Origin: Candidatus Cloacimonadota bacterium
Lineage (GTDB): Bacteria; Cloacimonadota; Cloacimonadia; Cloacimonadales; TCS61
DNA length: 34,616 nucleotides
Direction of reading: 5' to 3'
Assembly: GCA_021734245.1 (NCBI GenBank)
Contig: JAIPJH010000022.1
Coordinates: 1-34,616, forward strand
Shown here piece after piece: positions 1 to 34,616 of the stretch. The notes under the pieces are model-generated. The model saw only the letters and a program-made list of their open reading frames with translations. It searched no databases and was not told the origin of the DNA. The position numbers and the translations under genes are program-made. How positions within the stretch are numbered: the stretch's first letter is position 1; each line of letters opens with the position of its first letter.

Positions 1-843
1 GATTACGAGATCATTTTCGTGGATGACGGTTCCACCGATCACAGCTTCGATGAAATGCGTAAATTGGCAGAAAAAGATAGAAATGTAAAAGTTATCCGAT
101 TTCGTAAAAACTTCGGGAAAGCTGCCGGTTTGCAAACTGGCTTCGATGCAGCTTCAGGCGATATAATTTTCACGATGGATGCCGATCTGCAGGACGATCC
201 GAAAGAGATTTCTGCCTTCCTGCAAAAATTGGAGGAAGGCTACGACATGGTGACAGGTTGGAAGAAAAAACGTAAAGATCCAATTGGAAAAACCTGGCCT
301 TCCAAGCTGGCAAATTCGGTAATGAACAGTGCATTTAAATTAAAAATTCATGATCATAATTGCGGCTTCAAAGCTTATCGAAAAGAGGTGGCGGAAGAAC
401 TGGATGTTTACGGTGAAATGCACCGCTATATTCCAGCTTTAGCTCATGCCAGAGGTTTTAAAATTGCTGAAATTCCAGTCAATCATCGCAAACGAAAATT
501 CGGAGTTTCCAAATATGGAGTAGAACGATTTTTCCGCAGTTTTCTTGATCTTCTCACAGTAAAACTGGTAACAGGTTATCTTCACAGTCCACTCTATCTT
601 TTCGGTAGAATCGGAGCTGGTTTCAGTTTTCTGGGTTTCATCATTGCACTCTATCTCACGATCATGAAATTGGGTTTTCATCAACCTCTCTACAATCGTC
701 CTCTGCTCTATCTGGCTACGCTTCTTATCATCATTGGATTGCAGTTTTTCTCGATCGGACTTCTGGGTGAATTGATCGTAAATCAAAATCGAAAATCAAA
801 TAAGGAAATTAAGATCTCGATCAAAGAAAAGATAAATTTTTAA
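1..843 (+). CDS. Family 2 glycosyltransferase, polyprenyl-phosphate type (5' end cut off)
   Basis: The reading frame is open from the first base of the window (the first codons read DYEIIFVDDGSTD), so the true start lies upstream and the first few dozen residues are missing. Visible GT2 motifs are VDDGSTD for nucleotide binding, a KNFGKAAGLQTGFDAA segment, and DADLQDDP, the metal-binding DxD region. Two membrane segments close the protein (about 586-660 and 700-780), followed by a short basic tail. This layout matches the DPM1/GtrB/ArnC-like enzymes that load a sugar from a nucleotide sugar onto a polyprenyl phosphate at the inner membrane. The donor and acceptor cannot be told from sequence. 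The next gene, 14 bases downstream, makes UDP-glucose, so a cell-envelope sugar role is a reasonable inference. Confidence 0.9.
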   Translation, partial: DYEIIFVDDGSTDHSFDEMRKLAEKDRNVKVIRFRKNFGKAAGLQTGFDAASGDIIFTMDADLQDDPKEISAFLQKLEEGYDMVTGWKKKRKDPIGKTWPSKLANSVMNSAFKLKIHDHNCGFKAYRKEVAEELDVYGEMHRYIPALAHARGFKIAEIPVNHRKRKFGVSKYGVERFFRSFLDLLTVKLVTGYLHSPLYLFGRIGAGFSFLGFIIALYLTIMKLGFHQPLYNRPLLYLATLLIIIGLQFFSIGLLGELIVNQNRKSNKEIKISIKEKINF

Positions 844-857
844 ACAGGAGAAAAATC

Positions 858-2216
858 ATGCAAAATCATCTACCGAAATTTGTGGAAATTATGCAAAATG
901 CAGGTTTGACAGACTTAACAATTCAGGCATTTTCAACTTATTATTATAAAATTTTAGAAGGTGCTTCCGGCAAGCTTACAGAAAACGACATTGATCCTCC
1001 TGAAAGTGATAATATTGCAAGGTACAAAAACCTGCATTCCGAATCTTACGCACCTTTGGAAAAACTTGTTGTGATAAAATTGAACGGTGGTTTGGGAACC
1101 AGCATGGGTTTAAAAAAAGCCAAAACTCTGCTCAAGGTGAAGGGTGAATTGAATTTTCTGGATATAATTGCCAGGCAGATCATTGAATTGCGGGAAGAAA
1201 GCGAAAAGTGCATTCCGCTGATGTTTATGCACAGTTTCAATACGCGGGAAGATTCTCTGAATCATCTCAAAATTTATAACGATTTACCGCTTCCCAACCT
1301 GCCTATGGATTTTGTGCAAAATAAATTTCCCAAAATTCGTCAGGAAGATCTTGCTCCATTGCAAAATGAAGATGATCATAAAAATTGGAATCCACCCGGA
1401 CACGGTGAAATTTACAGTGTTCTTTCCAGTTCGGGAGTGCTGGATAAACTGCTGGAACAGGGTTTTGAATATGCTTTTATTTCCAACTCCGATAATCTGG
1501 GGGCAGTCGTCGATGAAAAGATACTTGGTTATTTTGCTGAACATAAAATTCCCTTTATGATGGAAGTTTGCCAGCGGACAGAAGTTGATAAAAAAGGCGG
1601 TCATCTGGCGCAAACCAAGAATGGGCAACTTCTCCTGAGGGAATCTGCTCAATGTCCTGATGATGAAGTTGAAAAATTCCAGGATATCAATCGTTATTCA
1701 TATTTTAACACCAACAATCTCTGGGTAAATTTGAAAGCCTTGAAGCAGAAGCTGTTTGATACAAATAACTTGTTACCACTGCAGTTGATCTTGAATGGAA
1801 AAGAAGTAGACGGTGTAAAAGTTTATCAAGTAGAAAGTGCAATGGGAGCTGCGATCAGCGTGTTCAAAGGCTCAAAAGCAATCCTGGTAAATCGCGATCG
1901 TTTTGCTCCGGTTAAGAAAACTAACGATCTGCTGGCGATCTGGAGCGATGCTTATAAACTCACCGATAACTATCGATTAATCTTGAACGGACGCAGCAAA
2001 CCACCAAAAATTAGTTTGGATGACAGATATTACAAAACTATCGATCAGTTGCAGGATCATTTTGAGTATGGAATTCCTGATTTGAGAAAGTGTAAAAGTT
2101 TGGAAATCAATGCTAATGTTTATTTTGAAAAAGGAGTTCATATCGTTGGAAATGTGAAGATTTCCAAAGATGCCGATCTTGAGCATTGTACATTGGAAAA
2201 TGAGGAATACAAGTAA
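858..2216 (+). CDS. UTP--glucose-1-phosphate uridylyltransferase, UDPGP (eukaryote-like) family
   Basis: This 452-residue enzyme should make UDP-glucose from UTP and glucose-1-phosphate in the cytoplasm. The signature is the nucleotide-binding loop KLNGGLGTSMGLKKAK at residues 74-89, typical of the UDPGP family (eukaryotic UGPase type) rather than the short bacterial GalU. Further family blocks are PGHGEIY near residue 180, SNSDNLGA near residue 210 and the NTNNLWVNL region. The C-terminal part (VHIVGNVKISKDA) looks like the short left-handed beta-helix of UGPases. An AGGAG ribosome site lies 8 bases before the ATG. The gene probably forms an operon with the upstream glycosyltransferase. Its TAA stop is the first three bases of a hairpin repeat array. 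UDP-N-acetylhexosamine pyrophosphorylase is a less likely alternative. Confidence 0.93.
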   Translation: MQNHLPKFVEIMQNAGLTDLTIQAFSTYYYKILEGASGKLTENDIDPPESDNIARYKNLHSESYAPLEKLVVIKLNGGLGTSMGLKKAKTLLKVKGELNFLDIIARQIIELREESEKCIPLMFMHSFNTREDSLNHLKIYNDLPLPNLPMDFVQNKFPKIRQEDLAPLQNEDDHKNWNPPGHGEIYSVLSSSGVLDKLLEQGFEYAFISNSDNLGAVVDEKILGYFAEHKIPFMMEVCQRTEVDKKGGHLAQTKNGQLLLRESAQCPDDEVEKFQDINRYSYFNTNNLWVNLKALKQKLFDTNNLLPLQLILNGKEVDGVKVYQVESAMGAAISVFKGSKAILVNRDRFAPVKKTNDLLAIWSDAYKLTDNYRLILNGRSKPPKISLDDRYYKTIDQLQDHFEYGIPDLRKCKSLEINANVYFEKGVHIVGNVKISKDADLEHCTLENEEYK

Positions 2217-2318
2217 CGCAAACATCCTTGTTTGCGAAAAATCGTGTGCAAAAACTCTTGTCCGTGAGAACTCGTTCAGGAGTGAACGAGATACAGTAAC
2301 GCAAACATCCTTGTTTGC
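2214..2318 (+). repeat. Hairpin repeat array 1, starting on a stop codon
   Basis: The array has a perfect hairpin at 2217-2236 (CGCAAACA, loop TCCT, TGTTTGCG), a degenerate middle, a hairpin at 2271-2290 (CTCGTTCA, loop GGAG, TGAACGAG), and a second GCAAACA/TGTTTGC hairpin at 2301-2318. Every stem closes a 4-base loop. The TAA of the upstream gene is contiguous with the first hairpin, and TAA also precedes the second copy, so TAA is part of the repeat unit. Near-identical arrays lie at 3128-3237 and 3893-4002. Confidence 0.9.
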
Positions 2319-2322
2319 TACA

Positions 2323-2377
2323 GATTTTCAGACTGGATCACAGGATTTGCAGGAGAAAACCCGCGTCCATCCGCGAT
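2323..2377. repeat. GGATCACAGGATTT-type intergenic repeat
   Basis: The segment contains GACTGGATCACAGGATTT followed by a CCGCGTCCATCCGCG stretch. A close relative (ACTGGATCACGGGATTT) lies at 6390-6407, and a degenerate inverted copy is buried at about 6862-6882. It looks like a dispersed non-coding repeat of the genome. No function can be read from it. Confidence 0.55.
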
Positions 2378-2389
2378 TAGAAAAATTTA

Positions 2390-3130
2390 ATGAAAATCAA
2401 TAAATCCTTCAACAAAAACTACGGACAATGGTTTGTGAATGATGTGCTGCATGCCATCAAAACCTACAAAATGTTTCAACCTGATGATAAAATCTGTGTC
2501 GCACTTTCCGGTGGAAAAGACAGCATCACGCTGCTTTATATTTTGTGGTTCATCAACCGGTATTCCTGGCTCAAGTTTCAGCTTTCTGCTTTACACGTAA
2601 AAACAGCAGAATATGATACTTCTGTGCTCAAAGAATTGTGTAAAGAGTTGGATGTTCCCTACTACCAAACAGAACTTTTCCTGACTGAAAAAACACTTTC
2701 CAAAGATACCTGTTATATCTGTTCCCGCTTAAAACGTGGTGCGATGAGTAAATTTCTGCCGGAAAAAGAAATTCAAATTGTAGCTTATGGGCACCATGCA
2801 GATGATGCGGCGGAAACCTTCTTTATGAACATGATAAAACACAAGCGGCTGGGCAGTTTTTCTCCCAAAGTCGATTTTGAAAAATATTACATAAATATAA
2901 TTAGACCGATGATCTATCTGGAAGAAGCAACGATCTCGACGCTGCATAAAAAAGTAGGTTTACCGGTTTTGGATTATAAATGTCCGCATGAGGATGAAAA
3001 TATTCGCAGTGAGTTCAAAGAAAACGTGCAGAAAATACGGGAAATTTTCGGCATAAAACACTTCAGCCGCATCGTAGTTGAATCGCTGGAGAATATAGAT
3101 TGGAAGAACGTTTGGCAAGATTTGATGTAA
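2390..3130 (+). CDS. TtcA-like PP-loop tRNA-thiolation ATPase
   Basis: This is a 246-residue N-type ATP pyrophosphatase. The PP-loop SGGKDS is at residues 40-45 and GHHADDAAET is at about 134-143. Three cysteines sit where TtcA binds its iron-sulfur cluster: C108 and C111 in CYICSRLKRG, and C198 in YKCPHEDENIRSE. TtcA makes 2-thiocytidine at tRNA position 32. Other members of the superfamily (TtuA, and uncharacterised TilS-like proteins) share the motif set, so the exact tRNA base is uncertain. Ribosome-site support for the ATG is weak. The gene is flanked on both sides by the hairpin arrays, and its stop is fused to the second one. Confidence 0.85.
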   Translation: MKINKSFNKNYGQWFVNDVLHAIKTYKMFQPDDKICVALSGGKDSITLLYILWFINRYSWLKFQLSALHVKTAEYDTSVLKELCKELDVPYYQTELFLTEKTLSKDTCYICSRLKRGAMSKFLPEKEIQIVAYGHHADDAAETFFMNMIKHKRLGSFSPKVDFEKYYINIIRPMIYLEEATISTLHKKVGLPVLDYKCPHEDENIRSEFKENVQKIREIFGIKHFSRIVVESLENIDWKNVWQDLM

Positions 3131-3237
3131 CGCAAACATCCTTGTTTGCGAAAGATTGTCTCACAGACACGCTTGTCTGCAAAAAAAAACTCGTTCAGGA
3201 GTGAACGAGATACAGTAACGCAAACATCCTTGTTTGT
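3128..3237 (+). repeat. Hairpin repeat array 2, starting on a stop codon
   Basis: Four consecutive hairpins are visible: 3131-3150 (CGCAAACA/TGTTTGCG, loop TCCT), 3164-3179 (CAGACA/TGTCTG, loop CGCT), 3190-3209 (CTCGTTCA/TGAACGAG, loop GGAG), and 3220-3237 (GCAAACA/TGTTTGT, one G-T pair). The TAA of the TtcA-like gene is contiguous with the first hairpin. An A-run separates the second and third hairpins. The third array (3893-4002) has the same order and nearly the same sequence. Confidence 0.92.
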
Positions 3238-3262
3238 GGCTCAAAAAACAGAGAGGTAAGTT

Positions 3263-3895
3263 ATGTGGAAAATTGAATCGGATACACCACTAAAATTGGG
3301 TGTGATAGAAATGAAAAACATCTCGGTAACAACCGAGAAAACAGCTTATAACAAAATCCTGGAATGTGCTGCCGAATATGCACAGAAATACCAGAATATG
3401 AATATCGGTGAAATTCCCGGAGTGGCAAATGCGAGAAATCTATTCCGTTCCATCGGCATGGATCCTACCAAACATCGTCCTTCTTCAGAGGGACTTCTGC
3501 GGAGAGCTTTGAAGGGCAAAGATTACTTTTCCATCAATACTTTAGTGGATATTGGAAATTGGTGTTCACTGGATTTTCTGCTGCCGATATGCGTGTATGA
3601 TGCAGATAAAACAGAAGGCGAAATTACAGCTCGCCTGGGAAAAGAAGGTGAAAGCTATTTCGGCCATAATAAACGGGAAGTGAACTTGTTCAATCGCTTT
3701 GTGGTTGCAGACGAAAAAGGTCCTTTCGGCTCTCCCATCACCGATTCTACCAAGACAGCTGTTGATGTGAAAACTAAAAATGCAATTCTCATTATTTTTG
3801 CGCCACAGGATTTTGATGATGAAATTCTGCAGAAAGAAATAAAAATCTTTTCGGAAAGAGTGCAGGAAATTTGCGGTGGAGAAGCTCAACAGTAA
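3263..3895 (+). CDS. B3/B4 tRNA-binding-domain protein
   Basis: This 210-residue stand-alone protein is built from the B3/B4 domain otherwise found in the beta subunit of phenylalanyl-tRNA synthetase. Family blocks in order are NARNLFRSIGMDPTKHRPSSE (residues about 60-80), LLRRALKGK, NTLVDIGNW, LPICVYDADK, and GPFGSPITDSTKTAV near residue 155. Stand-alone members are common and mostly uncharacterised; a role in clearing mischarged tRNA or related substrates is possible but unproven. A GAGAGG ribosome site precedes the ATG at 3263; an internal ATG at 3311 has none. The protein is cytosolic, with no signal peptide. Its stop codon opens the third hairpin array. Confidence 0.87.
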   Translation: MWKIESDTPLKLGVIEMKNISVTTEKTAYNKILECAAEYAQKYQNMNIGEIPGVANARNLFRSIGMDPTKHRPSSEGLLRRALKGKDYFSINTLVDIGNWCSLDFLLPICVYDADKTEGEITARLGKEGESYFGHNKREVNLFNRFVVADEKGPFGSPITDSTKTAVDVKTKNAILIIFAPQDFDDEILQKEIKIFSERVQEICGGEAQQ

Positions 3896-4002
3896 CGCAA
3901 ACATCCTTGTTTGCGAAAGATTGTCTCACAGACATTCTTGTCTGCAAAAAAAACTCGTTCAGGAGTGAACGAGATACAGTAACGCAAACATCCTTGTTTG
4001 CG
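3893..4002 (+). repeat. Hairpin repeat array 3, starting on a stop codon
   Basis: The order is the same as array 2: 3896-3915 (CGCAAACA/TGTTTGCG), 3929-3944 (CAGACA/TGTCTG, loop TTCT), 3954-3973 (CTCGTTCA/TGAACGAG), and 3983-4002 (CGCAAACA/TGTTTGCG). The tetraloop of the second hairpin differs from array 2 (TTCT instead of CGCT) while the stem is unchanged. The TAA of the B3/B4 gene is contiguous with the array. Confidence 0.92.
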
Positions 4003-4029
4003 AAAGATTCTCTAAAAAAACCGTTTTTC

Positions 4030-4058
4030 TTGACAGTTACATTTCACTTTTCACATTT
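4030..4058 (+). promoter_or_regulatory. Candidate promoter for the S51 peptidase gene
   Basis: TTGACA at 4030-4035 is a perfect -35 box. A weak -10 (CACATT or ACATTT) follows after 16-17 bases. A start near 4064 would give a short leader carrying the GAGGA ribosome site before the ATG at 4086. It sits just after hairpin array 3, so this gene is probably transcribed apart from its upstream neighbours. Confidence 0.4.
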
Positions 4059-4085
4059 CAAAACAGAAAATTTGAAGAGGAAAGA

Positions 4086-4736
4086 ATGATGAAAAGAAAG
4101 ATGTTCCTGATCAGTGATATGACCGATTCTTTCCAGGAGTTCTGTAAACATTTCGTTGAAGCTTGCGGAGCAGAAAAAGCCAGAATTGCTTTCCTGATGC
4201 AAGGTGGAAAAGATTGGAAGAAATATTTCGATCAATACGAAGCCTGTTTTCGAAAATCAGAATTTGACGATTTCTTTCCTGTATTTCCCAATAAAAATTT
4301 TAGCTTTAAATCAGAAATGCTGGATCAACTGGCATCTGCAACCGGAATTTTTGTGGGTGGTGGAAATACCTTCCGTTACATAAAAGCTTATGCAGAATCT
4401 CCATTGTCGGATGTTATTCGATCCAAATATTTGAATGGTGTTCCTTATGCAGGACTTTCAGCAGGAGCGATCATATCTGTCCGATTAGGTTTCCTGCCAG
4501 GATTTGTTATCAAACCGCATTTCAAACAGAAGAACCGTTTTTTTGAATTGATCAGCAAAATGCAAAGCGAGAAGAAGGAAATCGGTTTGGGAATGGATGA
4601 CGGAATTTGGATCGAAATTGTCGATGATTGTAATTTCACCTTTCACGGTAATGGAAAATGCTATCTTTTCCGCTTCGAAAATGATCATAAATTTGAATTT
4701 GAAGTTTTCAAAACTGATATGATGGTGATTTTGTGA
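4086..4736 (+). CDS. Peptidase S51 family protein (dipeptidase E / cyanophycinase-like)
   Basis: This 216-residue cytosolic protein has a class I glutamine-amidotransferase-like fold. GGGNTFRYIKAY (residues 91-102) and the nucleophile elbow GLSAGA with Ser125 are the S51 hallmarks. The later block LGFLPGFVIKPHFKQKNR (about 134-151), with H145, matches the region that carries the catalytic histidine in dipeptidase E and cyanophycinase. IGLGMDDGIWIEI corresponds to the family's GIDE-type block. S51 enzymes cleave Asp-Xaa dipeptides or cyanophycin-derived peptides; the substrate here is not readable. Start codons at 4086 and 4089 are both possible, and a GAGGA ribosome site fits either. Confidence 0.82.
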   Translation: MMKRKMFLISDMTDSFQEFCKHFVEACGAEKARIAFLMQGGKDWKKYFDQYEACFRKSEFDDFFPVFPNKNFSFKSEMLDQLASATGIFVGGGNTFRYIKAYAESPLSDVIRSKYLNGVPYAGLSAGAIISVRLGFLPGFVIKPHFKQKNRFFELISKMQSEKKEIGLGMDDGIWIEIVDDCNFTFHGNGKCYLFRFENDHKFEFEVFKTDMMVIL

Positions 4737-4929
4737 ATTCATTTTTTTTAAATGTAAAATTTTATGTTCCAATTTGCAAAGAGAGGTACAGAGGGATTTT
4801 GCTGTTATTTCAATTAAAAATTTAGAAAACTGTTCTAAACCCTCTTTTTTCTCCCTTTTAGAAAAGACTGGGGATGGCGTTTTGCAAGCAAAGCCACCAG
4901 TAGAAAGGGAGACTGATAAAAGGAATTAA
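4737..4929. other. Intergenic region with a small hairpin
   Basis: No gene is seen in these 193 bases. The only structure is an imperfect hairpin at 4876-4895 (GGC, GT bulge, TTTGC, AA, GCAAA, GCC), which could be another dispersed repeat. An AAAGG ribosome site precedes the next ATG. No strong promoter is visible. Confidence 0.4.
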
Positions 4930-5499
4930 ATGAAAAAAGGAATTTTTTGTCTGGAAGGATTGTGGTACGATGATCTGCGAAGAAGATCGACGGTGAAACC
5001 AATTCTGGAACTATTGGAATTGAATTCTGATATTCCTTTTCTGCATTCCGACTGTGCAACTAAAGAAGAATTTGATTTCTATATTACCAAATGGAAAAAG
5101 CACGAATATGATGGCTATCCAATTTTGTATCTGGCTTTTCACGGCTTGGAAAATGGAGTGCTGATCAATGATCTTCCTTATACATTGGAAGAAATGAGCA
5201 ATATTCTGGAAAAGAAATGTCGTCATCGTGTAATTGTTTTTGCTTCCTGCAGCACAATAAGAACAGATAGACGTAATCTGAAGAGATTTCTGAAGAAAAC
5301 CCGGGCTCTGGCAATATGCGGATATCGCAAGGAAGTGCCGTGGATTCAGGCAACTGCGTTTGAATTGATGCTGCTGGCGGCGATGCAGGAAAATGCTTTG
5401 GATGGACGTGGTATCGAGGCAATAGGAAAACGAATAAATGCCACTGCAAAAATGTTCACAGATCTGGATTTTCTGATGCTGACGAATAAAGAAATTTAA
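4930..5499 (+). CDS. DUF6642-type protein with possible caspase-like His/Cys dyad
   Basis: This 189-residue protein has no signal peptide or membrane segment. From memory the opening MKKGIFCLEGLWYDD and the overall pattern match the family catalogued as DUF6642; its function is unknown. Two strand-ends stand out: LYLAFHG with H71, and VIVFASCST with C107. This spacing and context (hydrophobic strand then HG, hydrophobic strand then CS) is how clan CD cysteine peptidases such as caspases and CHAT proteins arrange their catalytic pair. The end (GYRKEVPWIQATAFEL) is also conserved-looking. The catalytic reading is inference. It is a single gene convergent with the sigma factor gene, 15 bases away. 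Confidence 0.7.
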   Translation: MKKGIFCLEGLWYDDLRRRSTVKPILELLELNSDIPFLHSDCATKEEFDFYITKWKKHEYDGYPILYLAFHGLENGVLINDLPYTLEEMSNILEKKCRHRVIVFASCSTIRTDRRNLKRFLKKTRALAICGYRKEVPWIQATAFELMLLAAMQENALDGRGIEAIGKRINATAKMFTDLDFLMLTNKEI

Positions 5500-5514
5500 T
5501 AAATATTATTTTAA

Positions 5515-6375
5515 TCAATAATTTAGCAGATAATCAATATCCTTTTCCATCTCTTCGTAAGCGTCGGCCATGATCTTCTGCAAAGCTGCTTTCTGGATTT
5601 GACGAACTCGTTCCCGGGATAAACCCAATTCTTCTCCGATCTGAGCAAAATTCTTGCCTTTATCACCATCCAAACCAAAATATTGTTTCACGATGAAAGC
5701 ATCACGAGGTGGCAGTTTACTGATGGAATCTTCGATCTTATCCTGCACTCTTTCTCGATAATAAAGCGTTTTTGGATCTACATCATCGGGATCTTCCAGG
5801 AATTCGGAAAGCGTAACGGAATCGTGTTTATTGGTGTAATTTTTATCATCTAATGATGTAGTTTTTACAGCTTGTTTATTAACTTTTTTGATAGCTTTTT
5901 TGTCCAAGTTGCTGCGATCGGCAATTTCTTCTACAGAGGCATGACGTCCTGTTTCGCTGTAAACCTGATCATCGATGAATTTTATTTTGTTCATCATGTT
6001 AGATTTTCCCAGCGGCATGCGAATAACGTTGGTTTTCTCGGCGAGAGCAAACAGAATTCTCTGACGGATCCACCAAACGGCATAGGAAATTAATTTATTG
6101 TCCTTTTCTGGGTCGAATTTTTCGATAGCTTTGATGAGTCCCATATTTCCTTCGCTGATAAGTTCTGCCAGGCTTAAGCCGCGATTTTGATAACGTGCTG
6201 CAACCTTAACCACAAACTTCAGGTTGGAAGTAACGAGTTTATCCAAAGCTTTTTTATCACCTTTCTGCGCTTTGATAGCCAGCTCATTTTCCTCTTCTCT
6301 GCTCAAAGGTTCAATGTTCGATATCTGATTCAGATAACTTTGTAATGCTCTGTCTTTAAATACATTTTCTGCCAT
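5515..6375 (-). CDS. rpoD: Sigma-70 family RNA polymerase sigma factor, short primary type
   Basis: This 286-residue sigma factor directs RNA polymerase to promoters. It has region 1.2 (residues 10-40, SYLNQISNIEPLSREEE), region 2 with the -10 binding and melting helix (GLIKAIEKFDPEKDNKLISYAVWWIRQRI), region 3, and a region 4.2 helix-turn-helix (FAQIGEELGLSRERVRQIQ). Region 1.1 is absent, as in the short primary sigma factors of Bacteroidota and relatives. A group 2 (RpoS-like) assignment cannot be excluded from one genome window, so the symbol is a best guess. Perfect or near-perfect TTGACA boxes in front of several genes here fit a conventional sigma-70 -35 specificity. Confidence 0.9.
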   Translation of the reverse strand: MAENVFKDRALQSYLNQISNIEPLSREEENELAIKAQKGDKKALDKLVTSNLKFVVKVAARYQNRGLSLAELISEGNMGLIKAIEKFDPEKDNKLISYAVWWIRQRILFALAEKTNVIRMPLGKSNMMNKIKFIDDQVYSETGRHASVEEIADRSNLDKKAIKKVNKQAVKTTSLDDKNYTNKHDSVTLSEFLEDPDDVDPKTLYYRERVQDKIEDSISKLPPRDAFIVKQYFGLDGDKGKNFAQIGEELGLSRERVRQIQKAALQKIMADAYEEMEKDIDYLLNY

Positions 6376-6384
6376 ATTACACCA

Positions 6385-6416
6385 TTTTAGACTGGATCAC
6401 GGGATTTACGGGATAA
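6385..6416. repeat. GGATCACGGGATTT-type intergenic repeat
   Basis: The stretch ACTGGATCACGGGATTTACG is a relative of the repeat at 2323-2377 (GACTGGATCACAGGATTT). It lies directly upstream of the sigma factor start and ahead of the GxxExxY gene. Confidence 0.5.
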
Positions 6417-6453
6417 CTTTGAAATTTAGTTAGAAGAAACAAATTTTTAGCTT

Positions 6454-6834
6454 TCATTTCAAATCCTTCAGATCTCGTACTTTTCGTTTAATCTCAACTT
6501 CTTCTTCACCAAAATTAATGAGTAAACCAACATCAATTCCAGTTGCAACAAGATAATTTACCAATTGCATCTCATGAATTTTATTTAGTTTGATTATCGA
6601 TTTATATTCAATAATTATCTTATTTTCAACCACAGCATCTGCAATAAAATTTCCAACATTTATGCCGTCATAATCGACAGCGATTTGTTTTTGGGACTCA
6701 TAGAAAAGACCGTTCTTTTTATATTCTATTTCCATGCATTTTTCGTAAACTGATTCCAAATATCCAAAACCGAAAGTATTATAAACTTTATACGCACAGC
6801 CAATAATTTTATCTGATAAATTTTTATATTTCAT
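6454..6834 (-). CDS. GxxExxY family protein (intact copy)
   Basis: This is a 126-residue protein when started at the ATG at 6834; a TTG seven codons upstream (6855) would extend it. The naming motif is present as GYLESVYEKCMEIEY, followed by ADAVVENKIIIEYKSI, which has the D...ExK spacing of PD-(D/E)xK nuclease-like folds, and by HEMQLVNYLVATGIDVGLLINFG. The family (TIGR04256) is widespread and uncharacterised; a nuclease-like fold is usually proposed and activity is unproven. Two degraded relatives lie directly upstream on the same strand, so this locus has been repeatedly duplicated. The start overlaps the end of the first remnant's frame by 11 bases. Confidence 0.85.
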   Translation of the reverse strand: MKYKNLSDKIIGCAYKVYNTFGFGYLESVYEKCMEIEYKKNGLFYESQKQIAVDYDGINVGNFIADAVVENKIIIEYKSIIKLNKIHEMQLVNYLVATGIDVGLLINFGEEEVEIKRKVRDLKDLK

Positions 6835-6973
6835 TTTTAAATAACCTAAAGGCAAAAACCAGTCGATCCTGTGATCTTGTCAAAACACATTCCAGATATC
6901 CTCTGCCAAGCTCATAATAAACTTCATAGAAGCACTGAATGATATCACTTGATAATCCTGCCTGTTTTAACAT
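6824..6973 (-). pseudogene. GxxExxY 5' fragment (N-terminal half only)
   Basis: Reading down from the ATG at 6973 gives MLKQAGLSSDIIQCFYEVYY then ELGRGYLECV, which is the family's N-terminus up to the GxxExxY motif. Homology then stops (about 6884) and the frame runs on through a degenerate GATCACAGGATC repeat to a stop at 6824, 49 codons in all. The nuclease-like C-terminal half is missing. The break coincides with the inserted repeat. Confidence 0.7.
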
Positions 6974-7061
6974 ACTATTTCCTTATCTGCGAATTTCTGT
7001 GTAAATCCGCGGCTGTTTTTTTGCCGCTGATCAACGCAGATTTAACACGGATATTTGTCTT
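6923..7061. repeat. 139-bp direct repeat, copy A
   Basis: This repeat matches 7234-7372 with a fixed offset of 311 bases and about three differences in 139. It contains the first 17 codons of a GxxExxY gene, its 5' flank, and a non-coding stretch with a GCGGC-N9-GCCGC hairpin and ATTTAACACGGAT, a style of dispersed repeat often seen in FCB genomes. Confidence 0.9.
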
Positions 7062-7284
7062 ATTTCTTTCTTTCATTATCATACACTTTCCTTGAAAATT
7101 CCGGTTCTTCTCCGAAATTTAAAATCAGCCCTACTTCTATATTTGTGGATCTCAAGTAGTTTAATAACTGAGCTTCATGTTCTTCTGTTATTGCTTTTAC
7201 AGCCTTTATCTCGCTTATAATTCTATTATCAATTTCATAGAAGCACTGAATGATATCACATGATAATCCTGCCTGTTTTAACAT
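7060..7284 (-). pseudogene. GxxExxY remnant with internal deletion
   Basis: This is a 74-codon open frame. Its first 17 residues (MLKQAGLSCDIIQCFYE) are the family N-terminus, nearly identical to the fragment at 6824-6973. They are joined directly to the C-terminal half (NRIISEIKAVKAITEEHEAQ, LLNYLRSTNIEVGLILNFGE). The segment with the GxxExxY motif and the first acidic residue of the nuclease-like core is deleted in frame. It could still be translated, but it should be inactive if the family is enzymatic. The deletion looks like recombination between duplicated copies. Confidence 0.7.
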
Positions 7285-7372
7285 ACTATTTCCTTATCTG
7301 CGGATATCTGTGTAAATCCGCGGCTGTTTTTTTGCCGCTGATCAACGCAGATTTAACACGGATATTTGTCTT
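7234..7372. repeat. 139-bp direct repeat, copy B
   Basis: This is the second copy of the repeat at 6923-7061. It continues into a further low-complexity stretch (about 7373-7410, GTGTCTCCGTGTCTCTGTG) that resembles the ACACGGAGACACAG-type repeats found in many environmental genomes. Together the copies mark a 311-bp tandem duplication. Confidence 0.9.
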
Positions 7373-7410
7373 TGTGTCCACTGTGTCTCCGTGTCTCTGT
7401 GTTGAAAAAA

Positions 7411-7710
7411 TCACACATGAAATTCATTTTTGTGATCATAAATAAAATCCAAAAGTTCATCATCGCTCATTTTCAATTTACGTGCCAGCGAAAATACAAT
7501 TTTTACACCGGATAAATTCAATCCGATTTCCTGGGTTAAAGTGATAATTATATTAATTTTTGTCACATCATTTTTACTAAAAAGCCGAGTTTGATGCTCC
7601 GATCTTTGCGGAGAGATCAGTTTTTTGCGTTCATACATTCTTATCGTTTGATCGTGAATTCCCAACTGCTTTGCCACTTCACCGATGAGATATCTATCCT
7701 TCTTTTCCAT
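7411..7710 (-). CDS. MerR-family regulator, HspR-like
   Basis: This 99-residue DNA-binding protein begins with a MerR helix-turn-helix (LIGEVAKQLGIHDQTIRMYERKKLI, residues 8-32) followed by SEHQTRLFSKNDV, the wing block seen in HspR-type repressors. There is no long effector-binding domain and no metal-binding cysteine, so it is not a classical MerR metal or drug sensor. HspR proteins repress chaperone genes, but no dnaK or clpB lies in this window, so the target is unknown. It is the last gene of a minus-strand operon, 11 bases after the LysM/M23 lipoprotein gene. Confidence 0.85.
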   Translation of the reverse strand: MEKKDRYLIGEVAKQLGIHDQTIRMYERKKLISPQRSEHQTRLFSKNDVTKINIIITLTQEIGLNLSGVKIVFSLARKLKMSDDELLDFIYDHKNEFHV

Positions 7711-7721
7711 GATTGTTTTCC

Positions 7722-8630
7722 TTACAATTTCGGTAGAATTTCCCGCGGATTGATCGCCTTTCCTTTTACACGATATTCGAAATGCAAGTGCGGTGCTGTG
7801 GAATTTCCCGTATTTCCCACGGTCGCGATCGGCTGACCCTTTTTTACCTTTTCTCCCAGACGGACCAAATTCGATTCATTATGCGCATACACAGTCATAA
7901 CAAGATCATCATGCTCGATAATTATCACATTTCCATAACCGCGCTGAGTTCCAGTGTAAACCACTTTTCCATCCAAAACTGCATAAATCGGATCGCCACT
8001 GTCTGCTGCTATATCAATGCCTTTATGGGGTCGTCCATCCCGCTTGCCAAATTCGGAAGTTACAGCTCCCTGCACCGGAATAAAAAGATCATACTTTTTA
8101 GTTTTTTTCTTCACTTCTTTAGTTTCTTCTGGTTTTTCAGTTTCTTGTATTTCGGCAGTTTCGATTATTTCCTGTTCGGTCTGTTTTGATTTTTCAGTGG
8201 GAACCAGCCACAATTTCATGCCTTTTTTCAGTTCCAGGTCTTCCAGGTGATTGTAATCCATCAGATCGAGAATATCCACGTCGTACATTTTAGAAATCCG
8301 ATAAATCGATTCTTTGGCCTTCACGATGTGAAATCCTAGCTTGGGAATGCTGCGGGTTGTCACAAAATCACTTTTCTTTTTTTCGCGCGGATAGAGATAT
8401 ATCTTCTGTCCTACGAAAACTCTTTCCTGCTGCATATTGTTGAACAGCATCAGTTTTTCCACCGGCAGTGAATATTTCTGGCTGATCGTGTAGATGGTTT
8501 CGTCTTCCTTCACGATGTGATAGTCGCTGGAAGGAGTTTGGTAGACAGGATAGCTTTTGAAAGTGAAATTACAGGAAATCAGGAAAATTACAAGCAGAAG
8601 AAAGAAATGGCGCAAACCGGTTTTCAGCAT
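7722..8630 (-). CDS. LysM/M23 peptidoglycan-hydrolase lipoprotein (NlpD-like)
   Basis: This 302-residue envelope protein has an N-terminal signal with lipobox LISC (C20), so it is probably lipidated. Two LysM peptidoglycan-binding domains follow (about residues 36-80 and 99-143), then a charged Glu/Lys linker and an M23 metallopeptidase domain. The zinc ligands and catalytic residues are present: H202 and D206 (PHKGIDIA), H250 (YAHN), and H281/H283 (HLHFE). This differs from E. coli NlpD, which lost the zinc site, so it may be an active endopeptidase. Its start codon shares one base with the acylphosphatase stop (TAATG), implying translational coupling. Confidence 0.93.
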   Translation of the reverse strand: MLKTGLRHFFLLLVIFLISCNFTFKSYPVYQTPSSDYHIVKEDETIYTISQKYSLPVEKLMLFNNMQQERVFVGQKIYLYPREKKKSDFVTTRSIPKLGFHIVKAKESIYRISKMYDVDILDLMDYNHLEDLELKKGMKLWLVPTEKSKQTEQEIIETAEIQETEKPEETKEVKKKTKKYDLFIPVQGAVTSEFGKRDGRPHKGIDIAADSGDPIYAVLDGKVVYTGTQRGYGNVIIIEHDDLVMTVYAHNESNLVRLGEKVKKGQPIATVGNTGNSTAPHLHFEYRVKGKAINPREILPKL

Positions 8631-8902
8631 TAATATTCTATCCTGAAATTAGTAAAATCCTGATGTGATTTTAAAGGAGAAATGTGAATATCTTCAACTC
8701 GGGAAAGTCGCGGACCCTGCTTTACAGCTTCGATAAAACTTTCCATATTTCCTTCGTCGCCTACCGCAATTATTTTTACTTTACCATCGGGTGTGTTTCG
8801 CACATTTCCCAGAATTTGATATAGATTTGCCTGCTGCACCGTGAAGTAACGAAACGAAACTCCCTGCACTCGACCGGAAACAATTATTTCTATGCTTTTC
8901 AT
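8630..8902 (-). CDS. acyP: Acylphosphatase
   Basis: This is a 90-residue enzyme that hydrolyses acyl phosphates in the cytosol. Both family signatures are clear: GRVQGVSFR near the N-terminus (with the phosphate-binding Arg) and GNVRNTPDGKVKI (with the catalytic Asn). I chose the ATG at 8902 because it gives the usual length and the usual distance to GRVQGV. An in-frame ATG at 8914 would add four residues (MENF). It is the first gene of the operon with the LysM/M23 lipoprotein and the MerR regulator. Confidence 0.93.
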   Translation of the reverse strand: MKSIEIIVSGRVQGVSFRYFTVQQANLYQILGNVRNTPDGKVKIIAVGDEGNMESFIEAVKQGPRLSRVEDIHISPLKSHQDFTNFRIEY

Positions 8903-9142
8903 AAAATTTTCCATATAACTAATTTCAACCTCAAACTTGAGTGGACTTGTGTCAAATTATTTATTTTTTTGCATTTTTTCCCCGTCCTGACAGGACGCAA
9001 TATTATTAGCCACACGTACAACAGAAATTAAATGTATGTTTCCGTAGAAAGCTACGCCAAGACAAACAGGAGCTATGATACGAACAAAACTCCAATAAAC
9101 TATCCTTGACATTCCAACCTGCACCTTGCGAATGCAGTTTGT
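8903..9142. other. Divergent intergenic region with a palindrome
   Basis: This is a 240-base non-coding stretch between acyP and rsmG. It holds a 15-base palindrome CGTCCTGACAGGACG (8983-8997), which is probably another dispersed repeat, and a TTGACA reading leftward at 8955-8950 that could serve acyP. A TTGACA reading rightward is at 9106-9111, 37 bases before the rsmG start. No RNA gene was recognised. Confidence 0.5.
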
Positions 9143-9757
9143 ATGAAGAAAAAAGTATTTGAAGAATTTATTGCTGAGCAGCTTCCCGAAAGGAAAGACG
9201 AATTAATTCCTGAATTCTCAAAACTGCTCGATCTGGTGTGGCAAACCAACCAGAATATTAACCTGATCTCGCGCAAAACTTCCAGAGAAGATTATTGGAC
9301 ACTGCACCTGCTGGATTCAATTTTACCGATACAATTTTTCGATTTTTCGAATAAGAAAATACTGGATTTTGGAACCGGCGGTGGCTTTCCCGGTTTGCCG
9401 CTCAAACTTATTTTTTCCAATTCGGAAGTTTATCTGCTGGATTCCATAAACAAGAAAATCTCAGCAATAAAAAATATTATCAAAATGCTTGACGTGCCAG
9501 AGTGTTTCACGATTGTTTCACGGTTGGAAGATTTAGAAGATATGTGGTTCGGCTTTTTCGATGTGATAGTATGCCGATCGGTGAAAATTCTGCCGAAGTA
9601 TAAAAAGAAAATGCTGAGTTTAATAAAAAACGACGGCAGAATTCTGCTTTATAAAAGCAAGGTTTTGGATGATGCTGATCTTTTTCCAAAAAGGAAAATA
9701 CACACTTTAGATCATCCTGAGATCGGAGAGCGGAAGATAGTGGAAATCTGGAAATGA
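9143..9757 (+). CDS. rsmG: 16S rRNA (guanine-527-N7)-methyltransferase
   Basis: This 204-residue SAM-dependent methyltransferase modifies G527 of 16S rRNA. NLISRKTSREDYWTLHLLDS is the RsmG N-terminal signature. The SAM-binding glycine loop LDFGTGGGFPGLPLK is at about residues 74-88, and later come DVIVCRSVKILP and LLYKSK. No Shine-Dalgarno sequence is visible in front of the ATG, while a TTGACA lies 37 bases upstream. Adjacency to parA and parB is the classic bacterial arrangement. Confidence 0.95.
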   Translation: MKKKVFEEFIAEQLPERKDELIPEFSKLLDLVWQTNQNINLISRKTSREDYWTLHLLDSILPIQFFDFSNKKILDFGTGGGFPGLPLKLIFSNSEVYLLDSINKKISAIKNIIKMLDVPECFTIVSRLEDLEDMWFGFFDVIVCRSVKILPKYKKKMLSLIKNDGRILLYKSKVLDDADLFPKRKIHTLDHPEIGERKIVEIWK

Positions 9758-9836
9758 AATGGTGAAAATTAATAAAACATTATTAAGGTTACGGTGAATA
9801 TTTTATGGCGAAGATCAGTTTCAATGTGAGTAGTGT

Positions 9837-10592
9837 ATGGCAAAGATAATAGCAGTAGTTAACCAAAAAGGCGGTGTGGGAAAAACAACCACGGCGATCA
9901 ACCTGGCATCGGCTCTGGCAATATTTGAAAAGAAAACGCTTTTAGTCGATTTTGATCCGCAGGGCAATGCTTCCAGCGGAGCAGGATTAGACAAAGATAA
10001 GAATAATATTTATGATGCGCTGATTGGAAATAAAAAATTGAAAGATGTTCTTCAGGTCTCCCCCATGTTAAAGCATCTCGATATTGCACCTTCCAATATG
10101 GATTTGAGCGGAGCGGAAATCGAGCTGGTAAAAGAATATTCCCGCGAATATAAACTGAAAAATCTGCTCGATCCTGCCAAAGAAGATTACGAATATATCA
10201 TCATTGATTGTCCGCCATCTCTGGGACTTCTTACCGTAAATTCGCTCACAGCCTGCACGGACGTCATCATTCCCATTCAATGTGAATATTATGCTCTGGA
10301 AGGTGTAAGTCAGCTTCTTACCACCATTCGTCTTATCAAGAACGGACTCAATCCCGATCTGAAGATCATGGGAATTTTGCTCACGATGTATGATAGACGT
10401 TTGAATCTTTCGCAGCAGGTGGCAAAAGAAGTTCGCCGTTATTTCCAGCAGCAGGTTTTTAATACGATAATTCATAGAAATGTAAAATTAAGCGAAGCTC
10501 CCAGTTTTGGGAAATCGATTTTCCATTATGATATCAAATCTCCGGGTGCACTCAGCTACCTGGAATTTGCAAAGGAAGTGATAGCAAGATGA
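9837..10592 (+). CDS. parA: Chromosome-partitioning ATPase ParA (Soj)
   Basis: This 251-residue protein is a deviant-Walker ATPase that drives segregation of the replication origin with ParB. The Walker A KGGVGKTT is at residues 11-18 with the signature lysine, the A' box is LLVDFDPQGNASSG, and the Walker B is IIIDCPPSLG. The short N-terminus without a helix-turn-helix marks it as chromosomal Soj type. Its stop overlaps the parB start in ATGA, so the two are coupled. A parS site for the partner protein is at 21917. Confidence 0.96.
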   Translation: MAKIIAVVNQKGGVGKTTTAINLASALAIFEKKTLLVDFDPQGNASSGAGLDKDKNNIYDALIGNKKLKDVLQVSPMLKHLDIAPSNMDLSGAEIELVKEYSREYKLKNLLDPAKEDYEYIIIDCPPSLGLLTVNSLTACTDVIIPIQCEYYALEGVSQLLTTIRLIKNGLNPDLKIMGILLTMYDRRLNLSQQVAKEVRRYFQQQVFNTIIHRNVKLSEAPSFGKSIFHYDIKSPGALSYLEFAKEVIAR

Positions 10593-11446
10593 CAAGATTA
10601 GGAAAAGGATTAGAAGCTCTTATATCAACCGGTCCGGAATCGGTAGATAAAACTACCGGAATTACCACCGTAAAAGTGGATATGATAAAACCCAACCGTT
10701 TTCAGCCACGCCGAATTTTTGATAAAGAAAAACTGGAGGAACTGGCAAATTCCCTGAGGGAAAACGGTATTATCCAACCGATAATCGTTACCAAAAAAAG
10801 CGAATCCAATTACGAATTGGTTGCTGGTGAACGACGCCTGGAAGCATCCAAACTGGCAGGTTTCGAAGAAATTCCGGTAATAATTCGTAGCGTATCTGCC
10901 AAAGAACAATTGCAGTTTGCCATCATCGAAAACGTGCAGCGTGAAGATCTTAGTCCGATCGAAGAAGCACGTGCATATCAAAGATTGAACGAAGAATTCG
11001 GTCTCACTCATGCTCAAATTTCCGAAATCGTAGGAAAAGACAGAGCGACTATCACAAATTTGATCCGTCTCTTAAAACTACCTCTAAACATTCAAAAAAT
11101 GATCTTGGAAGAAAAGCTTTCTTCCGGTCATGCTCGTGCTATTTTGCAGGTTCCCGAAACTGAGCAGGAAGATTTTGCCAAGAAGATCATGAGTAACATC
11201 TTCTCAGTTCGCAAAGCCGAACAGGAAGCCAAGCGCATCAAAGAAGAAAACGGTGTCAAAATACCACAGACTAAAAAAGAACCAGAGAGAATTCCTGAAT
11301 TTACTAATTATGAAAAAAAACTGCGTGATATCCTGGGAATGAGAGTAAAACTCAGCGGTAAACCAACCAAAGGAAAATTAAGCCTCTATTTTTCTACCAA
11401 GAAAGATCTACAGAAGCTCATTGAAACATTATTAAGTTATGAATAA
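10589..11446 (+). CDS. parB: Chromosome-partitioning protein ParB (Spo0J)
   Basis: This is a 285-residue CTP-dependent DNA clamp that loads at parS. The N-terminal domain carries NRFQPRRIFD and the nucleotide-binding LVAGERRLEASKLAG. The central domain has ENVQREDLSPIEEARAY and a helix-turn-helix (LTHAQISEIVGKDRATITNLIRLL) that reads parS. A C-terminal dimerisation domain follows. Its 3' end overlaps the next gene by 8 bases. A near-consensus parS in this same window supports function. Confidence 0.96.
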   Translation: MTRLGKGLEALISTGPESVDKTTGITTVKVDMIKPNRFQPRRIFDKEKLEELANSLRENGIIQPIIVTKKSESNYELVAGERRLEASKLAGFEEIPVIIRSVSAKEQLQFAIIENVQREDLSPIEEARAYQRLNEEFGLTHAQISEIVGKDRATITNLIRLLKLPLNIQKMILEEKLSSGHARAILQVPETEQEDFAKKIMSNIFSVRKAEQEAKRIKEENGVKIPQTKKEPERIPEFTNYEKKLRDILGMRVKLSGKPTKGKLSLYFSTKKDLQKLIETLLSYE

Positions 11447-12089
11447 AATTATTCAGATCGCGATTATTTTTATACTGCTGGTTGTGCTGGTAATAATGCT
11501 TTCCGAACAGAAAAAATTACGCCATGAAGTACTCCGCCTGGAACATGAACTGGCAATTTCCACCAAATATATTCAACATCTTACCGATCAACTAACCAGC
11601 AAAACTACCAATGGAGAACCAGGCAAAGATGATAAAATGAAAGAAATCCTGCAGGAATATCTCCGAGAAAAAAATCCACCTGCACAAGATGTGGAAAGCA
11701 GTAGTCAAAACTTTCCTGACCTGGTTCCCCTAAAAAGCGAATATGCAGTCAGTCAATATTTCAGCGAAGAACATCCTGCTCTGGATTTTGCAGCAGAAGA
11801 AGGAACGGAAGTAGTGGCAGCAGCAGCTGGAGAAGTGCTTTCGGTTTATCAGGATAAGTATTTTGGCAATGTGATGATAATAGATCATTTGAATGAATAT
11901 GCAACTTTGTATGCACATCTGGCAACTGCGATCCATCCATCCAAAACTGCTGTGAAAAAGGGTGAAACAATCGGCTTGGTAGGAAATACAGGATTCAGCT
12001 CTGCCCCGCATCTGCATTTTGAAATAATGAAAAATGGCATAAATCTGGACCCGAAAGAAATCTTGAAATTAAAAGAAAATGACAAATAA
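11439..12089 (+). CDS. Membrane-anchored M23 metallopeptidase
   Basis: This 216-residue protein has one N-terminal membrane helix (residues 5-21), a short coiled coil (about 22-55), a linker, and a C-terminal M23 domain. The zinc site is complete: H112 and D116 (HPALDFA), H160 (YAHL), and H191/H193 (HLHFE). It should face the periplasm and cut peptidoglycan cross-links. The gene overlaps parB by 8 bases and is followed 14 bases later by a bactofilin. M23 peptidases next to bactofilins are a recurrent pair in which the bactofilin positions the hydrolase for cell shape. Confidence 0.92.
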   Translation: MNKIIQIAIIFILLVVLVIMLSEQKKLRHEVLRLEHELAISTKYIQHLTDQLTSKTTNGEPGKDDKMKEILQEYLREKNPPAQDVESSSQNFPDLVPLKSEYAVSQYFSEEHPALDFAAEEGTEVVAAAAGEVLSVYQDKYFGNVMIIDHLNEYATLYAHLATAIHPSKTAVKKGETIGLVGNTGFSSAPHLHFEIMKNGINLDPKEILKLKENDK

Positions 12090-12103
12090 ATATTTTAGGA
12101 GAC

Positions 12104-12493
12104 ATGATGGCAAGAAATCGAAAAGTTGAACTTTCCACGATCATCGGAAAAGGCAGTAAGATAACTGGAAATCTATTTGTAGATGGTGGTGTTCGCGTGG
12201 ATGGTGAAATCGAAGGAAAAATAGAATCAAACGGTTTTGTAACGATCGGAATATCTGGAATTGCCAAAGCGGATATCAATGCAGATGAATGTCTGATTTC
12301 CGGAAAAGTGGTTGGAGATGTTCATGTTTCCGATGGTTTGGAACTGGAAGAAACTGCCAGCCTTACTGGCGATATCACAGCAAAAGTGATTAAAATCCAT
12401 ACTGGTGCTGTTTTCAACGGCCACAGCCACATGGGTGAAAAATCTGCACCCAAAAAGAAAGTGGTTATCAATAAAAAGGAAGCCAGCGAGTAA
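12104..12493 (+). CDS. Bactofilin (polymer-forming cytoskeletal protein)
   Basis: This 129-residue protein has a central right-handed beta-helix of about 90 residues, read from the repeating short strands in ITGNLFVDGGVRVDGEIEGK, KADINADECLISGKVVGDVH and GDITAKVIKIHTGAVFNG. Flexible tails flank it, the C-terminal one rich in lysine (KKKVVINKKE). Bactofilins polymerise without nucleotide and scaffold cell-wall enzymes or ParAB-related complexes. Position directly after parA, parB and an M23 peptidase suggests both links. A ribosome site (AGGAG) precedes the ATGATG start. Confidence 0.93.
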   Translation: MMARNRKVELSTIIGKGSKITGNLFVDGGVRVDGEIEGKIESNGFVTIGISGIAKADINADECLISGKVVGDVHVSDGLELEETASLTGDITAKVIKIHTGAVFNGHSHMGEKSAPKKKVVINKKEASE

Positions 12494-12494
12494 T

Positions 12495-12761
12495 TTGAAA
12501 AATTTTCCTCAAAAGAAGAACCCTGTATTGCAGGAAATACTAAAGAATTTCGGATTAGTAACTCAACTTGGGCTTTCTGTCATCATTTCCATCCTCATCT
12601 TTGTTCTGGGTTTCAACTATCTGGATAAATATTTTTCAGCAAATGGTAAATTGTTGATATTAGGTGTTTTATTGGGTGTTCTGTGCGGAATACTTGTTGC
12701 CTACCGACAGGTAAGTAAGTATTTAAAAATAGACAAATCTGATGATAGAGACCAGCAATAA
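12495..12761 (+). CDS. AtpZ/AtpI-like small membrane protein of the ATP synthase operon
   Basis: The open frame extends upstream inside the bactofilin gene, but a TTG at 12495, one base after the bactofilin stop, gives the expected 88-residue size. Two membrane helices (LGLSVIISILIFVLGFNYLD and LLILGVLLGVLCGILVAY) separated by a short loop fit the AtpZ family. Such proteins sit at the head of atp operons and help c-ring assembly or cation transport with AtpI. The start codon is inferred. The gene overlaps the next one by 20 bases. Confidence 0.75.
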   Translation: MKNFPQKKNPVLQEILKNFGLVTQLGLSVIISILIFVLGFNYLDKYFSANGKLLILGVLLGVLCGILVAYRQVSKYLKIDKSDDRDQQ

Positions 12762-13137
12762 ACTCTTTGTAAGAAAAACCTTAACCTTAATTCTATTGAC
12801 AGAAATACCTGCCATTCTGACTTTGCCGTTGTTTTTGGGAGTGAGTTTAGGTTGGATTTTAGGGGCTTTAGCCAGTGCTGTAAACTTCTACTGGCTGGCA
12901 AAAAATGTGGAATCGAGTATTTCGCAGCAGCCCACGAAATCCAAGTTGAATGCCATAAAAGGAACCTATTTGAGAATGGCATTTCTGCTGATTTACTCCA
13001 TAATTATTTTAACGTTTGTGAAACCGAATGTGATAAGTTTCGGTTTAGGTCTGCTGGCAGCGCAGATTGTTTTGTATCTCCGCTTTCTGGTGGAGAATAT
13101 TGAAAAAAGTAAATTTTTCAGGGGAAGAAATGGCTAA
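12742..13137 (+). CDS. atpI: ATP synthase subunit I-like protein (AtpI)
   Basis: This 131-residue protein has four predicted membrane helices (LTLILLTEIPAILTLPLFLG, LGWILGALASAVNFYWLA, FLLIYSIIILTFV, SFGLGLLAAQIVLYLRFLVE). The length, the GALASAVNFYWLA motif and the position before atpB match the ATP synthase I chain family, a c-ring assembly chaperone. Overlaps of 20 and 8 bases with its neighbours indicate tight coupling. Sequence conservation in this family is low, so the call rests partly on context. Confidence 0.75.
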   Translation: MIETSNKLFVRKTLTLILLTEIPAILTLPLFLGVSLGWILGALASAVNFYWLAKNVESSISQQPTKSKLNAIKGTYLRMAFLLIYSIIILTFVKPNVISFGLGLLAAQIVLYLRFLVENIEKSKFFRGRNG

Positions 13138-14041
13138 AACGAAAAAGCCAATGCTGAAGATATTTCTGATTTTCTTTGTGATCGAAATAGCTCTTGTTGT
13201 TATTTCCGGTAATTTCAGTAAAGAGCTGAAAATCGGATTTGAAGACGGCAAGTTTACTGTTTATCAGGCTGAATCACATTACGATCTTCAAGAGAAAATA
13301 ACTGAAGAATTCCAGATAGATGAATATTATTCCAAACACGATGTAGAACCAAAAATTTACGGCAGTTCCAAGATCTACGATTTTTTTAAAAATATTTTTG
13401 GGAAAGCTACTGCTGTTGCTACTTTTCAGCTGCTTAGAATGCTGCTGATAGTTGATATCTTGATTTTGCTGATGGCTGTTTTAATAAGAAAATCACTGCT
13501 TGCCCGACCTTCCAAACCACAGATAATTTTTGAGCTGCTTTACACATCTCTGGAACAATTTGTAACGGAAACCCTGGGAAAAGATAAAGCTTATTATACA
13601 CCTTACATTGTAAGTTTATTCCTGTTTCTCTGGGTTTGCAATATGATCGGAATGATCCCGATTCCCGGTTTTATGGAACCGACCAGAAATTTGAACGTTC
13701 CTTTGGGATTAGGTTTTTTGTCGGTTGTAATTGTCCACGCATCGGCAGTTAAATTTAAAGGTGCCTGGAAGCATTTACAGAACTACATCAACCCTGTAAA
13801 AAACCCGCTTTTCCTGCTGGATATTGTAGGAGAAGTTTCCAAAGTTGTATCCATCTCATTCCGACTTTTTGGAAATATTCTGGGTGGAGCGATCATCATT
13901 CTGGTTGTTTCATCTCTGGTAAGTTATGTGGTCTTTCCAGTTGGCTTGAATCTCTTTTTTGGAATGTTTGTAGGAACGATCCAGGCTTTTGTTTTCACGA
14001 TGCTGGCACTTACTTATATCGGCGTAGAAATAGCGGAGTAG
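13130..14041 (+). CDS. atpB: F-type ATP synthase subunit a
   Basis: This is a 303-residue stator subunit that carries ions past the c-ring. I use the ATG at 13130, which has a GGGGAAGAA ribosome site; an upstream start (13067) would lie inside atpI. The essential arginine is present as R245 in SFRLFGNILGG, and NLNVPLGL and the final helix IQAFVFTMLALTYIGVEIAE are typical. Odd feature: an extra N-terminal helix (residues 10-26) is followed by about 60 charged, soluble residues before the core begins near residue 95. Extended a-subunit N-termini are known in FCB bacteria. The only function implied is assembly or packing. Confidence 0.93.
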   Translation: MAKTKKPMLKIFLIFFVIEIALVVISGNFSKELKIGFEDGKFTVYQAESHYDLQEKITEEFQIDEYYSKHDVEPKIYGSSKIYDFFKNIFGKATAVATFQLLRMLLIVDILILLMAVLIRKSLLARPSKPQIIFELLYTSLEQFVTETLGKDKAYYTPYIVSLFLFLWVCNMIGMIPIPGFMEPTRNLNVPLGLGFLSVVIVHASAVKFKGAWKHLQNYINPVKNPLFLLDIVGEVSKVVSISFRLFGNILGGAIIILVVSSLVSYVVFPVGLNLFFGMFVGTIQAFVFTMLALTYIGVEIAE

Positions 14042-14042
14042 A

Positions 14043-15079
<1,037 letters not shown>

Positions 15080-15221
15080 GAAAATTAGTTTTATCGGGAA
15101 GGTCATTTTTTATTCTTTTTTCAGGAAGATAATGATCTATTCCAAAACAGGTGGAAATCTGGAATTTTCATTTTCTAAAGAGGAATGAATGAATTCCGGC
15201 AATGAATAATTTGGAGAATTT

Positions 15222-15710
15222 ATGATTAGTATAAATTATGCGTTTGTCATAGTTATTTTGAATTTTATTCTGCTGCTTATTGTGCTGAATAAACTTCTGT
15301 ATAAACCTATCAAACAGTTCCTGGCAGAAAGACAGAAGAAAATAACTGACGACATCGATGCAGCAAAAGCTTCCAAAGATGAAGCTCAGAAATTGGTGGA
15401 AAAGAAAGAAACCGAGCTAAAAGCATCAGCGGAAGATATCCGCAAAATGAAAAATGCTGCCAGAAAAGATGCCGAAGGAAAAGCCAGCGATATCTTGAAA
15501 AACGCCAAGACTCTGGAAAAGAAAATGCTCAAAGACACTGAATCTCAGCTGAAGCATGAGAAACAGAAAGTTATGCAGGAAATCGAAGGTGAGCTTTCCG
15601 ATCTGGTGGCAGATCTATCCGCCAAATTTCTTTCCGGCAAGCTGGACGATAAAAAAGATAAAGAACTCATCGGTAAAATGTTGAAGGAAAGCGAGAGAAG
15701 TGAGAAATAA
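15222..15710 (+). CDS. atpF: F-type ATP synthase subunit b
   Basis: This 162-residue peripheral-stalk subunit has one N-terminal membrane helix (YAFVIVILNFILLLIVLNKLL, residues 6-26), the typical LYKPIKQFLAERQKKI that follows it, and then a long Lys/Glu/Ala-rich coiled coil. There is a single b gene, with no b' copy. A GGAGA ribosome site precedes the start. The 142 bases before it hold no recognisable gene. Its 3' end overlaps atpH by 11 bases. Confidence 0.93.
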   Translation: MISINYAFVIVILNFILLLIVLNKLLYKPIKQFLAERQKKITDDIDAAKASKDEAQKLVEKKETELKASAEDIRKMKNAARKDAEGKASDILKNAKTLEKKMLKDTESQLKHEKQKVMQEIEGELSDLVADLSAKFLSGKLDDKKDKELIGKMLKESERSEK

Positions 15711-16236
15711 CCTAATTGCTCAGCGTTATGCCAAAGCAGTTCTTCTAAATATAAAATCAGAAGAATTCGACGATCTGAGAGCTGATATAAAGCAGATGAT
15801 GGAAATTTTTCATCAGGACACAGATTACCTGAAATCCCTGGATTCAATGCTGTACCCTTTCCAGAAAAGACTGAACGCTGCTTTGGAAATAACCAAAGGA
15901 CTTTCCAAACAGGAACTTTGGAAAAATCTGTTTGAGATTCTTATCAAAAAAAACCGCTTTTCGCTGATTGATGATATTTTGCGAGTATTGGATGCGGACA
16001 TTCTGCACCTGGAAAACAAGGTTCATGTAAAATTAACGATCGCGCACAAACACAGCGCAGAAGTTATGCAGCAGATAGAAAATAAAATTAGAGATATCTT
16101 GAATAAAGATATTGAAATAGAGATCAGGAAAAACCCGGAAATTCTGGGTGGATTCCTTGCCGAAACGGAGAGTTTTCTTATCGATGGCTCGGTAAAACAC
16201 AATCTGGTCAAATTAATTAATATTAAAAAAAATTAG
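15700..16236 (+). CDS. atpH: F-type ATP synthase subunit delta
   Basis: This 178-residue protein links the peripheral stalk to F1. The N-terminus [15 protein letters not shown] is the family signature, and the C-terminal block ([22 protein letters not shown]) matches the conserved GGf...g..iDgSvk.kL pattern. The start is GTG at 15700, inside the last codons of atpF, with AAGGAAAG upstream as ribosome site. The overlap implies translational coupling. Confidence 0.93.
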
Positions 16237-16249
16237 TATAGAGGTCGGT

Positions 16250-17749
16250 ATGAAAATACAACCAGAAGAAATAAGTTCGATCCTGAAAGATAAGATCAAC
16301 AATTTCAAATTTGAGATAGACATTGCTGAAACCGGAAAGGTTGTTCAAGTGGGCGACGGAATTGCCCGTGTGTATGGAATGAACAACGTGATGGCTGGCG
16401 AAATGATAGAATTTCCCGGTGGAATTGTAGGAATGGCTTTGAACCTGGAAGAAGACAATGTTGGATGTATTATTTTTGGTGAAGGTGAAAAAATCAAAGA
16501 AGGCGATATTGCCAAACGAACCAAGAAAATTCTCCAGGTTCCGGTTGGAAAAGCAATGCTGGGACGCGTAGTAAATTCGCTGGGAGAACCAATCGACGGC
16601 AAAGGAAAAATTAAAGCCGAAGAACATAATCCTGTGGAACGCAAAGCTTTGGGTATTATTCAACGTCAGCCGGTAAAAGAACCACTGCAGACAGGACTCA
16701 AAGCTATTGACTCCATGGTTCCGATCGGTCGCGGTCAGCGAGAATTGATAATTGGGGACAGGCAGACTGGTAAAACAGCTATTGCAGTCGATACTATTTT
16801 AAACCAGAAAGATACCGACGTTATTTGTATTTATGTAGCAATCGGGCAGAAAAAATCTTCCGTAGCAAAATTGGTAAAAATCCTGGAACAGCATCAAGCC
16901 ATGGAATATACTATCGTGGTTGCAGCCACTGCATCCGAATCAGCATCATTACAATATCTGGCACCATTTTCCGGTTGCACAATCGGAGAATTTTTCCGCG
17001 ATAAAGGCAAACATGCTCTAATAATTTATGATGATCTTTCCAAACAGGCTGTTGCTTACAGAGAATTATCGCTGCTGCTGCGCCGTCCTCCCGGTCGTGA
17101 AGCTTATCCCGGCGATGTTTTTTATCTTCATTCCCGTCTTTTGGAGCGTGCTTCCAAATTGAACGAAAAATTGGGTGGCGGATCGTTGACAGCTCTTCCG
17201 ATCATCGAAACTCAAGCTGATGACATTACTGCCTACATTCCTACGAACGTAATCTCGATCACAGATGGACAGATCTATCTGAGTACCAGATTATTCCATT
17301 CTGGAATCAGGCCAGCTATCAACGCCGGACTTTCCGTTTCTCGTGTGGGTGGGAGTGCTCAGATCAAAGCAATGAAAGCTGTTACCGGGCAAATGCGTTT
17401 AGACTTGGCTCAATATACAGAATTAGAAGCTTTTGCCAAGTTTGGTTCCGATCTGGATAAAGCAACTCAAGCTCAACTTCGTCGTGGTGAAAGATTGATT
17501 GAAATCCTAAAGCAAGATCAATACGAACCTCTTCCGATAGCTAAACAGATTTTTATTATCTTCATGGCAAACGAAGGCTATCTGGATGAAATCGAAAAAG
17601 GAAATGTAAAGAAAGTTGAAGAAGAACTTTTTAACACTTTGGATGCACAATACAAAGATTTCATGAAAGAACTGATCAAAGGAAAAATATCTGACGAAAA
17701 TAAAGAAAAAATGCACGACATCTGCAAGAAAGTGATCGCAAAATTTTAA
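16250..17749 (+). CDS. atpA: F-type ATP synthase subunit alpha
   Basis: This 499-residue non-catalytic nucleotide-binding subunit of F1 has a beta-barrel N-terminus ([20 protein letters not shown]), Walker A GDRQTGKT at about residues 169-176, and [21 protein letters not shown] as the Walker B region. The alpha signature [15 protein letters not shown] and the arginine-finger block ([18 protein letters not shown]) follow. Length is normal. An AGAGG ribosome site precedes the ATG. Confidence 0.98.
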
Positions 17750-17776
17750 TGGTAGAATGCAAGGAATGAAGAATTA

Positions 17777-18631
17777 ATGGCTAACATTAAAGAGATTAAA
17801 ACCAGAATTGAGAGCATCAAAAATACAAAGCAGATAACCAATGCTATGAAAATGGTAGCTGCTGCCAATCTGCGAAAAGCTCAGGACAGAATAGTTAAAG
17901 CCAGACCTTATGCAGATGTTATCGATGAAATGCTGCGTTCTATCAAACTGAAAAATGCTTCAAATTTACATCCGCTGCTGGAAGATTCGGAAAAAAATGA
18001 TAAAACAGCTGTGATCATCGTAACTTCCGACCGAGGAATGTGTGGATCGTTCAATTACCAGATCATTAAAAAATCAATGGAATATATCCAAAAAAATCCC
18101 AAGACCGATATAATCTGCTTGGGTAAGAAAGGATATGATTATATCAAGAAGCGTTCAGATAAGATCATCAAACCTTATCTGAATCTTTTTAATGAAATGA
18201 ATTTTGATATTTCTACCGATGTAGCAAATCAGATCACAAACCTATTTTTGGAACAGAATTATGATAGAATCGATGTGATTTACAATGAGTTTAAATCTGC
18301 AATTCAACAGGATATTATAGTAAAGCAACTGCTTCCAATTATGCCCACAGAAGATGAAGATATATCCAAGCTGGATTATATTTATGAACCTGATGAAGAT
18401 ACCATCATCGATGAGCTGGGAAGAAAATATATTCATGTGGAGATCTGGCGCATTATGCTGGAATCTTCTGCAGCTGAGCAGGGAGCCAGGATGACAGCAA
18501 TGGATTCTGCTACCGAAAATGCATCCGAATTGATAGAATCACTTACATTAAAATACAACCGGGCAAGACAGGCTGCTATTACGACTGAAATAATTGAAAT
18601 TGCTTCCGGAGCAGAAGCAATCCAAAAGTAA
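17777..18631 (+). CDS. atpG: F-type ATP synthase subunit gamma
   Basis: This 284-residue central shaft has long N- and C-terminal helices (IKEIKTRIESIKNTKQITNA, then MKMVAAANLRKAQ at the start; MTAMDSATENASELIESLTL and NRARQAAITTEIIEIASGAE at the end) around a Rossmann-like domain with VIIVTSDRGMCGSFN. All family blocks are present and the length is normal. It sits between alpha and beta as expected. Confidence 0.97.
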   Translation: MANIKEIKTRIESIKNTKQITNAMKMVAAANLRKAQDRIVKARPYADVIDEMLRSIKLKNASNLHPLLEDSEKNDKTAVIIVTSDRGMCGSFNYQIIKKSMEYIQKNPKTDIICLGKKGYDYIKKRSDKIIKPYLNLFNEMNFDISTDVANQITNLFLEQNYDRIDVIYNEFKSAIQQDIIVKQLLPIMPTEDEDISKLDYIYEPDEDTIIDELGRKYIHVEIWRIMLESSAAEQGARMTAMDSATENASELIESLTLKYNRARQAAITTEIIEIASGAEAIQK

Positions 18632-18649
18632 AATGAGATAAAATTATAA

Positions 18650-20248
<1,599 letters not shown>

Positions 20249-20260
20249 GCATTTTACTGT

Positions 20261-20659
20261 ATGGCAAAAATAAAATTGGAGATTATTCAACCGGTTAAAA
20301 AGAAGATCGAGGGCGAGTATGATCATGTCATCGTGCCAGGAGTAGATGGTGATTTCGGCATCATGGAAAATCATACTCCATTCATAACCAAAATAAGACC
20401 TGGAATTTTACAACTTTTCAATAATAGAAGTTCGGAAGAATATGCTGTCCACGACGGATTCGTAACCGTTGATGACAATATCGTTAAAATCGTTTGTGAT
20501 GTTATCGAACATCGATCGGAAATAGATAAAACCAGAGCAGCATCAGCAAAAAAACGAGCTGAAAAGAGATTAAAAAGCAATCAAGAAGATACAGATTTTA
20601 GAAGAGCAGAATTTGCCCTGAAAAGATCACTGGTCCGCTTGGAAGTTATCGAGAAATAG
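20261..20659 (+). CDS. atpC: F-type ATP synthase subunit epsilon
   Basis: This 132-residue protein has the N-terminal beta-sandwich (VKKKIEGEYDHVIVPGVDGD, then FGIMENHTPFITKIRPGILQ) and a C-terminal helical hairpin (KTRAASAKKRAEKRLKS onward) of the type that can inhibit ATP hydrolysis. It is the last gene of the atp operon, 12 bases after atpD. The next gene follows after 3 bases and is probably co-transcribed. Confidence 0.95.
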   Translation: MAKIKLEIIQPVKKKIEGEYDHVIVPGVDGDFGIMENHTPFITKIRPGILQLFNNRSSEEYAVHDGFVTVDDNIVKIVCDVIEHRSEIDKTRAASAKKRAEKRLKSNQEDTDFRRAEFALKRSLVRLEVIEK

Positions 20660-20662
20660 TAA

Positions 20663-21916
20663 ATGAAGAAAATAAATAATTTGCAGGGTGGCAAGTTGTC
20701 ACCCTTGTTTTGTATAAAAAAGTTTTATTTTCTATGTGTTCTTTTATTATTTTCATTTTATCTGTTTTCTCAAAATATCCAAACTGATGTAAAACAAGAC
20801 GGCAATAAAAAAGTTGACAGCAACAAATATAAACAAATAGAAAATGTAGACGATAATGAAAATAACAAGAATGAAAAAAATAAATCACTGCGAGAAGATT
20901 TCATTCAAGGCTTATATTTAACAGCTTACAAGGCTGCAACAAATGACTTTCATAAAATTTTAGACCAGGCACAAGAGGCTGGCATTAACACGGTCGTTTT
21001 CGATCTCAAGAACATGAATGGAGACGTTTTCTTTTCAATGCCTCAAAATTCGTTTCTAACGAACGAAAATCTTAAACCGATAATTGATATTCCAAAAGTG
21101 GTTAACGTGCTTCATTCGCGAAATATGAAAGCCGTTTCCAGAGTGGTTATGTTCCACGATGAATACAATGCAGAACGCGATTCCACTTTGAGAGCCGCAA
21201 ATTCTGATGGAACTGCCTGGGTTGAAAGTGAAAGAAGAGGACCTTCCTGGATGGATTCTTCAAATCCAAGGGTACAAGAGTATCTTTTTAGTCTTATAGA
21301 GCAAATTGCAAAATCTGGTGTTGATGAAATCCAGATGGATTATGTGAGATTTCCTACTCAGGGACATTCTGGTGATGCAATCTTTTATTTTCAAAGAGAA
21401 GATTATGAATATGCCAGATATGATTCACTTTATATTCTTCGAGATCGAGATGATATAATTTTAGAATTCGTAAAAAATGTAAAAGCAATTTGTGATAAGT
21501 ACAATGTTTCTCTTGCTGCCGATGTGTTTGCAATTGTCGCCTGGCAGAGAAATGCCGATATCAAGTCAACCGGGCAGAATATAGGGTATTTATCAAAATA
21601 CTTGGACAAGATCCATCCAATGATCTATTCATCACATTTTGCAGATAATTTTAGCTATAGAAAGAATGTTCCGAACGAAGTCTATCATTTAATGTATAAA
21701 GGTACTAAACTAACCATGGAACATGCTCAATCTGGATGTAAGGTTATTCCATACATCCAGGCAAATTCCTGGAAAGTAAATTACAAAGAAGAATATATGC
21801 ATTCCCAGATTCAAGCAATAAAAGATCTGGGAGCTTCGGGATATATCCTCTGGAACTCTTCTAACAGGTACGAAAAAACACTAACCTGGATAAAGAATTT
21901 TAATTATCCAAATTAG
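20663..21916 (+). CDS. Secreted DUF4015-type glycoside-hydrolase-like protein
   Basis: This 417-residue protein has an N-terminal hydrophobic signal or anchor (residues about 21-36), a low-complexity Asn/Lys/Asp segment (40-75), then a TIM-barrel-like domain. Characteristic blocks are GLYLTAYKAA, NTVVFDLKNMNGDVFF, VSRVVMFHDEYNAE, and EIQMDYVRFPTQGHSGD near residue 228. The last matches the strand end of the putative glycosyl hydrolase family DUF4015/PF13200. SLAADVFAIVAW and GYILWNSSNRY follow. The substrate is unknown. The gene begins 3 bases after atpC, and its stop codon touches the parS site. Confidence 0.83.
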   Translation: MKKINNLQGGKLSPLFCIKKFYFLCVLLLFSFYLFSQNIQTDVKQDGNKKVDSNKYKQIENVDDNENNKNEKNKSLREDFIQGLYLTAYKAATNDFHKILDQAQEAGINTVVFDLKNMNGDVFFSMPQNSFLTNENLKPIIDIPKVVNVLHSRNMKAVSRVVMFHDEYNAERDSTLRAANSDGTAWVESERRGPSWMDSSNPRVQEYLFSLIEQIAKSGVDEIQMDYVRFPTQGHSGDAIFYFQREDYEYARYDSLYILRDRDDIILEFVKNVKAICDKYNVSLAADVFAIVAWQRNADIKSTGQNIGYLSKYLDKIHPMIYSSHFADNFSYRKNVPNEVYHLMYKGTKLTMEHAQSGCKVIPYIQANSWKVNYKEEYMHSQIQAIKDLGASGYILWNSSNRYEKTLTWIKNFNYPN

Positions 21917-21932
21917 TGTTTCACGTGAAACG
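21917..21932. promoter_or_regulatory. parS centromere site (ParB loading site)
   Basis: TGTTTCACGTGAAACG matches the widely conserved chromosomal parS (TGTTTCACGTGAAACA) at 15 of 16 bases, with a perfect 14-bp palindrome at 21918-21931. It lies in the 22-base gap between two convergent genes, directly after a TAG stop, where ParB spreading would not meet a promoter. parA and parB are about 11 kb to the left. It is the only such site found in the window. Confidence 0.92.
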
Positions 21933-21938
21933 TAAAAT

Positions 21939-22604
21939 TTAGTTTAATACTTTTTTTATTAAAGCATGCTCGACTTCTTCAGCTGTTTCTGCTTCTAATA
22001 GATGTTTAAGATTTTCCTCATTCATTAATAGTTTGGAAATATAAGATATTGAAAACAGATGTTGAACATCATCATGTAATAAAAGCAGAAAAAATAATTT
22101 TACAGGTTTATTATCGATCGCATCGAATTCAATCTCATCTTTTGATCGGCCAAATAGAATTGAGGGTTTCTTAATCTTAGATGGATGGAAATGACGTGGA
22201 TGTAATAAAGCAATCCCTTTTCCTATAGCTGTCGAAACAAGTTCCTCTCGTGCTACAACAACTTGATATAACCAGCGATGATCTTTTACGATTTTCAATT
22301 CTTTGGCTTTCTTTGCCATCTCTGCTATTGCTTCATATTTATTATCAGCATGAAAATCTAAAAAAACGTTTTTCACTTTAAAATAATCTGAAAATCTGCA
22401 GACTGATCTTTTTAAGGCAAGTTGTTCAACTTCCCGTTCGTTCAAATTTGCCAGCCATTCATCAACTTCAGCTTTTTGAATTTGATATGTATTCCCTTTC
22501 TTTGAAGCCTTGAATACTTTTGATTTGATCATTTCCTTCACAACGGAATCGGTGACTTTAAGGAAATTTGCTGCTTGTTTCAGTGTTAAATAATCTTTTG
22601 CCAT
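21939..22604 (-). CDS. HTH plus PTS EIIA-domain regulator
   Basis: This 221-residue protein starts with an excisionase/MerR-like helix-turn-helix (YLTLKQAANFLKVTDSVVKE, through EVDEWLA; residues 5-51). A PtsN-type EIIA domain follows. In it, STAIGKGIALLHPRH (about 124-138) carries H135 at the phosphorylation-site position of EIIA-Fru/Mtl domains, with FGRSKDEIEFDAIDNKPVKL downstream as in that family. It may be a phosphorylation-controlled DNA-binding regulator of the nitrogen-PTS kind. No EI or HPr gene is in the window. The ribosome site GGAG is clear. A promoter with TTGACA-17-TACAAA precedes it. Confidence 0.85.
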   Translation of the reverse strand: MAKDYLTLKQAANFLKVTDSVVKEMIKSKVFKASKKGNTYQIQKAEVDEWLANLNEREVEQLALKRSVCRFSDYFKVKNVFLDFHADNKYEAIAEMAKKAKELKIVKDHRWLYQVVVAREELVSTAIGKGIALLHPRHFHPSKIKKPSILFGRSKDEIEFDAIDNKPVKLFFLLLLHDDVQHLFSISYISKLLMNEENLKHLLEAETAEEVEHALIKKVLN

Positions 22605-22635
22605 TACTACTCCTTAATTTATTATTTCTTATGCG

Positions 22636-22712
22636 TTTGTAGGAATATGGAATTTTTCTGTCAAGTAGAACGAGTAATTTCTTGACAGAATCGGGCTCAT
22701 TGAATTGCTAAT
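22636..22712. promoter_or_regulatory. Divergent promoter region with a 10-bp inverted repeat
   Basis: CTTGACAGAA at 22681-22690 and its exact inverted copy at 22656-22665 are 15 bases apart. Each arm contains a TTGACA -35 box, one for each direction. Leftward, TTGACA is followed after 17 bases by TACAAA (22641-22636), a good -10 for the HTH-EIIA gene. Rightward, a weaker GCTAAT (22707-22712) follows after 19 bases, just 3 bases before the lptE-like ATG, which has no Shine-Dalgarno sequence. The paired arms could also be an operator. Confidence 0.6.
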
Positions 22713-22715
22713 ACC

Positions 22716-23204
22716 ATGAAAAATGTAATAATAATGCTTGTTTTATCGCTTCTGGCAGGATGTTCATATTCTGTGTATTCCAGCGGAATGCCGCATCTGA
22801 AAACAATATCAGTAAAATCATTTCAGAACAGTTCTACCGAATATGATCTGGAAGAAGAAATTTATATAAAACTTTCGGATAAGTTTTCTAATGATGGCAG
22901 GCTTTCTATTGTTACAATGTCTCCAGATTGTATTTTAGAAGGCGAAATTATGGATTATTCTAATGAAGTTCAGAATTATGGTGGCTCAACGATCGATGCC
23001 TACAAAGTTCAAATTCTTTTTAATATTACATTTACAGATCTTGTAAAAAACAAAATTATCTGGCAAAATAGTTCTCTTTTGCTTTCGGAAGTTTATTCTG
23101 CATCAGATACAAATATAACCTATAAAACTGAAGAAGCTGCACAGCAGAAGATATTCGATGATCTTTTTGATACAATTATAAAGAACTCTCTGGAAGAATG
23201 GTAA
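22716..23204 (+). CDS. lptE: LptE-like LPS-assembly lipoprotein
   Basis: This 162-residue protein has a short signal and a lipobox LLAGC (C16). The mature part begins YSVYSSGMPHLKTISVKSFQ and continues EYDLEEEIYIKLSDKFSNDGRLSIV, the pattern of the LptE family that plugs the LptD translocon in the outer membrane. The family is poorly conserved in FCB bacteria, so the call rests on pattern and size. The next gene starts 7 bases before its stop, so they are coupled. It supports a diderm cell with lipopolysaccharide. Confidence 0.75.
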   Translation: MKNVIIMLVLSLLAGCSYSVYSSGMPHLKTISVKSFQNSSTEYDLEEEIYIKLSDKFSNDGRLSIVTMSPDCILEGEIMDYSNEVQNYGGSTIDAYKVQILFNITFTDLVKNKIIWQNSSLLLSEVYSASDTNITYKTEEAAQQKIFDDLFDTIIKNSLEEW

Positions 23205-23923
23205 GAATCAATAAATTCCTGGCTCAGTGCAACCTTGGATCTCGCAGAAAAGTTGAAGAATTCATACTTGCGGGAAGAGTAAAAGTTAACGGCAAAATAA
23301 CAAAAGAACTTGCAATAGAGATCGATGAAGAAAATGACAAAGTTGAATTTGATAATAAAATAATATCGATTGCTTCCAAAAAATATTATCTGATTTTGAA
23401 TAAACCGAAAAAATATCTCGTTACTGCAAAAGATGATTTTGGGCGAAGTACAGTTTTTGATCTTGTTCCTGATTTCGGAGTTCATTTGTTCTCGGTTGGC
23501 AGGCTCGATTATATGAGTGAAGGATTGCTTATTCTTACCAATGATGGTGATTTTGCCGATGAAATTATGCATCCCAGAAACAAATTGCCCAAGTTGTACA
23601 AGGTAACTGTAAAAGGATACATAACTAATTCGGTAGTTCAACGATTACGAAATGGTGTTGTAATTTCGGGATACAAAACAAAGCCTGCAAAGGTGTTCAT
23701 CAAATCCAGGAATTCTCAAAAAACAATTCTCAAGATCACTATTTCGGAAGGTAAAAAAAGACAAATCAGGAAAATGATTAAAACTATTGGTTCCGAAGTA
23801 ATAGATTTAAGAAGATTGCAGATCGGCGATTTGAGGTTAAGTAAGCTTCCAATCGGAATGTGGCGTCATTTGAATAAAAAAGAGATATATACCTTGAAAA
23901 ATTACAATATGGAGAATAAATAG
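23198..23923 (+). CDS. RluB/RsuA-family pseudouridine synthase
   Basis: This 241-residue RNA-modifying enzyme has an N-terminal S4 RNA-binding domain (RINKFLAQCNLGSRRKVEEF, through KVNGKI; residues 3-34), then the catalytic domain with SVGRLDYMSEGLLILTNDG, where D104 is the catalytic aspartate, and HPRNKLPKLYKV. The basic block EGKKRQIRKM and the RLQIGDLRL ending are family-typical. RluB (23S rRNA) is more likely than RsuA, but the target cannot be fixed by sequence. It overlaps lptE by 7 bases. Confidence 0.93.
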   Translation: MVRINKFLAQCNLGSRRKVEEFILAGRVKVNGKITKELAIEIDEENDKVEFDNKIISIASKKYYLILNKPKKYLVTAKDDFGRSTVFDLVPDFGVHLFSVGRLDYMSEGLLILTNDGDFADEIMHPRNKLPKLYKVTVKGYITNSVVQRLRNGVVISGYKTKPAKVFIKSRNSQKTILKITISEGKKRQIRKMIKTIGSEVIDLRRLQIGDLRLSKLPIGMWRHLNKKEIYTLKNYNMENK

Positions 23924-23926
23924 ATT

Positions 23927-25003
23927 ATGAAAATTGGAATTATTGGACTGCAAAACTCGGGGAAAACTACAATCTTTAATGCTTTAACCGGGCAGGAATT
24001 GGAAACGACTCCATACTCTCTCCAAAAAGCTGAACCGAATTTGGGAATCGTAGAAGTACTGGATGAAAGAATAACAAAACTTTCTGAGATGTATGATCCT
24101 AAAAAAACGATTTACGCGACAATTGAGTACATTGACTTTGCCGGATTCTCATCTGAACAGGATTCTTCTGAACCAATTCCTGCAAACATTTTAGCTTTGG
24201 CAAAAACAACAGATGCTCTTGCTGTTATTGTAAGAAATTTCAGTAATAATCTTGCTGATGAAATATCGAAACTTTCTGCTCTGGAACAGATAGAAACGTT
24301 AGAATCTGAGCTTATTATGAGCGATCTTATAATTGCTGAAAATAGAAAGGAAAATATTGAATTAAGCAAAAAAAGAGGTGTCAAAGAAGCTGCACTGTTA
24401 ATAGAGGAAAAAGCTATTGAAAAGGTAATTAGTCATCTGGAAAATGAAAATCCGCTGAGGACACTTGATTTGGAGTTGAATGAAAAAAAAGCAATTCGTG
24501 GATTTCAATTTATCAGCCAAAAACCAATGATGATCATTTTGAATTCTGATGAAGATAATTATGGTAAGAACGAAGAAATAATTTCAGAAATAGAAAAGAA
24601 ATATAAAGCAATTGAATTTGCCGGAAATTTTGAAATGGAACTGTCGCAACTTCCTGAAGACGAAGCAGCAGAATTCATGCAGGATATGGGAATTTCACAA
24701 TCAGCAAGGAACAGGCTTACAAAGCTATCTTACGACATTCTTGGAAATATCAGCTTCTTTACAGTTGGTAAAGATGAAGTTCGTGCCTGGACCATTGAAA
24801 AAGGGCAGAATGCGGTAGAAGCTGCAGGAAAAATTCATACCGATCTGGCTCGTGGTTTTATTCGAGCGGAATGTTTTTCCTATGAAAATCTGATAGAAGC
24901 TGGAAGCGAAAAAGTGCTTAGAGAAAAGGGGCAATTCAGACTGGAAGGGAAAAATTATATTGTCAAAGATGGAGACATAATTTCAATTCGCTTCAGTGTA
25001 TGA
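23927..25003 (+). CDS. YchF-like P-loop GTPase/ATPase (OBG family)
   Basis: This 358-residue cytosolic protein has P-loop GLQNSGKTT (residues 7-15), YIDFAGFS as switch II, a coiled-coil middle (about 125-180) and a C-terminal TGS domain ending GKNYIVKDGDIISIRF. The architecture is that of YchF/Ola1. The P-loop differs from the usual GLPNVGKST at several positions, so it may be a divergent paralogue of the universal YchF. Ribosome or stress-related function is known for the family. The spacing of 3 bases from the previous gene implies co-transcription. Confidence 0.88.
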   Translation: MKIGIIGLQNSGKTTIFNALTGQELETTPYSLQKAEPNLGIVEVLDERITKLSEMYDPKKTIYATIEYIDFAGFSSEQDSSEPIPANILALAKTTDALAVIVRNFSNNLADEISKLSALEQIETLESELIMSDLIIAENRKENIELSKKRGVKEAALLIEEKAIEKVISHLENENPLRTLDLELNEKKAIRGFQFISQKPMMIILNSDEDNYGKNEEIISEIEKKYKAIEFAGNFEMELSQLPEDEAAEFMQDMGISQSARNRLTKLSYDILGNISFFTVGKDEVRAWTIEKGQNAVEAAGKIHTDLARGFIRAECFSYENLIEAGSEKVLREKGQFRLEGKNYIVKDGDIISIRFSV

Positions 25004-25015
25004 TTTGGAGCTAAA

Positions 25016-27286
25016 ATGAAAAAAGAACAAAAAACAAAAGAAGTAAATAAGAATATTCAAAAACCAATTTTTGGTATTATCCTGATGCTGCTTTCCATTT
25101 TGTTTTTGGTGGCAATAACTGTTGATACCACACAATTGATCTTCGATTACAAAATTTTGCACGAAACAGGATTATCATTTTTCAAATTTATCAAACTTGA
25201 ATTTCCACCAGTGTCAAATCCAATTGGTCCATTTGGTGTTTTTTTTGGATTCTGGATGGTTACAATTTTTGGAAAATTCCTTAGTATATCATTGCTTTTG
25301 GCACTTGCACTATTTGGTTTTTTTATTAGTTTCATCAAAGAAAATCATCCTATTCAGAAGATCCTCTTGTTCCTTGCTTTTGCATTTTTCTTGAATATAG
25401 ACATTTTTATTTTATCAACAAAATCACTGAATTATGCTGGTAGAATTCCCTGCTTTGTTTATCAATTTTTACTTCGAATTTTCCACAATACAGGAACTTT
25501 TATAATAAGTTCTGTAGTCGTAATTATATGTTTGATTTTTATCTTTGAATTGAAGAATTGGAAAATTTTCTTTATAGGAATCGGAAAAGTGATTTCAGCG
25601 ATTTTCAAATTTATTCAAAAACTATTTTCCAAAAAAGAGAAGAAAGAAAAACCTGTAAAAATTAAGAAGCCCAAGAAGAAAAAAGAGAAGAAAAAGAAAG
25701 AACCGATTGTTCCCAGAATTCGAGATCATGCAGCTAAAGAAGATACAAAAGAGCAACCGAAAACAAAACCGAAAATTAAGCCGCGTGATCTTACTCAGGA
25801 TAAAGGCGAAGTTCCAGATGAACCGACGCGTGAATATGAAAAACCGCTGATCGAAGATTTTCTGACCAGTGTTCAACCCAGTCGAAAAGCCAGGGAAGAA
25901 ATAGAGAAGAACATCAAGATGATATCGCAGATACTGATCGAAAAACTGGCAGAATTTGGCGTGGAAGCAGAAGTTATTAATGTGAATATCGGGCCAATTA
26001 TTACACAGTATGAAATAAAACCGGCGCCTGGAGTTAAAGTCAATAAATTCCATGCTTTAGCCGACGATCTTGCTTTAGCAATTAAAGCTACCAGCATTCG
26101 AATTCAAGCTCCGATCCCCGGCCGTGGTCTGGTGGGAATTGAAATTCCCAATGTGAATCGAGACACCATTTATCTAAAAGATATCCTGCTATCCGATGAA
26201 ATGAAGAAACTGGATGGCGTTCTCACTTTTGGTTTGGGAAAAGATATTTCCGGAAAACCAGTTGTGGCTGATCTGGCAAAAATGCCTCACTTACTTATTG
26301 CTGGTGCTACTGGTTCAGGAAAAAGTGTGTGCGTTAATTCCATTATCTGCAGCCTGCTTTTCCGCACAAATCCCGATCAATTGCGCTTGATCCTGATCGA
26401 TCCAAAACGGATCGAGCTTTCCGGTTATGAAGGAATTCCGCATCTGGTGCAGGAAGTTGTAACGGATAACGAAGAAGCACTGATAGCTTTGAATTGGGCT
26501 GTTGCCGAAATGGATCATCGCTATGCGCTTTTGCAAAAATACAAAGTTAAAGGATTGATTTCTTATAATGCCAAAGTTAAGAAATTGAAGGACAAAGATC
26601 CTGAACTTGAAGATGATCCACTGCCATTTGTGGTGATCGTGGTGGATGAACTTGCCGATCTCATGATGACAGTTGGTCGCGATATTGAACGCCCGATTAC
26701 ACGTTTGGCGCAAATGGCTCGTGCAATTGGAATTCATCTGATTCTGGCAACGCAAAGACCATCCATAAAAGTTATCACCGGTGTAATCAAAGCAAACTTT
26801 CCCTCGCGAATTGCTTTCAAAGTTTCTTCCAAGATAGATTCACGAGTTATCATCGATACAAACGGCGCTGAAAAACTTCTGGGAATGGGTGACAGCTTGT
26901 TCATGCCGCCCGGAAAAGGGCAAACCGAAAGAATTCACGGAGCTTTCATTTTACCACAGGAAATCCTCGATCTCATCGAATACCTGAAAACTCAACCCAA
27001 ACCGGAAAAGGAGATCAAAATTATCGATGATGAACAGCCGCTTCTCGGTGAATTCCAATATGATGATGAACTTTTCCCGGAAGCTGCAGTCTGTGTTGTT
27101 ACTGCCGGACAGGCTTCAGTTTCTATGCTGCAGCGGCATTTTAAGATCGGTTACGCTCGAGCCGGAAGACTTGTCGATATGCTGGAACAGGCTGGAATTG
27201 TAGGACCTCATGTAGGCAGTAAATCACGAGAAGTTCTGGCAACTGAAGAGGATATGAAAATTTATGGCTACATTCCCGATGAGTAA
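25016..27286 (+). CDS. ftsK: DNA translocase FtsK/SpoIIIE
   Basis: This 756-residue motor pumps DNA at the division septum. The N-terminus has four membrane helices (residues about 17-175). A Lys/Glu/Pro-rich linker (about 200-270) follows, then the alpha/beta motor with Walker A GATGSGKS near residue 430 and Walker B VVIVVDELADLM near residue 540. A C-terminal winged-helix gamma domain (SVSMLQRHFKIGYARAGRLVDM) reads polar DNA motifs. All parts are intact. A GGAG ribosome site precedes it. lolA overlaps its end, as in the E. coli ftsK-lolA order. Confidence 0.97.
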   Translation: MKKEQKTKEVNKNIQKPIFGIILMLLSILFLVAITVDTTQLIFDYKILHETGLSFFKFIKLEFPPVSNPIGPFGVFFGFWMVTIFGKFLSISLLLALALFGFFISFIKENHPIQKILLFLAFAFFLNIDIFILSTKSLNYAGRIPCFVYQFLLRIFHNTGTFIISSVVVIICLIFIFELKNWKIFFIGIGKVISAIFKFIQKLFSKKEKKEKPVKIKKPKKKKEKKKKEPIVPRIRDHAAKEDTKEQPKTKPKIKPRDLTQDKGEVPDEPTREYEKPLIEDFLTSVQPSRKAREEIEKNIKMISQILIEKLAEFGVEAEVINVNIGPIITQYEIKPAPGVKVNKFHALADDLALAIKATSIRIQAPIPGRGLVGIEIPNVNRDTIYLKDILLSDEMKKLDGVLTFGLGKDISGKPVVADLAKMPHLLIAGATGSGKSVCVNSIICSLLFRTNPDQLRLILIDPKRIELSGYEGIPHLVQEVVTDNEEALIALNWAVAEMDHRYALLQKYKVKGLISYNAKVKKLKDKDPELEDDPLPFVVIVVDELADLMMTVGRDIERPITRLAQMARAIGIHLILATQRPSIKVITGVIKANFPSRIAFKVSSKIDSRVIIDTNGAEKLLGMGDSLFMPPGKGQTERIHGAFILPQEILDLIEYLKTQPKPEKEIKIIDDEQPLLGEFQYDDELFPEAAVCVVTAGQASVSMLQRHFKIGYARAGRLVDMLEQAGIVGPHVGSKSREVLATEEDMKIYGYIPDE

Positions 27287-27887
27287 ATTATTCCTGGTTC
27301 TAATTTTAATAGCTTCAATTTCATTTTGCCGGGCAGATGAGCTGGACGATATCTACGATGCAATCCTGATAAAATATTCCAAAGTAAAGTTTTACGAAGC
27401 AGAATTTGAACAGGAAAATTATTGGAAAAGTATTGATGTAACTCAATCTTCACATGGCATGATCTATTTCGATGTCGATAATTTCCTGATGAAATATGAA
27501 CAACCGGAAGGGCAGATTCTGTTTATTCAGAATGATACAGTAACCATTTATGATGCTGCCACAAATCAAGCGATGATCTCAAATAATATGAATATCGAAT
27601 TACGTCCGGTAAATCTGATCTCGGAATATTGGGAAAGTTCCGATAAAAAATTAAATTTTTCTGAAAACGATTTAACTAAGATCACTTTGAAAACAGAGAT
27701 AAATGAGACAATAACTTTACTTCTGGAAGATCATATTTTAGCAGAACTCACGATTCATGATGAGGATGAAAATTTCGTTTTGTATAAATTCAAAAATGCC
27801 AAAATCAACGAGCAACTTCCTGCCGGTGTTTTTGATGTAGAACTTCCTGAAGATGCAAATATTATAGATAATCGAGTAAACAAATAA
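27264..27887 (+). CDS. lolA: LolA-like outer-membrane lipoprotein carrier
   Basis: This 207-residue periplasmic protein has a signal peptide (SKLFLVLILIASISFCRA), then the half-barrel pattern of LolA: YEAEFEQENYWKS, HGMIYFDVDNFLMKYEQPEG, and a final block FKNAKINEQLPAGVFDVELPE. LolA ferries lipoproteins from the inner to the outer membrane. The start at 27264 has a GAGGA 11 bases upstream; an ATG at 27279 gives a cleaner signal peptide but no ribosome site. It overlaps ftsK by 23 bases. No LolB is seen here, which is usual outside proteobacteria. Confidence 0.87.
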   Translation: MATFPMSKLFLVLILIASISFCRADELDDIYDAILIKYSKVKFYEAEFEQENYWKSIDVTQSSHGMIYFDVDNFLMKYEQPEGQILFIQNDTVTIYDAATNQAMISNNMNIELRPVNLISEYWESSDKKLNFSENDLTKITLKTEINETITLLLEDHILAELTIHDEDENFVLYKFKNAKINEQLPAGVFDVELPEDANIIDNRVNK

Positions 27888-27899
27888 ACGGAGAATTTA

Positions 27900-28955
27900 A
27901 TGATAGCTTTAATTATGGCTGGCGGAGTTGGAACGCGTTTTTGGCCGCTCAGCAGAGAATCCAATCCTAAGCAGTTTTTGAATATTTTATCGGATCGATC
28001 AATGATCCAGATGACCGTGGATCGTTTGACTTCCAAAATAAAAATGGAGGATATTTTCATCGTTACAGCTGCCTCGCAAGTGGAACTGACCAAACAGCAT
28101 TTACCGGAATTGCCGGAAGAAAATATTATTATCGAACCTTTTGGCATGAATACAGCTCCCTGTATTGCGCTCAGCGCGTCATATCTGGCTCGTAAACATA
28201 AAAAAACAGAAAGTATGATAGTTTTGCCAGCAGACCATTTAATTGCCCTGAAAGATGATTTTCTGGCTTCCCTGCAAATAGGGGAAGAATCGGCAAATTT
28301 GGATAATCTGGTTACGTTTGGAATTAAACCGAATTATCCGGCTACAGGTTACGGTTACATCGAAGCCGGAAAGAAGATCGATGAGCAGAGATTTTTTGTG
28401 AAACAATTTAAGGAAAAGCCTGATATGGAGACAGCTCAGCAGTTTCTGGAAGCAGGAAATTTTTTCTGGAACAGCGGCATGTTCATGTGGAAGATCGAGA
28501 CGATCCTGCAAGCTTATAATGATTATCTTCCCAAAGTTAATTCCATTTTAAAAGAAGTTAATGCAAAATGGGACAAAGTTGGATTATCAGCCGATTTCAG
28601 CGAAGAATACAAAAAAATGCCCAAAATCCCAGTCGATATCGGAATTATGGAACAGGCAGAAAAACGTGTGGTAATCCCTGTAGATTACGGTTGGAGCGAT
28701 GTGGGCAGTTGGAAAGCACTTTACGATATTTCCCAAAAAGATGAAAATGAAAATGTGCTCAAAAGTGATTCTGAAATCATTGAAAGCAAAAATAATTACG
28801 TGAATTCAGCTAAATTTGTATCCTTGATTGGAGTGGAAAATCTGGTCGTAGTTGAAAGTGAAGATGCACTTTTGATAGCAGATAAAGATAAAAGCGAAGA
28901 CGTGAAGAAAATCGTTGAAAAACTAAAAAATAACAAAAAGAAAAAACTTTTATAA
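27900..28955 (+). CDS. manC: Mannose-1-phosphate guanylyltransferase
   Basis: This 351-residue nucleotidyltransferase makes GDP-mannose. The N-terminal signature is MAGGVGTRFWPLSRESNPKQ, followed by EPFGMNTAPCIALSA, VLPADHL, the block FFWNSGMFMWK, and VDYGWSDVGSWKAL. The length is that of the single-function form, without the fused phosphomannose isomerase. A GGAG ribosome site precedes the ATG. With the GT2 and UDP-glucose enzymes at the left end it suggests active surface-polysaccharide synthesis, although those genes are 25 kb away. Confidence 0.95.
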   Translation: MIALIMAGGVGTRFWPLSRESNPKQFLNILSDRSMIQMTVDRLTSKIKMEDIFIVTAASQVELTKQHLPELPEENIIIEPFGMNTAPCIALSASYLARKHKKTESMIVLPADHLIALKDDFLASLQIGEESANLDNLVTFGIKPNYPATGYGYIEAGKKIDEQRFFVKQFKEKPDMETAQQFLEAGNFFWNSGMFMWKIETILQAYNDYLPKVNSILKEVNAKWDKVGLSADFSEEYKKMPKIPVDIGIMEQAEKRVVIPVDYGWSDVGSWKALYDISQKDENENVLKSDSEIIESKNNYVNSAKFVSLIGVENLVVVESEDALLIADKDKSEDVKKIVEKLKNNKKKKLL

Positions 28956-28957
28956 AT

Positions 28958-29031
28958 CCCCTCTTGAGAGGGGTGCGGCTTTAGCCGCGGGGTGTGTTTT
29001 CTTACTTGTCACCCTGAGCTTGTCGAAGGGT
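28958..29031. repeat. Compound hairpin repeats after manC
   Basis: Directly after the manC stop come two tetraloop hairpins, CCCCTC-TTGA-GAGGGG (28958-28973) and GCGGC-TTTA-GCCGC (28975-28988). An ACCCTGAGCTTGTCGAAGGGT element (29011-29031) follows, of a kind dispersed in many environmental bacterial genomes. The first hairpin might also act as a terminator, but no U-run follows it. The remaining bases up to 29177 carry only the next gene's promoter. Confidence 0.75.
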
Positions 29032-29086
29032 ATGGCATTAAAAAAAAACAGGTTCCTTTCCATTAGATCGGGAAGGATTTTTCTTC

Positions 29087-29116
29087 TTGACTCAATTCAT
29101 TTAAAATCAATACATT
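29087..29116 (+). promoter_or_regulatory. Candidate promoter of the beta-helix surface protein
   Basis: TTGACT (29087-29092), an 18-base spacer and TACATT (29111-29116) form a plausible sigma-70 promoter. Transcription would begin near 29123 and give a leader of about 55 bases with AAGGAG 8 bases before the GTG start. Confidence 0.4.
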
Positions 29117-29177
29117 GTAAGTAGAATTTTTTTTGGAGAAAAAATACTACATCTAACATTGGATGAAGGAGTGAATT

Positions 29178-32100
29178 GTGAAGAGATTTCTTTGGATATT
29201 AATTTTATTTCCCCTCATACTTTTTGCTGAAACTCACATTCCCGCTGGTCCTGTTTCCGGCACTTGGGATTTCGCAGGCTCACCTTATCTCATCGATGGT
29301 GAAATTGAAATTCCCAATGGACAAACTCTCATAATCGATCCGGGATGTCTGATCGAGTTTCAAGGGCATTACAAATTTAATGTTCAGGGAAGATTGCTGG
29401 CAGTTGGAACAGAACAGGATTCGATCAGGTTTACAGTTGCTGATACGACAGGATTCAGTAATTTCAATTCTACTGATGGCGGCTGGCATGGAATACGATT
29501 AGAAAACACTCCCGCAACGAATGACTCATCTAAAATAATATATTGTATTTTGGAAAATGGGAAGGCAATGGGTGATGTTCCTGAGGATAGAAAAGGTGGG
29601 GGAATTTACATTTTCGATTATTCAAAAATAGAGTTTTCAAATAATTTAATCCAGAATAATTATTCAGAAGCTTTTGGCGGAGGAATGTTAGTTTTTAATA
29701 GTGAAATGGTTATTAAAAACACAAAAATTTGTAATAATTTTAATTATGGAATTTACGGTCTTGGAAGTAAAATTGAAAATTGCATAGTTTCTAACAATCT
29801 GGGAGGTGGAATTTGTGGAATTGATACAATTAAAAATTCAAAAATATTTGATAACCAGGATGTTGGAATTGAAAGTTGTGAATTACTAATAAGTAGTGAA
29901 GTTTACGATAATCTATATGGCATTGAATCATTTTGGCAAAATTGTTCAGTAATAAATTCTTTAATCTATAACAATAATATTGGAATGGTGTTTTGGGATG
30001 ATGAGTGTTATGTTAACTGCGTAATAAGTAATTGTACTTTTGCAAATAATGTAAGTGGGTTAAATGTCGATGGGATGGGGCAATGGAATGCAACAGATGT
30101 TATTATCACAAATTCTATTTTTTTTAATGATGATGATTTCCATTTAATTGGCTATGGGATTACAGCTACTGCATCATATTGTCTTTTTTCAGAAGAGCCT
30201 ACCGGTTTCTCATCTTTGCAGCACATGTTATATTCCGATCCTTCTTTTGTTGATCCGGCAAACAATGATTTCCATTTGGAATCCTATTCCCCCTGTTTAA
30301 ATAACGGCACTCCCGACACAACAGGATTGAATCTTCCCGAATATGATTTGGATGGCAATCCCCGCATTTACCAAGGAACTTATCCTATTATTGATCTTGG
30401 TTGCTACGAATACCAGGACGATCCTTCACAATTTCCGGCAATAACTATTCAGAATGATAATATCGAATTCGAAAACTGGTCACCAACCAGCGGAAATTCA
30501 CCATCTCAGGAATTCATAATCTTTAATACAGGCATGGAAAACCTAAGTATTACCTCTATCGAATCACCCGATGGTTTTCTAATTCGACAGTCAGGAACTT
30601 ATGTTCAATCTCTTCCGGGTTTTGAATTACTTCCTGCAACAAACAGCCAGATTGAAGTAGTTTTTGCTCCTTCTTCTACTGGAATGTATTCTGACGAAAT
30701 TCATATTTATTCCAATGCTGTTAATGGAAGTGATGCAACCGTACAAGTTTCGGGTGAATCTGATGATGATTACCATATTGCTGCAAATATTTTGTCTGAT
30801 ACCATTTGGGATTATGATACAGTGATTGTTCATAATAACATATCAGTTTATCAAGGAATAAATTTAGAAATTCTTCCAGGCACAACAATTAAATTCAATT
30901 ATTGCAGCATGGATATTTATGGAAATCTGATTGCTGAAGGGGAAGAAGATAACATTATTACTTTTACAGGAAATACAATTTGGAAGGGTATAAGAATCAT
31001 ATCTCCGAATGAAGCACCAATCATTGAGTTTTGCAAATTTGAAAAAGTTAGAAATAATAGTGGTAACTTAGTCACTTTATATTTGAATGATTGCCCAAAT
31101 ACTGTTGTTTCAAATAGCATTTTCTACGATAATAGGAATGTGACAGCCCCAGCTTGTTTAAATATTACTGATACAAATGTCGAAATCAATAATTGCCTTT
31201 TTGATAGTAATGTTTCCTCTCATTATGAATATAATTATGGACAACCACCCTGGGGAGGTGAAGAAGCTGCCATAAAGACTGTTAATTGTACAGTTAGCAT
31301 AAATAGTTCAAAATTTGTTAATAACTACTCAGGATGGGGTGATGGTGGATCACAGAGCATTATTAATTGCGAATCTAATATTGAAAATTTGAAGATAATA
31401 AACTCACTTTTTGGAAATAACTCCTCTGCCTGTCTAATCTCTTCAAATGCCGGATTGGAATTTACAAATTGTGTTTCAGGCGCGGATCAAGGATACATAT
31501 TTTATTGGGAATATTTGTCTGTAATTAATTCAATTCTTTGGAATGATGATGAAACTTTTCTAAATGTTTGGCACTATGGAACCGTTGCTGATATCTTGCA
31601 TTCTGATATTAGAGGAGGTCAAAACGCGTTTTATCAAAACAATACTATTAACTGGTTGGAAGGTAACATCTCTTCCGATCCTCTCTTCATCGATCCTGAT
31701 AATGGAGATTATCGTTTACTTGCCGATTCTCCCTGCATCAATGCCGGAACTCCAGATACAACTGGTTTAAATCTTCCTGCTTACGATCTGGATGGCAATC
31801 CCAGAATTTACGATGGAACAATTGACATGGGTTGCTACGAATGGCAGGGAACTCCCATAAATAGTGAGGAGTTACCAGTTGTGAGTTATGGGTTGAGTAA
31901 TTTCCCCAATCCATTCAATCCTTCCACCACAATTGAGTTCAATTTACCTCAAAATTATGAAAGTGCAAAAATAGAAATTTACAATATCATAGGACAAAGA
32001 GTAAAATCATTGCCTGTCATCCTGAGCGATGCGCAGCATCGTATCGAAGGATCAGGCACGCCAAATAATTATTCAGTAGTTTGGAACGGTTCAGATTCAA

Positions 32101-32192
32101 ACAACAAACTCGTTTCTTCTGGAATATACTTTTATCAACTGAATGTGGATGGCAAAGTAAAGAAAACTAAGAAAATGATGCTAATTAAATAA
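29178..32192 (+). CDS. Large beta-helix surface protein with FlgD-like/type A sorting domain
   Basis: This 1004-residue exported protein starts with a signal peptide (residues 1-17). A first right-handed beta-helix (about 20-410) follows, then a choice-of-anchor-D-like beta-sandwich (about 415-525, NTGMENLSITSI), a second beta-helix (about 530-890), and a C-terminal domain (FPNPFNPSTTIEFNLP, near residue 910) of the FlgD-like/type A sorting kind that ends SSGIYFYQLNV and a Lys-rich tail. The two beta-helices each end in the same closing block (SPC.N.GTPDTTGLNLP, YDLDGNPRIY, GCYE), a sign of internal duplication. It may be a polysaccharide-binding or adhesin-like surface protein. The start is GTG at 29178. 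A hairpin repeat is embedded in frame near residue 950. Confidence 0.88.
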   Translation: MKRFLWILILFPLILFAETHIPAGPVSGTWDFAGSPYLIDGEIEIPNGQTLIIDPGCLIEFQGHYKFNVQGRLLAVGTEQDSIRFTVADTTGFSNFNSTDGGWHGIRLENTPATNDSSKIIYCILENGKAMGDVPEDRKGGGIYIFDYSKIEFSNNLIQNNYSEAFGGGMLVFNSEMVIKNTKICNNFNYGIYGLGSKIENCIVSNNLGGGICGIDTIKNSKIFDNQDVGIESCELLISSEVYDNLYGIESFWQNCSVINSLIYNNNIGMVFWDDECYVNCVISNCTFANNVSGLNVDGMGQWNATDVIITNSIFFNDDDFHLIGYGITATASYCLFSEEPTGFSSLQHMLYSDPSFVDPANNDFHLESYSPCLNNGTPDTTGLNLPEYDLDGNPRIYQGTYPIIDLGCYEYQDDPSQFPAITIQNDNIEFENWSPTSGNSPSQEFIIFNTGMENLSITSIESPDGFLIRQSGTYVQSLPGFELLPATNSQIEVVFAPSSTGMYSDEIHIYSNAVNGSDATVQVSGESDDDYHIAANILSDTIWDYDTVIVHNNISVYQGINLEILPGTTIKFNYCSMDIYGNLIAEGEEDNIITFTGNTIWKGIRIISPNEAPIIEFCKFEKVRNNSGNLVTLYLNDCPNTVVSNSIFYDNRNVTAPACLNITDTNVEINNCLFDSNVSSHYEYNYGQPPWGGEEAAIKTVNCTVSINSSKFVNNYSGWGDGGSQSIINCESNIENLKIINSLFGNNSSACLISSNAGLEFTNCVSGADQGYIFYWEYLSVINSILWNDDETFLNVWHYGTVADILHSDIRGGQNAFYQNNTINWLEGNISSDPLFIDPDNGDYRLLADSPCINAGTPDTTGLNLPAYDLDGNPRIYDGTIDMGCYEWQGTPINSEELPVVSYGLSNFPNPFNPSTTIEFNLPQNYESAKIEIYNIIGQRVKSLPVILSDAQHRIEGSGTPNNYSVVWNGSDSNNKLVSSGIYFYQLNVDGKVKKTKKMMLIK
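32011..32058. repeat. Hairpin repeat embedded in frame within the sorting domain
   Basis: GTCATCCTGAGCGATGCGCA continuing to GTATCGAAGGATCAGGCA forms a long hairpin: TGCCTG..ATCCT pairs with AGGAT.CAGGCA, and CGATGC (32027-32032) pairs with GCATCG (32036-32041). The outer half matches the GTCA(C/T)CCTGAGC...TCGAAGG(G/A)T element at 29008-29031. It encodes about 16 residues (PVILSDAQHRIEGSGTP) between two conserved strands. Confidence 0.8.
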
Positions 32193-32197
32193 AACCC

Positions 32198-32228
32198 TTG
32201 ACCTAACTAAATTTGGACTTAATTTAGT
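32198..32228 (+). promoter_or_regulatory. Toxin-antitoxin promoter with operator-like inverted repeat
   Basis: A TTGACC -35 box (32198-32203) is followed by a 7-bp inverted repeat ACTAAAT-N9-ATTTAGT (32206-32228), ending 14 bases before the antitoxin ATG. An AGGAGG ribosome site lies between. Phd-type antitoxins usually repress their own promoter by binding such a repeat. Confidence 0.5.
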
Positions 32229-32242
32229 CGCAGGAGGTTGAG

Positions 32243-32524
32243 ATGAAATATAGTGAAGCCATAAAACCAATCAGTTATCTAAAAGCAAATGCTGCCAAAA
32301 TATTGAAAGAAATCTCTAAAACACGTTCTCCGCTTATTATTACACAAAACGGAGAAGCTAAAGCTGTGTTGCAGGATATCAAAGAATACGAAGAAATGAA
32401 AGAAACTTTGGCCTTATTAAAAATACTAGCATTGGGAGAAGAATCAGTAAGAAAAGGTGAGGTTAAATCTGCTGATGAAGTTTTTTCTGAGATTGAAAAA
32501 AAGATAGAAAATGATCAAAAATAA
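32243..32524 (+). CDS. Phd/YefM-type antitoxin
   Basis: This 93-residue protein has an N-terminal DNA-binding fold with SYLKANAAKILKEI and PLIITQNGEAKAVLQDIKEYEEM, the standard Phd/YefM pattern. A charged C-terminal helix would wrap the toxin. The strong AGGAGG ribosome site suggests high synthesis. The toxin gene starts 14 bases before its stop, giving coupled translation. Confidence 0.92.
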   Translation: MKYSEAIKPISYLKANAAKILKEISKTRSPLIITQNGEAKAVLQDIKEYEEMKETLALLKILALGEESVRKGEVKSADEVFSEIEKKIENDQK

Positions 32525-32840
32525 AGAGCTTATTTTCACCAAACAAGCTGAAGATGATCTTCATTCAATATACGATTACATTAAAAATAACGATTCAGCT
32601 GATGCTGCTCAAAAAATATACTATTCTATTAAAGATAAATGTACAAAGTTAAAAAGTTTCTCAAATATCGGACATATACCACCAGAATTAGAAATTCTTT
32701 CAATTTACAATTATTTTGAAATCAACTTTAAGCCATATAGAATAATTTATAATATTACCAAGAGGGAAGTAATAATTTTTGGCATTTTTGATGGTCGTAG
32801 AAATTTATCGGATATTTTAGCTAAAAGATTGTTGAAGTAG
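32511..32840 (+). CDS. RelE/ParE-family toxin
   Basis: This 109-residue protein has the compact RelE/ParE fold: FTKQAEDDLHSIYDYIKNND at the start, then NYFEINFKPYRIIYNITKREVIIFGIFDGRRNL. The pattern and the missing RelE catalytic set favour a ParE-type (gyrase-targeting) toxin, but this is not certain. It partners the overlapping antitoxin gene. The 119 bases after it hold no gene, only a TTGACT (32925-32930) ahead of the HD-domain gene. Confidence 0.9.
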   Translation: MIKNKELIFTKQAEDDLHSIYDYIKNNDSADAAQKIYYSIKDKCTKLKSFSNIGHIPPELEILSIYNYFEINFKPYRIIYNITKREVIIFGIFDGRRNLSDILAKRLLK

Positions 32841-32959
32841 ATTTATCTAATTTATTCGCATAAAAATACCCTCCCTTACTTACCGGTCAGCTTTTGGTAC
32901 ATTCTATCAATAATTCTATAGTTCTTGACTTCTACTAAACGAAAATTTCCCTTAATCAC

Positions 32960-33514
32960 ATGAAATGGAAATTTGATAATAAACCTGACAATGACGAAGC
33001 TGTCATCAATACTTTTCAGTATTTTCTGCGATTAAAAGCTCTCTACCGCCAGGGCTGGCTGCAGCGCAATGTTCCCGATATTAAAACCGAATCTGTTGCC
33101 GACCATTCTTTTGGAATTGCCATGCTTGCCCTTCTACTTTGTCCTCCAGAATTGGATAAATTAAAAGTTCTGGAAATTGCTCTTCTGCATGAAACCGGTG
33201 AATGTATAATTGGCGATCTTACTCCCTGGGATAATTTGACAGAAGAAAAAAAAAGTGAAATGGAAAAAAATGCAGTAATCAAAATCTTAAGCAATCTTCC
33301 GGACGACAAAAGACTGATCTCACTCTGGGAAGAATTTGAATATGAAACAACAGAAGAAGGCAAATTCGTGCGGCAGCTGGATAAACTTGAAATGGGTTTG
33401 CAGGCAGAAATTTACGAGAAATTTGGTGAAAATGATGCTAAAGCTTTACTGGAATCTGCACATCAGAAAGTTACGGATGAGAAGCTGAAAAAGTATCTTA
33501 AAAAATTAGATTAA
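32960..33514 (+). CDS. HD-domain phosphohydrolase (YfbR/HDDC2-like)
   Basis: This 184-residue cytosolic protein has the metal-binding blocks ESVADHSFGIA with H49, ALLHETGECIIGDLTPW with H77, and RQLDKLEM near residue 138. The layout is that of 5'-nucleotidase YfbR/HDDC2-type enzymes acting on deoxynucleoside monophosphates. Odd point: the HD pair itself reads His-Glu (H77-E78). No ribosome site is visible before the ATG, and TTGACT lies 35 bases upstream. Its stop overlaps the stop of the convergent CPBP gene by two bases. Confidence 0.85.
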   Translation: MKWKFDNKPDNDEAVINTFQYFLRLKALYRQGWLQRNVPDIKTESVADHSFGIAMLALLLCPPELDKLKVLEIALLHETGECIIGDLTPWDNLTEEKKSEMEKNAVIKILSNLPDDKRLISLWEEFEYETTEEGKFVRQLDKLEMGLQAEIYEKFGENDAKALLESAHQKVTDEKLKKYLKKLD

Positions 33515-34458
33515 CCTTTTCCCAATTTCTCTCCTTCCTTAAGCAAAATAAAAAACACCACAGCCACAAAAATAACGCACAAAAGAGCTGTATCCGTAAA
33601 ATTATTGATTTCCAAAGTATCGGCATTGAAAATTGTTTTAAAATCGGTAGAATCGTTCATGAGGCCATGAAAAGCAATTCCGATTAAAATGCTGCCACCC
33701 AATCGATTATAAAAGTATGTGATCACGATCGAATACAAAATACACATCAAAGTAAAAACGAAATAGAAGGTTATAAAATCAAGAAATGGTGTAAAGTTAA
33801 GTTTTACCGGAATGTGCCACAAAGACCAGATAGTTCCAAGAATTATGCTCGCTTTCAGCGGACTCCATTTTTTCTGTAATCTGGGTAATGCAAAACCGCG
33901 CCAGCCGATCTCTTCCATCAAACCTCCGCCATCGAAAAACAAGCTGGTAATAAAGAGAAAAATCATTTCCCACCCAGAATAAACAGGATGAATTTTCAAA
34001 AGATTAGAAGTTTCCACATCACTGACATAATTGCGCAAAAAAGAATAAACGAGATTTATCCCAACAGCCAAAAGAATTGCCTGTAACCAAATTGAAACCC
34101 CCTTCCTTAAGGAAATCTTAGAAGACCAGAATCTGAATCTGCTGAATAGCTCTTTGAGGCCTTGTTTTTTCTTTAAAATATAAGAAATTATGAGAGCGGA
34201 AATCGAAGCGGTAGCCGGCCATAAAAGTAGAATCAAAGCATACCAGATTCCACCGTGAACTTTCAGAGCGATCGGTATAGAATATAAGATATTTGTGTTG
34301 TAACCTTTGCCTTCTGTAACTGCATCGATATCACTGCCAAAATTTGGAAAATGTGTAAATACTAAAAAACCATACGGTATAACAAGAACAGCAAGAATTA
34401 TAGCTAACAACCAGAAGCTGAGAACTGGCCTTTTTTCAAGGCAGTTTTTCAAATTCAT
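33511..34458 (-). CDS. CPBP-family intramembrane metalloprotease (CAAX protease-like)
   Basis: This is a 315-residue membrane protein with about eight hydrophobic helices. The protease motifs are EEIGWRGFALPR (glutamates and arginine), LWHIPV (histidine) and FHGLMND (second histidine) in the usual order. Bacterial CPBP proteins include prenyl-protein-type proteases and bacteriocin-immunity factors; the substrate is unknown. I use the ATG at 34458, which has GGGGAGAG just upstream; an earlier start at 34479 would add seven residues (MIIWGEF). It is transcribed towards the HD-domain gene. Confidence 0.92.
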   Translation of the reverse strand: MNLKNCLEKRPVLSFWLLAIILAVLVIPYGFLVFTHFPNFGSDIDAVTEGKGYNTNILYSIPIALKVHGGIWYALILLLWPATASISALIISYILKKKQGLKELFSRFRFWSSKISLRKGVSIWLQAILLAVGINLVYSFLRNYVSDVETSNLLKIHPVYSGWEMIFLFITSLFFDGGGLMEEIGWRGFALPRLQKKWSPLKASIILGTIWSLWHIPVKLNFTPFLDFITFYFVFTLMCILYSIVITYFYNRLGGSILIGIAFHGLMNDSTDFKTIFNADTLEINNFTDTALLCVIFVAVVFFILLKEGEKLGKG

Positions 34459-34479
34459 AAACTCTCCCCAAATAATCAA

Positions 34480-34616
34480 AGGTTCTGTAACACAAAACCT
34501 TCTTTTTTTTACGTTAACTAATTATTTTCTATACAAATATACCATAGTGGGAAAATCTCCCCCAAAAAATTAGAGTCCAGGCCAATTCCTGAGAGAGATA
34601 ATCCCATGAAAATTAT
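34480..34616. other. Right-end intergenic region
   Basis: This AT-rich stretch has no complete gene. It should hold the promoter of the minus-strand CPBP gene, but no clear box pair was found. An ATG at 34606 after a GAGAGA run may open a gene that continues beyond the window; too little is visible to call it. Confidence 0.35.

Follow-up and report, generated by a model that had tools for sequence, protein, structure and literature searches.

What places the same short hairpins directly behind the stop codons of three consecutive, unrelated genes? The question is raised by a stretch of 34,616 nucleotides (the window), which is contig C22 of the 3.11 Mb, 98.5% complete assembly of a Candidatus Cloacimonadota bacterium; like all genomes considered here, it is a draft assembly of an uncultured bacterium, with open reading frames called mechanically. 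The genes, all on the plus strand, encode a UTP--glucose-1-phosphate uridylyltransferase (UDPGP, PF01704; 858-2216), a PP-loop ATPase (ATP_bind_3, TtcA-like; 2390-3130) and a B3/4-domain protein (PF03483; 3263-3895). An array of hairpins begins directly after the TAA of each gene (at 2216, 3130 and 3895), just where a first-pass annotation of the sequence had placed them, and in all three cases the stop codon (TAA at 2214-2216 and 3128-3130 in the first two genes) lies within the foot of the first hairpin.

The first unit of each array is the stem-1 hairpin CGCAAACA[TCCT]TGTTTGCG, which on the plus strand occupies 2213-2236 in array 1 (GTAA foot 2213-2216, hairpin 2217-2236), 3127-3150 in array 2 (foot 3127-3130, hairpin 3131-3150) and 3892-3915 in array 3 (foot 3892-3895, hairpin 3896-3915). 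The arrays end in a common order, with an inverted CTCGTTCA[GGAG]TGAACGAG hairpin (stem 3), ATACA and a second GTAAC-stem-1 copy. Stem 3 lies on the minus strand at 2271-2294, 3190-3213 and 3954-3977, comprising the hairpins at 2271-2290, 3190-3209 and 3954-3973 and a GTAT foot that is the complement of 2291-2294, 3210-3213 and 3974-3977, respectively. The closing stem-1 copies on the plus strand span 2296-2318 (foot 2296-2299, hairpin 2301-2318), 3215-3237 (foot 3215-3218, hairpin 3220-3237) and 3979-4002 (foot 3979-3982, hairpin 3983-4002). The earlier description of the arrays needs amendment in several details: the repetition of stem 1 at the array end is present, but the last copy in array 2 carries one mismatch (TTTGTG); the CAGACA/TGTCTG hairpin reported for every array is intact in array 2 (CAGACA[CGCT]TGTCTG, 3164-3179, plus strand, without a GTA foot) and array 3 (CAGACA[TTCT]TGTCTG, 3929-3944, plus strand), but not in array 1; loops are of exactly four bases within the window, but of three (TCC, TCT) in other genomic copies; and the TAA seen before the units is part of a longer invariant word, GTAA. 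Hairpins related to the CAGACA hairpin of array 2 do have a GTA foot in another genome (G030) and on contig C18. An 18-mer of stem 1 has six matches in the window, compared to 0.08 expected from shuffled sequence.

Arrays 2 and 3 are adjacent and about 97% alike, and contig C17 of the same genome carries a 53-bp tandem array of stem 1, as would be expected had the three arrays arisen by duplication or gene conversion within a single locus, without any transposase. Whole-genome pattern searches, in which loops of 2-5 bases were allowed, found 26 copies of stem 1 and 16 of stem 3 but none of a reversed-pattern control, with copies on many other contigs and, as described below, around genes for REP-associated tyrosine transposases (RAYTs) in other genera. 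A search against phage DNA gave no match. The unit is thus not confined to this locus, and as a full account local duplication is extremely unlikely; local copying may nonetheless explain the near-identity of the arrays at three neighbouring junctions. REPs (repetitive extragenic palindromes) usually exceed 100 copies, and the 16-26 copies per stem in this genome are fewer. Copies of GCAAACGTCCTCGTTTGC were set aside as coding, since they fall in a C-terminal sorting-type domain (QTSSFA).

Further sequence work on the host genome used a 0.43 Mb sample. All but one of the oriented copies have GTA directly before the stem, in the form of GTAAC, GTATC, GTACT or one of a few further words. This is the position held by the GTAG guide in classical REPs, with A, T or C in place of the fourth-position G. 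The corresponding positions at the gene end read GTA in only 37 of 290 genes of the host genome, so that the G of the foot is not merely the base usually found there. The unit also shows a clear excess at stop codons: the TAA is the exact stop of an open reading frame in 13 of 22 GTAA-footed copies (with one copy at the end of contig C45, which is not resolvable, scored as not anchored), as opposed to 2 of 43 GTAAC sites lying outside open reading frame bodies in 0.39 Mb sampled from this genome (binomial p = 1.6e-12). Counting five related permease genes (C27, C14) only once gives 9 of 18 (p = 3e-8). This excess supports the earlier suggestion that the element carries its own stop codon.

The search for a REP-type transposase gave a divided answer, in that RAYTs accompanied by the hairpins of the window were found in relatives but none flanked by stem 1 in the host's own assembly. 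Nine Y1_Tnp matches are present in the host genome, several of which are enclosed by direct-repeat blocks made up of their own type of hairpin, and none of the nine in this 98.5% complete assembly has stem 1 beside it; the stem-1 copies would therefore be relics or have moved in trans. In G001 (QMNP01, a Ca. Cloacimonadota genome of the same genus), a 221-aa RAYT has the identical stem-1 hairpin on both sides. The upstream copy starts at the stop of rdgB, which reads GTAA, and the downstream copy provides, in its GTAA foot, the stop codon of the RAYT itself. A related RAYT adjoins rdgB in another genus (G036), with a near-identical hairpin. The hairpins flanking a RAYT of G030 are those of CTCGTTCA (stem 3) and CAGACA, and the window arrays thus appear to be mosaics that combine hairpins from two related RAYTs. 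The identity of these genes as RAYTs is supported by an HUH motif, a single catalytic tyrosine and a Pfam Y1_Tnp match; against the NCBIfam model REP_Tyr_transpos (cut-off 80 bits), the G001 protein scores 78.2 bits and a RAYT of G002, a second genome of the same genus, 107.4 bits.

Orthologous gene ends were compared in these two same-genus genomes. The UDPGP protein has 452 aa in the window, G001 and G002 alike, and the relatives end it with TAA (G001) or TAG (G002), without an array. The array is also absent from the end of the B3/4 gene in both, where the protein extends about 8 residues further (GGEVTNSFILKLN, GGKIVESFVLKSN) than the GGEAQQ of the window, which indicates that the element supplied a new stop to the window gene and cut its C-terminus relative to the two sister species. 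By comparison with these two sister genomes, gain of the element at these ends, rather than its loss, is the probable direction. At two of the empty sites in G002 (UDPGP and C34) the stop reads GTAG, so the GTA of the foot could belong to the target and not to the element. The PP-loop gene of G002 ends differently (KQDEQD), with a tail that seems to be derived from another repeat, and was left out of the empty-site evidence. The junction between UDPGP and the PP-loop gene in G002, the site of array 1 in the window, is occupied by another RAYT, the one that scores 107.4 bits, together with a repeat block of its own.

Unrelated consecutive genes, each followed by a palindromic site, also recall integron-like gene cassettes with an attC site after each stop codon. 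The UDPGP, PP-loop and B3/4 genes lie in the same order in G002 without the array sites and are therefore not inserted cassettes; moreover, the units are simple, short, perfect hairpins, and copies also occur where no cassette order exists, which leaves an integron origin scarcely credible. Somewhat more can be said for RNA 3'-end structures selected by the host, which would have arisen at gene ends as terminators or as hairpins for processing or stability, and not as mobile DNA, given that the hairpins directly follow stop codons and that the array folds strongly (z = -5.0 for array 2). Against this, the same sequence stands at unrelated genes while missing at the same genes in sister species, the hairpins flank RAYTs in relatives, and a search of Rfam gave no match. 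T-tailed array hairpins, moreover, lie antisense to the genes: the terminator-like matches in the arrays are all on the minus strand, with none on the sense strand, which does not support a terminator role for these genes. We therefore regard such structures as a very unlikely primary explanation, while a secondary RNA role of the hairpins is possible.

Taken together, the dispersed copies, the RAYT flanked by an identical hairpin in G001, the element-free orthologous sites and the excess at stop codons support the proposal of a mobile REP-like element, and the arrays very probably consist of clustered, non-autonomous REPs that a RAYT (TnpA_REP; HUH/Y1 family) has spread. That the hairpin units are mobile is suggested by the distribution of copies and the comparison with sister genomes. 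RAYTs cleave single-stranded REPs, and the tetranucleotide at the foot helps to choose the cleavage site; in one system, the cut shifts to GA or GT when GTAG is replaced by GTAC (PMC8266576). The GTAN elements described here may, by analogy, be natural guide variants. Each unit consists of a 5' GTAN, the putative guide, followed by a hairpin of 7-9 bp with a loop of 3-4 nt, and occurs singly or as inverted GTA-to-GTA pairs (hairpin-GATAC-A-GTAAC-hairpin). If published REP biochemistry applies, the RAYT would bind the single-stranded hairpin, the guide tetranucleotide would pick the cleavage site, and units would move as single-stranded DNA by copying or re-insertion. Since the GTAA guide contains TAA, a copy that arrives in frame at the 3' end of a gene would close the frame with little harm. 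Such landings and selection between them can explain why the units are anchored at stop codons. The earlier idea that the element is targeted to gene ends holds only in part: the stop-codon excess is real, but the GTAA foot plus selection may account for most of it.

The association extends well beyond this host. Among hairpins within about 300 bp of RAYTs from many phyla, 152 of 189 have the GTA foot (background 13%), and the fourth base at these loci is A in 62, G in 40, C in 38 and T in 21. In a held-out set of 39 further loci from Cloacimonadota families, the foot is present on 92 of 196 hairpins, compared to 15% (p = 8e-27). Direct repeats of at least 16 nt flank 18 of 29 RAYT genes; the corresponding figure for control genes is 4 of 153, and two of those four are genes of the window. 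Inverted repeats of this length were found at one of the 29 RAYT loci. The stop codon of the RAYT is followed immediately by a hairpin in 10 of 54 RAYT genes, as opposed to 2 of 301 controls. There is perhaps an even chance that these loci represent a large and mostly uncatalogued superfamily of GTAN-guided REPs and their RAYTs across Cloacimonadota and neighbouring phyla, in which the fourth base varies naturally from lineage to lineage, and with it the predicted cleavage dinucleotide, and in which GTAA or GTAG guides serve as stops for host genes as well as for the transposase gene.

The occurrence of GTAG REPs near RAYTs, REPtrons (a RAYT plus its REP), inverted pairs and clusters is established (PMC2817692, PMC3733652). 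In common with the GTAG REPs and REPtrons of E. coli, Stenotrophomonas and Pseudomonas (PMC2817692, PMC3733652, PMC8266576), the elements described here are short, perfect or near-perfect palindromes whose 5' foot is a tetranucleotide containing GTA; they flank a RAYT gene and occur as further copies between genes, whether single, paired or clustered. The foot supplies stop codons in both: according to PMC3733652, GTAG REPs "often provide" adjacent ORFs with a TAG stop (which the paper terms opal, TAG being amber). They differ in that the fourth guide base is free (GTAA, GTAC, GTAT and some GTAG), while the catalogued degeneracy of the REP tetranucleotide concerns positions 2 and 3, and also in the low copy number per stem and the mixture of several different hairpins in one array. 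Classical RAYTs carry inverted REPs on their flanks (PMC2817692), in contrast to the direct repeats seen here. The inverted pairs of stem 3 and stem 1, with their GTA feet towards each other, recall the REPINs or BIMEs, units built of two like REPs in inverted orientation, but the stems of the two members differ and the arrays add further hairpins. What sets the present elements apart from published REPs is the free fourth guide base (GTAN), the direct-repeat layout around the RAYT and the host phylum; a literature search for REPs in Cloacimonadota found none apart from a Caldithrix paper that names both terms. Quentin et al. (2018; PMC6006769) made GTAG or GTGG a condition of their REP scan, so that elements with GTAA, GTAC or GTAT would not be listed there. 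As searches with this demand would miss such families, repeats driven by RAYTs probably reach further than has been estimated. Should the GTAA, GTAC and GTAT guides found in nature prove active, they would provide a ready test of the model in which the guide helps to choose the cleavage site, a model demonstrated until now only on mutated oligonucleotides. The arrays also illustrate how a mobile element can alter the C-termini of proteins by means of its recognition tetranucleotide.

With regard to the proteins, one candidate relationship was pursued and is not claimed. The residue equivalent to E. coli Q95, a guide contact according to published work, appeared to track the fourth guide base in the first 50 loci (21/5 versus 1/23, Fisher p = 2e-8, top of 158 alignment columns), where the covariation was discovered and tested on identical data. 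Only four independent pairs lay on well-supported branches, and 22 held-out loci failed to confirm the relationship (4/5 versus 4/9, p = 0.66), leaving it unproven. Among solved structures, the RAYT alignment matches only that of E. coli TnpA_REP (4ER8). The RAYTs resemble TnpA_Y1 subclasses 2.4 and 2.7 (PMC6006769) in NHxH, D at the E100 position, R104, a length of about 213 aa and a YI[LR][NQ]NP-like motif, but differ from them in that the Q95 equivalent is H or L in many Cloacimonadota RAYTs.

Beyond the window, the stem-1 element also occurs on other contigs of the same assembly. The same element, with its GTAAC foot, follows the ALKYE terminus of four tandem permease-like genes on contig C27 and of one on contig C14 (extracted loci L186, 1085-8642, minus strand, and L187, 2071); since all five genes share this ALKYE-element end, the element seems to have been copied along with the permease-like gene family. 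On contig C17, a tandem array of approximately seven 53-bp units (locus L013, 1300-1760) contains CTCAAAG..CTTTGAG hairpins in alternation with stem-1 hairpins.

Across the RAYT loci L256-L326, the fourth guide base (the N of GTAN at the hairpin foot) was tracked by the RAYT residue at the position of E. coli Q95, a published guide contact (p 2e-8), and this association was not confirmed in held-out loci.

A second intergenic repeat, beginning GACTGGATCACAGGATTTGCAGGA and unrelated to the hairpin arrays, occurs at 2319-2357, immediately 3' of array 1, and at 6378-6416; the C-terminus encoded by the PP-loop gene of the sister genome G002 consists of a similar sequence. A PD-(D/E)XK gene (PDDEXK_3, GxxExxY-type) lies at 6454-6855, and 3' of it, within 6454-7372, are two 148-bp stretches with 96% identity to each other, which resemble pieces of similar genes with the common tail GCCGCTGATCAACGCAGATTTAACACGGATATTTGTC.

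At 14043-15079, in an ATP synthase operon, a 249-aa ORF looks like a candidate fusion of three c-subunit hairpins, and the next ORF encodes a c subunit of its own, of 83 aa; such a combination would be unusual for an F-type enzyme. A Phd/YefM antitoxin and ParE toxin pair is located at 32243-32840.
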